DNA of 62,612 nucleotides, from the NCBI GenBank assembly GCA_900290305.1, contig OMOG01000773.1:1011-63622 (forward strand), in the 5' to 3' direction. Position 1 is the stretch's first letter. Each line of letters opens with the position of its first letter. The translations under genes and the position numbers were made by a program. The DNA is from Candidatus Sulfopaludibacter sp. SbA4 (GTDB lineage Bacteria > Acidobacteriota > Terriglobia > Bryobacterales > Bryobacteraceae). Under the pieces are notes generated by a model, which had not been told where the DNA came from, did no database searches, and saw nothing but the letters and a program-made list of their open reading frames with translations. Below are positions 1 to 62,612 of the stretch, piece after piece.

Positions 1-340
1 GCCGGCGATGGCGTCGGAATCGAGGTCATCCCGCAGGCCAAGCGCGTCCTGGAACGGATCGGCCAAAAACATGATGTAAGCTTTGCGTTTCAGGATTTCG
101 AATGGGGCGCGGAGCACTTCTTCCGCTAGGGCCGCATGATGCCCGCCGGAGCCATCGACCTGCTGCAGCCCTGCGACGCCATTCTGCTGGGCGCGGTGGG
201 GCATCCCGAGATTGCGGACCACACCACGCTGAACGGCCTGCTGCTGCCCATCCGCCGCACCTTCGACCAGTATGCCAATGTGCGGCCGGCGTACCTCTAT
301 CCGGGGGTCGAGTCGCCGCTGGCGAAGGCGCGCGGCGACG
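1..340 (+). pseudogene. 5' fragment of tartrate/isopropylmalate-type dehydrogenase (copy A)
   Basis: This stretch is nearly identical to the first third of the intact dehydrogenase gene at 10176-11240 (base 1 corresponds to 10203), with only a handful of substitutions. The start codon and the first 27 bases lie outside the window. Trp codon TGG of the intact gene is TAG at 127-129, an in-frame stop, and the similarity ends abruptly near 340, where unrelated sequence begins. The rest of the dehydrogenase (NAD-binding and metal-binding half) is absent, so this is a non-functional remnant. A second, shorter copy of the same 5' end lies at 3788-3886. Confidence 0.9.
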
Positions 341-535
341 ACAGAGTGTCATTTGAAGAGTAAAGTGACCCGCGGGGCACGATCATCCCGAAGGTTCCGT
401 ACCAGAAGATCTCGTTGACGCTGCCGTTGTCAAAACCGGGGCTGGAAGGGGCCGAAGCTGCATGACCGGCCTGCGGCGCGAAGCAAGGCTGCCAGCGCGT
501 GTCGAAGAAACCATGAGCCATACGCGATCAGGCGT

Positions 536-1471
536 TCATGCGCCGCAGCACTTTTTGTATTTCTTGCCGCTTCCACACGGACATGGTTCGTTCCTGCCCG
601 TCTTCGGCATGGCCTTTCTGTAAGGCGGGTGAGTGCCGGCAGCCGAGACCTGGGAAGAGGGGGCGGCTGGAGTCAGGCTGGAATACGCCGAGACCGGGGC
701 AGTGGTTTTCACGGGGTTCGGGCTATCCTCCTGAAAGCAGGCCCACCATCCCATCTCGGCCACGGTGTCTTCCACCAGGCGTCGATTCGGATTGTCCGCG
801 AGCCTCGCGAGAATGCGATCCTTGCCCATCGCTAAATCGCGTTTGACATCGTCGAAACCGATGTAGGACGGGTCGACCAAGCCCTCTTCATACGCACGCT
901 CGATATCATCGAGCAGTTCCGCGGGGTAAAGTTCGGAGCTATACGAGACCAGCGCGTCCCACACGTGTGACCAGTTCCGTACCAGCTTGCCGCGAAACAG
1001 GCCAGCGAAGTAGTCCACGATCTCATCCCGGCTCTTTTGTCGAGCGGCCACCAGCGTCACGAGGCTGCCCAGAGCGGCGCCCCGGACCCATTCGTCGATG
1101 GCCTCATTCTCGATTAAGGACTGAATACCCGCCAATTCGCCGTCACACACCGACGCCAGGACCGGGCAGAGGCCTTCCGTGATGAAGTCGCCCCAGAGAG
1201 AATCCAGCAGGCCGCCCGGAAGCGACGCAAAGCGGACCATAAGCGGGTAGGCGCGGGTTTCGCGGAACTGCGCCAGCAAAAACATGGCATACAAATGCGC
1301 CATGTAATCGCCCTCGGCGTCGAGCTGTGGCGCCCGGTTCACAGCATCCTCCAGGATGCACAGAAGCTCCGGCGTAATCTCTTCCCGCTGGGCCACTGCC
1401 GCTTCGACGGCGGCACGTTCGAACTTTCCGGTGGCTCTTTCGAACTGATGCAGGATCCCGGCTATGTCCAT
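536..1471 (-). CDS. DUF1186 family protein with C-terminal SEC-C zinc motif
   Basis: The 311-residue product has an all-helical, HEAT-like body of about 240 residues that resembles the DUF1186 family. It ends with a SEC-C motif ([18 protein letters not shown]), the same Cys/His-type zinc-binding tail found at the end of SecA and on many stand-alone proteins. A Pro/Ser-rich linker (about residues 250-285) joins the two parts. DUF1186 has no established biochemical function that I know of; the SEC-C tail suggests zinc binding and possibly protein or ribosome contact. It is divergent from the gene at 1549 and stands alone. Family assignment is from remembered sequence character; the SEC-C motif is directly visible. 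Confidence 0.75.
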
Positions 1472-1548
1472 TGACGTTTTCGATCTGCCGCGATTCTCCT
1501 CTCCATTCTCCTACGGCATAAACGCAGTATGCCAAAATATTTGAGTCG

Positions 1549-2833
1549 ATGGCTGAGAAATACACGTGGACGTTTAAGGCCCGGCTTCGTTCCAGGGCAT
1601 TCGGATGGCGGGGTTCGGACCTCGCCTGCCGGCGCTTGAAGGAAGCTGTCGCGGAGACCAAGAAGGCCGCTAGAAAAGATCCCCGTGGCAGCCGGTGACG
1701 GTGTCGTGAGTCTGATGGAGAGGATCTGGCCAGCCTTCCAAGACGTCGATACTTCGTCCGGCGCTCTCGGCAGCGCGGTGTACTGGGCGCAGGATGAATT
1801 GTTGCCGATCGCGATCGGGGCTCCCGCGGACCGAAAGACTCGGGACAAATGGCTGGACCGCCTCTGGCAGGCAATCGAGGATGATGGCGTCGATTACCTT
1901 TTCGTGGTTGGAGACCGATGGGGCAAGCTATGCGATTCCCCTGAAGTTGCCTCTTCCTGGGCGGACCGGCTCCTCGGCTTGCTCCGGACCGCCTGGTCCG
2001 ATCCACGGCCGGGGAACTATGTTCGTGGAACCAGCGTCTGCCTCTCCAGCCTGCTGGCGGCGGGCCGCCACCAGGAACTGCTTGAGGTGCTGGCGCTTCA
2101 GCGATTTCCATTCTGGCATGACCGCAAGTTCGGCATGCAGGCGTTGGCATCCGAAGGCCGCATGGATGAAGCGCTGGCTTATGCGGAAGCTTCCCGTGGC
2201 CTGAATCAGCCGGATACGGCCATCGATGCGGCATGCGAGAAGATTCTGCTGGATCTCGGACGAGTGGATGAGGCGTATGATAAGTACGCCTTGACTGCAA
2301 ATGGCTCATCAACAGGTCTTGGCACGTTCCGGGCGATCGTAAAGAAATATCCGGGCCGCGACCCGAAGAAGATCCTTTTGGATCTAGCCAGATCGAGTGG
2401 CGAGTCCGGCCGGTGGTTTGCCGCGGCGAAAGACGCCGGCTTCCTCGATCTCGCCCTGGAATTTGCCAACACGGGCCGCACCGATCCGCGCACGCTCAGC
2501 CGCGCATCGCGCGACTTGCTCAAGAGAGACGCCCGGTTTTGTCTGGAGGCGGGACGGCTCGCAATCCAGCGAATCCTCGAGGGGTACGGCTACGAACTGA
2601 CTGGCATGGATGTCATCGATGCCTACAATCACTTCATGGCTGCGGCGCAGACCCTCGGGATCGCTGCGCAGGCCCGCGCCGACGTGCTGGCCATTGCGAC
2701 GAAACACCCCGGAGCGGCCAGCGATATTCTCATCCGCCAGTGCCCGGTAGATTCTCAGGCATGTGAGGCGCCGGGGAAGGCAATCGAAACGGAGCCACGG
2801 ACATGGACAACACGAAGCCCCACGAGACATTGA
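1549..2833 (+). pseudogene. TPR-like hypothetical gene with a one-base frameshift near 1681-1684
   Basis: The long reading frame (382 codons from a GTG at 1685) lacks its natural start. An ATG at 1549 opens another frame that encodes a plausible N-terminus (MAEKYTWTFKARLRSRAFGW...) and stops just after 1684. Removing one C from the CCCC run at 1681-1684 joins the two frames and gives a continuous protein of about 427 residues. The main body is helical and repeat-like, with features such as RLWQAIEDDGVDYLFVVGDRWG. I recognise it only as a TPR-like hypothetical, of a kind often found beside SWIM zinc-finger genes. The frameshift could be real or an assembly error. The 3' end overlaps the next gene by about 30 bases. 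Confidence 0.7.
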
Positions 2834-3726
2834 GCAGGCCCATCGCCGAGAGCGTCATTGCCAAAATGAGGCGGCATAAGCGGGGGATAGCCGCCGGCAT
2901 CAAACATCTCATCGCGGGCCGCGCCATGGCGGAAGAGCTGCAAAAGACAGTCGTAAGCCAGAAAGAGCTTGCGGGCTTCGACCCGGCTCACGCTGCCTAC
3001 GTCTACACCCAGAACCAGGTGTCGGTCATGTCGGAACAGCTCACGGCCTTGAAGGAGATGGCGCCGTTCGTGGACATCCTCTCCAGGGCCGAGGACCTCT
3101 ACATGACGAGTTCACCGCCGATGAGCCCGTTGACCACATCCTACTTCACCTGCTGGGCGTTTTTCGATGCTTGTGCGGGGCCGGCCAACGAGACCATCGG
3201 CACCACCATTCTGGAGGCCGGCGCGGCCTTCGGCATGCGCCCCGAGCTGTTGCGCCGGGTCCGGATGATGCAGGATTCGCGAATGGGCTTCTACATCCAT
3301 CGCGGCAGAGAAGGCCACGTGAGCATTCTCGAGGATCTCGTCACCGCTGCCGTTTACCGGGCAATGGTTCCGGCAGGCTACAGCGGCAGGAAGAACGAAA
3401 ACTGGTATGTCCGGTTACTTCGGCCGCCAATCCCCGGGGGCAAGGAACATGTCGTCTTCACGACGCCATACATCGTTGTTCATCCGGACTTCGCCGAATG
3501 GTTGGCGTACTTCCGCCGTACGTTCCCCACCACGGCGGGCTTCGACGACTACGAGCGCCACATGAAATACGGGCCAACCAGGGAATACTGGAACGATTAC
3601 GTTTTCGAGGCCTACGTGAACTACCAGACCGACGCGATCTTTCTCGCGGGCCTTCCCGACATTCCCGAGAGCCGCCCTCATTCCCGGATATCCGAGGCGA
3701 ACGGCTGGAGGGGCCCTGATTTTTAA
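2803..3726 (+). CDS. hypothetical protein, 307 aa
   Basis: I do not recognise this family. The product is soluble, without signal peptide or membrane segment. It has a basic helical N-terminal region (about 1-65), a middle helical part with a Thr/Ser-rich loop (MTSSPPMSPLTTSYFTCWAFFDAC, near 103-125), and an aromatic C-terminal half (YERHMKYGPTREYWNDYVFEAYVNYQTD). It starts inside the 3' end of the preceding gene, so the two are probably co-transcribed. Codon use and GC content match the neighbours, which supports a real gene. No function can be assigned. Confidence 0.65.
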   Translation: MDNTKPHETLSRPIAESVIAKMRRHKRGIAAGIKHLIAGRAMAEELQKTVVSQKELAGFDPAHAAYVYTQNQVSVMSEQLTALKEMAPFVDILSRAEDLYMTSSPPMSPLTTSYFTCWAFFDACAGPANETIGTTILEAGAAFGMRPELLRRVRMMQDSRMGFYIHRGREGHVSILEDLVTAAVYRAMVPAGYSGRKNENWYVRLLRPPIPGGKEHVVFTTPYIVVHPDFAEWLAYFRRTFPTTAGFDDYERHMKYGPTREYWNDYVFEAYVNYQTDAIFLAGLPDIPESRPHSRISEANGWRGPDF

Positions 3727-3787
3727 TCCAACGTTAGGCCGGAGCGACAAGAGGGGGAGGTGGCAATATACGTGGAGCGGAGGCTGC

Positions 3788-3886
3788 CAGGCGGTAGAAT
3801 TGTCTTCGAGCCATGAAGACATTTACGATCGCGGTCATCGCCGGCGATGGCGTCGGAATCGAGGTCATCCCGCAGGCCAAGCGCGT
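3788..3886 (+). pseudogene. promoter plus first 25 codons of the dehydrogenase (copy B)
   Basis: These 99 bases match 10151-10249 with a single visible substitution (TTT for TTC in codon 4). They carry the untranslated leader (GGCGGTAGAATTG...), the ATG at 3813 and the first 24-25 codons of the intact dehydrogenase. Similarity stops sharply after GCGCGT, and the frame then runs into unrelated sequence, ending at 4004. It is a truncated duplicate of the gene start, not a functional gene. Since it includes the leader, it may still promote transcription into the gene at 4001. Confidence 0.9.
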
Positions 3887-4000
3887 AGGCGACCAGTTGC
3901 TGGCAGTTCACTCTGTATCACACGCGCCTCAAAGTTCCGCCACTAAGGCAAAGACAGCTCCTCGATTTCGTGTGGCAAACGACTTGCATAGCCTTGGCCC

Positions 4001-4378
4001 ATGACAACTCTGCCCAAGCTCCTGATCTTCGCCGCTGTCCCCATCTTTGCCCAGACCGGCGAGACTATCGACCCGGCGCGGACCCTCTTCGAAACTGGCG
4101 CCAAGCAAGAGACTGCCGGGAACCTGGATGGCGCTAAGACCGCTTTCCTAGTCCTAGCTTCGGTCTATCACGGTGATCCGTACGCCGAGAGAGCGAAATC
4201 CGAGCTCGCGGCGATCTGTCTCTTCAACGAGGCGGAGTTCGAGGTTCGAGGTGGCAAGCTGAAGGACGGATATTCGACCTACCGGCAAGTGATGCGAATC
4301 TTTGAGGCGAGCCCCTTGGCTAAACTGGCAGACGACCGGGCCAAATCGCTCGGCATCCCTCCAGACCCAAGACGGTGA
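4001..4378 (+). CDS. small secreted TPR-like protein
   Basis: A 125-residue product with an N-terminal hydrophobic stretch and a likely signal-peptidase site (LLIFAAVPIFAQTG). Two helical repeats follow, resembling tetratricopeptide or BamD/YbgF-type units (ARTLFETGAKQETAGNLDGAK... and AERAKSELAAICLF...). It is probably periplasmic or outer-membrane associated. It lies just downstream of the truncated dehydrogenase start at 3788-3886, whose frame it overlaps by four bases. It is short for this type of protein and may itself be a remnant of a longer TPR protein. Confidence 0.55.
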   Translation: MTTLPKLLIFAAVPIFAQTGETIDPARTLFETGAKQETAGNLDGAKTAFLVLASVYHGDPYAERAKSELAAICLFNEAEFEVRGGKLKDGYSTYRQVMRIFEASPLAKLADDRAKSLGIPPDPRR

Positions 4379-4515
4379 ACTTGGACGGGATGGTGCCTGA
4401 TGCGGATTGATCTGCCTTCCACCGCTGGTGCATTGGGACGGCCTTCTGGAGTCGTAGGCGGCTGGGGTATTTACCGGTAACGCCGTTTCGCAACAACTGT
4501 CGATAGAATTGGGTC

Positions 4516-5187
4516 ATGGCGTCGCAGAAAGCGGACCTCCATGTCCAGATCGTACGGTTCGTCATGGATCACCAACCTCCGATTGTCGCGTGTGAGCTTG
4601 TTGACTCTATCGGTCGCCGGCACACGTTCATCGACAAAGTATGGGTGTTCAGCGAACAGACGCTGGATGCTCAAAGCGAGTATCCCCAGGCTGGAGTGAT
4701 CCGCTGCGCCGTGCTGGAAATTTGGCGTGAAAGCGGAGGGCGAGAGCTGGTCAGGATCAACACGGCTGACCCTTTCCAGATCGAGTCTACCGAAGGGCTC
4801 TCGGAGTTCATCGTGCTGCGGGATCAGGTCTCAGCGTCATCAAGCCCCGTCAAAGTACGGTTTAACGCCGTCTATCGGCCACAACCACGGTATTTGTCTT
4901 GGACTCTTCTGCATTCCGTCGCGGTGTCGGGAACCGTTGTTGGTTTGCAGAACCGAGCCGAGCAACAGGCACGGTGTACTAATCTCTGCCGCACCATGTT
5001 GCGATGCCTCGTAACGTGCGAAGAGAATCGCGCGACGCGCCTTCTCGACGTAACTCTCGAACATGTCCACAGTCTACTACCCCGCAGCAACCACTCCTTT
5101 AGGGACCAGACCTCAAGTTTGAGGCAAGCCAGCCCCAGTCGTGAAGACGAAGCATTCATGCCACACAATCTGCGTCAGTTGTCGTGA
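4516..5187 (+). CDS. hypothetical protein, probably with a 3' end altered by rearrangement
   Basis: The first 105 or so residues (from MASQKADLHVQIVRFVMDHQ to about FIVLRDQVSASS) have the look of a small conserved soluble hypothetical domain rich in acidic and aromatic residues. The remaining 115 codons lie opposite a clear Clp N-domain fragment on the other strand (4840-5070) and have poor protein character, so they are probably read-through into foreign sequence. The natural 3' end is therefore likely lost near 4850. The first part may still make a folded small protein. Function unknown. Confidence 0.45.
   Translation: MASQKADLHVQIVRFVMDHQPPIVACELVDSIGRRHTFIDKVWVFSEQTLDAQSEYPQAGVIRCAVLEIWRESGGRELVRINTADPFQIESTEGLSEFIVLRDQVSASSSPVKVRFNAVYRPQPRYLSWTLLHSVAVSGTVVGLQNRAEQQARCTNLCRTMLRCLVTCEENRATRLLDVTLEHVHSLLPRSNHSFRDQTSSLRQASPSREDEAFMPHNLRQLS
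4840..5070 (-). pseudogene. truncated Clp N-terminal (ClpA/ClpC-type) domain fragment
   Basis: Reading the minus strand from the Met at 5064, the product begins MFESYVEKARRAILFARYEA and continues to a region aligned with the ..EHLLLG.. helix. This closely resembles the first 35-40 residues of ClpC N-terminal repeats (typical form MFERYTEKARRVIFFARYEA). Similarity then stops near 4935 and the frame ends at 4840. A full Clp N domain is about 140-150 residues, so only the first helix pair remains. It overlaps the 3' half of the 4516 frame in antisense. No AAA module or DNA-binding domain is present nearby. Confidence 0.7.
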
Positions 5188-5193
5188 AGTATA

Positions 5194-5270
5194 AATAAAC
5201 CGGCCCAAATCTGCTTGTACCAAGATTTCAGCGTAAGCGATTTAAAATCAAGCAGCTTGGCCGGTTTATT
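5194..5270. repeat. long imperfect palindrome 1
   Basis: Left arm AATAAACCGGCC (5194-5205), followed by CAAAT and CTGCTTG (5211-5217), pairs with right arm CAAGCAG (5249-5255), CTT and GGCCGGTTTATT (5259-5270). That is 19 perfect base pairs plus a small internal bulge, with a loop of about 31 bases. It sits in a gene-free gap, directly next to a second palindrome. The structure could be a strong hairpin, a small non-autonomous element or a transposon end; no coding sequence links to it. Confidence 0.75.
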
Positions 5271-5271
5271 T

Positions 5272-5366
5272 CCACATATCCGGTCCAATCTGTGCACGCG
5301 CCCATTAAGTAACTGATTCAATTCCAGTTAGTCGTACGCGGGCATCAGGATTGGCCGGATATGTGG
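5272..5366. repeat. long imperfect palindrome 2
   Basis: The left arm CCACATATCCGGTCCAATC (5272-5290) and right arm GATTGGCCGGATATGTGG (5349-5366) pair over 18 bases with one bulged T. A nested short hairpin AACTG...CAGTT lies at 5311-5329. Only one base separates it from palindrome 1. The two are different in sequence but share the CCGGCC/CCGG core and the same bulged design. Confidence 0.75.
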
Positions 5367-5561
5367 GGCTACCGGAAACATCGGGGCCGAGCCGAACCTC
5401 ACGGTCCATTTTTTCGGTACGGCGTTTTTCCTGCCCCCTCACGCTTTCGCGCCGGTCGGAACGTCCGTAAACTCTTGGCGACTGGGTACTGGTCGGCGGG
5501 CTATATACTCCGGTCGGTGACGAGGTTGGGTAGCGCTGCGAGGAGCAAGAAGAGCACGATT

Positions 5562-5948
5562 CTACGTATGCGTCGCCTGCGTCTTCATTGCGGCCTGCGG
5601 ATGCCGCAGCCACGCTAACGTGAGCGAAGCCGCGAGAAGGAAGGCGGTCAGCCGGGCCAGCGCCGGCAGATGCAGGATCCAGATGTTGGTGAAGGTTGCG
5701 CCGGCCATTACCGCCGAAATCTGCAGCGCGGCCCAAAAACGAATTTTGGGAATCAGCAGGCCAATGGCGCCGCTTACTTCGAGAATCCCTGTAACGTAGC
5801 GGAGCCATTGTCCCGCGCCAATTTGAGCGAATTCCGCCACCATGCCAGGTTGGCTGGCCACTTTCACGCCGCCAGCGGCAAGAAATGCGAGAACCAGGAA
5901 AATCGTGAGGAGCCAGGTGAGGGCGCTGCTAAGGATCCGGAAACTCAT
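5562..5948 (-). CDS. DoxX-family small integral membrane protein
   Basis: From the Met at 5948 the product is about 128 residues (MSFRILSSALTWLLTIFLVLAF...). It has four predicted membrane segments and the DoxX/DoxD-like pattern: a first helix followed by AAGGVKVASQP, then GILEVSGAIGLLIPK and a final pair of helices. DoxX-like proteins are inner-membrane proteins of mostly unknown role, some linked to redox or thiol stress. A longer frame reaches 6044, but the added 32 residues have no membrane or conserved character, so I prefer the shorter start. It is monocistronic on this strand. Confidence 0.75.
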   Translation of the reverse strand: MSFRILSSALTWLLTIFLVLAFLAAGGVKVASQPGMVAEFAQIGAGQWLRYVTGILEVSGAIGLLIPKIRFWAALQISAVMAGATFTNIWILHLPALARLTAFLLAASLTLAWLRHPQAAMKTQATHT

Positions 5949-6293
5949 GGGGGGGTTAGACGGCGCCGCGGCTCGGTTTGTTCCTGGATCGGTAGTCGCC
6001 AGGACGGCCGCGTGGGGTACATAGCCGAAATCCGGATTTCGCATCTTTGTCCGATTTCCCCCAAGAATCCGGACCGATCAGCAGAATCTCATCCGAGCTA
6101 CAAATCGAGGCCGTGGCAAGACGCTGACCTGCGAGTAGCGGCTCGCTCCGGCCTTGTTTCTGATACGCTCCCGGCAAGTGGCGATACCGGAAAGAATCCG
6201 CCTGAGGCGGCTTCCAGGGCCGCTCGTGCGCCTCTTCACTTGGTCATAGTGGACGAAAGACGGGGTTACCGCCTGCGTCACGAATTTCGGCTT

Positions 6294-7277
6294 CTAGCGC
6301 ACTACCCGGAACAGGCGGTTCCAGCGGACGCGGCCGCGTCGCTGGGGGGTGAGGGTGTCGGAGGCCGGACGGTCGATGGAGTTGTAGATGAGGATGGGCC
6401 TACCGAGGACAGTAGCAGCGTCGACGAAGCCTAAATAGCGGCTGTCGAGGGAATCATCGCGACTGTCGCCCATCACGAAATATTTCCCGGCGGGAACGAC
6501 TACCTCACCGTTGACCACGTGCGAAGCGAGCATTTCTTGGGCAGACGGCTGGAGAGGGATGTTGGGCTGGCTGGGAAAGTTGTCGCGATACGCGTCGACG
6601 TAAGTGGTCTTGTGAATGGCGTACGGTTCGGTGACTGGCGCGCCGTTGCGGTAGAGAACCTTGTTGGTGATGTGCAGGCGGTCGCCGGGGATGCCAACGA
6701 CGCGTTTGACGTAGTCTTCGTGCGGATTGATCGGGTACGGAAAGACGATGACATCTCCGCGCACGACGGTAGGTTTCGGCCAACGCTGTACCAGTACGGA
6801 GTCACCGATGAGGAGCGTGTCTTCCATGGCAGCAGAGGGGATCGAGAAGGCTTGGAGAAAAAACCAGGGGAAAACGAAAAAGACCGAGACGGCGATCCAG
6901 GGCTGCGGTCGGCCGGGTTTGCCTTGGGCGCGGGCGAGCGACCGGGCAGCCAAGAAAAACAAAGCGGCCAGAAGCAGGGTCAAAAACGCGGACGCGATCA
7001 GGCGTGCCCTATCAGCCGACGTCAGGGTAGTGCGCACACCGAGGAACAGCACCAGGACAATTTCGGAGAGCTGGAAGATCGCAAAACCGCGGGCGCACCA
7101 AACGTTGCGACGGAGGATGCCGATGCCGGCCATGAGAGGGATGAGCGCCAGGGCCAGGGCGACGACCATCTGGCCAGAGAGTGCAGCGAAAATCAGGTAG
7201 GCGGCATTCAGCAATGCGACAGCCGCGGCGAGCCATACCAGCTTGGGAAGAGGCGGCCGAGTAAGTGTGGGCTCCAT
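6294..7277 (-). CDS. signal peptidase I family (S26) protein with the catalytic Ser replaced
   Basis: The 327-residue protein has about four membrane segments in its first 140 residues, then the S26 peptidase fold. Box B is IPSAAMEDTLLIGD (146-159), box D DYVKRVVGIPGDRL (188-201) and box E GKYFVMGDSRDDSLDSRYLG. The family nucleophile is the second Ser of the S-x-S-M motif; here the codons read TCT GCT GCC ATG, so that position (residue 150) is Ala. The general-base Lys is present (K191). Either Ser148 takes over, or the protein is not an active peptidase. The multi-helix N-terminus is longer than in E. coli LepB (two helices) but seen in Acidobacteriota. No partner gene is evident. Confidence 0.85.
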   Translation of the reverse strand: MEPTLTRPPLPKLVWLAAAVALLNAAYLIFAALSGQMVVALALALIPLMAGIGILRRNVWCARGFAIFQLSEIVLVLFLGVRTTLTSADRARLIASAFLTLLLAALFFLAARSLARAQGKPGRPQPWIAVSVFFVFPWFFLQAFSIPSAAMEDTLLIGDSVLVQRWPKPTVVRGDVIVFPYPINPHEDYVKRVVGIPGDRLHITNKVLYRNGAPVTEPYAIHKTTYVDAYRDNFPSQPNIPLQPSAQEMLASHVVNGEVVVPAGKYFVMGDSRDDSLDSRYLGFVDAATVLGRPILIYNSIDRPASDTLTPQRRGRVRWNRLFRVVR

Positions 7278-7587
7278 GCGTCCTTCAGTGTAGCTTCCAG
7301 CACGTGAGCACGGGCGCGCGCCGACGCTGGCGTTTCATTCCTTAGCCTCTATTGTGGACTACGCCAGTCCAGTTTCCGATATCGCCGTTTATACAGCACT
7401 AGCGTTTCGCGGGCGTCATCGGAAGGCGGCGAGCATGAGTACTGCACCCAGGCTGCGCATATGCTCCTCGCATTTCGTGAAACCGTAGGATAGCCGCGCT
7501 GGAGGCGTTGCTGGGCGGGGCCGGGCTATCATCAGCGCCCGTGGTGGCGATGCCCCAAGCGGACACCTGGCCAGACGCCGAAACTCG
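7278..7587. other. intergenic, no gene recognised
   Basis: About 310 bases between the signal peptidase relative (start at 7277) and the end of the GT39-like gene. It must hold the promoter for the 6294-7277 gene. A short minus-strand frame near 7430-7500 ends with a weakly transposase-like tail, but it is too short to name. I see no hairpin or RNA gene. Confidence 0.5.
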
Positions 7588-9609
7588 TTATTCCATGAGA
7601 CCGCGGCCGCCCCTCGGCTCCGGTTTGCCGGCGCTGATGCGCCTTTCGAGCGCCGTGATGCGGGCTGCCTGGAGTTCCGGCTGGACGCTCATCGCAATAG
7701 CGAGCGCCTTCTGGTAGTACTGCGTGGCTTGGTCGACTTGGCCGTTGGCGTCGAGCATCTGGCCCAGCACCTGGTTCACAGCGGCGGAGTCCGGCGCGAG
7801 CGCTTTGGCCTGCTGCGCCAAGGCCAGAGCGCCAGCGGCATCTCTTTGGCGCAGAAGCGCCCGGGCTTTCGCATCGAGACTGAGCGCCCCGGCGAGAGGG
7901 ATATCGAAATGGCCGTCGTAGACGAAAACGCCGTAGTCGATGACAGCAGTCGGCTTAATGCTCTGGAACTTGTGGTACGGATTGAGGGGGCCCACGCCGG
8001 TTTCAAAGCCGGAAAGAGCGGTGCCGCTGATCAGAACTGGCCCATCAATGGCGGGTGGCGTGTCCTGGGTAGGGACCTCGCCGGTGTAGAGCGGCGTGCA
8101 ATGGATGCCGTAGGAGGCCATACCCACCGGGACCTCGTTGAAATAGGCGAACCAGCAGTCCTTGACGCCGCGTGCGTCGAGATAGCGCTTAACGGACTTG
8201 AGCTGCTGGCCAAACTCGGCGCTGGAGTCGCTGAGGTACTTGTAAGTATTGGCTGGACCGCCGAAGGCTTCGTTGCTATACGAAACGTAAGCGGGGAAAG
8301 CGTGGAGAACCGACACGGCCTGAAAGACCAGCAGAACAACCGCGGCCAAAAGCCAGGGACGGTTCCGCTCAGCCAAAGCCCAGGCTGCGCCGGCAATGGG
8401 GATCGTGAGGAAGACATACACGGGCAGGATGTGGCGAATGCCGATGTTCATACCTCCAGTCATGGAGGACGCCAGAAAGACCGCGGCGGGAATCACCATG
8501 TAGAGAACCTCGCGCGAAAGCCGGAGTCTGCGCGCGACGACCGCCCATGCGCCGATGGCCAGAAGGATGAGAAACGTGAGGCTCGACTTGATGAGCATGC
8601 TGACGGGGAAATAGAACCAGACCGCGTGATGGCGGACGACGCCCCAGACATAGCTGGTGAACATCGTTGCCTGATAAAGGATATAGGCAAAGGCGTAGGT
8701 ATAGGGCGCCGGCAACAGGTGGCGCTTATCGATCTCAGTAAGCACTCTGGTGTTCAAGGCGCTGGGTACGCGCTGGATTTGCGCGCCCATGGGGGGCATG
8801 AACGGCACGGCGTCGGCCTGGGCGTAACGGAAGCCGTAGGAAGCCCAAAGCATGATTATGGAAACTGCGCCAATGATCCCGAGGGCGATGGTCAAGCGCC
8901 GGGCGTGGCGTGCGATCGGGATGGCCGGAACATCGGGCGCGAGCTTCTTGGGCCAAACGACCTCGAGGACGGCCAGGAGAAACATCGTCGGAAGCAGCAG
9001 GATGGCGCTGTGCTTGGCGGTAAGCGCGAGGCCTACGAGGAGGCTGGTCCCGATGAGGCGCCACACGTTCGGGGATTTCACGTAGCGGTAGAAGGCGTAA
9101 ACTGCCGCGAACATGAAGAAGGCGTTGCCCGAGTCCAGAGTAGCCACAGCGGAATGGCCCATCAGGTTCGGATCGAAAGCGATGAGGCCGAGGGCGAGGA
9201 ACCCGGCGCCGAGGCCGAACATCTCCCGCGCGGCGGCAAAGACGAGGATCGCCAACAGGAGCGTGAAGACCGAATCGGCCATGCGGGCGCGGAAGAGAAT
9301 CTTCTCCGCGTCGTTCTGGAAGACGAGCTGTTTGCCAGCCTCAAACCCCAACGGCTCGTAAGGGAGCCTTGGGATGGGCGGCTCCGGCAAGTTCATGCCG
9401 AGCAACGGCAGTGTTATTAGGCGTGTAATCAAGGGTGGATTTAGGGTCACATAGCCATGCTTCCATTGCAGGTAACCGGCGTAGATATGGAAGGCCTCGT
9501 CGTAGTTGGGCGAGTTGGCGCGGGCCATCAGGAACATTTGCAGGAAGATGACGAGGAGAAAGGCGGCGACGACGCCTACAACGACAGGCCTGCTCTTCGA
9601 TATCCTCAT
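7588..9609 (-). CDS. GT39/PMT-like integral membrane glycosyltransferase with C-terminal TPR
   Basis: This 673-residue protein has one N-terminal membrane helix followed by a periplasmic loop with the acidic motif NYDEAFHIYAGYLQWKHG, typical of the catalytic Asp-Glu loop of GT-C enzymes (protein O-mannosyltransferase/ArnT). About 10-12 hydrophobic segments follow to residue 440. A soluble region then leads to one or two TPR-like helix pairs (about 590-650: ALLRQRDAAGALALAQQAKALAPDSAAV...). Such enzymes transfer sugars from polyprenyl-phosphate donors to lipids or proteins outside the inner membrane; donor and acceptor cannot be told. It is alone on its strand, so pathway context is missing. 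Confidence 0.75.
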   Translation of the reverse strand: MRISKSRPVVVGVVAAFLLVIFLQMFLMARANSPNYDEAFHIYAGYLQWKHGYVTLNPPLITRLITLPLLGMNLPEPPIPRLPYEPLGFEAGKQLVFQNDAEKILFRARMADSVFTLLLAILVFAAAREMFGLGAGFLALGLIAFDPNLMGHSAVATLDSGNAFFMFAAVYAFYRYVKSPNVWRLIGTSLLVGLALTAKHSAILLLPTMFLLAVLEVVWPKKLAPDVPAIPIARHARRLTIALGIIGAVSIIMLWASYGFRYAQADAVPFMPPMGAQIQRVPSALNTRVLTEIDKRHLLPAPYTYAFAYILYQATMFTSYVWGVVRHHAVWFYFPVSMLIKSSLTFLILLAIGAWAVVARRLRLSREVLYMVIPAAVFLASSMTGGMNIGIRHILPVYVFLTIPIAGAAWALAERNRPWLLAAVVLLVFQAVSVLHAFPAYVSYSNEAFGGPANTYKYLSDSSAEFGQQLKSVKRYLDARGVKDCWFAYFNEVPVGMASYGIHCTPLYTGEVPTQDTPPAIDGPVLISGTALSGFETGVGPLNPYHKFQSIKPTAVIDYGVFVYDGHFDIPLAGALSLDAKARALLRQRDAAGALALAQQAKALAPDSAAVNQVLGQMLDANGQVDQATQYYQKALAIAMSVQPELQAARITALERRISAGKPEPRGGRGLME

Positions 9610-10150
9610 AGCGCCTCCAGAGAACGCGTGCGTGGCCGCCGAGGCCGGGAAGGTCCAGCGGACCCTGCTATTCGAAGCGAAAGTGTAGCACGGGGCCTCA
9701 TTGGTAGCGTGGCGGTTCTTGTCTCATGCAAGATGCGCCTGAACGGGTTCACGGGAAGCTGGGATTGAGCTTCAGAAATGGACGATTCTCAGGCAACGAG
9801 CTTGGTGCAAATCCGGGGCTCGTGACCGCCAACGGAGTGGTGCAATTCGTCGGGCAGCGGCGAGGATGGATCATGCCAGGGGTGGTCCACTTTATCGAAA
9901 AGTGGCGTTATCGGAAACTGGCAGGTAGAGAGTTGGGGGCAAGTTGACGCATAACGCCAAAACCGGAGACTTGACGGTCCCGAGCGTGGGCGTCGGGAAT
10001 CCGTCGATCAATCCCCTTCTCACCCGGAATCCGGCGGCCTGAACGGCGTACCGGGTCGCGCGGAGCGACGGGCAAATCTTCGCGGCCACCGAGAAACAAA
10101 TACACATTCGTACAAAAGGCTGGAATACGGCGACGCGGCGAGGCCGCTGA
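9610..10150. other. intergenic, no clear gene
   Basis: About 540 bases upstream of the dehydrogenase leader. The plus strand has a short frame ending ...KTGDLTVPSVGVGNPSINPLLTRNPAA at 10040 that looks like the tail of an extracellular or outer-membrane protein, but it has no start and no upstream partner, so it is at most a remnant. The region must contain the GT39-like gene's promoter (reading left) and that of the dehydrogenase (reading right). Confidence 0.45.
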
Positions 10151-10175
10151 CAGGCGGTAGAATTGTCTTCGAGCC

Positions 10176-11240
10176 ATGAAGACATTCACGATCGCGGTCA
10201 TCGCCGGCGATGGCGTCGGAATCGAGGTCATCCCGCAGGCCAAGCGCGTCCTGGAACGGATCGGCAAGAAACATGACATAAGCTTTGCGTTTCAGGATTT
10301 CGAATGGGGCGCGGAGCACTTCTTCCGCTGGGGCCGCATGATGCCCGCTGGAGCCATCGACCTGCTGCAGCCCTGCGACGCCATCCTGCTGGGCGCGGTG
10401 GGTCATCCCGAGATTGCCGACCACACCACCTTGAACGGCCTGCTGCTGCCCATCCGCCGCGCCTTCGACCAGTATGCCAACGTGCGGCCGGCGTACCTCT
10501 ATCCGGGGGTCGTGTCGCCGCTGGCGAAGCCGCGCGGCGGCGATATCGATTTCGTGGTGGTGCGCGAGAACACGGAGGGCGAGTACGCGCAGGTGGGCGG
10601 ATTCGTGTACCAGCTTCAGCCGGAAGAGGTCGCCATCCAAACCTCGGTCTTCACGCGGCGCGGCGTCGAGCGCATCGTGCGCTTCGCGTTTGAGCTGGCG
10701 GTGAGCCGCGAGAAGAAGAAGAAGGTCACGTCGATCACGAAATCCAACGCGCAGGGCTACAGCATGGTGCTGTGGGACCGCACGTTCGACGAGGTGGCGC
10801 GGCAATTTCCGGGCATCGAAACGGAATCGCTGCTGGTGGACGCGGCGGCCATGAATTTCATCCGGCGCCCGGAGAGCTTCGACGTGGTGGTGGGGTCGAA
10901 CCTGTTCTGCGACATCCTGAGCGACATTTCGGCGATCATCATCGGGAGCATGGGACTGGCGGCCAGCGCCAATCTGGATCCGCTGCGGCGGTATCCCTCG
11001 ATGTTCGAGCCGGTGCACGGATCGGCGCCGGATATCGCGGGGAAGGGCGTGGTCAACCCGCTGGCGACCATCCTGAGCGCGGGCATGATGCTCGACCATC
11101 TGCAGATGGGCGAGGCGGCGCGCGAGGTGGAAGCCGCGGTGGCCGCGGTGCTGGCGGAGGGCCAGGTGCGGACGCCCGACCTGGGCGGAAAGAGCAGCAC
11201 CGAGGAAGTGACCAGCGCGGTGCTGGAGAAACTGGGCTAG
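10176..11240 (+). CDS. tartrate dehydrogenase/isopropylmalate dehydrogenase family enzyme
   Basis: The 354-residue product belongs to the NAD- and metal-dependent beta-decarboxylating dehydrogenases. The start (AVIAGDGVGIEVIPQAKRVL), the ENTEGEYAQVGG loop, the catalytic-Lys region TSITKSNAQGYSM, the metal-binding SNLFCDILSDISA and the NAD-binding EPVHGSAPDIAGKG are all visible. The stretch RRAFDQYANVRPAYLYPGVVSPL fits tartrate dehydrogenase/decarboxylase (TTUC type) better than LeuB. Expected reaction: oxidation, with or without decarboxylation, of tartrate or D-malate using NAD+. It is the intact parent of the two 5' fragments at 1-340 and 3788-3886. Its stop overlaps the murJ start, so the two are translationally coupled, an unusual pairing. 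LeuB activity cannot be excluded. Confidence 0.85.
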   Translation: MKTFTIAVIAGDGVGIEVIPQAKRVLERIGKKHDISFAFQDFEWGAEHFFRWGRMMPAGAIDLLQPCDAILLGAVGHPEIADHTTLNGLLLPIRRAFDQYANVRPAYLYPGVVSPLAKPRGGDIDFVVVRENTEGEYAQVGGFVYQLQPEEVAIQTSVFTRRGVERIVRFAFELAVSREKKKKVTSITKSNAQGYSMVLWDRTFDEVARQFPGIETESLLVDAAAMNFIRRPESFDVVVGSNLFCDILSDISAIIIGSMGLAASANLDPLRRYPSMFEPVHGSAPDIAGKGVVNPLATILSAGMMLDHLQMGEAAREVEAAVAAVLAEGQVRTPDLGGKSSTEEVTSAVLEKLG

Positions 11241-12826
11241 TGGGGGAGGCGCCGAAGCGCGAGAGCACCGGCCGGCATGCGTTTCTGGTGGGGGCGGGGA
11301 TCCTGCTCAGCCGGATCGTGGGGCTGGTGCGGCAGTACGTGTTCTCCCATTATTTCGGGCTGCGCTCGGACGCGGCGGACGCGTTCAACCAAGCCTTCCG
11401 GATTCCCAATTTCCTGCAGACGCTGTTCGGCGAGGGCGTTCTCTCGGCGTCGTTCATTCCGGTCTACGCCCGCCTGCTGGCCCAAGGCGACGAAGAGGAA
11501 GCCGGGCGTGTAGCCGGCGCCGTGGCGGCCATCCTGGCGTCGGTGACGTCCGTGATCGTGCTCGCGGGCGTGCTCGCCACGCCCTTGTTCGTCGACGTGA
11601 TCGCGTGGGGCTTTCACGGGGCCAAGCGGGAACTGACGATTCACATCGTGCGGATTCTGTTTCCGGGCGCCGGGCTGCTGGTGATGTCGGCCTGGTGCCT
11701 GGGCATTCTGAACAGCCATCGTAAATTTTTCCTCTCCTACACGGCGCCGGTGGCCTGGAACGTAGCGATGATCGCAACCCTGGTGGGTTTCGGCGGGCGG
11801 GTCGAGGAATCCTCGCTGGCGTTGACGCTGGCGTGGGGATCGGTGGCGGGCAGCGCCCTGCAGTTCGGCGTGCAGTTGCCGGTGGTGCTCAGGCTGGCCC
11901 GTGGTTTGCGGCTGCGAATGGCGACCGAACTGCCGGACGTGCGCGAGATTGTCCGCAACTTCATCCCGGTGTTCATCAGCCGCGGCGTGGTGCAGATCAG
12001 CGCCTTTGTGGATGGGATGCTGGCCAGCCCGCTGCCCACGGGCGCGGTCACCGGCCTGCAGAATGCCCAGACGCTCTACACGCTGCCGGTCAGCTTGTTC
12101 GGGATGGCGGTCTCGGCCGCGGAGCTGCCCGCCATGTCGAGCGCCTTGGGCGATGAGGCGCAGGTGGCCGGCTACTTGCGGCAGCGGCTGAACGCGGGAC
12201 TGCGGAATATCGCGTTCTTCATCGTGCCTTCCGCGATGGCATTCCTCGCGCTGGGCGACGTGATCGCGGCGGGACTGTTTCAATCCGGCAAGTTCGAGGC
12301 CACGGATGCGGTATACGTTTGGGGAATCGTGGCGGGGTCTGCCGTGGGCCTGCTGGCTTCCACGCTGGGCCGCCTCTACTCTTCCACCTACTACGCCCTC
12401 CGCGACACACGCACGCCCCTGCGGTTCGCGGTGATCCGGGTGGCGCTGACTACGGCACTGGGCTACGTGTGCGCGATCCCCCTGCCGTTGTGGCTGGGGA
12501 TCAATCCGCGATGGGGCGTGGCGGGGTTGACGGCTTCGGCGGGGGTCGCCGGCTGGGTGGAGTTCGCGCTGCTGCGGCGGAGCTTGAACCGGCGGATTGG
12601 CGCCACGGGGCTGCCGGCGGCGTTGCTCGCGAAGCTATGGGGCTCGGCGGCGGTGGCGGCGGGAGTGGCGTGGGCGGTGAAGCTGGCGGTGGGGCAGCAC
12701 AATCCGAAACTGACGGCGGCCGCGGTGCTGGCGCCGTACGGCCTGGTGTACTTCGGGATCACATACCTGCTGCGTGTGGAGGAGTGCGCGGGAGCGCTGG
12801 GGCGGTTGGCACGTCTGCGGCGGTAG
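11240..12826 (+). CDS. murJ: lipid II flippase MurJ
   Basis: From the GTG at 11240 (overlapping the upstream TAG) the product is 528 residues with about 14 hydrophobic segments. It opens with the family hallmark GAGILLSRIVGLVRQYVFSHYFG, then DAFNQAFRIPNFLQTLFGEGVLSASFIPVYARLL, both characteristic of MurJ/MviN. MurJ flips lipid-linked peptidoglycan precursor across the inner membrane and is usually essential. A longer in-frame extension upstream runs antisense-like through the dehydrogenase and has no membrane character, so the GTG is the sensible start. Confidence 0.9.
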   Translation: MGEAPKRESTGRHAFLVGAGILLSRIVGLVRQYVFSHYFGLRSDAADAFNQAFRIPNFLQTLFGEGVLSASFIPVYARLLAQGDEEEAGRVAGAVAAILASVTSVIVLAGVLATPLFVDVIAWGFHGAKRELTIHIVRILFPGAGLLVMSAWCLGILNSHRKFFLSYTAPVAWNVAMIATLVGFGGRVEESSLALTLAWGSVAGSALQFGVQLPVVLRLARGLRLRMATELPDVREIVRNFIPVFISRGVVQISAFVDGMLASPLPTGAVTGLQNAQTLYTLPVSLFGMAVSAAELPAMSSALGDEAQVAGYLRQRLNAGLRNIAFFIVPSAMAFLALGDVIAAGLFQSGKFEATDAVYVWGIVAGSAVGLLASTLGRLYSSTYYALRDTRTPLRFAVIRVALTTALGYVCAIPLPLWLGINPRWGVAGLTASAGVAGWVEFALLRRSLNRRIGATGLPAALLAKLWGSAAVAAGVAWAVKLAVGQHNPKLTAAAVLAPYGLVYFGITYLLRVEECAGALGRLARLRR

Positions 12827-12894
12827 TTAGTTAGCTGGGCTTCGAGTATCGAGGCGAGCGTCTCTGGCGGCAGGAACCTCCGTGATCGGGGAGC

Positions 12895-12930
12895 GCCGGC
12901 TGAAGCCGGCGGCAGCCACGATTGGCTGCC
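12895..12930. repeat. pair of short hairpins
   Basis: GCCGGCT-GA-AGCCGGC (12895-12910) is followed directly by GGCAGCCA-CGAT-TGGCTGCC (12911-12930). They lie in the gap between the convergent ends of murJ and purS and belong to the small dispersed hairpins that recur through this window. They may also act as a terminator-like barrier, though no U tract follows. Confidence 0.65.
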
Positions 12931-12977
12931 CCACTGTTGAGCCGGCTGCGGGATCAAAAACCTGCTCCACAAGCACG

Positions 12978-13223
12978 TCAATCCAGCAGTTCGACGCGGT
13001 ACTCTTCGATGACCGGGTTGGCGAGCACTTCGTGCGCGATGGTCTCGACGTCCTGGCGGGCCTGCTCGCGAGTTACCCCGCCGGCGATGGCGATGTCGAA
13101 GAACTTGCCCTGGCGCACATCCGCGATGGTGTGATAGCCGAGGCCGTTGAGAGCCGAGCGGACCGTCTGGCCCTGGGGGTCCAGCACCGTGGACTTCAAG
13201 GAAACGAAGACGCGAGCTTTCAT
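12978..13223 (-). CDS. purS: phosphoribosylformylglycinamidine synthase subunit PurS
   Basis: An 81-residue protein matching PurS along its length: a first strand with a V-x-LK-x-x-VLDPQG segment, GQTVRSALNGLGY, DVRQGKFFDIAI and a last strand NPVIEEYRVELLD. PurS is the small dimeric partner that brings PurL and the glutaminase PurQ together to make FGAM in purine synthesis. purQ and purL are not next to it in this window. Confidence 0.9.
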   Translation of the reverse strand: MKARVFVSLKSTVLDPQGQTVRSALNGLGYHTIADVRQGKFFDIAIAGGVTREQARQDVETIAHEVLANPVIEEYRVELLD

Positions 13224-13263
13224 GGGAACCTCGATTATCGCACGGGAGAAACCCCGGAACTCG

Positions 13264-13433
13264 ACGCGGAGCCGCAGAGGCGCTGAGACCAGCGCGGAGG
13301 GTGTGGAGAACAGTCAGCCGAGGTGAGCATCCGGCCCCTGTACTCCGCTTCCTCCGTGTGCTCAGATCTTGACGTTCTCTTGGTCTTCTCCGCGTTTTCC
13401 TCCGCGGCTCCGCGCCTCCGCGTCAAGGACTGC
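13264..13433. repeat. diverged inverted repeat of the 'ACGCGGAG..CGCAGAGGCGC' type
   Basis: The left part (13264-13300, ACGCGGAGCCGCAGAGGCGC...AGCGCGGAG) and the right part (13386-13433, CTCCGCG...CCTCCGCGGCTCCGCGCCTCCGCG) are reverse-complement relatives. This GGAG/GCGGAG pattern is a widespread intergenic repeat type in soil bacteria with large genomes. It lies between purS and the ABC operon end. Confidence 0.55.
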
Positions 13434-13439
13434 GTGCCG

Positions 13440-14114
13440 CTACACCAACTCGCCCTTCTCCAGGTAATGGACCTTGCTGGCAAACTGCGCAGCATGCGGA
13501 TCGTGCGTCACCAGCACGACCGTTTTTCCGAAATCCCGGTTCAGTTGGGCCAGCAGCACCAGCACTTCCTGCCCCGAAGCGGCGTCCAGATTGCCCGTCG
13601 GCTCGTCGGCCAGAATCAATGCCGGGTCGGTGACGATGGCGCGCGCGATGGCCACGCGCTGCTCCTGGCCGCCGGAAAGCTGCCGCGGCAAATGATGCAG
13701 CCGGTCGCCCAATCCGACCAGCTTGAGCGCGGTGGTAGCGTGCTCGATGCGTTCCGGCTTCTTGAGATTCGTCAGCTTCAACGGCAGCTCCACGTTTTCG
13801 AGCGCCGTGAGAACCGGAATCAGGTTGAACTGCTGGAAGATGAAGCCGACGTGCTCGTTGCGCCAGTGCGCGATCTCGCGATCGTTCAGCTCGCGCAAGT
13901 TGTGCCCCAGCACGCGGATCTCTCCGCTGGTGGGCTTATCCATGGCCGCGATCAGGTGCAGCAGCGTGGATTTGCCGGAGCCGGACGGCCCCATCAGGGC
14001 AACGAACTCGCCCTTGTGGATCTCCAGGCTTACCTCGTTGAGGGCGATCACGTGGAATTGGTCGCGCAAAAACTCTTTGGTCAGACTGATGGTTTCGATA
14101 ACCGTTTCGCTCAT
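13440..14114 (-). CDS. ABC transporter ATP-binding protein (LolD/MacB type)
   Basis: A 224-residue ATPase with Walker [16 protein letters not shown]-loop [14 protein letters not shown], signature [15 protein letters not shown], Walker [13 protein letters not shown] and H-loop VTHD. The length and the [13 protein letters not shown] pattern place it with the LolD/MacB/FtsE group, which drives mechanotransmission transporters rather than classical importers. It is the last gene of a four-gene operon and overlaps the adaptor stop by four bases. Its role follows from the two FtsX-like permeases upstream. Confidence 0.9.
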
Positions 14115-15451
14115 GATTTCCGGCGCACCTTATCTCCGTCCTTCAACCCGGCCGGCGGAGCCACGACCAGGTCTTCTCCGCCGATCAGACCCTGCTCGAT
14201 GCGGACGCCCTGGCCGCTCACCGCGCCGGTCTTGACCGCGCGCCGCAGCGCCTTGCCGTCGAGGAACACGAATACGGCGCCGTCCTTCACGGCCGAGCTC
14301 GGCACGATCACCACCGGCTTGGCGGGCACCGCGGCATTGGTGTCGGGCTTCTGGTCCGAAACGAAGGCCACGCTGGAGTTCATCTCCGGCCGCAGATACT
14401 CGTCCGGCTTGAGGATCTTCACCTTGATCTGCACGGTGGCCTTCTGGCGGTTGGCTTCGGGCGAAATCTCCTTGATGAAACCGTCGTACTTGCGGTCCGG
14501 AAACGCGTCGGTGGTGACCATGCCGTGCTGGCCGGCGTGCAGCTTGGCGAAATCGTTCTGGCTGATGTCGAGCTCCACCTGCAGATCGTTGAGGTCGGCG
14601 AGCGAGACCACGTAGCCTTTGGCGCCGCGATCGCCCACGAAACTGGTGGTGACGAATTCGCCTTTTTCCACGGCGCGCTCCAGAATGGTGCCGGTAACCG
14701 GCGCGCGAATCACGGTGTTGGCGAGATTGGTCTCGGCGTAGTCCAGCATGCCCCTGGCCTGTTGCACCTGCCCGCGCAGGGAATCGATCTCCTCCTGGCG
14801 CGGGCCGAGCTTCACCAGCTCGTAAGCCTTCTGCAGCGAGTTGACCTTGTGCACGGCGGAATCGTACCGGGACTGCGCGTCATCGAGCGTCTGCTTCGCG
14901 ACCAGGCCTTCGCCCACCTGGCTGCGAGCGCGGTCGAGGCTGACCTTGGCGTTGTCCAGGTCGGCCTTCGCCGAATCCAGATTGGCCAGCGCCTGCGCGA
15001 TCTCTTCGGGGCGGGAGCCGTGCAGAGCCTCGTCGAGCTTGGCTTGCAGGGTGGCGATCTGCCCCTTGGCCTGCTCGAGCTGCGCCTGGTACTCGTCGTC
15101 CTCCAGGCGCACCATGACCTCGCCTTCCTTCACGCGGTCGCCCTTGTCGACACCGATCCACTTCACCTTGCCGACCACTTTGGCGGCCACTTCGATCTTG
15201 TGCGCGGCCACGATGTATCCCGTGGCATTCAGCACTACGCCCTGCGGCGCGCTCGAAGCGCTGATCGATTGGACACGCTGGATCTCCACTTCGGGAGCGG
15301 CGTTCAGCTTGTCCGATGCGAGGCGCCACGCGCCCAGCAGCAGGAACACCGCTATGCCGGCGACGATCCAGCGGGTGGCCCATTTGGCGGGCTCGCTGGC
15401 GCGGCGTTTAGATCGATCGATCCGTAGATTTCTGAGTTCGGCGTCCATCAT
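14111..15451 (-). CDS. HlyD/RND-type periplasmic adaptor of ABC efflux system
   Basis: About 446 residues from the Met at 15451. There is one N-terminal membrane anchor ([15 protein letters not shown]), a lipoyl-like half ([26 protein letters not shown]), a long coiled coil (about 125-240), the second lipoyl half ([21 protein letters not shown]) and a beta-barrel part. It ends in a membrane-proximal domain ([30 protein letters not shown]). It would link the permeases to an outer-membrane channel (DevB/MacA-like). No TolC gene is adjacent. A longer frame reaches 15706 but only overlaps the upstream permease. Confidence 0.85.
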
Positions 15452-16611
15452 ATTTCTCGCAGAGCCGTGAGAATCTCCTTGCGCGAAGCATTGCGCGCCG
15501 GAAACAGCCCGCCCAGGCTTCCCAGCACCACGGCGAAAGCGATACCGCCGAGCATGATCTGCGGGGAAACATGAAAATTGAATGTCGTTTCGGAAAAATT
15601 CGCCGTGCCGATTCCGGTGGTGATGCCATTGAGCGGCAGCACCAGCAGACAGCCCAGCACCCCGCCGAGCGCGGAGAGCAGCACCGATTCGATGAAAAAG
15701 CTCCACAGGATGCTGAAGCGCGAGAAGCCCAACACGCGGAGGGTTCCGATCTCGCGCGACCGGCGCGCCACCGCGGCGTACATGGTGTTCATGGCGGCGA
15801 AACTGCTCCCGATGGCCATGATGATCGAGACGAAAATGCCGATGTATTCGATCGGCGCGGCGGATATGGTCTGCGCTTCAAAGTACTCTTTTTCCGAAAG
15901 TGCATTCATGCTGAGCCGCTGATCGTTGTTGATGTCGTTGATCAGCGCCTTGGCGGTGACGGCATCCGGGGCCTGGACGAGCGCGGAGCTGAGCGCCTCG
16001 AGGCGCTGCAGGTCCGAGGCGACCTGGTTCAAGTCGCCCCAAACTTCGCTTCCCTGCGCGCCGCTCCCGGCATCCATCACCCCGACCACATCCCAATCGC
16101 CGCGTCCGAAACGAATCTTCTTTCCGAGGGCCGTCTCGGGGTAGCGCGCGGCGATCTGCCGGCCGACCACTACTTCGCGCTTTCCCTGGTCGAACCAGCG
16201 GCCGCTGACGATGTGCACCGCCGAACGCATTTCGATTCCAGCGGGTTCGAGTCCGCGCACCGTCACGTTGGTGCCTTCCTCATTCGCCCCTCCGCCCAGG
16301 TTGATGACACCGACTATTTCGAGCGACGCCAGCGGTTGCCCGTCGCGGCCCTGCGCAATGCCCGTCTTGAATTTCAGGTCCTGGAACTGCGCCCGCGCGA
16401 ACTGGCTGACGATTTCGGAATCCGAGCCCTTGCGCAGCACCAGGATGTGAAGCGGGTCGCCGGACGAAGCCAGCGTCACGCGCAGGCCGTTCAACAAGGC
16501 GAGGATGGCCAGCAGCACCGCCACCGTAAGCGCGATGCCCAGCGCGGTCATGATGGTGGTGGTTTTACGAACCACCAGATTTCGCAGATTGTAAGCGAGA
16601 GGGATGGCCAT
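15448..16611 (-). CDS. FtsX/MacB-like ABC permease
   Basis: From the Met at 16611 the product is 387 residues. An N-terminal helix ([27 protein letters not shown]) is followed by a periplasmic MacB-type domain of about 200 residues and three C-terminal helices with [30 protein letters not shown], the FtsX signature. It pairs with the second permease upstream and with the ATPase downstream. The order permease-permease-adaptor-ATPase resembles devBCA-like exporters. The four-base overlap with the adaptor start indicates coupling. Confidence 0.85.
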
Positions 16612-16616
16612 GACAA

Positions 16617-17774
16617 TTAATCCGTGCTGCGGAGAGCTTCGACGATGGAGGTGCGCGACGCGTTCAGGGCCGGCACCAGCGAGCTGACGAAGCCGATCGC
16701 GCCGGCGGCTAGAAGACAGGCAGCCGCGACCGCGGGCTGAAAGGCAGGCACGCGCGGCAGAAACATGCCCGCAGGGCTCTTGCCCACACCGCTGGTCAGC
16801 ATCATGGAGAGCAGGAAGCCGATCAGTCCGCCCGCCAGAGAAATGCCCACCGATTCGCCGACGATCAGGCTCAGGATCGTGGCCGGTGTAAACCCCAGGG
16901 TCTTGAGCACGCCCACTTCGCGCACGCGCTCGCGCACCGACATGGCCATGGTGTTGGCCGAAACCAGCAGGATGGTGAACATCACGGCGGCCGATATGCC
17001 AATCAGGAACATTTTGACGTTGCCCAACAGCGAGGCAAAGCCCAAAAGATAGGCCTGTTCGGATTCGGTCTTGGTCTCGGCCGCGGAGTTGCGAAACTGG
17101 CTGTCGATGGCCTCCGCCACGCGGGTGGCGGAAGCCGGGCTGTCGAGCATGAGGGCGAAGGTGCCGGCCCGTCCTTTTCGCGCCTCGGGAAGACTTTGTT
17201 CCAGGTACTCGCGGCTGATGTACATGGCTTCGCTGGGGCGCGGACTGTCGAAGATGCCGCGCACGACGAATTCGTAATCCCCGGGGTAGATGTCGCCGAC
17301 CAGGTGGATGCGGTCGCCCAGCTTGAAGCCGTACTTGTTGGCGAGATCGCGTCCGACGACACAGGCGGTGCGCTCCCGCTCGAACGCCTGGCGCTGGTCC
17401 GCGGGGATCTTGAATTCCGGGTAGATGGCGAACAGCTTCGCTGAATCGACCGCAAAGTGCGCGAAGAAATGCCGCTGGTCGATGTAGGTGCCGCCGAACC
17501 AGTCGTTGATCAGGAAATCCTGTACGCCCGGCACCTGCCGGATGCGCGAACCGTAGGACTCCGGAAGATCCTGGGTCAGCGAAATGCGGTTGCGGGTGAC
17601 CAGGCGCAGGGCCTGCTCGGGAGTGGCATCGCTGAGGTACATGGCGTGGAACATGGCGATCATCACTCCCAGCAGGCACATGGAGACGCCGATGCTCGCG
17701 ACCGTGAGGACAGTCCTGCGCCGGTTGCGCCAGCAGTTCTTCAGGATCAGCGGAAGATAGCGGAGCATACCCAT
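16617..17774 (-). CDS. FtsX/MacB-like ABC permease
   Basis: A 385-residue protein, first gene of the efflux operon. The N-terminal helix is preceded by the usual basic stretch ([31 protein letters not shown]); the MacB-type periplasmic domain follows. The last third has three helices with [35 protein letters not shown] and ends [18 protein letters not shown], all typical of FtsX permeases. Substrate unknown: such complexes export lipoproteins, glycolipids, peptides or macrolides. Confidence 0.85.
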
Positions 17775-17846
17775 AGTTTACGCATTACCGGGGTGAGCTT
17801 GTTCGGGGAATTGTGGCGGCGGATGAGATGTGGTCTAATTCTGGCA

Positions 17847-18242
17847 GTGATTTCGGCAAGAGACCTGCGCGCCATCGCCCGGGCACGCCTTCGCGACGCC
17901 CAGGTGTTCCTGCGGGCCAAGCGCTTCGACGGCGCATATTATCTTTCGGGGTACGCAGTCGAGCTGGTGCTCAAGGCGCGCATCTGCCGGACCCTCAAGT
18001 GGGAGGGCTTTCCCCAGACCGCGAAGGATTTCGAGGGGCTGCAGTCGTTGAAAACCCACAATCTGGAGATCCTTCTCAAGTTGTCCGGAATCGAAACCAG
18101 GGTAACAACGAAGTATCTGGACGAATGGTCTGAAGTGATCCGGTGGAATCCGGAGAAGCGCTATCAGGCGCTTGGCCAAATCCCACCACAGGACGTAACG
18201 AACATGTTAATGTGCGTAGAGAGGCTCTTGGAGGTTTTGTGA
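17847..18242 (+). CDS. HEPN-domain protein
   Basis: About 131 residues from the GTG at 17847 (an ATG at 17823 is an alternative). The pattern SARDLRAIARARLRDAQVFL...FDGAYYLSGYAVELVLKARICR is the start of a HEPN helical bundle. The canonical catalytic R-x4-6-H of RNase-type HEPN toxins is not obvious. HEPN proteins often pair with a small partner as toxin-antitoxin or sensor modules; here the partner is the overlapping gene at 18239. It is divergent from the efflux operon, so the short gap at 17775-17846 holds both promoters. Confidence 0.7.
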   Translation: MISARDLRAIARARLRDAQVFLRAKRFDGAYYLSGYAVELVLKARICRTLKWEGFPQTAKDFEGLQSLKTHNLEILLKLSGIETRVTTKYLDEWSEVIRWNPEKRYQALGQIPPQDVTNMLMCVERLLEVL

Positions 18243-18676
18243 TCGACACCCGGTTGTTCCGCAAGGCGATGAATTACATTGCCGCCCGGAAGGGCGAGTT
18301 CACCCTGTTCGCCCTCTTCTTGCCGGACGACGGTCTTGGCTCGTGGCGTGGGTGGGACCTGGTCGTCTCGGCTCCATGGCTTAAACGCGACGACCTTGAG
18401 TCGAGAGGCGAGGTTATAGACCTCATGGCAAAGTCAATCGGTCGAAGGTCCTTTCGGCAGTTGTCGAGAGTCGTGGTTCTCCGCGACGATCCCACGGTTC
18501 GGTCTCTCCTGGTGCCGCCAGTCGAAGATGAGGACCGCACCCTTCAAAATGTGGAGCTGTTCGGCCTGCAATTTGAGAAGGTCATCATCCTCCGCGCCAA
18601 GCGGCCGGAACGGAAAAAGCGGGCAGCCAAGGCGCTGCAGCCGGTGGGCGCCGGATCGTCGCGCGGACGCGGGTAA
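18239..18676 (+). CDS. partner of HEPN protein, unknown function
   Basis: About 145 residues from a GTG that overlaps the HEPN stop by four bases (GTGA), so the two are made together. The sequence has a compact alpha/beta look (RKGEFTLFALFLPDDGLGSWRGWDLVVSAPWL) and ends in a basic tail (RAKRPERKKRAAKAL). I do not recognise a nucleotidyltransferase GS-x-x-x-GD motif, so it is not the usual MNT partner. Tight coupling suggests a two-gene functional unit. Confidence 0.6.
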   Translation: MIDTRLFRKAMNYIAARKGEFTLFALFLPDDGLGSWRGWDLVVSAPWLKRDDLESRGEVIDLMAKSIGRRSFRQLSRVVVLRDDPTVRSLLVPPVEDEDRTLQNVELFGLQFEKVIILRAKRPERKKRAAKALQPVGAGSSRGRG

Positions 18677-18848
18677 GCCCGGGCATCGGGCCACGAATCG
18701 GTCATTGGGAGCGCCGCACCGTTGGTGCTGGCATAACATCCCGATCGGTACCTCGCTCCTACCTGGAATATGTAGTACACTGTCCGCCAGGTCCGGCATA
18801 CTTTTCGTGTGCCCGGTGAATCATCGCCTGGGCAAGAGGAGACAATCG

Positions 18849-19786
18849 ATGACTCTGTCAAAACTCATGACCGCAACGGCCGCGGCGATCCTGCTCGCAA
18901 CAGGGACGACACAAGCCGCACCTTAACAACTGTAGCGACATTCGATCCGTCGAAATCCGAATTTCCGGAGAATCTCGTGTTCGACCGGCAGAATAACATG
19001 TTCGTCAGCCTGCTTCTCAGCAACGAAGTCCGCAAGATTACTCCCGAGGGCGTACAGACTACCTATGTCACGTTTAACGGAGCGCCGGGTAGCCTGACCG
19101 CGGGGTTGGTCATCAACGACGACACCGGCGATCTGTATGTCGCGTATGACGCGGCCGGGCAGAATTCGGTGGTCTATGTGGTACACCCGGATCAGTCCAA
19201 AGAAGTCTTTGCCACCTTCCCCGTGGGCGCGGGACTCAACGGCATGACTCCCGACGATGACGGCAACCTCTACCTGGCGGACGCCTTTCTCGGCTACGTC
19301 TGGCGAGTGCCCGCCAAAGGAGGCACCCCCGAGATCTGGCTCGATCTGAAAGCGCCGGGCACCCTCCAAGTCCCCGGACCAAACGGCATCAAGTTCGATA
19401 AGTACAAGCGGAACCTCTATGTTTCCGTTTCCTATCAGGGGACCATCTATCGGATCCCGTTTGGTGAGGATGGCCAAGCCGGAGTTCCCGTTTCCTTTGT
19501 GACCGGCATAACTCCGGATGATTTTGCCTTCGACCGTTTGGGCAACTTATACGTTGCCACCGAGCCCTCCATGTCGGTCGTGCGCGTACATCCCGACGGC
19601 ACAGTGGAAACCCTCGCTTCCGCTGCGGATGGGCTTCAGAATACCAGCGCGGTACTGTTCGGCAGGGACGGATTCGCGCAGCTTGACTTGTACATTCTGA
19701 GTTTCGCACTCACTGCGACAAACCCGCATCCCGGCGTTTATAAACTGTTCGTCGGACTGCCAGGCCTGCCGGTCAGCATTCCATAG
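18849..19786 (+). pseudogene. secreted SMP-30/gluconolactonase-like (NHL/beta-propeller) gene with frameshift
   Basis: An ATG at 18849, preceded by a good ribosome site (AAGAGGAGA), encodes a signal peptide (MTLSKLMTATAAAILLATGT, then TQAAP) and stops at 18924-18926. The mature protein continues in another frame from about LTTVATFDPSKSEFPENLVF to 19786. Adding one base near 18921-18925 would join them into about 312 residues. The mature part has repeated propeller blades (NNMFVSLLLSNEVRKITPEG, GNLYLADAFLGYVWRVPAKG, GNLYVATEPSMSVVRVHPDG) like SMP-30/LRE or NHL proteins. Function probably extracellular sugar-lactone hydrolysis or ligand binding. Frameshift may be real or an assembly error. Confidence 0.75.
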
Positions 19787-20019
19787 GCGCGGGCGAATCG
19801 CTCCAGGCTCACCTACATGAAAACCAACGGGCGGTGGCGAGGCACGCATCGCGCCCGTGCACGAGCCGAACGATGCTCCACAGGGCCGCTCGCGCCAGCC
19901 ACCACCACCAAGAGGGCGGTTGGGCGGGCAGATCGACGCGCGCAGAGATTCCGCCTCCCTGCGCGTGATCGTGCCCCCAGGGTCGGTCCCGTCGGGCATA
20001 ATGAAATGAGAGATATCTG

Positions 20020-20283
20020 ATGCAAGTAACGATGGAACTTCCCGAGGATGTGGCGCGCCGCTTTGCCGGGGACGCTAGCGGTCTGTCGCGGGCTGCCCTT
20101 GAGGCCCTGGCGCTCGAAGGAGTGCGTTCCGGTAAGCTCTCCACGGCCCAGGCCCGCCGGCTCCTTGGAATCAGGTCTCGGTACGAGATGGATGGCTTCC
20201 TGAAGGCGCACGGCATTCTAATACCAATGACGATCGAGGACATCAGGCGTGACAGCGATACGGCCCTCGCTTTCAGCAAATGA
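20020..20283 (+). CDS. UPF0175-family antitoxin
   Basis: An 87-residue protein with the UPF0175 pattern: a short strand, MELPEDVARRFAG, a helix-turn-helix-like stretch (SRAALEALALEGVRSGKLSTAQARRLLGI) and a C-terminal extension (ADSP-like region replaced by IEDIRRDSDTALAF). UPF0175 genes sit before DUF3368 PIN-domain genes as toxin-antitoxin pairs, as here. It would bind its own promoter and neutralise the nuclease encoded at 20280, whose start overlaps its stop by four bases. Confidence 0.85.
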   Translation: MQVTMELPEDVARRFAGDASGLSRAALEALALEGVRSGKLSTAQARRLLGIRSRYEMDGFLKAHGILIPMTIEDIRRDSDTALAFSK

Positions 20284-20786
20284 AGGTCGTCATTGCGGAT
20301 ACGTCACCCCTCAACTACCTGATCCTGGTGGGCGCCGTCGAGATACTCCCTCGCCTGTACGGCCGAGTCACGATTCCTGACGTTGTGCTGAGGGAGTTAA
20401 GCGACGAAGATGCACCCGAAGAAGTCGCTGGGTGGGCCGCAGGACGGCCCGCATGGATTGATGTTCAGGCCATTCCAATATCCGAAGATCCGTCTCTGGA
20501 AGGGCTCGACGAGGGTGAATCCGCTGCGATTCTGCTGGCCCAGCAGCAGCAGAGCGAGGTGTTGCTTCTGATTGACGACGCCGCCGGACGAGCGGAAGCG
20601 GCTAAGCGTGGGATACCGACGATGGGGACACTCGGAGTACTTCGAGCCGCGTCACTTCGAGGATTCATCGCGCTCCCAGCGGTCTTGGCTCGCTTGATGG
20701 CCACCAACTTTCGGGTCGCGAAGTCCTTGGTGGACGACCTTGTTGCAGAATACGAACAGAGAATCAATCCGGTGGAGAATCCCTGA
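20280..20786 (+). CDS. DUF3368 PIN-domain ribonuclease (toxin)
   Basis: A 168-residue PIN-like protein. The acidic residues expected in the active site are visible: IADTSPLNYL near the start, LDEGESAAILLA in the middle and LLIDDAAGRAEAAKRGI later, in the right order for DUF3368. Such proteins cleave RNA and act as toxins controlled by UPF0175 antitoxins. It is translated after the antitoxin with a four-base overlap, the usual layout. Confidence 0.85.
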   Translation: MKVVIADTSPLNYLILVGAVEILPRLYGRVTIPDVVLRELSDEDAPEEVAGWAAGRPAWIDVQAIPISEDPSLEGLDEGESAAILLAQQQQSEVLLLIDDAAGRAEAAKRGIPTMGTLGVLRAASLRGFIALPAVLARLMATNFRVAKSLVDDLVAEYEQRINPVENP

Positions 20787-20841
20787 GAGTCGCCGGAACT
20801 TCCGATGAGGTTAGGCTCGCGGGCTTCAAACCCCGCCCGCC

Positions 20842-23490
20842 TCACGCCCCCGCTAACTGCCGCAAGACATACGGCAGAATGCCGCCATTCCGGTAGTACT
20901 CCACCTCTTGCGGAGTATCCACCCGCACATCCGCCGTGAACATCTTTTCCGTCCCATCCGCGCCCACCGCGCGCACGGTCGCCTTTCGCCCGCCGCCCTC
21001 CAGCGCCGAACGCACACCCGTAATGTGGAACGTCTCCCGGCCCGTCAGCTTCAGACTCGCCGCGCTCTCCCCTTCCGGAAACTGCAAAGGCAGCACGCCC
21101 ATACCGACCAGGTTGCTGCGGTGGATGCGCTCGAAGCTCTCCGCGATCACCGCTCGCACTCCCAGCAGCATCACGCCCTTCGCGGCCCAATCGCGCGAAG
21201 ATCCCGACCCGTACTCCTTACCCGCCAGAATCACCAGCGGCACGCCGTCCTTCTGATACTCGATGGACGCGTCATAAATCGACATCTGCGCGCCATCCGG
21301 CAGATGCACCGTCCATCCGCCTTCGGTTCCCGGCGCGAGTTGGTTGCGCAGCCGGATGTTGGCCAGCGTCCCGCGCACCATCACCTCGTGATTGCCGCGG
21401 CGCGCGCCGTACGAATTGAATTCCCCAGGCCCCACACCCAGCGAAATCAGGTAGCGCCCCGCCGGGCTGTCCTTGGGGATCGATCCCGCGGGCGAGATGT
21501 GGTCGGTGGTCACCGAGTCTCCCAGCAGCGCCAGCACCCGCATGCCGCTGAAGTCCGTCACCGATGTGGCGGGGTCCACCATGTGGTCGAAGTAGGGCGG
21601 CTTCTTGATGTAGGTGGAGCGCTCGTCCCACTGGAACGTGCTGCCCGTAGGAACCGGCATGGTCTGCCAGTTCACGTCGCCATCGAAGGCGTGCGCGTAT
21701 TCGTGCTCGAACATGCCGTGGTTGACGGAGTCGCGCACGGTGCGCTGCACCTCCTCGTTGGAGGGCCAGATGTCGCGCAGATACACGGGCTGGCCGGCCG
21801 AATCCTCGCCCAGCGGCTCCGATGCTATGTCGATATCCATCGTTCCCGCCAGCGCGTACGCCACCACCAGCGGCGGCGACGCCAGGTAGTTGGCCTTGAC
21901 CAGCGGATTGATGCGGCCCTCGAAATTGCGGTTGCCGCTCAACACCGCCGCCACCACCAGGTTCTCCTTCTGCACGGCTTCCGCCACCGGCTCGGGCAGC
22001 GGACCGCTGTTGCCGATGCACGTGGTGCAGCCGAATCCCACCAGGTGGAAGTTGAGCTGTTCGAGGTACGGCAACAGGCCGGCCTCGCGGTAATAGTCCA
22101 TCACCACCTTGGAGCCCGGCGCGAGGCTGGTCTTCACCCACGGCTTCACGCGCAGACCGCGCTCCACAGCCTTCTTCGCCAACAGGCCCGCGGCCAGCAT
22201 GACCGAAGGGTTGGAGGTGTTGGTGCAACTAGTGATGGCCGCTATCACCACCGCGCCCGACTCCACGTTGTCGGTGTGGCCGTTGAGTTTCGCGGGTACA
22301 CTTTTCTTCGGTCCCGGAAACGCATCGTGGAAATTCTTCCGCACGTCGGGCAGCTCCACGCGATCCTGCGGGCGCTTCGGCCCCGCCATCGAAGGCATCA
22401 CCGCCGCGAGGTCCAGTTCCAGCGTGTCGGAGTAGACCGGGTCCGCGGTGGCATCCGTGCGGAACAGCCCCTGATCCTTGGTGTACGCTTCCACCAGCGC
22501 GATCAGGCCCGCGTCGCGGTTGGTGAACTTCAGGTACTCGAGCGTCTCGTGGTCCACCGGGAAGAATCCCATGGTGGCGCCGTATTCGGGCGCCATGTTG
22601 GCCACCGTGGCGCGGTCCGCGAGGCTCAGTGCGCTGAGGCCCGGGCCATAAAACTCCACGAACTTGCCGACCACCCCCTTCTTGCGCAGAATCTGCGTGA
22701 TGGTCAGAACCAGGTCGGTCGCGGTGCAGCCTTCGTTCAATTTACCGTGCAGCTTGAAGCCCACCACCGGCGGCAGCAGCATGGAAACCGGCTGGCCCAG
22801 CATGCAGGCCTCCGCCTCGATTCCACCGACGCCCCACCCGAGCACCCCCAGCCCGTTGACCATGGTGGTGTGCGAATCGGTGCCGACCAGCGAATCGGGA
22901 TACGCCTGCCGGTCATTGCGAAAGACCACCGAAGCCAGGTATTCCAGATTCACCTGGTGGACGATGCCGGTATCGGGAGGCACCACGCGGAAATTGCGGA
23001 AGGCCGTCTGGCCCCAACGCAGCAGCATGTAGCGCTCGCGGTTGCGCTGGAACTCGAGGATGGCGTTGAGCTGGAACGCGTCGGCCGATCCGAAGCGGTC
23101 CACCTGCACCGAGTGATCGATCACCAGGTCGGCGGGCATCAGGGGATTAGCGCGGCTGGGATCGGCGCCCATTCCCGCCAGGGCGTCGCGCATCGCAGCC
23201 AGGTCGACCACGCAGGGAACGCCGGTGAAATCCTGCAGCAACACGCGCGCCGGCATGAAGCTGATCTCCTTCTGTCCGGCCACCCCGCGCGCCACATAGT
23301 CGATGTCGGCGGCCGAAACCCGGCGTCCGTCTTCGAACCGCAGCAGGTTCTCGAGCAGGATCTTGGTAGAGAACGGCAGGCGGGCCACATGGCCGACGCC
23401 TTTTTCTTCGAGCCTGGCGAGACGGAAATATTCGTATTCGGCATCGCCCACGCGCAGCTTTGCCGCAGCGCCAAAACTGTTTTTCGACAT
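20842..23490 (-). CDS. acnA: aconitate hydratase A
   Basis: An 882-residue aconitase of the AcnA/IRP type. The [4Fe-4S] ligand motifs are present: [13 protein letters not shown] and a later [12 protein letters not shown]. The active-site and substrate regions [33 protein letters not shown] and [16 protein letters not shown] are also visible. It interconverts citrate and isocitrate in the TCA cycle. Length is close to the 890-900 typical. It is alone on its strand. Confidence 0.95.
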
Positions 23491-23668
23491 TAATCTGATT
23501 ATAGTGGATGGGGTCGTACGTGTACGGACATTGGCAGCCGGAAGCCGAATCGAAATTCTATTTTATCGACGAAACTTTCCGCTCGCGCAGTGTGTTCTTG
23601 TAGTGGAACCCAACGGCAAGCGCGCACCGCTTGGTTCGACAAACTCCAGAGAGAAAGAGGAAATCACC

Positions 23669-24130
23669 ATGCAGCAATTTTTCAAGTGCGCGCTCGTAGG
23701 CGTATTTGCTCTCGGCGCAGTATTCGCACAGACTACAACTACGGCATCACAGACGATTACCACGGGAATTGTCGGGCTCAGTGTCAATCAAAACGCCCGG
23801 CTCAACATTTTGAATCTCAATCCTGACACGGGCACCCCGGTGGTGTGCAGCGCCGACGTGCAATTTGTCGACGCGGCAGGAGGCACGCTGAAACAGGCCG
23901 CCATCCCCAACATCGATCCGGGAAAAGCGGCGGCGGTGACCCTGGACCGCCTGGATATAGCCGACCAGGCCATGCCACGCATCAATCTCCGCGGGGTTGT
24001 GACCACGCCGTCAGCGGCGGCCACCGCGGCTCCGCCAGCGTGCAGCCTTCTGGTTACTCTCGAGATCATCGACGATGCGACCGCCCGTACCGACGTGGTG
24101 GTGACCGGACACACAGTTCCTTTGCAGTAG
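23669..24130 (+). CDS. small secreted protein of unknown function
   Basis: About 153 residues from the ATG at 23669, which has a good ribosome site (GAGAAAGAGG). A signal peptide (MQQFFKCALVGVFALGAVFAQ) precedes a Thr-rich start and a beta-rich domain (LSVNQNARLNILNLNPDTGTPVVCSADVQFVDAAGGTLKQ) with two Cys that could form a disulfide. It resembles small exported beta-sandwich proteins common in Acidobacteriota. The upstream part of the same frame only runs antisense through acnA. Function unknown. Confidence 0.65.
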   Translation: MQQFFKCALVGVFALGAVFAQTTTTASQTITTGIVGLSVNQNARLNILNLNPDTGTPVVCSADVQFVDAAGGTLKQAAIPNIDPGKAAAVTLDRLDIADQAMPRINLRGVVTTPSAAATAAPPACSLLVTLEIIDDATARTDVVVTGHTVPLQ

Positions 24131-24136
24131 GTAGAA

Positions 24137-24222
24137 AAATTGGGCCACGGATGAACACAGATGAACACGGATCTTAACTTGGAGTTATCGGTGTTAATCT
24201 GTGTTTATCCGTGGCCCAAATT
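24137..24222. repeat. inverted repeat of the 'GGGCCACGGATGAACACAGATGAACAC' type
   Basis: AAATTGGGCCACGGATGAACACAG (24137-24160) is mirrored by CTGTGTTTATCCGTGGCCCAAATT (24199-24222) with few mismatches, giving a 24-bp stem around a 38-base loop. It lies directly after the stop at 24130 and could end transcription, but it is also a well-known type of intergenic repeat. Confidence 0.8.
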
Positions 24223-24308
24223 GATTTCCTCGCGAGCTTTGCGCCCGTCTCGATTTGCACTCTGCAGCCCTTTTTGCGTATGTTGAAAGGCAGAGGAAGC
24301 GCGCCGCG

Positions 24309-24566
24309 ATGACTATCGAAATCAACAAGCCGGAACTCGAGGCGATGATCCGGCAACGCCTCGAAAGCGGTCAATTCGAAAGTGTGGAGGACGTGCTTTG
24401 GCAAGCGCTCAACCCAAGGTCCCGACAGAATGAACCGGCTCCCGCAAGTCGCCGCGCGGAAGGCCGACCGAGCCTTGCTCAATTGTTCGCGGAATCTCCT
24501 TTTCAAGGGCTTGGCATCGATTTTGAGCGCTTCCCTGACACTTGGCCGCCGGCGCCAAGAAGGTGA
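24309..24566 (+). CDS. small ParD/CopG-like antitoxin-like protein, orphan
   Basis: From the ATG at 24309 the product is 85 residues. Its first 35 (MTIEINKPELEAMIRQRLES, then GQFESVEDVLWQALNP) look like a ribbon-helix-helix or ParD-type DNA-binding start. The tail has a short motif RPSLAQLFAESPFQGLGIDFERFPDTWPP, the sort of segment that wraps a toxin. No toxin gene follows: hslU ends on the other strand 20 bases later. It is either an orphan antitoxin or acts with a distant toxin. Confidence 0.6.
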   Translation: MTIEINKPELEAMIRQRLESGQFESVEDVLWQALNPRSRQNEPAPASRRAEGRPSLAQLFAESPFQGLGIDFERFPDTWPPAPRR

Positions 24567-24585
24567 CGCTGATCGGTGACAGCTT

Positions 24586-25944
24586 CTACAAAATATACCG
24601 GCTCAAATCCTGGTCCTTCACGATATCCGCCAACTGCTTCCTGACGTAATTCGCGTCCACCTTTACCGACTTCTTCTTCAAATCCGGCCCCTCGAACGAC
24701 ACCTCTTCGAGCAGCTTCTCCATGATGGTGTGCAGCCGCCGCGCGCCGATGTTCTCAGCGGTCTCGTTCACCGCCGCGGCAAACCGCGCCACCTCTTCCA
24801 GGGCATCGTCGGTCAGAGTCAGCTTGATTCCCTCGGTCTCGAGCAGCGCCGTGTACTGCTTCGCCAGCGCGTTCTTGGGCTCCTTCAGGATGCGGATGAA
24901 ATCCTCCACCGAGAGCGATTTCAGCTCCACCCGGATGGGGAACCGCCCCTGCAGCTCCGGAATCAGGTCGCTCGGCTTGGAGACGTGAAACGCGCCTGCC
25001 GCGATGAACAGAATGTGGTCCGTCCGCAGAAAACCGTAGCGCGTATTCACCGTGGTGCCTTCCACGATCGGCAGGATGTCGCGCTGCACACCCTCGCGGC
25101 TCACGTCCGGTCCGTGTCCCGATTCGCGGCCCGCAATCTTATCGATCTCGTCCAGAAATATGATGCCGCTCGATTCCACGCGCTCCAGCGCCACGCGCGT
25201 CACCTGGTCCATGTCGATGAGCTTCTGCTCCTCCTCCTGCACCAGGTAGTCGAGCGCTTCGGCCACCCGCATTTTGCGGCGCCGCGTCTTCTGGCCGAAC
25301 AGGCTGGGCAGCATGTCCTTCAGGTTGATGCCCATCTCTTCGATGCCCGCGTTGGTGGTGACCTCCAGCGTGGGCGCGCGGTCCTTCACGTCCAGCTCCA
25401 CCAGCCGCTCGTCCAGCTTTCCGTCGCGCAGCCGCTCGCGAAGCTTTTCGCGGGTCCGCTCCACGCTCTCGCTGGGCTCCGGTTGCGGCGGCATCAGGAG
25501 ATCCAGCAGGCGGTCTTCGGCGTTCATTTCGGCGCGGTCGGCCACTTCGTCCAGCCGCTCTTCGCGCACCATGTCGATGGCAATATCCACCAGGTCGCGA
25601 ATCATCGACTCCACGTCGCGGCCCACGTAGCCCACTTCGGTGAATTTGCTGGCCTCCACTTTCAGGAACGGGGAGTTCGAGAGCCGCGCCAGGCGGCGCG
25701 CCAGCTCCGTCTTGCCGACGCCCGTGGGCCCGATCATGAGGATGTTTTTGGGCATCACCTCTTCGGCCATTTCGGGAGCCAGCTTCTGCCGCCGGATGCG
25801 GTTGCGCAGCGCGATCGCCACGGCGCGCTTGGCCTCGGCCTGCCCCACCACGTGCTTGTCGAGCTCGCGGACGATCTCGCGGGGAGTCAACTCGTCGAGA
25901 ATCGGCTCCTCATCCACAGACTGGCCGGGAAGATAGATGACCAT
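24586..25944 (-). CDS. hslU: ATP-dependent protease ATPase subunit HslU
   Basis: A 452-residue AAA+ unfoldase: N-terminal [17 protein letters not shown], Walker [16 protein letters not shown], the [14 protein letters not shown] pore loop, an inserted I domain (about 120-230), Walker [12 protein letters not shown] and sensor 2 [17 protein letters not shown]. It ends in the expected DLSRYIL tail that docks into HslV. Feeds unfolded proteins to the HslV peptidase. Starts two bases after the hslV stop. Confidence 0.95.
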
Positions 25945-25946
25945 GG

Positions 25947-26486
25947 CTATTCCAGTTCCTCGTAGGTGACGCTGTCATTGGTATAGATGCAGATTTTGCC
26001 CGCGATGGCCATGGCCTCTTCCGCGATGCGCCTGGCGGAAAGCTTGGTATTGCGCAGCAGCGCAATGCCCGCCGCAGTGGCGAAGGGGCCGCCCGAGCCG
26101 ATGGCCGCGATGCCTTCGTCGGGCTCGATGACGTCGCCGTTGCCGCTCACCAGGTATGTGGTCTTGGTGTCGGCCACCAGCAGCAGCGCCTCCAGGTGGC
26201 GCAGCACGCGGTCGGTGCGCCATTCCTTGGCCAGCTCCACCACCGAGCGCGGCAGGTTGCCGTTGAACTGCTCCAGCTTCGACTCGAATCGCGAAAACAA
26301 CGCGAACGCGTCGGCCGTGGAGCCCGCGAACCCGGCCAGGATCTTGTCGTTGTACAGGCGCCGCAGCTTTTTGGCGCTCGCCTTGATCACTTCACTGCCC
26401 AGCGTTACCTGCCCGTCGCCGGCCATCACGACCTTGTTGTCGCGGCGGACACAAATCACCGTCGTCGACCGTATCTTCTGTTTCAT
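25947..26486 (-). CDS. hslV: ATP-dependent protease peptidase subunit HslV
   Basis: A 179-residue proteasome-beta-like peptidase. After a short propeptide (MKQKIRS) the mature N-terminal Thr is T8 ([23 protein letters not shown]), with the conserved [23 protein letters not shown] and [23 protein letters not shown] blocks. Forms a two-ring dodecamer capped by HslU. First gene of the hslVU operon. Confidence 0.95.
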
Positions 26487-26499
26487 TATTGGTGTGTTT

Positions 26500-26686
26500 A
26501 TTATAGCTGCCAGCCGTCGGCTTTCAGCTATCAGCCATCACACGCCCGCCCACGGATGGGTCGCTGACGGCTGATTGCTGAGAGCTTCTAAAGCGCATTA
26601 TAGCTGTCAGCCATCAGCCTTCGGCGATCGGCCCGCAACGTGCGCGCCAAAGCCGATCGCTGACGGCTGATCGCTGAAGGCTCTAA
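26500..26686. repeat. cluster of short direct and inverted repeats
   Basis: The gap between hslV and the MacB-like gene is full of variants of the theme 'CAGCCATCAGCC' and its mirror 'GCTGACGGCTGATNGCTGA' (several copies in both orientations). The same motif returns at 29180-29370 on the far side of the MacB-like gene (CGGCCGTCAGCG, GCTGACGGCTGAGAGC). This is a dispersed low-complexity intergenic repeat; no gene is seen. Confidence 0.65.
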
Positions 26687-29157
26687 CTACTCGTGACGCA
26701 AAGCCACCACCGGATCCACCCGCATGGCGCGCCGCGCGGGCAGGTAGCACGCCCACAGCGCAATCGCCGCCAGCAGCAGCGTCACCATCGTAAAGGTCAG
26801 CGGATCCGTCGTGCTCACCAGAAGGACGTACCCGGCAGCTACGCGAGTGAACACCGCCGCAGCCACCAAGCCGGTGGCCACGCCCGCGATCACCAGCCGC
26901 AGTCCATGCCCCAGCACGAGGCTCCGCACGTCGGCCGGCCCGGCGGCCAGCGCCATGCGGATTCCGATCTCGCGTGTGCGTTGGCTGGCGCCGTAGGAGA
27001 CCACCCCGTACACGCCGATCATCGCCAGCAGCAGCCCCAGAATCCCCATGGTTCCCCCTTGGATTGCGCCTATGCGGAACAGCAAGAATCCGAATCCGCC
27101 CGCCAGCGACTGATTCATGGTGCGGAGATCGGCGACCGGCATCTCCGGATCCAGCGATTGAATCTCGCGTTGCACTCGCGCGGCCATGGACTCCGGCGGC
27201 ACCGAGGTACGAACCTGCAGCGTGCGCATGGTGACCCCGGTCTGCGCCAGCGGCAGATAGAAATACGGCAATGGATGCTCGAAAACCGCCAGGTACTTGC
27301 TGTCATGCGCGACGCCCACCACTTCCCATGGCGACCCGTCGTGACGAATGCGAAAACGCTTCCCGATGGGGTCCTGGTTGGGCCAGAAGCGGCCAGCCAT
27401 GGTTTGATTCACCACCGCCGCTTGGGGCGCCGTTTCGCTGTCGGACTCCAGCACCGCGCGCCCGCGTACCAGGGGAATCCGCATAGTCTCGAAGTAGCCC
27501 GGGCCGATGTAGTTGCACCCCGCCATGGGCGGCTGCTCGCCTGGAACCACCGGCCGTTCTTCGGGATAAATCGCTTGCCCGTTGTTGATGTAGCCCATTG
27601 GCACGCTGACCGCCAGGCTGGCCGATTGCACTCCCGGCAAGGCGCGAATACGGCGCTCGAGTTCGCGATAGAAGTCCATCGCCCGCGCATGGCTGTAACC
27701 CACCTCATCGGGGTCGAGCCGCACGTTCAGCATGTGGCCGGCATCGAAGCCGAGGTCGATCCGCTGGGCCCGTTGCAGGCTGCGGGTGAAAAGGCCCGCG
27801 ACGATCAGCAGCACCAGCGAGCCGGCCACTTGGGCCACTACCAGAATTCCCCGTGCACGACCGCGTCCGGCGCCGCCGGAATCCGTCCTCCCGCCGTCGT
27901 GCAGCACCACATTGGCATCGGCGCGCGAGCCGCGGAGAGCGGGCCAGATGCCGATCAGAATACCGGTGGAGACCGCCCCGGAGAGCGCGTAGCTGAAGAC
28001 GCGCCAATCGAAGCTGAAGTCCAGCATGATGGGGAAATCGGTCGCCAGGTCGATCGATCCCGCAAACGCGTCGCTGCCCCACTTTCCCAGGATCAGTCCC
28101 GCCAACCCGCCGAGGATCGCCAGGACGATGCTCTCTGTGAGGGTCTGCCGGACGAGCCGCGCGCGGCTCGACCCCAGAGCCGCGCGGATGGCCATTTCGC
28201 GCTGGCGAATGGTCGCGCGAACCATCAGGATGTTCGCCACGTTCATGCAGGCAATGACCAGGACCAAGCCGGAAAGCACCAGCAGGAAGGCCCGCACGAC
28301 GGGAATGATGTCCGCCAGAAACGCAAAGGCACCGGGCGGGCCAGAGTTTCCGGGATCACCCGAATTGCGATGCCCTTGTCGGTTGCCGGGTACTGCTCCC
28401 CCAAACGGCGCGCAAGCACATCCATGGAGCTTTGCGCTTCGGCGAGGCTCACTCCGGGCTTCCTCCGCCCCAGCACAGTCAGGGGGCGTGAACCCCGGTT
28501 GGTGAGAAACCCGTCTCCTTCCGCATACCGCACGCCCAAGGCGTTGAGTGGGAGATAACAATCCATCTCCGCGCCGGCGTATAGCCCATAGAAACCCTTC
28601 GGCACAACGCCGATAATTCTCGCGGCTTTCCCGTCGAGACGAACCTGCTTGCCGGCCACGTTCGGATCGCCGCCGAATCGCTTCTGCCAGTACGAGTGCC
28701 CCAGGACCACCACCAATTCCGTGCCCGATTTTTCGCCCTCGCCCGGAAGGAACAGCCGCCCGGCCGCTGGTCTGAGCCCCAGAGCCGTGAAGTAGTTTCC
28801 CGTAACCGCGCTGTACAGCACTTGGCCAGTCTTGCCGTCGGCTCCCAAACCTCCCAGCATGGCGTTGAACGCGAAAATGTCGGAGAAGCGATCCGCTTGC
28901 CGGCGGAAATCCTCCAGCGCGGGATAGGAGAAGCGGTACTCGAATCCGGTTTCGTCGCCCTTGGTCTGGGCTGCCAGCACCACAATCTGCTCCGGCGCGT
29001 GCACGCGCAAGGGCCGCAGAAAGCCGTTCACCAGGCTGAAGATGGCGGTGTTCGCGCCGATTCCCAGCGCCACCGTGAGGACCACCAGAATCGTGATTCC
29101 CGGACTCTTCCGCAACTGGCGTGCGGCGTATCGAAGATCCTGTAGCAGGACGTTCAT
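26687..29157 (-). pseudogene. MacB/ADOP-like ABC permease with one-base frameshift near 28333-28341
   Basis: Two frames cover one gene. The first (from the Met at 29157: MNVLLQDLRYAARQLRKSPG) carries the leading helix and the first MacB periplasmic domain and leaves homology after RVIPETLAR. The second resumes with GAFAFLADIIPVVRAFLLVLSGLVLVIACMNVANI and holds FtsX module 1, a second MacB domain and FtsX module 2, ending PVVALRHE. One base is missing between them; restored, the protein would be about 823 residues, normal for the acidobacterial two-module permeases. No ATPase gene is adjacent. Frameshift could be real decay or assembly error. Confidence 0.8.
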
Positions 29158-29374
29158 CGCTCTATTATACTGGTCAATCGGCAATCGGCCGTCAGCGTTC
29201 AGCGTCAAAGCCGTGATTGAATTCGCCCTGCGCCGCGCCCGGTAACGCCGTGGCCCAGGGGGCACCCCTTGCCGCCGGCCCGCTGCATCGGGGCCGCGAC
29301 CGTCCCTCGCCCTTGGCGAGCAACGGAGAGCGGTTTCGCGCTGGCCGCTGACGGCTGAGAGCTACTATATAAAC

Positions 29375-30469
29375 ATGACCACTGCGCGATCCGTGTGTCT
29401 GCTGCTGTTGCTTTCCCTCGCGGCGCCCTCCCAGTCCGGACGGACGGTGGATGAGCTGGTGAGCTTTATCAAGTCGGCGATCCAGGCTAAATTCGACGAC
29501 AAGAAGATCGCCGACGAGGTCCTGAAGATCAAGCTGGCCAATCGCCTCGATCCAGCCACCATCGAACAGGTGCAGCACATGGGAGCGGGCCAGAAGACCA
29601 TCGCCGCTCTGCACAAGCTCGCCGAAACGTCCGCCGGCCTGCCTGCGGCGGCGGCCCCACCCAAGGCGGCGTCCGCCCCCATTCCGCCGCCCGATCCGGC
29701 GGAGCTGCAGCAGATTCTCGCCGCCATCCGCGAGAACGCGCTCAACTACACGCAGAGTCTGCCAAACTACATTTGTACGCAGCTCACCAAGCGGCACGTC
29801 GATCCCACCGGCACCGAAAGCTGGCGCGTGGCGGACACCATCACGGAGCAGCTCAGCTACGTCGACCAGAAAGAGATCTACAAGGTCGTCATGGTCAACG
29901 ACCACCTGGTGGCCAACAACGTCGGGCACGATCAGTTGGGCGGCGCCAGTTCCTCGGGCGAATTCGCGTCCATTCTGCGTACTATTTTCGATCCCGGGAC
30001 GCAGACCGAATTCGGTTGGGAGCGATGGACCACATGGGGAGGGAAGCGCACCTACGTGTTCCACTTCCGCGTGGGCCAGCCGCGCTACAGCATTCACCAC
30101 GACGGCTCGAAGCGCACCATCGACACCGGCTTCCACGGGCTCATCTTCGCAAATCGCGACACCAAAATGGTCATGCGGGTGACGATGGAGTGTGACGGCA
30201 TTCCCGCGGATTTCCCGATTCAGAGCGTGGCGCTCGAGCTGAACTACGACACGATCGAGATTTCCGGCCAGCCGTTCGTGTTGCCGCTGCTCTCGGAAAT
30301 TCACTCGCGCGAGGGCCGGCTTCTGTCATGGAACGAAGTGAGCTATCACAACTACCACAAGTACAGCGCCGATGCGAGCATTTCCTTCGAAACGCCGGAT
30401 ACGGTCCCCGCGGACAAGTTGAAGGAGCAGCCTCCGCAGCCCGACAAGCCTCCGGCCAAGAAAAAGTAG
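29375..30469 (+). CDS. secreted protein of unknown function, 364 aa
   Basis: The protein begins with a signal peptide (MTTARSVCLLLLLSLAAPSQ). A helical region follows (about 20-85, VDELVSFIKSAIQAKFDDKKIADEVL...), then a Pro/Ala linker, then a domain of about 230 residues starting NYTQSLPNYICTQLTKRHVDP. It ends in a Pro/Lys-rich tail. The NYICTQ..RH pattern recurs in exported acidobacterial proteins, but I know no function for it. A TATATAA-like element lies just upstream (29367-29373). Alone on its strand. Confidence 0.65.
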   Translation: MTTARSVCLLLLLSLAAPSQSGRTVDELVSFIKSAIQAKFDDKKIADEVLKIKLANRLDPATIEQVQHMGAGQKTIAALHKLAETSAGLPAAAAPPKAASAPIPPPDPAELQQILAAIRENALNYTQSLPNYICTQLTKRHVDPTGTESWRVADTITEQLSYVDQKEIYKVVMVNDHLVANNVGHDQLGGASSSGEFASILRTIFDPGTQTEFGWERWTTWGGKRTYVFHFRVGQPRYSIHHDGSKRTIDTGFHGLIFANRDTKMVMRVTMECDGIPADFPIQSVALELNYDTIEISGQPFVLPLLSEIHSREGRLLSWNEVSYHNYHKYSADASISFETPDTVPADKLKEQPPQPDKPPAKKK

Positions 30470-30476
30470 CCAGTAG

Positions 30477-30531
30477 CACAGGCATTCCTGCCTGTGTTTT
30501 GCCCGCGGTGGCACAGGCATTCCTGCCTGTG
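30477..30531. repeat. two copies of the CACAGGCATTCCTGCCTGTG hairpin
   Basis: Perfect 8-bp stems CACAGGCA/TGCCTGTG with loop TTCC at 30477-30496 and 30512-30531, separated by TTTTGCCCGCGGTGG. They follow the stop at 30469 and precede the convergent end of the reductase gene. The same module, reversed and with loop CGAA, forms the array at 49397-49656, and one copy with loop GGAA lies inside the glycosyltransferase gene at 48872-48891. Confidence 0.9.
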
Positions 30532-30541
30532 TTTTGCCCAC

Positions 30542-31555
30542 CTACAAATCCGAGATCTTGACCAACTGCTTCCCCACGTTCTCGCCGCGCAGCATCCCCA
30601 GGAACGCGGCGACCGCGTTCTCAATGCCCCCGGCCACCGTCTCGCGGTACTTCAGCTTGCCCTCGCGAAGCCACTGGGCAAGGTGCGGAAACGCTTCGCC
30701 GAAACGGCTCGCGTACTGGAACACCAGGAACCCCTGCACCTTCAGGGTCCGGACCAGGACCAATGGCAGCAGGCGAGGGCCGGTCTCGGGCTTCTCGAGA
30801 TTGTACAAAGCGATCTGGCCGCAGATGGCCACCCGCCCGCCGGTGTTCATGAGCGGGAAGACCGCGTCGGTGATGGATCCGCCGACGTTATCGAAATAGC
30901 AGTCGATGCCCGCGGGACAGAGTTCCTTGAGTCTCTCGAAGTGACTTGTCTCGGTCTTGTAGTTGAAGGCCGCGTCGAAGCCCAGGTCTTCCGTGATCCA
31001 GCGGATTTTGTCGTCGCCGCCGGCGATCCCCACAACCCGGCAGCCGTGAATTTTGGCAATCTGGCCGACCGCGGAGCCGACCGCGCCCGCGGCCCCGGAC
31101 ACCACCACCGTTTCACCCGCCCGCGGCGCGCACACATCCAGCAGTCCGAAGTACGCAGTCAGGCCGGGCATGCCGAGCACGCCGAGCGATGTCGAAATCG
31201 GCGCCGTGCGAGGATCCACCTTCATCACTCCGCGCCCGTCCGAGATCGCATATTGCTGCCAGCCGAACATCCCCACCACGTACTCGCCCTCCGCAAATCC
31301 CGGGTGCCGGGACGCGAGCACTTTGCCGACGGCGCCGCCCCCCATGACTTCGTCCAGCTTCTGGGGATCGGCGTAGCTGCGCGCGGCGTTCATGCGACCG
31401 CGCATGTAAGGATCGACGGAAAGGTAGGAGACGCCCACCAGAAATTCGCCCGCCGCGGGCTCGGGCATAGGGCTCTCCACCAGGCGGAAATCGGTCGGAT
31501 TGGGAAAGCCCGTGGGGCGGGCGGCGAGTTGGATCTGCTTGTTCGTGGCAGTCAT
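30542..31555 (-). CDS. NADP-dependent MDR oxidoreductase (curcumin/alkenal reductase type)
   Basis: A 337-residue medium-chain reductase without the zinc ligands of alcohol dehydrogenases. Visible: NPTDFRLVESPMPEPAAGEFLV, LSVDPYMRGRMN, the Rossmann motif VVVSGAAGAVGSAVGQIAKIHGCRVVGIAGGDDKIRW and AGIDCYFDNVGG. These match the leukotriene-B4/2-alkenal/curcumin reductase group (YncB-like), which reduces C=C bonds of enones with NADPH. Substrate cannot be told; likely detoxification of reactive enals. Confidence 0.9.
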   Translation of the reverse strand: MTATNKQIQLAARPTGFPNPTDFRLVESPMPEPAAGEFLVGVSYLSVDPYMRGRMNAARSYADPQKLDEVMGGGAVGKVLASRHPGFAEGEYVVGMFGWQQYAISDGRGVMKVDPRTAPISTSLGVLGMPGLTAYFGLLDVCAPRAGETVVVSGAAGAVGSAVGQIAKIHGCRVVGIAGGDDKIRWITEDLGFDAAFNYKTETSHFERLKELCPAGIDCYFDNVGGSITDAVFPLMNTGGRVAICGQIALYNLEKPETGPRLLPLVLVRTLKVQGFLVFQYASRFGEAFPHLAQWLREGKLKYRETVAGGIENAVAAFLGMLRGENVGKQLVKISDL

Positions 31556-31573
31556 CTCTCCAGTCTACTGTGG

Positions 31574-31593
31574 GACAGACGCTTTCGTCTGTC
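31574..31593. repeat. short hairpin GACAGACG-CTTT-CGTCTGTC
   Basis: Perfect 8-bp stem with a 4-base loop, in the short gap between the divergent reductase and DUF433 genes. Same design as the other dispersed hairpins of the window (8-bp stem, 4-nt pyrimidine- or GAA-rich loop). Confidence 0.8.
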
Positions 31594-31623
31594 AACCCGT
31601 TGGTGAGCAGCGCTTGCGTTTTG

Positions 31624-31845
31624 ATGGATAATGAAGACGTGACGCGAGCGGTGGTAAGAGATCCCGAGACGATGCATGGGGTCCCCGTGTTCCAAGGCAC
31701 GCGAGTGCCGGTTCAAACGCTCTTCGAGTATCTGGAGGGTGGCGACACGCTGGAAGACTTCCTGGAAGGCTTTCCGACGGTTGCCCGCGCTCTGGCGTTG
31801 GAAGCTCTTGAAGAAGCCAGGCAACTCCTGCTGGCGCGTGGCTGA
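31624..31845 (+). CDS. DUF433 antitoxin
   Basis: A 73-residue DUF433 protein (VVRDPETMHGVPVFQGTRVPVQTLFEYLEGGDTLEDFLEGFPTV), a helix-turn-helix antitoxin family. The motifs DP..xxGxPxFxGTRVPV and G.T...FLE.FP are diagnostic. DUF433 genes usually precede a DUF5615 PIN-like toxin gene. Here the toxin is cut off after four codons (next entry), so this antitoxin no longer has a cognate toxin at this locus. Confidence 0.9.
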   Translation: MDNEDVTRAVVRDPETMHGVPVFQGTRVPVQTLFEYLEGGDTLEDFLEGFPTVARALALEALEEARQLLLARG

Positions 31846-31862
31846 TGCGGCTTCTCACGTAG
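31845..31862 (+). pseudogene. start remnant of a DUF5615-like toxin gene
   Basis: The DUF433 stop TGA overlaps an ATG (TGATG) opening MRLLT and then TAG. DUF5615 toxins usually begin MRLLLDE or similar and overlap the antitoxin in exactly this way. Sequence after this point belongs to a prolyl oligopeptidase fragment on the opposite strand. The toxin gene was thus cut at its fifth codon by a rearrangement. The remnant is only five codons, so the call rests mainly on context. Confidence 0.45.
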
Positions 31863-31881
31863 TGGCTGCTTAGCTGACTCG

Positions 31882-32220
31882 CTTCATCCCCAACTGATCG
31901 ACCAAAAACGCCAACACGTCGGCATCCTGCCCGATTTGCCTTTGAGCGCCGTGCCAATTCCGTGCCCCGGGCTGGAACTTGGTGCGCAGAAATATCGGCC
32001 GTCCCGAGTGCGTCGCTACCTGCAAGCGCGTCGTCATCTGCGCGAGCTCATCGGGTCCACGCGTCCGTCGTTGTCGCCCGTCAGGAACGGCACCGCGCGA
32101 TAGTCCGTCCCGTTTCTCACATGATGGTACGGTGAGTAGGCGTCGAGCGCGCGGAACTGGTCGGCATCCTTCACCGTGCCGAATTCCGTCACATGTGGCT
32201 TCCCATCGTCGAACCGTTCC
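31882..32220 (-). pseudogene. decayed 3' end of a prolyl oligopeptidase gene
   Basis: This stretch aligns along its length with 41142-41481, the last 340 bases of the intact S9 peptidase gene, at roughly 80-85% identity by eye, with small indels that shift the frame. The last part still reads HSGRPIFLRT...WHGAQRQIGQDADVLAFLVDQLGMK, but the catalytic GHG of the parent is disrupted (QPGARNWHG). It cannot be functional. It lies in the same orientation as the intact gene, on the other side of the helicase-nuclease-ATPase operon. Confidence 0.9.
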
Positions 32221-32501
32221 TAAACGCTGCGCGACCACGGAGGCTCTACCAACCGGCCGCCGGAAAAAGTCCGAGACAGCGACATAGCGTCAACGAACGA
32301 GCCCGACCACCTCGGACTACCGTTTTAGAAAGCCATGCACTTTGAGGTGTCGGCGCAGATGCCTGCTCGAACTTTTCGAAGGAGTTGGCGTTCTTGTTGC
32401 TACCGCAGGGACCGATCGTTGCTGCCGACGGAACGGCCGGCTTTGTCCGCTTGATGCCTCGTACGCTGGTGTTGTACTTCAGGAACAATGGGTAGTACCA
32501 G

Positions 32502-35500
32502 TCAAATGCTTATTCGTTGAACGACGTCAATGTTGACAATTGTTAGAGAAGCTCGATCTACCGGCGGTTCCCCTTGGTGTCCAAGGGCCTCGTCGTCGAC
32601 GGCATAATCGGATAGCCGGCACGTCATCACGATAACTTGATGGCCGTATTCGCATACACTGTGTCGCACCTGTTTCCGGAACCACTCGATGCGTCCGCTG
32701 TCGCTGTGAACGAGTTGGTCGTCCAGAAGGACGGCGGTCTTGAGCTGCGCGGCAATCGCGAGCCGGATCAGGGTGGCCAACTGCTCCCGTGTGCCGACCG
32801 AGAGTTCCTCCACGCGGTGTTCTCCGCCGATGGAGACGAATCCCTCCATGCGCAGGTCGGGGTCGAGATTCACGTGCGCGTACAGATTGCCGGCTAATTC
32901 CTTGAATCGTTCCGTTATCGGCGCGGCTAGAGAACGCCCCAGATGCGAGGAGCGCTTCGCCTCCGCTGCCTCCAATAACTCCAGGATATGCTGCGACGCC
33001 TCGTAGTCCAGCTCCTGATCTTCGGCATGCTCCCTGCCCCGCTGAACGGCCTCGCGTTCCTCTTCCAGCCGCTCGATCCCGACGCGCCCACCCACCAGTT
33101 CGAGCTTGCCCCGCACTTCGTTAAGGCTCCCCTCGCACGCCTTGAGCTCCGCCTCGCTGTTCTCAACCGCCTGGCCCGCATGAAGCAGTTGCTCGGCCGT
33201 GATCTCGGGCGCCGGATTTAGTTCGGCGAGCGCCTGGCGCGCTTTCGCGAGAGCCTGTTTGGCTCCCCCGATGTCGATCCCTGCCATTTGCCGCTCAGAG
33301 GCTTCGAGGTCGCCGCGCGCCCGCTCCACTCCCCCCCTCAGTTCGTCGCGCCTGGCGGTCGCGGCATCCGCCGATGCTCTCGCGCCGGTCAACTCATGCT
33401 CCGCTTGGGCGGCAGCCAGTTCGGCATCTCGCGATTCCCGCACCGCATCGCTATTTGGCTGTGATCCTTCGGCCTCCGCATCCGGCAGCAGGGCCCGGAC
33501 CCGCCGCTCTTCGTCCTCAGCACTTTTCAACTCCGCAGCGGCGCCCGACGGGAAAGCCGATTCCAGGATTTCGACTTTCCGGCGCGTGGCGGGAATTGCC
33601 GCCGCCTGCAAATCGAAGGCCGCCGAGACGTTCGATAGCCGCTGCTTCGCCTCGTCGTAGCGCGTGCTTGCCGCGGCCCGGTCCGAAGGAGGAACACCGG
33701 CCCCCGCTGCCGTCTGCGCGGCGGCGAGCCGCAGCTCAATGTTCTCGATGGAGATGGTTTCCGCGGCGCGGCGCGCTAGTTCCAGGCGGGCGCTGGCCCG
33801 CGCGAGATGGTCCGCCGCTGTCTGGCGTTCGCGCCGCCGATCTTCCAATCGGCTTTCGGCAGCAGCCAACTCGCCCCTCGCATCCGACACGGCGTTGGAC
33901 ACCGCAATTGTCGGCGCGAACCCGGGGGCGGTCAGTCGTCTGCTTTCCTCGCGCAACGAGTTCACCTGCGCCTCGGCTTCGCGCAATCGTGCCTCGGCCT
34001 CCACGACAACCGCTTGCGGATCGACACTCGGAAGCAGACCTTTGTTGAGATCCGCCAGCGCATGATCCGCCTGAGCTCTTGCGGACGCACAGGTCACTAC
34101 CTGACGAACCTGTTGGTTCTGTAAACTGGTGCGCGCGCGATGAGCGTTCTCGAGCCGCTCCCGTGCCCGTAGATTCTTGTCGCGGAGCGCCTCCTGGCTG
34201 TAGTCCGGGACGTCTGCTTGCGATGCGGCAGAGCCGTGCCCGTCAACCGCCAACTCTTCTACTATTGTTGCTAACTCCCGCCGCAGGGACGAAAGGCCCG
34301 CGGAACTGTTCAACATCGCATCGGCCTGGCGATCCAGCCCGCCGGCTTCCTGACGGGATCGTTCGGACTCGCTGCGCAGTTCCTGGCTTTCCTGGCGCTT
34401 CGCCTCCACCTGCTCCAACGCGGTCACACCGGCTTCTCTAAGCACCGAGGCCGTCTCAGCGCCTAATTGGGACTCCAGCTTCCCGGTCTCCATTCGCCAC
34501 GATGATTCGGCCATCTTCCGCTGCCGGCGGCTATCGCTGAGGGCGATGATCGCTCCCACTGCGACTCCGAGTACGAGCGCCGCGCCGATAGAGAGCGCCA
34601 TGCTCCCGGAGCTTGCAAACCATGCGACGGCGAAGCCAACGGTAGCCGCCACCAGGCCGCCAAGTAGCGGAAGCGCTGCAGAGCGAGCAGGCGCGCCAGG
34701 GCCAGCCGACTTGCGGTTCTCGATCGCAGATTGCAGTGATTCGATCGAAGCAAGCTGTTGTGCCGACGGCAAGCGGACGCCCGATGCCTCCGCCTCCAGG
34801 CGCGTGGCTCGATCCCGCAACTCGGCGGCGCGGCGGCGAGCCTCGTGAGCCTCATTCTCTTGCGCACTCAGTTCTTCGACCTTTGAGGCAAGCGCCCGCC
34901 GTCGCAGTTCGAGCGCAATCGAGTTGAGTAGACGCGTTTCTTCCTCGCAGTTCGCGATCTCCGTGGCGTTGTCCGCAAGGCTCGCTTCGATTTCGGCTGC
35001 GATCGCATCAGCGGCGGCGGCGGCCGCTTGCGCCTTCTCCGCCCGGTCAATCTGCGCCAGGGCAGTCCTCGCGCGCTCAACCGCCTCCCGTTCATCGCGA
35101 GTCGCGGCCTCCGCGTGCAAAATTCGAGCATCCAGCAGACGAATCTTCATCGCCCGCTCATCCCCGGCAGTTCGCGCCTGTTGGTCCAACTCGCGGACAG
35201 TCTCGAGCTGTGCGGTGGCTTCCTTCACAGCGCCCTCGGCCTCGCCAACGGCCGCAGAAGCGGCCAGTTCCCGTTCGGCCAGTTCCTTATGTTCCAACAC
35301 CGCCGATTCCAGCGCAGACGTGAGGCCGCGAGCCTGCTGCATTTCCTCCCACACCGTCGCGAGGTTCAATTCCGCTGCGCAACGCGCGGCCTCCTGCTTC
35401 GCCTGCTCAACCGCGGTCCCCGCCGCAACCAGTTGGGACTCGAGCAGCGCCAACTCAGTTCTCGCCGCCACTGCCGCCTGCGTGGCGGCCTTCCGTCCCG

Positions 35501-36647
35501 TGGCCCTCTCCAATTGGACGCGAAGCTCGGAGAGTCGAACCTCGCGCGCACTTGCTGCCAGTTCCTCCGACGACTGCTGCACTGAGCGTGCACGGGCCAG
35601 CCTGTCTCTCGCCGCAATCGCCTCTTCGTCAGCGAGCTTTACGGCGTTGGCCGCCTGCATCTGCTCATCCTCCGCCGAGGCGAGCTCCGCTTGTGCGGAT
35701 TCACATTCCCGGCGCGCCGCGTCGATAGCGCTCACCGCATTGGTCACCCGCTCAAATTCGCGGTAACATTGCGTGAGCTCGCGATCGAGCCGTTCGCGCT
35801 CGACGGCCGATGCCTGGTACCTCCGGAGCTGCCCGAGGTGAGCGCGTGCCTGGTCCCGCAACTCGAGCGCTCTCTCACGCGCCTGCAGTAACTGAACTAC
35901 TTGTTGCTCGATCTCCTTACCCTGCCGCGCCGCTTCCTCCAGGGCTCGAACGCGCTCCTCACGCTCCCGCAATTCAGACTGCGCGCGGACGAGCGGCGAA
36001 TCCATCGACCGTTTATGACGGCCGCTTGCCGTGTAAACTTCACCGGTCCGATCCTTTAACCGATCGAGTAACTTCGTCACCATCGGATCCTGACCGAGCG
36101 CATCGAGCGCGCGGGTAACCAGTGTCCTGCCAGTGTCGTCCTGGTCACCCTTCAAACTCGCCTCAAAGATCGCGCCCACTTCGCCCTGTTTTCCCAGAAG
36201 TGCGGTGGTGAGAAAGGTCTCGGTGCGATGCGTGGCACCGCGGCCTCCCGGCACCGCGAGTCCCCATTGCAGTAAGTCGCGGAGTTTGCCCTCCACATCC
36301 CTGCCTTGGGCGTACGGTTGGTAGCGGGTTCCGCCGTCAGTCGATTTGTCGAGACTGGCTTTCGCCCTGCTTCCCTGCGCGAAGACCTTTTCGAGCCTCC
36401 ACGTGGCCCCCTGGCATTCCAACGTGATCGAAACTCTGGGAAACTGTCCCACCGCCGCATTCCATGTGGCGAACGTGCGGGCCTCGGCCGATCCGGGCGC
36501 TACCAACAGGACGGCGCGAAGCGCTTCCGTTAGTGTCGATTTTCCGCGATCGTTCGGCCCATGCACGACATTTAGACCTGGTCCGAACAGGAGCCGGGCA
36601 GATCGAATCGCGCGAAAGTGCTCCACTTCGAGAGAAAGAAGCCGCAC
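32502..36647 (-). CDS. Rad50/SbcC/YhaN-like ATPase with a membrane-embedded apex
   Basis: A 1381-residue SMC-like protein. Walker A GPNDRGKST is at 30-38. Long heptad-rich coiled coils run from about 170 to 1230. Near the C-terminus are the ABC signature LSVGTREQLATL and Walker B TAVLLDDQLVHSD. Instead of the Rad50 zinc hook (no C-x-x-C at the apex), two hydrophobic helices lie in the middle (about 655-702: PLLGGLVAATVGFAVAWF and IGAALVLGVAVGAIIAL), as in YhaN. It would act with the SbcD-like nuclease encoded 1 base upstream, probably tethered to the inner membrane. It is the last gene of the operon. Confidence 0.85.
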   Translation of the reverse strand: MRLLSLEVEHFRAIRSARLLFGPGLNVVHGPNDRGKSTLTEALRAVLLVAPGSAEARTFATWNAAVGQFPRVSITLECQGATWRLEKVFAQGSRAKASLDKSTDGGTRYQPYAQGRDVEGKLRDLLQWGLAVPGGRGATHRTETFLTTALLGKQGEVGAIFEASLKGDQDDTGRTLVTRALDALGQDPMVTKLLDRLKDRTGEVYTASGRHKRSMDSPLVRAQSELREREERVRALEEAARQGKEIEQQVVQLLQARERALELRDQARAHLGQLRRYQASAVERERLDRELTQCYREFERVTNAVSAIDAARRECESAQAELASAEDEQMQAANAVKLADEEAIAARDRLARARSVQQSSEELAASAREVRLSELRVQLERATGRKAATQAAVAARTELALLESQLVAAGTAVEQAKQEAARCAAELNLATVWEEMQQARGLTSALESAVLEHKELAERELAASAAVGEAEGAVKEATAQLETVRELDQQARTAGDERAMKIRLLDARILHAEAATRDEREAVERARTALAQIDRAEKAQAAAAAADAIAAEIEASLADNATEIANCEEETRLLNSIALELRRRALASKVEELSAQENEAHEARRRAAELRDRATRLEAEASGVRLPSAQQLASIESLQSAIENRKSAGPGAPARSAALPLLGGLVAATVGFAVAWFASSGSMALSIGAALVLGVAVGAIIALSDSRRQRKMAESSWRMETGKLESQLGAETASVLREAGVTALEQVEAKRQESQELRSESERSRQEAGGLDRQADAMLNSSAGLSSLRRELATIVEELAVDGHGSAASQADVPDYSQEALRDKNLRARERLENAHRARTSLQNQQVRQVVTCASARAQADHALADLNKGLLPSVDPQAVVVEAEARLREAEAQVNSLREESRRLTAPGFAPTIAVSNAVSDARGELAAAESRLEDRRRERQTAADHLARASARLELARRAAETISIENIELRLAAAQTAAGAGVPPSDRAAASTRYDEAKQRLSNVSAAFDLQAAAIPATRRKVEILESAFPSGAAAELKSAEDEERRVRALLPDAEAEGSQPNSDAVRESRDAELAAAQAEHELTGARASADAATARRDELRGGVERARGDLEASERQMAGIDIGGAKQALAKARQALAELNPAPEITAEQLLHAGQAVENSEAELKACEGSLNEVRGKLELVGGRVGIERLEEEREAVQRGREHAEDQELDYEASQHILELLEAAEAKRSSHLGRSLAAPITERFKELAGNLYAHVNLDPDLRMEGFVSIGGEHRVEELSVGTREQLATLIRLAIAAQLKTAVLLDDQLVHSDSGRIEWFRKQVRHSVCEYGHQVIVMTCRLSDYAVDDEALGHQGEPPVDRASLTIVNIDVVQRISI

Positions 36648-36648
36648 C

Positions 36649-37770
36649 CTATCGCACCTCGTTCAACATGCGGTAAAGGACCACGAGGGCGCGGCGGGCT
36701 TTTTCACTTCCGGCAGCTTGTTCCTTGAGGGCGGCCGCGACCTCCCTGATAGTGTCGGGCACATCCTCGAAGTTCGATTCCGCCGGGCTGGCTTCAATAC
36801 TAAGTCGCTTAGAATCCACCACAAGCGCGGCGGCACGCCCGTGCGACGCCAGTGTGCCGGCCAGCGAACGCAGGATGCCGGCGATCTCGTCGTTCTCCTG
36901 GATTGAAGCCGTCATTTGCAGGTGCAGGCGCAGGATGGTCGTCGAAAGATCCTCGGTCGCGAGCTTGCGCAGCTCGAAAATGTTGTTGACTGTCTCGTCC
37001 CGCCAAGTCCAGCGAGCCACGCGTTCTTTTCGAATCCTGGGCGCTACCCCGGGTCCGCGAAAGTTCACGATCGCGACGTGCCCGGCGTCAGGTTCCTTGA
37101 AGTTCGTGGGCTCCGGAGCGCCGGGATAGACCATCGGAGCAACCCCGTTCTCGGGCATCACTCGGAAGCCGTGCCAATCGCCGATGGCCAGGTAATCCAA
37201 CCCGCGTCGCAGGGTTGCATCGCGTGCGATCGGGAAGTTAGTCTGACAGCCGGGCAGATCGAAGGCGGACCCGTGGACCACCCCGATTCGGACGCGCTCG
37301 TCTCCCGCTATACGGTCAGGCAGTGCCAGCGCGGGGTCATCGGCGCCGGCCGTAGAACGGCACGGCTGCGCGTAGAGCACGGCATCGGGGCCGAGCTCCA
37401 GTTCGAAATCGTCGCGGTCCACCACATGAACCCATAGCGGCAAAGCGCGTCGAAATGCGTGTCCCCGCTCGTACACAGACTCGCGAATGAGAGGGTCGTG
37501 ATTGCCGGGCAAAAGGATTACTGGGCAATGCCAGCCGGTGTTACGTGTAAAGGCCGCGGCCAAACCGCGCCACCAGTCCTGCTCTGGTTGTGGGGAATCG
37601 AAGATGTCCCCGGCACAGATAATCGCGCGGACGTCGTACTGTTGAGCCAAGCCTAGAATCGTGTCGACGGCCCCCAACCGCGCGCGCGCGAGCTTCCGCG
37701 CGGTCTCCGCATCCAGTTGGCGGGAAATGTGGCCCAGATGCAGGTCAGCAGTGTGAAGGATCGTCAACAC
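36649..37770 (-). CDS. Mre11/SbcD/YhaO-like DNA exonuclease
   Basis: A 373-residue metallophosphoesterase with all five nuclease motifs: TADLHLGH (D9, H11), AGDIFDSP (D55), LPGNHDP (N90, H91), VVHGSAFD and IGDWHGF. The C-terminal 110 residues are a helical region expected to bind the coiled coil of the ATPase partner. It would cut DNA ends or hairpins under control of the 32502-36647 ATPase. It overlaps the helicase gene by seven bases, so the three are produced together. Confidence 0.9.
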   Translation of the reverse strand: MLTILHTADLHLGHISRQLDAETARKLARARLGAVDTILGLAQQYDVRAIICAGDIFDSPQPEQDWWRGLAAAFTRNTGWHCPVILLPGNHDPLIRESVYERGHAFRRALPLWVHVVDRDDFELELGPDAVLYAQPCRSTAGADDPALALPDRIAGDERVRIGVVHGSAFDLPGCQTNFPIARDATLRRGLDYLAIGDWHGFRVMPENGVAPMVYPGAPEPTNFKEPDAGHVAIVNFRGPGVAPRIRKERVARWTWRDETVNNIFELRKLATEDLSTTILRLHLQMTASIQENDEIAGILRSLAGTLASHGRAAALVVDSKRLSIEASPAESNFEDVPDTIREVAAALKEQAAGSEKARRALVVLYRMLNEVR

Positions 37771-40700
37771 GGCTGCCCGGCCTCTCGCGCAATCTCGAAC
37801 TCCACCTCCAGAACGCGATCCACCTGCGGTCTGCGGAAGCGACGCTCATGCAGACGATTGCGCCAGAACTGATAGTCGGGATCGTCACCCCTTTCGAGCT
37901 TCGCGATCCGGTCCTCCAGGTGTCGCATCTGGTGCCGCAATGTCTGGATAGCCTGATCCTCGCTGGCTCGCACCGCGGCGGTGAGTGCTCGATCCCTCCG
38001 GCGCTCGGCTTCGTCGATCTTCTCTTCGATGGCGGTCAGGCGACGGCGAACCAGCAGCGCCTGATCCTCAATATAGCGATCGAGCTGCCACAGCATGCGC
38101 TCGAAGCGATCCCGGTCACTCACCGCTACCGCAGCCTGGTTCTCGAAAATCGCCTCTTCCACCGCCGCTTCGAGCGCCGGTGGAGGCGAATAGGGGCCCG
38201 GCGCGTCTTCATCCGACACGATCACTGACAGCAGCGCCAGCACGCTTTCGGAATCGAGCGGGTCGGAGGAGCCATCCATCAACGCGGTGGTGACAAGCTG
38301 ATCGACGGATTCGATCCCGCGGTACGCAATCTTCGACACCACCAGGTGACCGCGGCGGCCCTGTAAGCTCGCAAGTGGCTCCGGTAGAGGCTTGTCGCCG
38401 CCGCCGAAAAGAACCTTCCGCGGCCTGCCGCAAGACTGGCGCGCTTCGTCAATCGCGGCTTGCACCAGCGGATGTGCGCTGTGAAGAACATCGCCATCGC
38501 GCAGGTCTCTCGCATCCCCGATTACAACATCGCCGCCTGCCCGGTAATCCCCAGGCAGTTGCTCTGCCGCGGGGATATGCATCACGACCCGGCCCGGACT
38601 TTCAAAACGCTCGAACGGCACTCCGATAGCACCGAGATACGCAGCCACCATCTCTTCGATATCGGCATCAAGCCCGGCAAGTTCACCCGGCAATTCATGC
38701 TCGTATTTGCGGAAAACGGCTCGCAGCGTGTCATCCAGGCGTTCTTCCACCAATTCCGCCGCGCGCGACTGTTCCGCATCGAACTCCTCCCTCTTGGCCT
38801 CGACCTTATCTCTCAGACCTTGCAGCTCATGCGTGACGTCATCGACGGAACGGGCCTGGTCGTAGATTCGCCGTAGCTGCGCCTCGAAGTCGACTCCGAT
38901 GCCTGAGATGAGCGATTGCGGGGAGTCCGTCGCCGGCACATGCAGGATGGCGTCCGAGTTGTCGAGCACCTTACCGAACAGATCGAGCTTTTGACTCAGG
39001 ATCTCGAACGTCAGACGCTGGGCTTCGTTCTCGCGCGCCAGGAAGCTCATCACGGTCACGCCCCGGCGCTGGCCGTAGCGATGGATGCGGCCGATCCGCT
39101 GCTCGATGCGCTGCGGATTCCAGGGTAAGTCGTAATTGATGAGTGTGTCGCAAAACTGAAGGTTCAGTCCCTTCGCGCCTGCCTCAGTGGCAATCAAAAC
39201 CTTGGAGCGCTCGCGGAATTCGTGAACCAGCGCAAGCCGTAGGGCCACTTCGCGGCTCGGCCGGTTCCCCGGAGGTAACGACGGAGCGACCTCTTTTTCC
39301 CAAACTTCGAACGCTGCCTGCGCTTCGGGCGTCTCGTTGTCGCCGCGAAACAGGGTGATATCCGCCGGGTCATACCCGTTCTCGAGCAACAGATTCCGAA
39401 GATAGCCCTGAGTCGTCAGCGACTCGGTAAAGATGATGGCGCGCCCGGTGCCCTGACCGCGGGCACCGCGCTCGCTCACAACGCGTAAGGAATCAATGAG
39501 ACACCGTGCCTTACTGTCGTGCGGCAGATCGGCACTCCGCTTGGCGAACTGCCGGACCTGTTCGAGTTCTGCACGGACCCGCTCGATGTCCGGGGAAGCT
39601 TCCGCCGGCGGTTCGGGCGAGCCTCGCGCCGGAGAGACTTCGGGGTCGTCGAGATCCGCCGCATCCTCTTCGAGGTCGTGGAAGAAATCCTCGACGATCA
39701 AACGCTCAAACGATTCGGAGCGCTGTACCCTGGTCAGCTGCGCGTCCAGCCTGAGGGCCACCTTTTCCAGACTCGCGGCCAGCGCCGCCAGGGAAGACGC
39801 CATACGGCGGTGGAAGCCGATGAGCAACAACCGTTGGCTGCCTCGGAACGCACAAAGATCCGGCTTCATCAGCCATCTGGTCACGTCGTCGTATAACGAC
39901 TTCTCCTCCGGGCTCATCGAATACTCGATCAGGCGGGTCTGCCGCTCAACAAACGGAACCTCCAGAAATTCCTGAGCCTGGCGGCGCAACGTTCTCTGCA
40001 TCACGACCGTCAGGCGTCTTCGGAGTTCCTGAACCTGTTCTGGCTGGACGGTGCGATCGGATCCATCGCAAAACAACTCGCGAAACGTCGGCAGCTTTCC
40101 CAGAAGCGTGCCGGTCGGCTCGACGTACTGAACCAATCCCCACAGTTCGGCTAAAGAATTCTGAATCGGAGTGGCCGTCAGAAGCAGCACCGGCGTGCCT
40201 CCCCGCTGGACCAGTTCCCGGACCCGACCCGCGGTCACCGCCTCGCGGGAATCGTCGTTGTACGTGCCCTGCTTATCGAAGCGCTTGTAGACCCCGGCGA
40301 AGATTTCGTGGGCCTCGTCGACCACAATCAGTTCGAAGGGGTCCACGGTCTTGAGAATGGAAGCTCCTTTCAAGCCGCCCGCGAGTTCGCGGTGAACGAG
40401 GAAAACTCCGGAACCTTCGAAGGAGTCCGGGTCTGGTTGTCCTTCGCGGGCCTCGATCCCAAAAAGAGTGTAGAGTTCCGTTTGCCATTGCCCTAGGAGA
40501 GACTTGGGCACAATCAGCAGGACTCGCCGAGTGCCTTCCGCGAGGAGTTGAGCAATGACCAGCCCCGCCTCGATCGTCTTCCCGAGCCCCACCTCATCTG
40601 CCAGGATGCAGCCGCCCTCCGGAATACGGCGAAGTGCGAACACGACCGCGTCGATCTGGTGCGGGTTTGGGTCAATACGTCCGCGACGCTGAGCGGCTGC

Positions 40701-40784
40701 GTAGCGGCGGTGCTCATCGGACCGGCGTAGACGGATAAGGTCCTCGGCGAGCAGCCGGCGATGAATAGGGTAATTGCCGTTCAC
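37764..40784 (-). CDS. SNF2/RapA-like helicase
   Basis: A 1006-residue superfamily 2 ATPase. Motif I LADEVGLGKTIEAG (61-74), motif II VVDEAHE (154-160), motif III LLTATPIQNSLAELWGL, and the C-terminal half with GAKGLNLQFCDTLINYDLPWNPQRIEQRIGRIHRYGQ (motifs V/VI). The NPQRIEQRIGRIHRYGQ pattern is the SNF2/HepA subgroup. The C-terminal 300 residues have a coiled coil (about 925-980) and no known domain. It would move along duplex DNA and remodel bound proteins. First gene of the operon, overlapping the nuclease gene. Confidence 0.9.
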   Translation of the reverse strand: MNGNYPIHRRLLAEDLIRLRRSDEHRRYAAAQRRGRIDPNPHQIDAVVFALRRIPEGGCILADEVGLGKTIEAGLVIAQLLAEGTRRVLLIVPKSLLGQWQTELYTLFGIEAREGQPDPDSFEGSGVFLVHRELAGGLKGASILKTVDPFELIVVDEAHEIFAGVYKRFDKQGTYNDDSREAVTAGRVRELVQRGGTPVLLLTATPIQNSLAELWGLVQYVEPTGTLLGKLPTFRELFCDGSDRTVQPEQVQELRRRLTVVMQRTLRRQAQEFLEVPFVERQTRLIEYSMSPEEKSLYDDVTRWLMKPDLCAFRGSQRLLLIGFHRRMASSLAALAASLEKVALRLDAQLTRVQRSESFERLIVEDFFHDLEEDAADLDDPEVSPARGSPEPPAEASPDIERVRAELEQVRQFAKRSADLPHDSKARCLIDSLRVVSERGARGQGTGRAIIFTESLTTQGYLRNLLLENGYDPADITLFRGDNETPEAQAAFEVWEKEVAPSLPPGNRPSREVALRLALVHEFRERSKVLIATEAGAKGLNLQFCDTLINYDLPWNPQRIEQRIGRIHRYGQRRGVTVMSFLARENEAQRLTFEILSQKLDLFGKVLDNSDAILHVPATDSPQSLISGIGVDFEAQLRRIYDQARSVDDVTHELQGLRDKVEAKREEFDAEQSRAAELVEERLDDTLRAVFRKYEHELPGELAGLDADIEEMVAAYLGAIGVPFERFESPGRVVMHIPAAEQLPGDYRAGGDVVIGDARDLRDGDVLHSAHPLVQAAIDEARQSCGRPRKVLFGGGDKPLPEPLASLQGRRGHLVVSKIAYRGIESVDQLVTTALMDGSSDPLDSESVLALLSVIVSDEDAPGPYSPPPALEAAVEEAIFENQAAVAVSDRDRFERMLWQLDRYIEDQALLVRRRLTAIEEKIDEAERRRDRALTAAVRASEDQAIQTLRHQMRHLEDRIAKLERGDDPDYQFWRNRLHERRFRRPQVDRVLEVEFEIAREAGQPC

Positions 40785-41138
40785 GTTAGCTTCTGTTTTG
40801 AGCTAGTTATCTGTCGGTAGTGGACTCGGAGATTGTCACGACCCCGTTCACATCCGGACTCATATTTTACATTACTTCGCGAATGTCGCCGTCCTGTTTG
40901 CGTTTAGAACCAGATTTATGTCTGGGCAAAGTCTTCCTCTCAGTGCTTAGCAGTAGGAATGTGATTGTTATCATTCTGGATCACTCGGCCCACCTGTTTC
41001 TTGAGTATCCACTTGGCAGCAAGCGCCCCTTTGTTGACATTTGCGACCACGGCGGATACATCCATCCTCGCTAACGGCGTAGCGTTTACCAACGGCGTAG
41101 CCATGACGTCGGCCCGCCAGCAACCTGCCCCGCCCGCC
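40785..41138. other. intergenic region upstream of the helicase-nuclease-ATPase operon
   Basis: About 350 bases, clearly more AT-rich than the surroundings. It must hold the operon promoter on the minus strand; the sequence TAAAAT (minus strand of about 40870) is a possible -10. A minus-strand micro-frame (41065 to 40940, 41 codons, basic C-terminus AKWILKKQVGRVIQNDN) is present but unproven. A 10-base direct repeat AACGGCGTAG lies near 41074-41100. This is also the right-hand junction of the segment bracketed by the peptidase repeats. Confidence 0.5.
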
Positions 41139-43256
41139 CTACTTCATCCCCAACTGATCGAACAAAAACGCAAACACATCGGCGTCCTGCTCGATCTGCT
41201 CACTTAGCGCCGTGCCGATTCCGTGTCCCGAGCTCGCACTAGTCCGCAGAAATATCGGCCGTCCCGAGTGCGTCGCTTCCTGCAAGCGCGCCGTCATCTT
41301 GCGCGAGTTCATCGGATCCACGCGCCCGTCGTTGTCGCCCGTCAGGAACAGCACAGCGGAATAATCCGCGCCGTCTTTCACATGATGGTACGGCGAGTAG
41401 CCGTACAGCGCGCGGAACTGGTCGGCCTCTTTCACCGTGCCGAACTCCGTGACATTGAACGCGCCGTTCGGAAACCGTTCCACGCGCAGCATGTCGTAGA
41501 TGCCCACGTGGCTCACCACCGCGCGAAACAGCTCCGGCCGCTGGACCAGGGCGGCGCCCATCAGCAGGCCGCCGTTGCTCCAGCCCTCGATGGCCAGCTT
41601 GTCGGCGCTTGTGTACTTCGCCTTGATCAGGTACTCCGCGCAGGCCAGGAAGTCGTCGAAAACGTTTTGCTTCTTCGTCAGCCGCCCCTGTTCGTGCCAG
41701 TCGTCGCCGAACTCGCTTCCACCTCGCAGATTGGCCAGCACCCACACGCCGCCGTGGTCCAGCCACAGACGCCGTTCGGCGGAGAAACCGGGCGCCATGC
41801 TGATCCCATAAGCTCCGTAGCCCGTGAGCAGCACCGGGTTGCTTCCATCCAGCTTGGTCCCCTTGCGGCGCATAATGTTCATCGGCACATGGGTGCCATC
41901 CTTCGAGATCGCGATTTGGCGGACCACCTCCGCATCGGTGAAGCTCGCGGGTGACGTCTGGTAGAGACCGGTCTTGTGGATTTCGCCGCTCGCCGGGTCG
42001 TAGCGGCGCCACGCCGGGGGATCCACGAAGGTCTCGGTCTCGAACAGAAGCTGGTCGCCCTTTCCGCGGACGAGCTGGCCGACCGAAGCGATGGCCCCCA
42101 CATCCAGGGTCTTGTCGGGCTTGCCCGCCTGCTTGGCGAGCAGCTTCGAGGGTCCGCCCGCCATGTAGCGCACGTACAGGCACGAGCTCGTAGCCAGAAA
42201 TCCGTCGATCGAAGAACGGCCCGGCGTCACCACGGTCTTGGCCTTGTCGAGCGAGAAGGCCGGCGGCATCAACTGCAGCAGCTTTCCCGCCGGCGCATCG
42301 TCCCGCGAAAGCACGTACAGCGAATCGTCCGGCCCGAAGGCCGCCTCCGAGATCTTGTCGGAGAGCCGCGTGATCTGGCTCCAGCGCCCCGACGGGCCGC
42401 GCATGTAGTGCAGGAACTGGCCGCCGTCTCCATAGGCCATGCGCGCCATCACGTACTTGCCGTCGTCCGACGATGCGAGCTGGATCTCGGCGATCGGCGG
42501 GAATCCCCTGCCCAAAGCGTACTCGTCTTCGGCAGCCGCGCCGAGGTGGTGAAAGTAGACCTGCTGGTAGAAATTCAGGTCCGCTTCGGGCCGCTCGCCC
42601 GCGCGAGGGTAGCGCGTGTACCAGAAGCCGCTGGCATCGCCATTCCAGGCCACGCTGCCTCCGGCCGTGGCGCCGTTGACCCGCGGGATTGCGTCCGCCA
42701 GCGGTTTGCCGGTGGCCACGTCGAACACCGATACGGACCCCTCTTCACTGCCGCCCTTGGAGAGCGATACCGCCACCAGCTTTCCGTCGAGCGAGGGTTC
42801 GTAGAAATCGATGGTGGTTCCTCCGGCGGCATCGAGCGCGTTGGGGTCCACCACCACCCGCGCCGACCCGGGGTCGTCCGGGGACGCAAGGGTCACCAGG
42901 AAGGGCTGCAGCTTGGGAGGCTGTGTCTCGATCGCGAACAGCACGCCGCCTCGCGACGTGAGCTCCGAGAATCGCGGAGAGGGGTTGTTGTAGAGTTGGC
43001 CGAGCCGCTCCACAATGGCGGCCCGCATGGGCAGGCGATCCAGGTACGCCCGTGTGCGCGCGTTCTGGCCGCTGCTCCACTGGCGCACCTCCGGATCGGC
43101 GCCCTGTTCCAGCCAGCGATAGTCGTCCACCACTTTGACGCCGCTATAGTCGTCGGTTACCGGCCGCTTGGGCGTCTCCGGAGCCGGAGGCGCCTGGTCC
43201 GCGGCGCCGCTCAGCAGCGCAGTCAACAGAATCGCCGCCTGAAGTCTCATTCGCAT
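41139..43256 (-). CDS. prolyl oligopeptidase family (S9A) serine peptidase
   Basis: A 705-residue secreted peptidase. A signal peptide (MRMRLQAAILLTALLSGAADQ) precedes a seven-blade propeller (about 60-420) and the alpha/beta-hydrolase domain. The catalytic triad is visible: Ser560 in EGWSNGGLLMG, Asp643 in TGDNDGRVDP and His678 in SSGHGIG. It cleaves peptides after proline, periplasmic by its signal peptide. Its 3' end is duplicated as a decayed copy at 31882-32220. Confidence 0.95.
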   Translation of the reverse strand: MRMRLQAAILLTALLSGAADQAPPAPETPKRPVTDDYSGVKVVDDYRWLEQGADPEVRQWSSGQNARTRAYLDRLPMRAAIVERLGQLYNNPSPRFSELTSRGGVLFAIETQPPKLQPFLVTLASPDDPGSARVVVDPNALDAAGGTTIDFYEPSLDGKLVAVSLSKGGSEEGSVSVFDVATGKPLADAIPRVNGATAGGSVAWNGDASGFWYTRYPRAGERPEADLNFYQQVYFHHLGAAAEDEYALGRGFPPIAEIQLASSDDGKYVMARMAYGDGGQFLHYMRGPSGRWSQITRLSDKISEAAFGPDDSLYVLSRDDAPAGKLLQLMPPAFSLDKAKTVVTPGRSSIDGFLATSSCLYVRYMAGGPSKLLAKQAGKPDKTLDVGAIASVGQLVRGKGDQLLFETETFVDPPAWRRYDPASGEIHKTGLYQTSPASFTDAEVVRQIAISKDGTHVPMNIMRRKGTKLDGSNPVLLTGYGAYGISMAPGFSAERRLWLDHGGVWVLANLRGGSEFGDDWHEQGRLTKKQNVFDDFLACAEYLIKAKYTSADKLAIEGWSNGGLLMGAALVQRPELFRAVVSHVGIYDMLRVERFPNGAFNVTEFGTVKEADQFRALYGYSPYHHVKDGADYSAVLFLTGDNDGRVDPMNSRKMTARLQEATHSGRPIFLRTSASSGHGIGTALSEQIEQDADVFAFLFDQLGMK

Positions 43257-43303
43257 GTCAGTACCACCGCGTTGATAGCATACACCAGCCCGCGTGCGCG
43301 GGG

Positions 43304-43633
43304 ATGCGGTATCATGGGCACACCGTGGACATCGAGCGGACCATGCAGTTTATCCTGGACCATCAGGTCAGGCATGAAATCGAAATTGCCGACATCCGGC
43401 GGACAATGGCGGAGAATCACGCCACAATGGCGGAGAATCACGCCAGGGCCGACTCCGAGATGGCCGCCATCCGGCAGACGTTGGCCGAGACAACGAAAGT
43501 GCAGCTCGAGCAGGCTCGCATCCTGGTGCGAATAGAGGACGCTCATCGCGAGCTGGCCGCCGCCCAGCAGGTCACCGAGCAGAAACTGCAGAACTTCATC
43601 GACAACCTGGGGCGGAGCACCAACGGCCATTAA
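43304..43633 (+). CDS. small coiled-coil protein with a duplicated heptad block
   Basis: A 109-residue, mostly helical and charged protein. A perfect 21-base direct repeat (43403-43423 and 43424-43444) duplicates seven residues (TMAENHA) in frame. The rest is continuous amphipathic helix (LAETTKVQLEQARILVRIEDAHRELAAAQQ). The start may be one of several codons; a more internal Met (at MQFILDHQ) is possible. No known family. It is divergent from the peptidase gene. Confidence 0.5.
   Translation: MRYHGHTVDIERTMQFILDHQVRHEIEIADIRRTMAENHATMAENHARADSEMAAIRQTLAETTKVQLEQARILVRIEDAHRELAAAQQVTEQKLQNFIDNLGRSTNGH
43403..43444 (+). repeat. 21-bp tandem direct duplication, in frame
   Basis: ACAATGGCGGAGAATCACGCC occurs twice, head to tail, without mismatch. 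The length is a multiple of three, so the coding frame of the coiled-coil gene is preserved and the protein gains one heptad. It is one of four short perfect tandem duplications in coding regions of this window. Confidence 0.95.
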
Positions 43634-43856
43634 GATCGCGCATCCGAGCAGGCCGGTAAAGCCGCCGGTCCAGAGTGATGATGCTCCAGGTCAGCAGCTT
43701 TACCGCCTATACGACACGAGGAAGGTACACTGAGTTGTGCAATCGGGTAACCAAATCGTATGTGCCATGAATCAGGTCGTTTCGCGACCGTCTGAAGCTT
43801 TCGCTGCGGCAGCCTGACACCGGTCAGGTACACCGCGGGTGGCGATTTGTACCCGG

Positions 43857-44792
43857 TCACATCCCGGGTAGAGCCAGCACCGCCCCCCAGTTCAACCCCG
43901 CCCCAAACGCCGCCAGCACAATGGGCGATTCCATACGTGGGCCGGTTTCCCGCCACCACTCGGCGGCGGCGATCAGCAGCGATGCGGACGACGTGTTGCC
44001 ATATCGACTCACATTGCGGAAAAACTTAGACGCGGGAACACCCAACGCCTGCGCCATCCGTGTGATCAGGTTGAGGTTGGCCTGGTGCATCAGGAACGCT
44101 CCCACCTCGCCGGGCTTCCGCTGATTGCGCTCGAGAACTTCCAGAATTACCCGCGGCAGCTTTCGGGAAGCCTGGAGAATGATCGTGCGGCCGTCCATGT
44201 GGAGCGGCGCATCGAGGTCCAGGCGCAAGGCCTCGGCGAACTCGCCGTCGCTGTGCAAGACCGAATCGGCGATCCGGGCGAAGCCCGTCTCCGCGCTGAC
44301 CAGGCAGGCGCCCGCGCCATCGCCGAAGAGAATGGCCGTGTCGCGGCCGGCGGGGTCCATGCGTACGGCCCGCGACATGATCTCGGTGCCGATCACCAGC
44401 ACGTTGCCGTAGTCGCGGCACAGGCCGGCCGCCATCGCCAACCCGAAGAGCGACCCCGCGCTAGCCAGCGGCAAATCGATCGCCGGCGTGCCGGCAATTC
44501 CCAGCGCGGAGCCAATCGCCGTGGCAGGGCCCGGGAAGCGGCGCCCGCTTGATCCGCTGGATACCAGGATCAGCCCTACCTCACTCGCCCCAACGCCGGC
44601 CGATTCCAGGCAGTCCTTCGCCGCCGATGCGCCGAGCGTGGCGACTGACTCTTCCGGAGACGCGAACCGCCGCTCTTCAATGCCCGTCGCTTGCAGCAGC
44701 CACGCCGGATCCGCACCCACCAGCGCGGCCAGTTCGGCGTTCCCCACCACTCGCGATGGCAGGTGACAACCCAAAGCGCGAAGGTAAGGCAT
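43857..44792 (-). CDS. KAS III (FabH-like) condensing enzyme with Ser in place of the catalytic Cys
   Basis: A 311-residue thiolase-fold protein. The active-site loop reads DLPLASAGSLFGL; in FabH the matching segment is ..AACAGF.., so the nucleophile is Ser111 (codon AGC) rather than Cys. The other triad members are kept: His236 in LMHQANLN and Asn266 in SRYGNTSSAS. Cys-to-Ser KAS III relatives are known as acyltransferases or starter-unit enzymes in secondary metabolism (DpsC has such a Ser). It follows an ACP and an SGNH hydrolase on the same strand. It probably moves an acyl group rather than forming fatty acid primers, but that is inference. Confidence 0.85.
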   Translation of the reverse strand: MPYLRALGCHLPSRVVGNAELAALVGADPAWLLQATGIEERRFASPEESVATLGASAAKDCLESAGVGASEVGLILVSSGSSGRRFPGPATAIGSALGIAGTPAIDLPLASAGSLFGLAMAAGLCRDYGNVLVIGTEIMSRAVRMDPAGRDTAILFGDGAGACLVSAETGFARIADSVLHSDGEFAEALRLDLDAPLHMDGRTIILQASRKLPRVILEVLERNQRKPGEVGAFLMHQANLNLITRMAQALGVPASKFFRNVSRYGNTSSASLLIAAAEWWRETGPRMESPIVLAAFGAGLNWGAVLALPGM

Positions 44793-44930
44793 AGTTAGTC
44801 TCCGCTATAGGGCCCCAACCAGAGTTCTGTTCTCGTTGCGAGCCGAATCATGCTGCCCCGGTCTGAACGCGCATGCCTTCGTGCCATTCTGACTCCTGGC
44901 TCCTGACTTCTGACTCCCTTCCGCGCCGGA

Positions 44931-45185
44931 TCAAGTCGAGGCCCGGCCTGATTCGGACCGGCTTTGGACGTAAGCTTCGATGCGGGAGACAGAATCGAAC
45001 TTGCGCGGCGTGAGATCCGAATCCGGAATGCGAATGGAGAACTCGGACTCCAGGGCCGTCACCAGGTCGGTCAGTGTGAACGAGTCCAACAATCCCGACT
45101 CGAACAGGGATTCTTCCGGAGAGGGGTCGACCGGCTTGCCGGCAACCCGTTGTATGATTGCGACGATCTTAGTTCGCTTATCCAT
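44931..45185 (-). CDS. acyl carrier protein
   Basis: An 84-residue four-helix carrier protein. The phosphopantetheine Ser is S35 in GLLDSFTLTDLV, followed by the expected acidic helix (LVTALESEFSIRIPDSDLTPRKFDSV). The motif is D-S-F rather than the DSL of fatty-acid AcpP, pointing to a pathway-specific carrier. It begins one base after the SGNH gene ends and precedes the KAS III-like gene by about 140 bases. Confidence 0.85.
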   Translation of the reverse strand: MDKRTKIVAIIQRVAGKPVDPSPEESLFESGLLDSFTLTDLVTALESEFSIRIPDSDLTPRKFDSVSRIEAYVQSRSESGRAST

Positions 45186-45186
45186 C

Positions 45187-46494
45187 TTAGTTCGGACCGC
45201 CTAACTCCTGGCGGGTCTTCTTATAAGTGTCGTACTGCTGCATGATATCCGCGAATAACACGCCCGCCAGGCGGCGGTAGCCGGCGGACGTGAAGTGCAC
45301 GTAGTCTCCCTGTGCCAGCCCGGCATAGACCCAGTCGCGCATGGCGCCCTTCCCCCCCATGCGCGTGCGCGTGTCCCAAAAGGCGCAGGCGTTCTCGCGG
45401 CAGGCGGCCTGCTGCGCGGCAATCACCCAGTCGATGCCGGGATAGATGCGGAAGACGCCCTTGTACCGGTACCACCGGTCGGGAGGCCCCAGCACCAGGA
45501 TCGAGGCCGTGGGCGCCCCGTTGCGAAGCCGCTGGAGCAACGCCGAGAACATCGCATGGTAGGCCTCGGCGTTCAAGTTCGGGTCGCTTGCCTCGTTGGT
45601 TCCGTACGCCAGCACGATCAAGCCCGGATTGCGCCGTTGCAAGTAAGTGGCCAGCATTTTCTCATCCCAGCGAAGGATGACACCCGCTTCCGCGCCGTTA
45701 ATACCCAGGGCTTCGTAAGTGACTCCAGTGTCTTTGTCCGCCACCCAGCCGAACAGCCGGACCGGCCGCGCAGTCAGTGTGCGCAGCGCGAAACGGTGCG
45801 CGCCGGAGGAGGCCTGGTAGCGGACGAATCCAGGGCCCAGCGGGCCATCGGTCGAGAATTGCTCCAGGCGCTGGTCGTAATCGTAGAGTGCCAGGTCACC
45901 GCCGCCGGGCTGCTGCAGGTAATGAATCTCGAGGTTGGCGCAATCGGTTTCGATGAAGACCGACTGGCCAGGGTGCGCCGTCGAGATGCTCACGCCGCCC
46001 AATCCGAAGTAGCCGTCGCCGCTGGCCGAGCGGAGTCCTTCGCTCACCCATCCCGTGGTACCGCCGCCGTGCACATCGAAGCGCCGGTAGCCCAGGAAGG
46101 GATGGCCGGCCAGTGAGAAGCCCGAGCCGCCATCTCCGAACCGCGCCTTCAGCAGGTCGCGGACGCCCCCGGTGAAATCGTCCGCCGCGGTGTGGGAATC
46201 TCCCCAGTGGATGATGTGGACGGGCGCCGGATCTGGCGGCTGGGATCCCAGGCGAAAGAGTTGCTCGAACACAGGCACCAGGGTGCCGGCCTGCGCGAAC
46301 GTCTGCTCCGGCGGGTCCTCCAGGTAGTCCGAAACCTTGCGCAAGGAAGCGGCCCGCAGCGCCGAGCTGACAGCGGGAGCAGCCGGGCGCGTGGCCTTCT
46401 TTTTCGCCGCGGCGCCTTCCGACTTCTTCACCTCGGCGCCTTCCGGCGGGGCGGCCAGAAACAGCAGAGCCGCAATGCCTGCACAAAACCGCAT
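45187..46494 (-). CDS. secreted SGNH/GDSL-type hydrolase or acyltransferase
   Basis: A 435-residue exported protein with a signal peptide and a Lys/Ala linker. The SGNH motifs are block I HWGDSHTAADDFTGG (catalytic Ser), block III LAYGTNEASDPN and block V DYVHFTSAGYRRLAG (Asp-x-x-His). The middle 150 residues are a beta-rich insert. Relatives are O-acetylesterases or acyltransferases of extracellular polysaccharide (AlgJ/AlgX-like layout). First gene of the three-gene unit with the ACP and KAS III-like gene, suggesting an acyl group made or carried inside and handled outside the cell. Confidence 0.8.
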   Translation of the reverse strand: MRFCAGIAALLFLAAPPEGAEVKKSEGAAAKKKATRPAAPAVSSALRAASLRKVSDYLEDPPEQTFAQAGTLVPVFEQLFRLGSQPPDPAPVHIIHWGDSHTAADDFTGGVRDLLKARFGDGGSGFSLAGHPFLGYRRFDVHGGGTTGWVSEGLRSASGDGYFGLGGVSISTAHPGQSVFIETDCANLEIHYLQQPGGGDLALYDYDQRLEQFSTDGPLGPGFVRYQASSGAHRFALRTLTARPVRLFGWVADKDTGVTYEALGINGAEAGVILRWDEKMLATYLQRRNPGLIVLAYGTNEASDPNLNAEAYHAMFSALLQRLRNGAPTASILVLGPPDRWYRYKGVFRIYPGIDWVIAAQQAACRENACAFWDTRTRMGGKGAMRDWVYAGLAQGDYVHFTSAGYRRLAGVLFADIMQQYDTYKKTRQELGGPN

Positions 46495-46546
46495 CTCTTT
46501 AGGGTACCCATCCCAATGTTATCATTGCCTCAGAACGGTCATACCC

Positions 46547-47056
46547 GTGGAGCGCGAAGAGGTCCTCGCCAAGCTTCGTGAAAGGATTGTGATGTTCGCG
46601 GCATCTCATTTATCGAGGGATGTCGCCGAAGACCTGGCACAGGAGGTGCTCATGCTTCTGCATGAAAAATACGCACACCTCGAGCGCCCGGAAGACCTGT
46701 TGCCGCTTTCCCTGCAGATTGTGCGCTTTAAGATCATGAGCCATCGCCGCAAAGCCGTGAGACGCGGCGAGTACACGCAGGTCTCCATCACCGACATCCC
46801 GCTGCCGGACCTGAATTCGAACCCGGCCGACTACGTGGAACGAAAGGAGATGCTGGAGCGCCTGACCAGGGCCATGGGCCAACTGGGAGACCGTTGCCGC
46901 GACCTGATCCGCCTCAAGCTCCAGGGGAAGAGCTTTCCCGAGATTCAAAAGATCCTGGGGGCCAGCGCGCTCAATACGGTGTATACGTGGGATCATCGCT
47001 GTCGCAAGAACCTGCTGGAACTGATGGGCGGCGATTGGGAGCACCGAAAACGATGA
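46547..47056 (+). CDS. ECF-like RNA polymerase sigma factor
   Basis: About 169 residues from the GTG at 46547. Region 2 reads LSRDVAEDLAQEVLMLLHEKYAHLE...LLPLSLQIVRFKIMSHRRKAVRRGE; region 4 reads LGDRCRDLIRLKLQGKSFPEIQKILGASALNTVYTWDHRCRKNL. These match sigma-70 family proteins of the ECF type. It is followed by an overlapping gene with a membrane helix, the usual position of an anti-sigma factor. Confidence 0.8.
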   Translation: MEREEVLAKLRERIVMFAASHLSRDVAEDLAQEVLMLLHEKYAHLERPEDLLPLSLQIVRFKIMSHRRKAVRRGEYTQVSITDIPLPDLNSNPADYVERKEMLERLTRAMGQLGDRCRDLIRLKLQGKSFPEIQKILGASALNTVYTWDHRCRKNLLELMGGDWEHRKR

Positions 47057-47121
47057 GCCGGGAAGATATCCAAAAACTGTTGGGCGGATATGCCACCGGA
47101 ACCCTGACGCCCGAGGAGCAG

Positions 47122-47175
47122 CAGGCGCTGTTCGAGGCCGCCTTGAACCAGGCGCTGTTCGAGGCCGCCTTGAAC
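47122..47175 (+). repeat. 27-bp tandem direct duplication, in frame
   Basis: Two identical 27-base copies (47122-47148, 47149-47175) encode QALFEAALN twice near the start of the putative anti-sigma gene. Frame is preserved. Confidence 0.95.
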
Positions 47176-47639
47176 GACCAGGAACTGTTCGATGCGCTGG
47201 CCCGGGAACAGTCGCTGCGCGATTTGTTACGCGACCCCGCGGCCAAGGCACAGCTTCTGGCGGCGTTGGAGCGGCCATCGCGGTGGTATCAGCGATGGGG
47301 GTGGCGAGAGCCCGCGGCGGCGATTGTGGCCATGGCGGGAGTGGCGGCGATCGCGATAGTGGCGGTGCGGCATCAGCGAACGCCCGCGCCGGTGCCCCAG
47401 CCGGCGATCGTCGCGCAAGTCAGCCCTCCCGCGGCACCGATGGCCGCGCCTGCGAACCCGGTCCAGATGGACCGCCCTGCCGCTCCTGCGAAGCGGAAGG
47501 CGCCTGCGGAGAACCGCCGGCCGCTCCCCGCGTTGGCCATGACCCCGGTTGTATCGGGCCCACCACCCGTGGTGAACGAGCCAGCCGCGCCCCCCGCGCC
47601 GGCCGGACTGCGTGCGGCCGGTGCAGCGGGCGGAGGAGG

Positions 47640-47731
47640 AGGCCGAGCCGGGATAGCCGGCGGCGCCCCGGGCGGCGTGGTGGGCAGGCCGAGCCGGGAT
47701 AGCCGGCGGCGCCCCGGGCGGCGTGGTGGGC
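47640..47731 (+). repeat. 46-bp tandem direct duplication causing a frameshift
   Basis: Two identical 46-base copies (47640-47685, 47686-47731), GC-rich, head to tail. 46 is not divisible by three, so the second copy shifts the reading frame of the 47053 gene. With one copy the gene reads through to 48355. Confidence 0.95.
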
Positions 47732-48338
47732 GGAATCATCGGGGCGGCGCCACCACCCCCGCCGCCGGTGAGCCGCAGTGAGTCGGTCGAGGTGACGGCC
47801 GCCGCCCAAACCGTTGTAGTTACACCCGTCAGTGACGCCCGAGCGCTTTTCTTCGCAACTCCGACGACATCGCAATCTTTTGCACCGCGGGACGAGAATG
47901 CCATCACGCCACAGCAACAGCAGCAACCCGCCGCACAGCAAGGGCAGCAAGGCGCGCAAAGCCAGGCGATGGCCAGGCTGGCGGTCAGGGCGAAGGCCCT
48001 CCAGGCACAGCCGGTCGCGAACCTCGGCATTCGTTATCGCATCTTGCGGGAACCGGACGTCCGTGTGGAATTCATGCCCAACGACAGCGGCATCCTGTCC
48101 GTGACGGCCGGCGGGCGGACTCTGATGTCTCGCGCGGTGACACGCCTGACGACGTACACGACCGACCTGCTGAGCCCGCGCGACCAGGAGCTGACGGTCG
48201 TGTTCTCGCGCACGAATCCCGTGGTCCGAACCGGCGCTTCGTCTGGGGCTCTGAAGAAAGATGCCCCGCACCGCTCGGAGGATGCCGACGGAATCTACGT
48301 CGTCGGCGACCCCGCGTCCGCGCAGGTGAGCTTCACCA

Positions 48339-49385
48339 TCAACCTAAAGCCGTAGCGTCGAGGAACAGGCGCGCCACGCGCGGCGCATCGAATTGTTCCA
48401 CCCACCGCGCACCGGCGCGGCCCAGGGAATCGCGCGTTTCGGGCGAGCGGTAGAGGCTCTCGATGCCCGCGGCCAGGGCCTCGGGGCTATCGGCATCCAC
48501 CAGCAGCCCGTGCGGGACCACCTCCGGAATCGCTCCTGCCCGCGCCGCCACGATGGGCTTTTCCGCCGCCATGGCTTCCAGCAGCACGATGCCGAAGCCC
48601 TCCTGCACGCTGGGCAGGCAGAAGACATCCGCGCGCTTGTACTCCGCTGCCAGTTGGGCGAGCGGCACGTGGCCCAGCCAGGTCACCGTGCCCGCGAGAT
48701 TCAGCTCGCTTGACAGGCGGTGCAAGGCGGACGCACACGGGCCGTCTCCGACGATGCGTACTTCAAGTCCCGGGATGCGCTCCCGCAGGGCGGCGGCCGC
48801 GCGCAGCAGCACGTCCACCCGCTTGCGGCGATACAGCCGCCCGGCATACAGTACGGTGAAGCGGGGAAGAACACAGGCAGGAATGCCTGTGCTACCCAAC
48901 AGCCGGCGCCACTCGCCCAGGTCGATCAACTCGGGGACCACGCGCGGGGCTGCGCCCAGCCCGTAAAGCTCCTGCGCGCGGCCGCCCGAATAGCGGCTGG
49001 TGACCAGCACCAGGGCGGCGCGATGGACGTGGAGACGCTCGCGCCGGGCCTGCATCGACATAGTAAGGCGAGTCAGTCCGGATTCGAAGCGAACCTCGTC
49101 GGCGATGACCCCTTTCAACGACGCCACGTGCGATGGGCATCCGGCCGCGATGCGGTAGCCGTCCATATCGAATCCCACGGTCAGGTCGAATCCGTCCGAG
49201 CGCCGCAGGGATCGGTTGAAGAGCAGCCGCTGCGCGGTGTAGATGGGCAGCGAGCGGCGCGGCGTTTCGAATGCGACGGTGTGGCCCATCGCCTCGAGCG
49301 CCCTTGCCAGGACGTAAATTCCGACGTAGGTGCCGCTGCCGCGGCGGACGTCGAGCGGGGTCGAGGTGAGGAACCGGAATCGCAC
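48339..49385 (-). CDS. GT4-family glycosyltransferase with a hairpin repeat inside the gene
   Basis: About 348 residues from the GTG at 49385 (VRFRFLTSTPLDVRRGSGTYVG). GT-B fold: N-terminal acceptor domain, then RFTVLYAGRLYRRKRVDVLLRAAAAL and EYKRADVFCLPSVQEGFGIVLLEAMAAEKPIVAA, the nucleotide-sugar site with the E-x7-E motif. Between the domains the peptide GSTGIPACVLPR is encoded by a copy of the CACAGGCA hairpin (48872-48891), inserted in frame. Retaining glycosyltransferase for an unknown glycan. The upstream frame runs into the hairpin array and is not coding. The 3' end overlaps the convergent 47053 gene by 17 bases. Confidence 0.85.
   Translation of the reverse strand: MRFRFLTSTPLDVRRGSGTYVGIYVLARALEAMGHTVAFETPRRSLPIYTAQRLLFNRSLRRSDGFDLTVGFDMDGYRIAAGCPSHVASLKGVIADEVRFESGLTRLTMSMQARRERLHVHRAALVLVTSRYSGGRAQELYGLGAAPRVVPELIDLGEWRRLLGSTGIPACVLPRFTVLYAGRLYRRKRVDVLLRAAAALRERIPGLEVRIVGDGPCASALHRLSSELNLAGTVTWLGHVPLAQLAAEYKRADVFCLPSVQEGFGIVLLEAMAAEKPIVAARAGAIPEVVPHGLLVDADSPEALAAGIESLYRSPETRDSLGRAGARWVEQFDAPRVARLFLDATALG
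48872..48891. repeat. hairpin element inside the glycosyltransferase gene
   Basis: CACAGGCA-GGAA-TGCCTGTG, a perfect 8-bp stem with a 4-base loop. It is the same element as at 30477-30531 (loop TTCC on the other strand). Read in the gene's direction it adds about nine residues (STGIPACVL) at a domain-linker position. Confidence 0.9.
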
Positions 49386-49396
49386 TGGCAAAACCA

Positions 49397-49656
49397 CACA
49401 GGCACGAATGCCTGTGCCACTTGGCAAAACCACACAGGCACGAATGCCTGTGCCACGGGGCAAAAACCACACAGGCACGAATGCCTGTGCCACGGCGCAA
49501 AACCACACAGGCACGAATGCCTGTGCCACACAGGCACGAATGCCTGTGCCACGGCGCAAAAACCACACAGGCACGAATGCCTGTGCCACTGGGCAAAACC
49601 ACACAGGCACGAATGCCTGTGCCACGGGCAAAACCACACAGGCACGAATGCCTGTG
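49397..49656. repeat. array of eight CACAGGCACGAATGCCTGTG hairpins
   Basis: Eight identical 20-base palindromes (stem CACAGGCA/TGCCTGTG, loop CGAA; TTCG on the minus strand) start at 49397, 49433, 49470, 49506, 49529, 49566, 49602 and 49637. Spacing is 35-37 bases except one of 23. The linkers vary slightly (CCAC-N-GGCAAAAC). The array fills the whole gap between the divergent glycosyltransferase (start 49385) and queC (start 49678), so both leaders or promoters must pass through it. It is not a CRISPR: linkers are near identical and unit size is too small. Confidence 0.95.
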
Positions 49657-49677
49657 CCACTATGATACTGGAAGCGA

Positions 49678-50349
49678 ATGACGAAAGCGGTATGCCTGCT
49701 GAGCGGGGGCCTCGATTCCTCGACCTGCCTGGCGCTGGCGCGGCGCGACGGATATTCCTGTTACGCGCTGTCGTTCGACTACGGGCAGCGCCACGCAATC
49801 GAGCTGGAAGCGGCCGCGCGTGTGGCCGCCAGCCTCGGGGTCGAGCGGCACCTGGTGGCGCGCATCGGCCTGGATGCGTTCGGCGGGTCGGCGCTGACGG
49901 ACAACATCGCGGTGCCCAAGGCGCGCTCGGCGGAAGAGATGGGCCGCGGGATTCCGGTGACGTACGTGCCGGCGCGCAACACCATCTTTCTTTCGTTCGC
50001 GCTGGCGTGGGCGGAGGTGCTGGAGTGCTCCGACATCTTTATCGGAGTGAACGCCCTCGATTATTCGGGCTATCCCGATTGCCGGCCCGAGTACCTGGAA
50101 GCTTACCAGCGCATGGCGAACCTGGCGACCAAGGCCGGGGTGGAGGGCCGCACGCACGTCACGATCCACGCGCCCCTGATGCACCTGAACAAGGCGCAGA
50201 TCGTGAAGCTGGCGCAGGAGCTGGGGCTGGAATTCTCACTGACGTACAGTTGTTACGACCCCGGCGCGGACGGGCGGCCGTGCGGGCAGTGCGACGCGTG
50301 CCTGCTCCGGCGCAAGGGATTCGAAGAGGCGGGCATTGAAGATCGCTGA
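49678..50349 (+). CDS. queC: 7-cyano-7-deazaguanine synthase QueC
   Basis: A 223-residue PP-loop ATPase: [18 protein letters not shown] (pyrophosphate loop), [19 protein letters not shown] and the zinc site at the C-terminus ([28 protein letters not shown], Cys ligands). Converts 7-carboxy-7-deazaguanine to preQ0 in queuosine or 7-deazaguanine DNA-base synthesis. A TATGAT element at 49661 could be a -10. queE overlaps its 3' end; queD and queF are not in the window. Confidence 0.95.
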
Positions 50350-51007
50350 GCTGTTCTATTCGCTGCAGGGCGAGGGCTCGCTGGTGGGCGTGCCATCGTT
50401 CTTCATCCGCAGCAGCGGGTGCAACCTGCGGTGCTCGTGGTGCGATACGCCGTACACGTCGTGGGAGCCGGAAGGCTGCGACATGACCATCCGCCAGATT
50501 CTCGACGAAGTGAAGGCGCATCCCGCCAGGCACGTGGTGGTGACGGGGGGCGAGCCGATGATCGCGTCCGAGATTATTCCGCTGACCGAACGCCTGCGCG
50601 GGCTGGGGCTGCACATCACCATCGAGACCGCCGGGACGGTGTTCCAGCCGGTGGCCTGCGACCTGATGAGCATCAGCCCGAAGCTCGCCAATTCTACGCC
50701 CGAGGGGCGCTGGGCGGCGCAGCACGACCGCCTGCGGATTCAGCCGGAAACTCTGGCGAAGCTGATGGAGCGGTACGAGTATCAACTCAAGTTCGTAGTG
50801 GAGAAGCCGGCGGACCTGGAGGAGGTGCGGAGCCTGACCGAGTCGCTGGCGGCGCCGCGGGAGCGCGTGATCCTGATGCCGGAGGGCACGGACGCCGAAG
50901 GGCTGCGCCAGCGCGGCGTGTGGCTGGCGGAGATCTGCAAAGACGAAGGCTTCCGCTTCAGCCCGCGCCTGCACGTGGATCTCTACGGGAATCGGCGGGG
51001 CGTGTAG
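50336..51007 (+). CDS. queE: 7-carboxy-7-deazaguanine synthase QueE
   Basis: A 223-residue radical-SAM enzyme, starting at a TTG within the end of queC. The cluster-binding CX3CX2C is C29, C33, C36 ([13 protein letters not shown]). Motifs [10 protein letters not shown] and TIETAGT are also in place. It contracts the ring of 6-carboxytetrahydropterin. The 14-base overlap with queC implies coupled translation. Confidence 0.95.
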
Positions 51008-51049
51008 GCAGGGACCCCGGCGCGGCGCGCGTTCTGCTATTTTGATCGT

Positions 51050-51994
51050 TTGGCGAATACAACAGCGCTGCTCATCGATCCGATCTACCGGGAACACCTG
51101 GTGGGGCGTCACCATCCGGAGCGGCCGGAGCGGTTCGACGCCGTGGTCCAGGGGCTGCAGGAGGCGGGACTGCTGGACCGTCTGGGCCGCGTGGACCGCC
51201 GCGCGGCGACGGAGGACGAGCTGCTGCTGTGCCACTCGCGCGAGTATATCGAGACCGCGCGGCGCGACGTGGAGGCAGGGCTTCCGCAACTGAGCACGGG
51301 CGATACCGACATCACGCCGAATTCCTGGGATATTGCGGTGCTGGCGGTAGGCGGGGTGTTGAACGCCGTCGACGCGGTGGTGAGCGGCAAGGCGCGCAAC
51401 GCATTCTGCGCCGTCCGGCCGCCGGGACACCATGCCACGCGCAACCGCGGGATGGGCTTCTGCCTGTTGAACAACGTGGCCATCGCGGCGCGCCACGCGC
51501 AGCGCAAGCACGGGATCGAGCGCGTCCTGATCGTGGACTGGGACGTGCACCACGGCAACGGCACGCAGGACATCTTCTATGCGGATCCCACGGTGTTGTT
51601 CTGCAGCACGCACCAGTGGCCGCTCTATCCGGGCACGGGGCGCGCCGATGAGACCGGCGAGGGAGCGGGCGCGGGCCGCACCATGAATTTTCCGTTTCCC
51701 GCGGGGGCGGGCAGGGAGGAGATTCTGGGCGCGATCCAGAAGGCGCTGGCGCCGGCCGCGGAAGAGTTCCGGCCGGGCCTGGTGCTGATTTCGGCGGGCT
51801 TCGATTCGCGGGCCGGCGATCTGCTGGGGCGATTCACTTTGACGGACCGGGATTTTGGGGACCTGACTCGGGCGGTGATGGAAATTGCCGACCGGCACGC
51901 GGGAGGGCGGGTGGTCTCGATGCTGGAGGGCGGGTATACCTTGAGCGGGTTGGCGTCGGCCAGCGCGGCGCACGTCGAGGCGCTGAGTCAGTAG
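51050..51994 (+). CDS. histone deacetylase family (acetoin utilisation/APAH-like) hydrolase
   Basis: A 314-residue arginase-fold zinc hydrolase from a TTG at 51050. The zinc- and active-site motifs are present: RPPGHHATRNRGMGFCLLNNVA, VDWDVHHGNGTQDIF and SAGFDSRAGD. Class II HDAC-like in pattern. In bacteria these remove acetyl groups from polyamines, acetylated small molecules or proteins. Follows queE by 42 bases, so it may be co-transcribed, though no functional link is known. Confidence 0.85.
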   Translation: MANTTALLIDPIYREHLVGRHHPERPERFDAVVQGLQEAGLLDRLGRVDRRAATEDELLLCHSREYIETARRDVEAGLPQLSTGDTDITPNSWDIAVLAVGGVLNAVDAVVSGKARNAFCAVRPPGHHATRNRGMGFCLLNNVAIAARHAQRKHGIERVLIVDWDVHHGNGTQDIFYADPTVLFCSTHQWPLYPGTGRADETGEGAGAGRTMNFPFPAGAGREEILGAIQKALAPAAEEFRPGLVLISAGFDSRAGDLLGRFTLTDRDFGDLTRAVMEIADRHAGGRVVSMLEGGYTLSGLASASAAHVEALSQ

Positions 51995-52638
51995 GGGGGA
52001 GGCCGACCGCAGGTAAATCTGCGGTTTTCCGGGTGGGCGGGGGGAATCTAAAGGAGTTATGCGTTGCGACCGCAGGGAAATCTGCGGTTTAGATTCCGGG
52101 TAGTGGCTCAGTTTGCTCACCAGCAAGGTCCTCCCAGTGTTCGTTTTTGGGACTAGGTTCGTTTGGCAGTACGCGGTGTGCAGCGGCTGCTTTCCCAATC
52201 GCTTCAGGGGATGAATCAGGCGCTGCGACACAAGTTGTGTCGCCGGGAAAAGTCGAAGTGGTTGAAAACAAAGCTCGGGCATCCGGGTTGGTGACACAAG
52301 TTGTGTCGCCGGGGTGTCTCGGCGGCGGGATGTTCTTCGATCGTGGTTCGGCCATTTTGTTTGAAGACCGCTGGTTCGCGGGTTTGGCTGCGATTCCGGT
52401 GCGGATCGGCGTTCGCGAAAGTGGGCGAACGCCGCGAAGTTCTCTTCCTGATTAAAAGCTAGCAGACGATCATTGCGATGGTGGCTGGTGAGAGGAACTA
52501 AGTAATTGAAAACAGGGCGAAAATATTTTTCGAAAATCGGAACCGAGAAGAATTTTAGGGGTTGCGGCCGACCAAACGTGAGGAGGGGGATGCGGTTTTG
52601 GGGCCGCGAAGTCCGATAGAACTCACTATTGCTACGTT
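51995..52638. repeat. repeat-rich gap with two families of paired hairpins
   Basis: About 640 bases with no convincing gene. Family 1: ACCGCAG-(6 nt)-CTGCGGT at 52006-52025 and 52069-52088. Family 2: GCGACACAAGTTGTGTCGC (19 bases, 9-bp arms) at 52225-52243 and a near copy at 52291-52309. Each family occurs twice about 65 bases apart. The last 200 bases (52440-52638) are AT-richer and carry no visible structure. A plus-strand frame across the repeats (52147-52455) has no protein character. Confidence 0.7.
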
Positions 52639-53043
52639 TCACCGCTCCAGTCGGCGTTGGAGGAACTCCACCGCCCGGATGATTCTGATTCCGCCGTATT
52701 CCGCCAGGCGAAGGAGGTCTTTGTCGTTTGTGACGATGTAGTCAGATCCCGCCGCGACTGCACATTCGAGGACACGGTTGTCTTCTGGATCGTCGGCGAC
52801 GTGCAGAGTTTGGCTCGGGACTACGACGTTCGCGAGCTTGCGCAGCCCCTCCCTGGCGAAGTGCAACCGGTAGCCGTCCCAGCGGAACTTGTCGCGCAAC
52901 ACGCCGATTGTCTCGGCCAGGATGGCATCGGAGGTGTCAATGCGCATGCCGCCGGAACGGGCGATGCCTAGAAGCCGTGCGCCAGCCCCGCCATATTGCA
53001 GGGCAGAGACGTAGATATTTGAATCGAGGGTGACGGCGACCAC
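52639..53043 (-). CDS. PIN-domain toxin (VapC-like)
   Basis: A 134-residue PIN-domain protein: AVTLDSNIYVSAL (first Asp), AILAETIGVL (Glu), DDPEDNRVLECAVAAGSDYIVTNDKDLL (the Asp/Glu cluster and T-x-D-x-D-L). It matches the PIN_3 'putative toxin component' family: small ribonuclease toxins. It sits just after its antitoxin gene, their ends sharing one base, and reads away from the cas operon. Confidence 0.9.
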   Translation of the reverse strand: MVAVTLDSNIYVSALQYGGAGARLLGIARSGGMRIDTSDAILAETIGVLRDKFRWDGYRLHFAREGLRKLANVVVPSQTLHVADDPEDNRVLECAVAAGSDYIVTNDKDLLRLAEYGGIRIIRAVEFLQRRLER

Positions 53044-53285
53044 TATGGGCCTCGCTGTTCACGCCGCCATTCCTTGACGACTTGTGGAACGTCCTCCTCG
53101 GTGTAGCCCGATGCGCGGCCACGTTCCTGTCCGTATTCGAGCAACTCTTGCCAGGATCGTTCCTCAAGAGCCTTCCGCAAGGTGTCTTCGGCGAGTTGAT
53201 CGACCGTCTTGCCCTCTGCGTGCGCCTTTGCTTGCAGTTCGGCCAGTAGTTCATCGGACACGCGGACATTGTTTTGGGTCGCCAT
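53043..53285 (-). CDS. antitoxin partner of the PIN toxin
   Basis: About 80 residues from the Met at 53285 (MATQNNVRVSDELLAELQAK). A ribbon-helix-helix-like start is followed by AEGKTVDQLAEDTLRKALEERSWQELLEYGQE, and a toxin-wrapping tail (GYTEEDVPQVVKEWRRE). The longer frame to 53399 adds residues without conservation. Co-transcribed with the PIN toxin and divergent from the cas operon, with the shared promoter region at 53286-53599. Confidence 0.8.
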   Translation of the reverse strand: MATQNNVRVSDELLAELQAKAHAEGKTVDQLAEDTLRKALEERSWQELLEYGQERGRASGYTEEDVPQVVKEWRREQRGP

Positions 53286-53480
53286 ACGGGACTGTATCTC
53301 CAGGGTAGCGTATCCGGAGCGTGTCAATGGGGCCGCGATCAATAAGGATCGCGGAAGGGCGTCGGCTAACATGACGGTTAGCAAAATGTTCTTCAACATA
53401 CTTCAATGGAGTCCCTTGATTGGGAATCGTCTCGTGGATGAGTATACCACGGCTTAATTTATGTTTAAGAATATTTTAAG

Positions 53481-53509
53481 TTGCAACTGGGGATAATCTC
53501 GTGTATAGT
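53481..53509 (+). promoter_or_regulatory. predicted sigma-70 promoter of the cas operon
   Basis: TTGCAA (53481-53486), 17 bases, then TATAGT (53504-53509), with an AT-rich run just upstream (53440-53480) that could serve as an UP element. It lies about 90 bases before cas7 and is oriented toward it. Predicted from sequence only. Confidence 0.55.
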
Positions 53510-53599
53510 TCAGGTCAGTGTTGGGCTCCGACTGCAGCCAGCGGCGGCGCGACGCGCCTGGCAGCTTTTACGAGAACTCGGCCATTATTGAGGTGTTAA

Positions 53600-54838
53600 A
53601 TGGAAGCCTTAAGTCTCGGATTTTTGAAGAATGCTGTAGCAGGCGCATACACGGCGATCCGGCGGGTGACACGGATGGAGCCGCTGGGCGAGAAAGTGTT
53701 TCCTCCCACTTACGAAGGTGGAGAGTACGCGGAGGAGCAACGCCAGGTGCGCAATGAGAAGGGCGCTGTACAGACGGTCGAAACCGTTCTGCTGGATTCC
53801 GTCCAGTCACAGGCCAATCGAATGGAGCTGGCGCTGCTACGCGCCTACCAGGGCGGCCGTTTGAAAATGCCGATGCTGCTCGTGGATTTCGGCGGTGACG
53901 GGAGTGACGTCACCCTCGCAGAGGTTGGCCGGATCACAGCGCTTGAAGCGCCACACCGCATGTGCGATGCGATCTTTCGGGACGCCATGTACAAAGGCCA
54001 ACCTTTCCGGACAGCGGGTCCGGGGGAGAAGCTCAATTCGGCTAAGACGACGGCTGCAACTTCCGTCTTCGAACTCTGTCCGACAGCGCTGATCTTCGGC
54101 TTCTGGGATTCCACTGGGCCTCGCGGCGGTTTAGGCGCAAAGGTGCAGCGTGCGTTGGTCTCGGAGATTGTCGGTTATCAGAGTACGAAGGAGGGCAAAC
54201 GCGCGGCAAGCCGCATTGACCCTCTGCAAATCGAGAACAACGTCGAAATCTATGCGAAGAGAGGCGGCGGCTGGACCTGTGATCCCACGGAGGCTCGAAA
54301 CGATACCGCCGGGCAAGCGGTCAGACTCAAGCCTTCGGAAATCAATCACGGCAACGTGACACCGTCCTTCCGGCACGAAGACAAGACTACCAAGAAGTCT
54401 GTGCTCAACCATGGCGGTGTGACGCTGGCGTACGCCGAGCAGCAAACTGTGCTGTCGCTGGCTGCCCTTCGGCGATTGCGGTTCCCGGTGCAAGGTACGA
54501 CAACAACGACAGAGGTCGATCTGGCTGCACGAACGGTGCTCGCCGCTCTTGGGTTGGCGGCCATCTGCTTTCTGGATGAGGACGGATACGATCTGCGATC
54601 TCGCTGCCTCCTGGACGGCAAGCCCGGCACGTTGCAGTTCGTGGGCCGCGGAGCAACGCACGATTTCGAATTGGATGCAGACGCAGCGGCGCACTTGCTC
54701 GCGGAGGCAGCCGCACAGGCAATGGGTGTGGGGCTGCCGTGGCCGGAGGAACCCCTCGTTCTTCAACCTTCGCCGGATCTCAGTCACTTAGTAGTCGAGA
54801 GCCGGAGGCGGTCCATGGCGGCGGCCGTAGGAGAGTAA
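53600..54838 (+). CDS. cas7: type I-G (I-U) Cas7, Csb1 family
   Basis: A 412-residue backbone subunit of the Csb1/GSU0053 family: the N-terminal VFPPTYEGGEYAEEQRQVR and the family hallmark VLLDSVQSQANRMELALLRAYQ are present. Csb1 forms the crRNA-binding filament of the type I-G Cascade. First gene of the cas operon; csb2 starts three bases after its stop. Confidence 0.9.
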   Translation: MEALSLGFLKNAVAGAYTAIRRVTRMEPLGEKVFPPTYEGGEYAEEQRQVRNEKGAVQTVETVLLDSVQSQANRMELALLRAYQGGRLKMPMLLVDFGGDGSDVTLAEVGRITALEAPHRMCDAIFRDAMYKGQPFRTAGPGEKLNSAKTTAATSVFELCPTALIFGFWDSTGPRGGLGAKVQRALVSEIVGYQSTKEGKRAASRIDPLQIENNVEIYAKRGGGWTCDPTEARNDTAGQAVRLKPSEINHGNVTPSFRHEDKTTKKSVLNHGGVTLAYAEQQTVLSLAALRRLRFPVQGTTTTTEVDLAARTVLAALGLAAICFLDEDGYDLRSRCLLDGKPGTLQFVGRGATHDFELDADAAAHLLAEAAAQAMGVGLPWPEEPLVLQPSPDLSHLVVESRRRSMAAAVGE

Positions 54839-54841
54839 GCG

Positions 54842-56277
54842 GTGCTGGCGCTACGCGTGACTTACTTAACTGGACGGGTGTATTCGGCCGTGTTCGACGA
54901 CGGCGATGCGAAAGCAGAACCCGAGTGGCCACCGCACCCGTCGCGACTTTTCTCGGCGCTGACAGCGGCATGGGGTGACGGTGGTGGCGAGGAGGAGTTG
55001 CGCTCCGCGCTTGAGTGGCTGGAGCAACAACGGGCGCCTCGCATCTTCGCAGGAGAACATACGCCCCGGAAACTGGTTCAAGCGTTTGTTCCAGTAAACG
55101 ACTCGGAAACGCTTCCCGACAGCCGTCCGCGGAAGGCACGGGCTTTCCCTTCCGCGACGTTGACGCACAGCGATGTGTATTTCGTATGGGATGCCGTGCC
55201 AGGGTCTGAGATACGGGCTGGGCTGGACCGGATTCTTCAACGGATGAGTTCGCTGGGGCATTCGTCGTCCTTGGTTTCGGTGGAGATCGCAGATTCCGTC
55301 GTGGAAGAGGGGCTGACGGAATGGGTGCCGGGCGGCCGGGAAGGAAGCCGTATGCGCATTCCGTATCCGGGGCGGCTTGAACAGCTAATCGCGGGGCACG
55401 GGCGATTCGAGAGGACCGGGAGCAAGGTTTACCGTCCTTCCGCAGGGTCGACTACTCTGTACGGTCCAAAGAAGGCTCCAGGAAGGGATCTGGGGAGAAG
55501 CATTTTCGATCGCATGATCGTCTTGCGTCGCGATGCAGGACCACGCGCCTCCTTGCGGTCTGCCCTTTCCATTACGACGGCCTTGCGCGGAGCCATTCTC
55601 GCGCACGCTCCGCAGCCAGTTCCCGAGTATCTGAGCGGGCATGGGCCGGGGAGTACGCCGGACAGGTCGGTGCGCAGCGAACGGCCCCACATCGCTGTAG
55701 TTCCCCTGCCGTTCGTGGGCGCACCGCACGCGACGGGTGATGTGATCGGAGCCGCAGTCCTGCTCCCCAATAGCCTGACGCGCGAGGAACGCGACATCTG
55801 CTGGAAGGCTGTGAGTTCCGTGGAAGATCTGAAGATGCCGTGGGGGTGGTGGGAAGTCTCGGGGGGTGGTGGGAAGTCTCGGTCGCCGACGCCGAGGAGA
55901 GGCGGCGCGCGCTGCGGCCAGACACCTGGACTGGTGCACGCGCGGTTTGGGCCACGGTAACACCTTTCGTGTTTGATCGATTTCCGAAGGACCCATACGG
56001 CGAGGAGGCGGCAAGGATCGTTCGCGAGGCGCTTACCAGGGTCGGACTGCCGGAGCCGCGCGAAATTGACCTCCATTACAACGCCTGGCAAATTGGGGTC
56101 CCGAAGGCGTCGATGTTTCCCGCGGCACCAGCACGACCGGACAAACCGCAACGGTATCACTGCCATGTGAGAGTACGGTTTGAGAGCGCGGTAGCCGGGC
56201 CCGTGATCGCCGGAGCCGGCCGTTATTACGGCTACGGACTCTTTCGCGGGCTATTTGATGGCGAGGATGCAGGATGA
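54842..56277 (+). pseudogene. csb2 (Cas5-Cas6 fusion), frameshifted by a 20-bp tandem duplication
   Basis: Csb2/GSU0054 family: the first frame (GTG at 54842) has the Cas5-like RAMP start (LRVTYLTGRVYSAVFDDGDA...PHPSRLFSALTAAWGD) and breaks in a duplicated stretch at 55842-55881. The second frame continues with VADAEERRRALRPDTWTG...PREIDLHYNAWQIGVPKAS and a Gly-rich Cas6-type end (GPVIAGAGRYYGYGLF). With one copy of the repeat, the gene is continuous at about 471 residues. Csb2 carries both the crRNA 5'-end and the Cas6 endonuclease function; the break removes the Cas6 end. The 3' end overlaps cas3 by four bases. Confidence 0.9.
55842..55881 (+). repeat. 20-bp perfect tandem duplication in csb2
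   Basis: GGGGGTGGTGGGAAGTCTCG is present twice, head to tail (55842-55861, 55862-55881). The extra 20 bases shift the csb2 frame. Removing one copy restores the reading MPWGWWEVSVADAEERR, a sensible coding sequence, so the duplication is recent. Confidence 0.97.
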
Positions 56278-59109
56278 CGTTTTCTGAGTTCTTCAAGACA
56301 GTCTGGAATTACGAGCCGTTCCCATGGCAGGAGTTGCTGGCCGCGAAGGCGCTGCAGGGCGAATGGCCGCGCTCTATCGGCCTGCCCACGGCGGCGGGGA
56401 AGACCGCTCTGATCGATATTGCCGTATATGCCCTTGCGATGCGCGCGCCCAAGGCGGCGCGGCGGATCTTCTTTGTGGTTGACCGCCGAGTGATTGTGGA
56501 CGAGGCGGCGGAACGGGCGGAGAAGCTGGCTAGTAGGTTGCGGGACGCGACGCCTGATTCGGAGCTTGGGAGTCTCGCGCAGAAGCTTAGGGACCTGGGG
56601 GGCGGCGAGCCTCTGATCACGACGGTTCTACGCGGCGGTATCCCGCGCGACGACTCGTGGAAGGATTCGCCCCTGCAACCCGCGGTGATCTGCTCGACGG
56701 TGGATCAAGTTGGGTCGAGCCTGCTTTTTCGCGCCTACGGAGCGAGCGAGTATGGAAGACCGATCCGCGCGGGGCTCGCGGCTTATGACTCGCTGATTAT
56801 TCTGGATGAAGCGCATACCAGCCATGCGTTCGCGGAAACGCTGGGGTGGATCGGCAAGTACCGTGGATGGGCGGAACAGCCGGTCGATTTGCCATTGACG
56901 GTGGTGGAGATGTCGGCGACGCCACGGGGCGAAGCATTCCGCGAGACGGCGAAGGATCTCGAGAACGGGGTGCTGAGGCGCAGGTGGGAAGCCGGTAAGA
57001 AGGCCCGGCTCGTGGTAGTGGAAGCCAAAGAGCAGGAAGAAGCCGTCAAGGGCGGGTTCACTGCGCTCGTGGAAGGCATAGCGCGAGAGGCTCGTGTTAT
57101 GCGAGACGAACGCGGCGCGAAGGTGATCGGCGTAATTGCCAACCGGGTGTTGACGGCGCGCAGCGTGCATAACGCGCTAAGAACCGATGAGGGCTGCGCA
57201 AGCATTCTGCTAACGGGTCGCTCGCGACCATACGACCGTGATGCGATCTGGGAAAAGTGGGGGCCTCAGATCGAGCTAGGACGGTGCAGCGAGCCCGACA
57301 GGCCGGTGTTTGTTGTTGCGACGCAGTGTATCGAAGTTGGAGCGAACCTGGACTTTGACGCTCTAGTAACGGAGATCGCCAGCCTGGATGCATTGGAGCA
57401 GCGATTCGGCCGGCTGGACCGGGATGGCCGGTGGTCTGAGAAATGGGGCACTACATACGCGGCGATTGTGGCGCAGAAGGATCAGACGGCCAAGAAGTAT
57501 GAGGACGCGATATACGGTGGAGCGATCGGGACGACGTGGGCATGGCTGAAGGATCACTTGACCAAGCATGTGCGGACCGAGGTGGTACCAGGGGAGGGCA
57601 AGAAGAAGCCGAGGACCAGGAAGATCAAGGAAGACTTCGTGGAGATGGGTGTGCTCTCGTTACGGAAATCGATGGGAGAAACCACGGACCGAGGAGCGCT
57701 GACGATGCCGGCAAAGCAGGCACCTGTGCTGATGCCGGCGCATTTGGACCTGCTCAGCCAGACCTCCCCCGAGCCTGCCGTAAGCCCCGATGCGGCCGTG
57801 TTCCTCCACGGTCCAGAGACCGGACCGCCAGACGTGGAAGTGGTCTGGCGGGCGGATATTGAGGGCGATCCGGGAAAGTGGCGAGACATCGTGTCCATAT
57901 GCCCGCCCAGCGCGGCAGAAGGCATATCCCTTCCAGTCTGGGTGGTCCGAAGCTGGCTAGCGGATCAAGGGGCGGCGGACCTCGGGGACATAGAGGGCGT
58001 GGGCACCGATAGGAGCAGAGCAGGCGGAAAAATGCGGCGCGCTCTGCGTTGGCTCGGCCCGGACGAGAGCGAACTACTGCGTGCGCCGGCGGAGGTACGA
58101 CCGGGTATGACGATCATCGTGCCGTCGAGTTACGGCGGCTGCGATGAATGGGGGTGGAATCCGGTATCGACCGCGAGGGTTTGTGACGTCGGGGATGCAG
58201 TGAAGTTGCTCATGGAAAGGCCGATGCTGCGGTTCGATCCCCAATTGGCGGCGCAGTGGGACTATATAGAACTTGCCGGAAGACTAAAAGTCGCCGAGGA
58301 CAAAAAGGCTGTAAAGGGTGCTTTGGCAGAGGTGGGCGGGCAGAGCGCCGGGTGGGTGCGGGAGGCTGTCACTGTGTTGGGCGGGTGCCCTCTTCGGATT
58401 TTGAAATTGATTGACGATTCAGAGGATGAGGACGCCTGGGCTGCGGTCACCGGGAAGGCCGCACTCGACCAGAACGATTTCCGGTCTTCCTACAGTGCGG
58501 AGACCGGGCTTGATGAGCATCTGCGGGGCTGCAAAGAGTTGGCCACCGTTTTTGCTCGGGACCTATCGGCAGTGGTGCGGAACACGATCGTTCGTGCGGC
58601 CGCGCTGCATGATATTGGGAAGGCGGACCCCCGCTTTCAGGCGTGGTTACGGGGCGGCAACCCGGTGAAGCCTGGGGAACTAATCGCGAAATCGGGAAGC
58701 TCAGGCCAGAATTGGGCTGCTATTGAGCGTGCGAGGCGCTTAGCTGGCTACCCCAAGGGCGGCAGGCATGAACTCATGTCAGTGGCACTGCTCCAGGAGC
58801 ACCGGGCAGAGTTTGCCGACGTCGATTTCGATCTCCTTCTGCATCTCGTCGGAAGCCATCATGGGCGCTGCCGGCCTTTCGCACCGGTGGTGGTGGATCC
58901 GGAACGCTTAGATGTCAGGTATGGCGACTGGCGCGGCGGGAGCGACCACGGGTTGGAAAGGGTGGGATCAGGCGTGTCCGAACGGTTCTGGCAGCTTACG
59001 CAACGGTATGGGTGGTATGGCCTCGCGTACCTGGAAAGCATGGTCCGCATTGCGGATCAGAGGCGGAGCGAAGCGGAGCAGGAAAAAGGTGCGGACGGAA
59101 AGGGTGCTC

Positions 59110-59117
<8 letters not shown>
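56274..59117 (+). CDS. cas3: type I-G Cas3 helicase-nuclease with C-terminal HD domain
   Basis: A 947-residue protein. The helicase half has Walker A GLPTAAGKTALID (36-48), motif II DEAHTSHAF (178-186), SATPRG and QCIEVGANLDFDALVTEIASLDALEQRFGRLDR (motifs V/VI). The HD nuclease is at the end: AALHDIGKADPRFQAWL (H779, D780) and HLVGSHHGRCRPFAP. The helicase-then-HD order is the mark of type I-U/I-G Cas3. It unwinds and degrades the target strand after Cascade binding. Overlaps csb2 and the next gene. Confidence 0.95.
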
Positions 59118-60311
<1,194 letters not shown>

Positions 60312-60316
60312 GGGTA

Positions 60317-60376
60317 GGCAGGCGGAAGCGTCTGCCCCACCTCAATGTAGAGGGCCGGCAGGCGGAATTGCCTGCC
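60317..60376. repeat. two hairpins between cas2 and cas4-cas1
   Basis: GGCAGGCG-GAAG-CGTCTGCC (60317-60336, one G-T pair) and GGCAGGC-GGAATT-GCCTGCC (60357-60376). They share the stem-loop design of the dispersed hairpins. They fill most of the 83-base gap and lie just upstream of the cas4-cas1 ribosome site (AGGAGG, 60380-60385). Confidence 0.8.
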
Positions 60377-60394
60377 TGACCAGGAGGATCTGCC

Positions 60395-62230
60395 ATGAGC
60401 GCACTGCCAGCACCTTTCCCGGAACCGAAACGAACGCCGGCCGCTCCACGCGCTCCCACGCTCGACTATCTGCCGGCGCGCATGGTCAACGAATTCGTCT
60501 ACTGCCCCCGCCTGTTCTTCTATGAATGCGTCGAGGGCGTCTTTCGCGAAAGCGCCGACACACTCGAGGGATCGGTTCAGCACAAACGGACGGACGCGCG
60601 TCCGACCGGGTTGCCCAAGGCGGGCGAGGGCGAAGAGAAGATCCACGCGCGGTCGGTCACGCTTTCGAGCGAACGGCTGCGGGTGATCGCGAAGCTGGAC
60701 CTGGTGGAGGCGGAGGGCGGCACGGCGACTCCGGTGGACTACAAGCACGGCGCGCCGCGTGAAGGACGGGACGGCATCGAGATGTGGCCGGCCGACCGCG
60801 TGCAGATCGCGCTTCAGGCGATCGTGCTGCGCGAGAACGGGTACGAATGCAACGAAGCGGTCGTCTTCTACCAGAAGACGCGCCAGCGGGTGCGGGTACC
60901 GGTGGATGCGGCGCTGATCGCGGAGACGGAGGAGGCGGTGGCGCGTGCGTGGGACTTGGCCACGTACGGTGAGATTCCGGCGCCGCTGATCGATTCGCCG
61001 AAGTGCGTGGGCTGCTCGCTGAATACGATCTGCCTGCCGGATGAGACGAACCGGCTGACCAATATCGACTTGAGCGGGGCGGCGCAGTTGGGGCTGTTCG
61101 ACGGTATCGGCGATCAAGAGACAGGCCAGGAGGGCTGTCCCACGGTGCGGAAGCCGCCGGCCAGCGAGGGTATCGAGACGCCGATCCGTCAACTGATGAC
61201 GCCGCGGGACGACCTGAAGCCCCTTTACTTGAACACGCAGGGGTTCCGGGTGGGGAAGTCGGGCGAGGTCCTGCAGGTGAAGGACAAGGACAAGACGGTG
61301 CAGGAGTTTCGGATCGGCGAGGTCTGCCAGGTGAATCTGATGGGCAATATTCAGATTTCGACACAGGCGGTGCAGACGCTGTGCGAAGCGGGGGTGCCGA
61401 TTTCGTATTTCTCGATGGGCGGATATTTTTACGGGATCACGACGGGGCTGAACACGAAGAACGTGGCGCTTCGGCGGTCGCAGTTTCGGCTGGCGGATTC
61501 GGAGTGGTTTCCGCTCTCGCTGGCGCGGGCGTTGGTGGCGGGCAAGATTCGCAATCAGCGGACGATGCTGCAGCGGAATCATATCGAGCCGAAGGGGTCG
61601 TCACTGGGCGGGATGAAGGCGCTGGCGGAGCGGGCCGAGCGGGCGGAAAGTCTGGAGTCGTTGCTGGGGATCGAGGGGTCGGCGGCGCGGGTGTACTTCG
61701 AGGAATTCGCGGGGATGATCAAGCCTTGTGATGAGGTGGAGTCATCGGCGGCGGGGTTGTCGTTCGATTTCGAGGGGCGGAATCGGCGACCGCCGCGGGA
61801 TCCTGTGAATGCGCTGCTGTCGCTGGCTTACAGCCTGCTGGCTAAGGATCTGACGGTGGCGTGTTATGCGGTGGGATTCGATCCGTATATGGGCTTCTAT
61901 CACCAGTTGCGGCACGGGCGGGCGGGGTTGGCGCTGGATTTGATGGAGCCGTTCCGTCCGCTGATCGCGGATTCGGCGGTGTTGAGCGCGGTAAATACGC
62001 GGATGGTGACGGCCCGGGATTTCGTGCGGGCCGGCGGGGCGGTGGGGCTGACTGCCGGGGGGCGGAAGGGGTTCTTCCGGGCGTATGAGCTGCGGATGGA
62101 CACGCTGGTGACGCACCCGCTGTTTGAGTATCGGGTGAGTTACCGGCGGCTGCTGGAGATTCAGGCTCGCTTGTTGGCGCGTGTGATTGAAGGGGAGATT
62201 CCGGTGTACCCGGTTTTCGTGACGCGTTGA
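60395..62230 (+). CDS. cas4-cas1: Cas4-Cas1 fusion
   Basis: A 611-residue fusion, typical of type I-G. Cas4 part (1-230): first iron-sulfur Cys in VNEFVYCPRLFFYE (C37), nuclease core KLDLVEAEGG...VDYKHGAPR, QIALQAIVL and the three-Cys end KCVGCSLNTICLP. Cas1 part (about 265-611): LYLNTQGFRVGKSGEVLQVKDKD, YFSMGGYFYGITTGL, EGSAARVYFEEFAGM and the metal site SLAYSLLAKDLTVACYAVGFDPYMGFYHQLRHGRAGLALDLMEPFRP. Cas4 trims and orients prespacers; Cas1 integrates them. Confidence 0.95.
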   Translation: MSALPAPFPEPKRTPAAPRAPTLDYLPARMVNEFVYCPRLFFYECVEGVFRESADTLEGSVQHKRTDARPTGLPKAGEGEEKIHARSVTLSSERLRVIAKLDLVEAEGGTATPVDYKHGAPREGRDGIEMWPADRVQIALQAIVLRENGYECNEAVVFYQKTRQRVRVPVDAALIAETEEAVARAWDLATYGEIPAPLIDSPKCVGCSLNTICLPDETNRLTNIDLSGAAQLGLFDGIGDQETGQEGCPTVRKPPASEGIETPIRQLMTPRDDLKPLYLNTQGFRVGKSGEVLQVKDKDKTVQEFRIGEVCQVNLMGNIQISTQAVQTLCEAGVPISYFSMGGYFYGITTGLNTKNVALRRSQFRLADSEWFPLSLARALVAGKIRNQRTMLQRNHIEPKGSSLGGMKALAERAERAESLESLLGIEGSAARVYFEEFAGMIKPCDEVESSAAGLSFDFEGRNRRPPRDPVNALLSLAYSLLAKDLTVACYAVGFDPYMGFYHQLRHGRAGLALDLMEPFRPLIADSAVLSAVNTRMVTARDFVRAGGAVGLTAGGRKGFFRAYELRMDTLVTHPLFEYRVSYRRLLEIQARLLARVIEGEIPVYPVFVTR

Positions 62231-62412
62231 CGGTTGCGAGAGGCGAGGCGGTGTGAAAAGGTGGGGGGCCGCTCGTACGCCGTAAGTTGTTGTAAGGTTG
62301 AAGGATTGATGATGGGAGTGGGTGATTGACGGTTGATTTGGTAGAGAGATGGCGGATCGCTCGCGATTCGCGTCGTAGATCATTGAAAACTGAATAGGTT
62401 TTGCGGTAGGCT
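62231..62412 (+). promoter_or_regulatory. CRISPR leader
   Basis: About 180 bases between the cas4-cas1 stop and the first repeat. Less GC-rich near the array (ATCATTGAAAACTGAATAGGTTTTGCGG), as expected for a leader that promotes array transcription and recruits the integrase. No gene. Position is evidence; no motif is proven. Confidence 0.6.
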
Positions 62413-62612
62413 ATTTCCGGCGCTGATCAGCGCCGGCCCAATTGAAGCCAGGAGTCCAATAGGGCGCCGCCGTGAATCAACTGATTTCCGGCGCTGATCA
62501 GCGCCGGCCCAATTGAAGCTTAAAGTTCGGGGCTGGACACGGGAGAATACCAGCCCATTTCCGGCGCTGATCAGCGCCGGCCCAATTGAAGCTCGGAGCT
62601 GGTCGACGAGCT
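62413..62612 (+). CRISPR. CRISPR array, three repeats visible, continues beyond the window
   Basis: Identical 36-base repeats at 62413-62448, 62484-62519 and 62557-62592. Each starts ATTTCC, contains the perfect 20-base palindrome CCGGCGCTGATCAGCGCCGG and ends CCCAATTGAAGC. Spacers are 35 bases (62449-62483) and 37 bases (62520-62556); a third is cut by the window end at 62612. The ATTGAAGC end fits the usual 8-nt 5' handle of type I crRNAs. The repeat end next to the leader is well conserved, so this is the leader-proximal end. No spacer matched elsewhere in the window by eye. Confidence 0.97.

Follow-up and report, generated by a model that had tools for sequence, protein, structure and literature searches.

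The gap between a family 4 glycosyltransferase gene and a divergent queC gene of Candidatus Sulfopaludibacter sp. SbA4 holds a head-to-tail array of eight identical units that, judging from their sequence and genomic context, are very likely REP elements of a GTRG-tagged REP/RAYT family, most likely mobilised by a RAYT of the HuH/Y1 type. We assign the element to such a family and not to a new regulatory RNA because REP-flanked RAYT genes occur in this and in other genomes. The array is a real and largely ordinary kind of element, although as a one-direction array it is unusually large.

Structure of the array

A pattern search of the window (the whole stretch of 62,612 nucleotides analysed here) recovered eight exact copies of the 20-nt palindrome CACAGGCACGAATGCCTGTG at 49397-49656, all in a single orientation as originally predicted and each beginning at the first base of a unit in Table 1. 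With up to three mismatches allowed, 11 occurrences were found in the window versus 0.01 expected. Start-to-start distances are 36, 37, 36, 23, 37, 36 and 35 nt; the spacing of mostly 35-37 nt initially described holds, with six of the seven intervals in this range and the remaining one at 23 nt. The repeat unit proved longer than the palindrome alone: it comprises 24 nt (CACAGGCACGAATGCCTGTGCCAC; GTGGCACAGGCATTCGTGCCTGTG on the minus strand) and ends on the right with a conserved CCAC, with which the array reaches 264 bp. Units are joined by near-identical linkers of 3-17 nt, and the loop of all eight is TTCG on the minus strand, closed by an A-T pair. From the glycosyltransferase GTG to the queC ATG the gap measures 292 bp, most of which, and not the entirety as first stated, is filled by the array.

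The eight units were also an incomplete listing for the window, which contains three further copies (starts 30477, 30512 and 48872). The one located within the glycosyltransferase gene encodes part of the peptide STGIPACV, in a linker whose length varies among glycosyltransferase homologues. Elsewhere in the window, two similar stretches at 52089-52355 both encode PGDTTCV in one frame and possibly represent a second repeat type.

Table 1. Coordinates of the REP array, its neighbouring genes and the other REP copies in the window.
Feature	Position	Strand	Remark
Head-to-tail array of 8 REP units	49397..49660	-	GTGGCACAGGCATTCGTGCCTGTG on minus strand
REP unit 1	49397..49420	-	
REP unit 2	49433..49456	-	
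REP unit 3	49470..49493	-	
REP unit 4	49506..49529	-	last base common to unit 5, no linker
REP unit 5	49529..49552	-	
REP unit 6	49566..49589	-	
REP unit 7	49602..49625	-	
REP unit 8	49637..49660	-	
Family 4 glycosyltransferase gene	48339..49385	-	start codon abutting array
Glycosyltransferase start codon GTG	49383-49385 (plus-strand numbering)	-	minus-strand gene
queC (7-cyano-7-deazaguanine synthase)	49678..50349	+	other side of array; ATG at 49678
Single REP	48872..48895	-	GTAGCACAGGCATTCCTGCCTGTG; in frame in glycosyltransferase gene
REP copy	30473..30496	+	4 nt past stop codon, between convergent genes
Second REP	30508..30531	+	head-to-tail with 30473..30496

The REP unit and its copies across the genome

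Read on the minus strand, the unit consists of GT[A/G]G followed by CACAGGCA-TTCN-TGCCTGTG, i.e., a GTRG foot, a perfect 8-bp stem and a 4-nt loop. In PMC3733652 and PMC6006769, GTAG-type REPs are defined by such a GTRG foot and short perfect hairpin. The position of the foot (0-2 nt 5' of the hairpin), a stem within 7-20 bp, a loop within 2-5 nt and a dispersed high copy number all agree with this type, as does a cognate RAYT gene that has the same element beside it.

The genome-wide count of the element that the original prediction had proposed yielded 237 exact copies of the 24-mer GTRGCACAGGCATTCNTGCCTGTG, against 0 for a reversed-pattern control, and about 311 copies of the 20-nt core (free loop base, up to two mismatches) in the 10.1-Mb draft genome. 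These copy statistics derive from pattern searches and about 109 fetched contexts. The 36 other genomes searched from the same family contained no exact GTRGCACAGGCATTCNTGCCTGTG. The foot C[CT]AC (GT[AG]G on the other strand) follows nearly all fetched cores, though it was absent from the search pattern; conservation ends sharply at this foot, and on the other side after a T and a weak T-rich stretch. Invariance of the core in the alignment of fetched copies is by construction, since fetching was restricted to exact or near-exact cores. At the fourth loop position the copies of the genome differ, and the TTCG allele accounts for 28 of the about 311 copies, including the eight of the array. In the literature searched for this sequence and for acidobacterial REPs we found no description; the element may match one of the Opitutus families of PMC3733652.

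RAYT transposases linked to the REP

RAYTs cleave and join single-stranded REP DNA. Y1_Tnp proteins are present in the genome, and the suggestion to look for a REP-associated tyrosine transposase turned out to be the right lead. In one RAYT gene, on contig C289, an exact REP precedes the start by 10 nt and a second lies in frame within the coding sequence, with none within 450 bp on its 3' side. Its product contains NHVH (HuH), FWQDDSYDR (FWQ) and YIENNP (YIxxNP), the motifs by which RAYTs of the Y1 transposase family are recognised. It scores 33.6 bits against Pfam PF01797 (Y1_Tnp, cut-off 23) and 70 bits against NCBIfam NF047646 (REP-associated tyrosine transposase), just under the curated cut-off of 80, which is passed by the RAYT of locus L276 (88.5 bits). 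A search of solved-structure sequences with C289 gave no match. The genome encodes a second RAYT (contig C290; L059, 1792-2608), which has a different GTRG palindrome, of the GTAGCGCGGGCACTCGTGCCTGCC type, on either side, in line with each RAYT having a REP of its own.

RAYTs accompanied by the same REP were found in Bryobacteraceae (L286), Acidobacteria (L276), Verrucomicrobia (L154), Ignavibacteria (L183/L273) and Planctomycetota (L277), and in all of these but L286 the REP was found on both sides of the gene. Phylogenetic analysis, in a tree lacking several linked RAYTs whose HuH motif was missed in trimming, placed C289 and L286 as sisters (support 99/95) and the Ignavibacteria and Planctomycetota RAYTs in a distant clade. 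The Ignavibacteria and Verrucomicrobia proteins share about 33% identity with C289. A single origin of all RAYTs associated with this REP is unsupported, as three label changes are needed on the tree. A fixed RAYT cleavage dinucleotide was also sought in the linkers by eye and proved inconsistent across arrays.

Distribution in other phyla

Public genomes carrying the same 24-mer include those of Bryobacterales/Bryobacteraceae and other Acidobacteriota, of Gemmataceae, Phycisphaerae and other Planctomycetota, of Opitutaceae and other Verrucomicrobiota, of Kapaibacterium/Ignavibacteria, a Victivallis MAG and others. Copies per genome range from 1 to 155, single matches being possible binning errors because the records are metagenome-assembled. 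The 24-nt REP is letter-perfect across at least five phyla, while adjacent RAYTs are ~31-33% identical and tandem expansion in one direction, in place of inverted pairs, is seen in this lineage. Tentatively, and with the odds rather against it, the REP and its transposase may spread horizontally as a unit, the recognition sequence being very strongly constrained.

At several loci (L277:1-3231, L154 ~2214-4856, L317 and L183/L273) a RAYT with REPs of this family shares one uninterrupted frame with Eco57I/PglX-type DNA methylase domains. These frames span three phyla, the Planctomycetota, Verrucomicrobia and Ignavibacteria. The RAYT is inserted between the GxFYTP and DPAxGSGAF motifs in three loci, and after DPAVGSGAF in the Ignavibacteria locus. 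An in-frame transposase within a restriction/defence-type methylase gene is odd, and a literature search for such an arrangement found no paper.

Origin of the array

The sequence points to probable local growth of the array out of a single insertion, because all its units carry the rare loop variant and lie in one orientation. Eight independent insertions would all bear TTCG with a probability of about 4e-10, given an allele frequency of 28/about 311. The array cores show 0 differences, versus 8 edits in the six full linkers (Fisher 2e-6). Three relatives with the same glycosyltransferase/queC pair (L106, L107 and L108) have a gap of about 35-60 bp, measured by inspection, that contains no REP. 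The shared rare allele, the single orientation and this REP-free gap together back the recent amplification put forward in the original prediction. In another relative (L105, 2523-3150) this gap is larger by ~600 bp of additional sequence, which is perhaps a gene, so that the gap may take insertions repeatedly.

We propose one initial REP insertion in the short gap, after which local tandem duplication copied the REP and about 12 nt of its flank head-to-tail. Slippage or unequal recombination would have driven this, with CAC microhomology at the two ends of the first unit as a possible starting point. The element itself would exist because it is a self-propagating repeat.

Such an arrangement recurs in the genome, where REP pairs within 33 nt comprise 28 head-to-tail, 4 head-head and 1 tail-tail pairs, the eight-unit array being the longest among the head-to-tail groups listed. 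A further genome, in which the same REP is present in 155 copies, contains 2 head-to-tail pairs and many head-head pairs ~50 bp apart. REP families usually form inverted (head-head) dimers. The dominance of head-to-tail pairs is unusual for REPs and counts against our reading, as do the lack of a REP within 450 bp on the 3' side of the C289 RAYT and the NCBIfam score of its product just under the cut-off.

Transcription across the array and alternative readings

Between the glycosyltransferase start codon and the array lie 11 nt; the mRNA of this gene must therefore start in the array or cross it. The claim made for both divergent transcripts stands for the glycosyltransferase, whereas the queC transcript may or may not cross the array: on the queC side there are 17 bp that include an SD-like GGAAG and a -10-like TATGAT. 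A promoter scan returned no match. The minus-strand leader folds far more stably than shuffles (z -6.85), in an optimal structure that pairs neighbouring units with each other, and this strand holds 9 terminator-like matches versus 1.1 in shuffles, most with poor tails. A by-product would be a predicted structured leader on the glycosyltransferase mRNA, with as many as eight hairpins and a possible lowering or buffering effect on expression. The TTCG loop noted on the minus strand is correct, but its classification as a very stable tetraloop is not: the extra-stable cUUCGg requires a C-G closing pair where these units have A-U, the fourth loop base is variable, and UUCG is found in 28/about 311 copies. 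A special role of UUCG is unsupported, since it is not conserved and the C-G closing pair is missing.

The gap of relatives L106, L107 and L108 contains a perfectly palindromic -10-like sequence, TATAATTATA, a possible symmetric divergent promoter. We considered TATAATTATA as a shared symmetric -10 of which the TATGAT beside unit 8 would be a remnant, but its distance to queC is not conserved. With the scan also finding no promoter, the idea is only a lead.

The folding score, the identical stems with varied linkers and the proximity of the start codon would all suit a regulatory RNA leader, whose eight hairpins are selected to control glycosyltransferase or queC expression. We consider this improbable, since relatives with the same gene pair have no REP at the locus and about 300 copies are scattered over unrelated sites, some within genes and some behind stop codons. 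Moreover, in the best fold neighbouring units pair with each other, which would be expected of any set of identical palindromes, and an Rfam search of the window returned no family. Equally doubtful is an array of protein-binding sites (an operator cluster, or gyrase/IHF-type sites as in E. coli BIMEs) that would structure the chromosome or insulate transcription. Gyrase, IHF and Pol I are known interaction partners of REPs and BIMEs (PMC2817692) and the spacing is roughly regular near 36 bp, but nothing specific marks this locus, one spacing is 23 with the others drifting from 35 to 37, and other arrays in the genome are spaced differently.

The copy number itself could be an assembly artefact, the true locus having fewer or more units. 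The genome is a draft (790 contigs, 84% completeness), the array exceeds typical short-read length, and the copy number of the 264 bp rests on this assembly. Nevertheless, the linkers differ from one another, which does not fit the simple collapse or expansion of one identical unit, and the genome has many other head-to-tail groups; we regard an artefact as unlikely. Palindromic repeats at regular spacing also recall a CRISPR-like array, a reading that can practically be dismissed given near-identical linkers of 3-17 nt in place of long unique spacers, single copies dispersed genome-wide and the link to a RAYT.

Implications

Assignment to a REP/RAYT family adds a canonical GTRG-type family in a large genome and in several phyla for which there are few accounts of such repeats, together with linked transposases open to biochemical testing. 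It also warns against taking arrays of this REP for regulatory RNA leaders, and against annotating in-frame copies (TGIPACV, HRHECLCH, AGMPVP) as protein features. The head-to-tail layout and the presence of the same REP beside very different RAYTs offer a handle on how REPs amplify and spread.

Comparison with known systems

The element closely resembles the GTAG-tagged REP families of Di Nocera et al. 2013 (PMC3733652), which share the GT[A/G]G foot, a 6-9 bp stem, a short loop, hundreds of copies, clusters, stop-codon-adjacent and in-frame genic sites, and a linked RAYT. That survey lists GTAG repeats from Proteobacteria, Cyanobacteria, Chloroflexi and the PVC group, and refers to Acidobacteria only in connection with TIR-flanked transposases. 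As in REPtrons/TnpAREP (PMC6006769, PMC8266576), a HuH/Y1 transposase is flanked by its cognate short REP, an in-frame REP lies inside the transposase gene, a WQ motif occurs in the region reading the GTAG foot, and foot and stem of the perfect-stem REP make up 12 nt. The in-gene REP of C289, however, precedes the HuH motif instead of lying between HuH and Y. Higher-order clusters of REPs are also known as REPINs and BIMEs (PMC3116915, PMC2817692). These are built from inverted pairs or alternating orientations, whereas 8/8 units of the present array point the same way. Lastly, the Class 3 TnpA repeats of Solibacter usitatus (PMC6006769) are likewise several hundred palindromic copies in an acidobacterial genome with a Y1 transposase, but they have a CnGA foot and atypical structures, unlike the canonical GTRG foot of the element described here.
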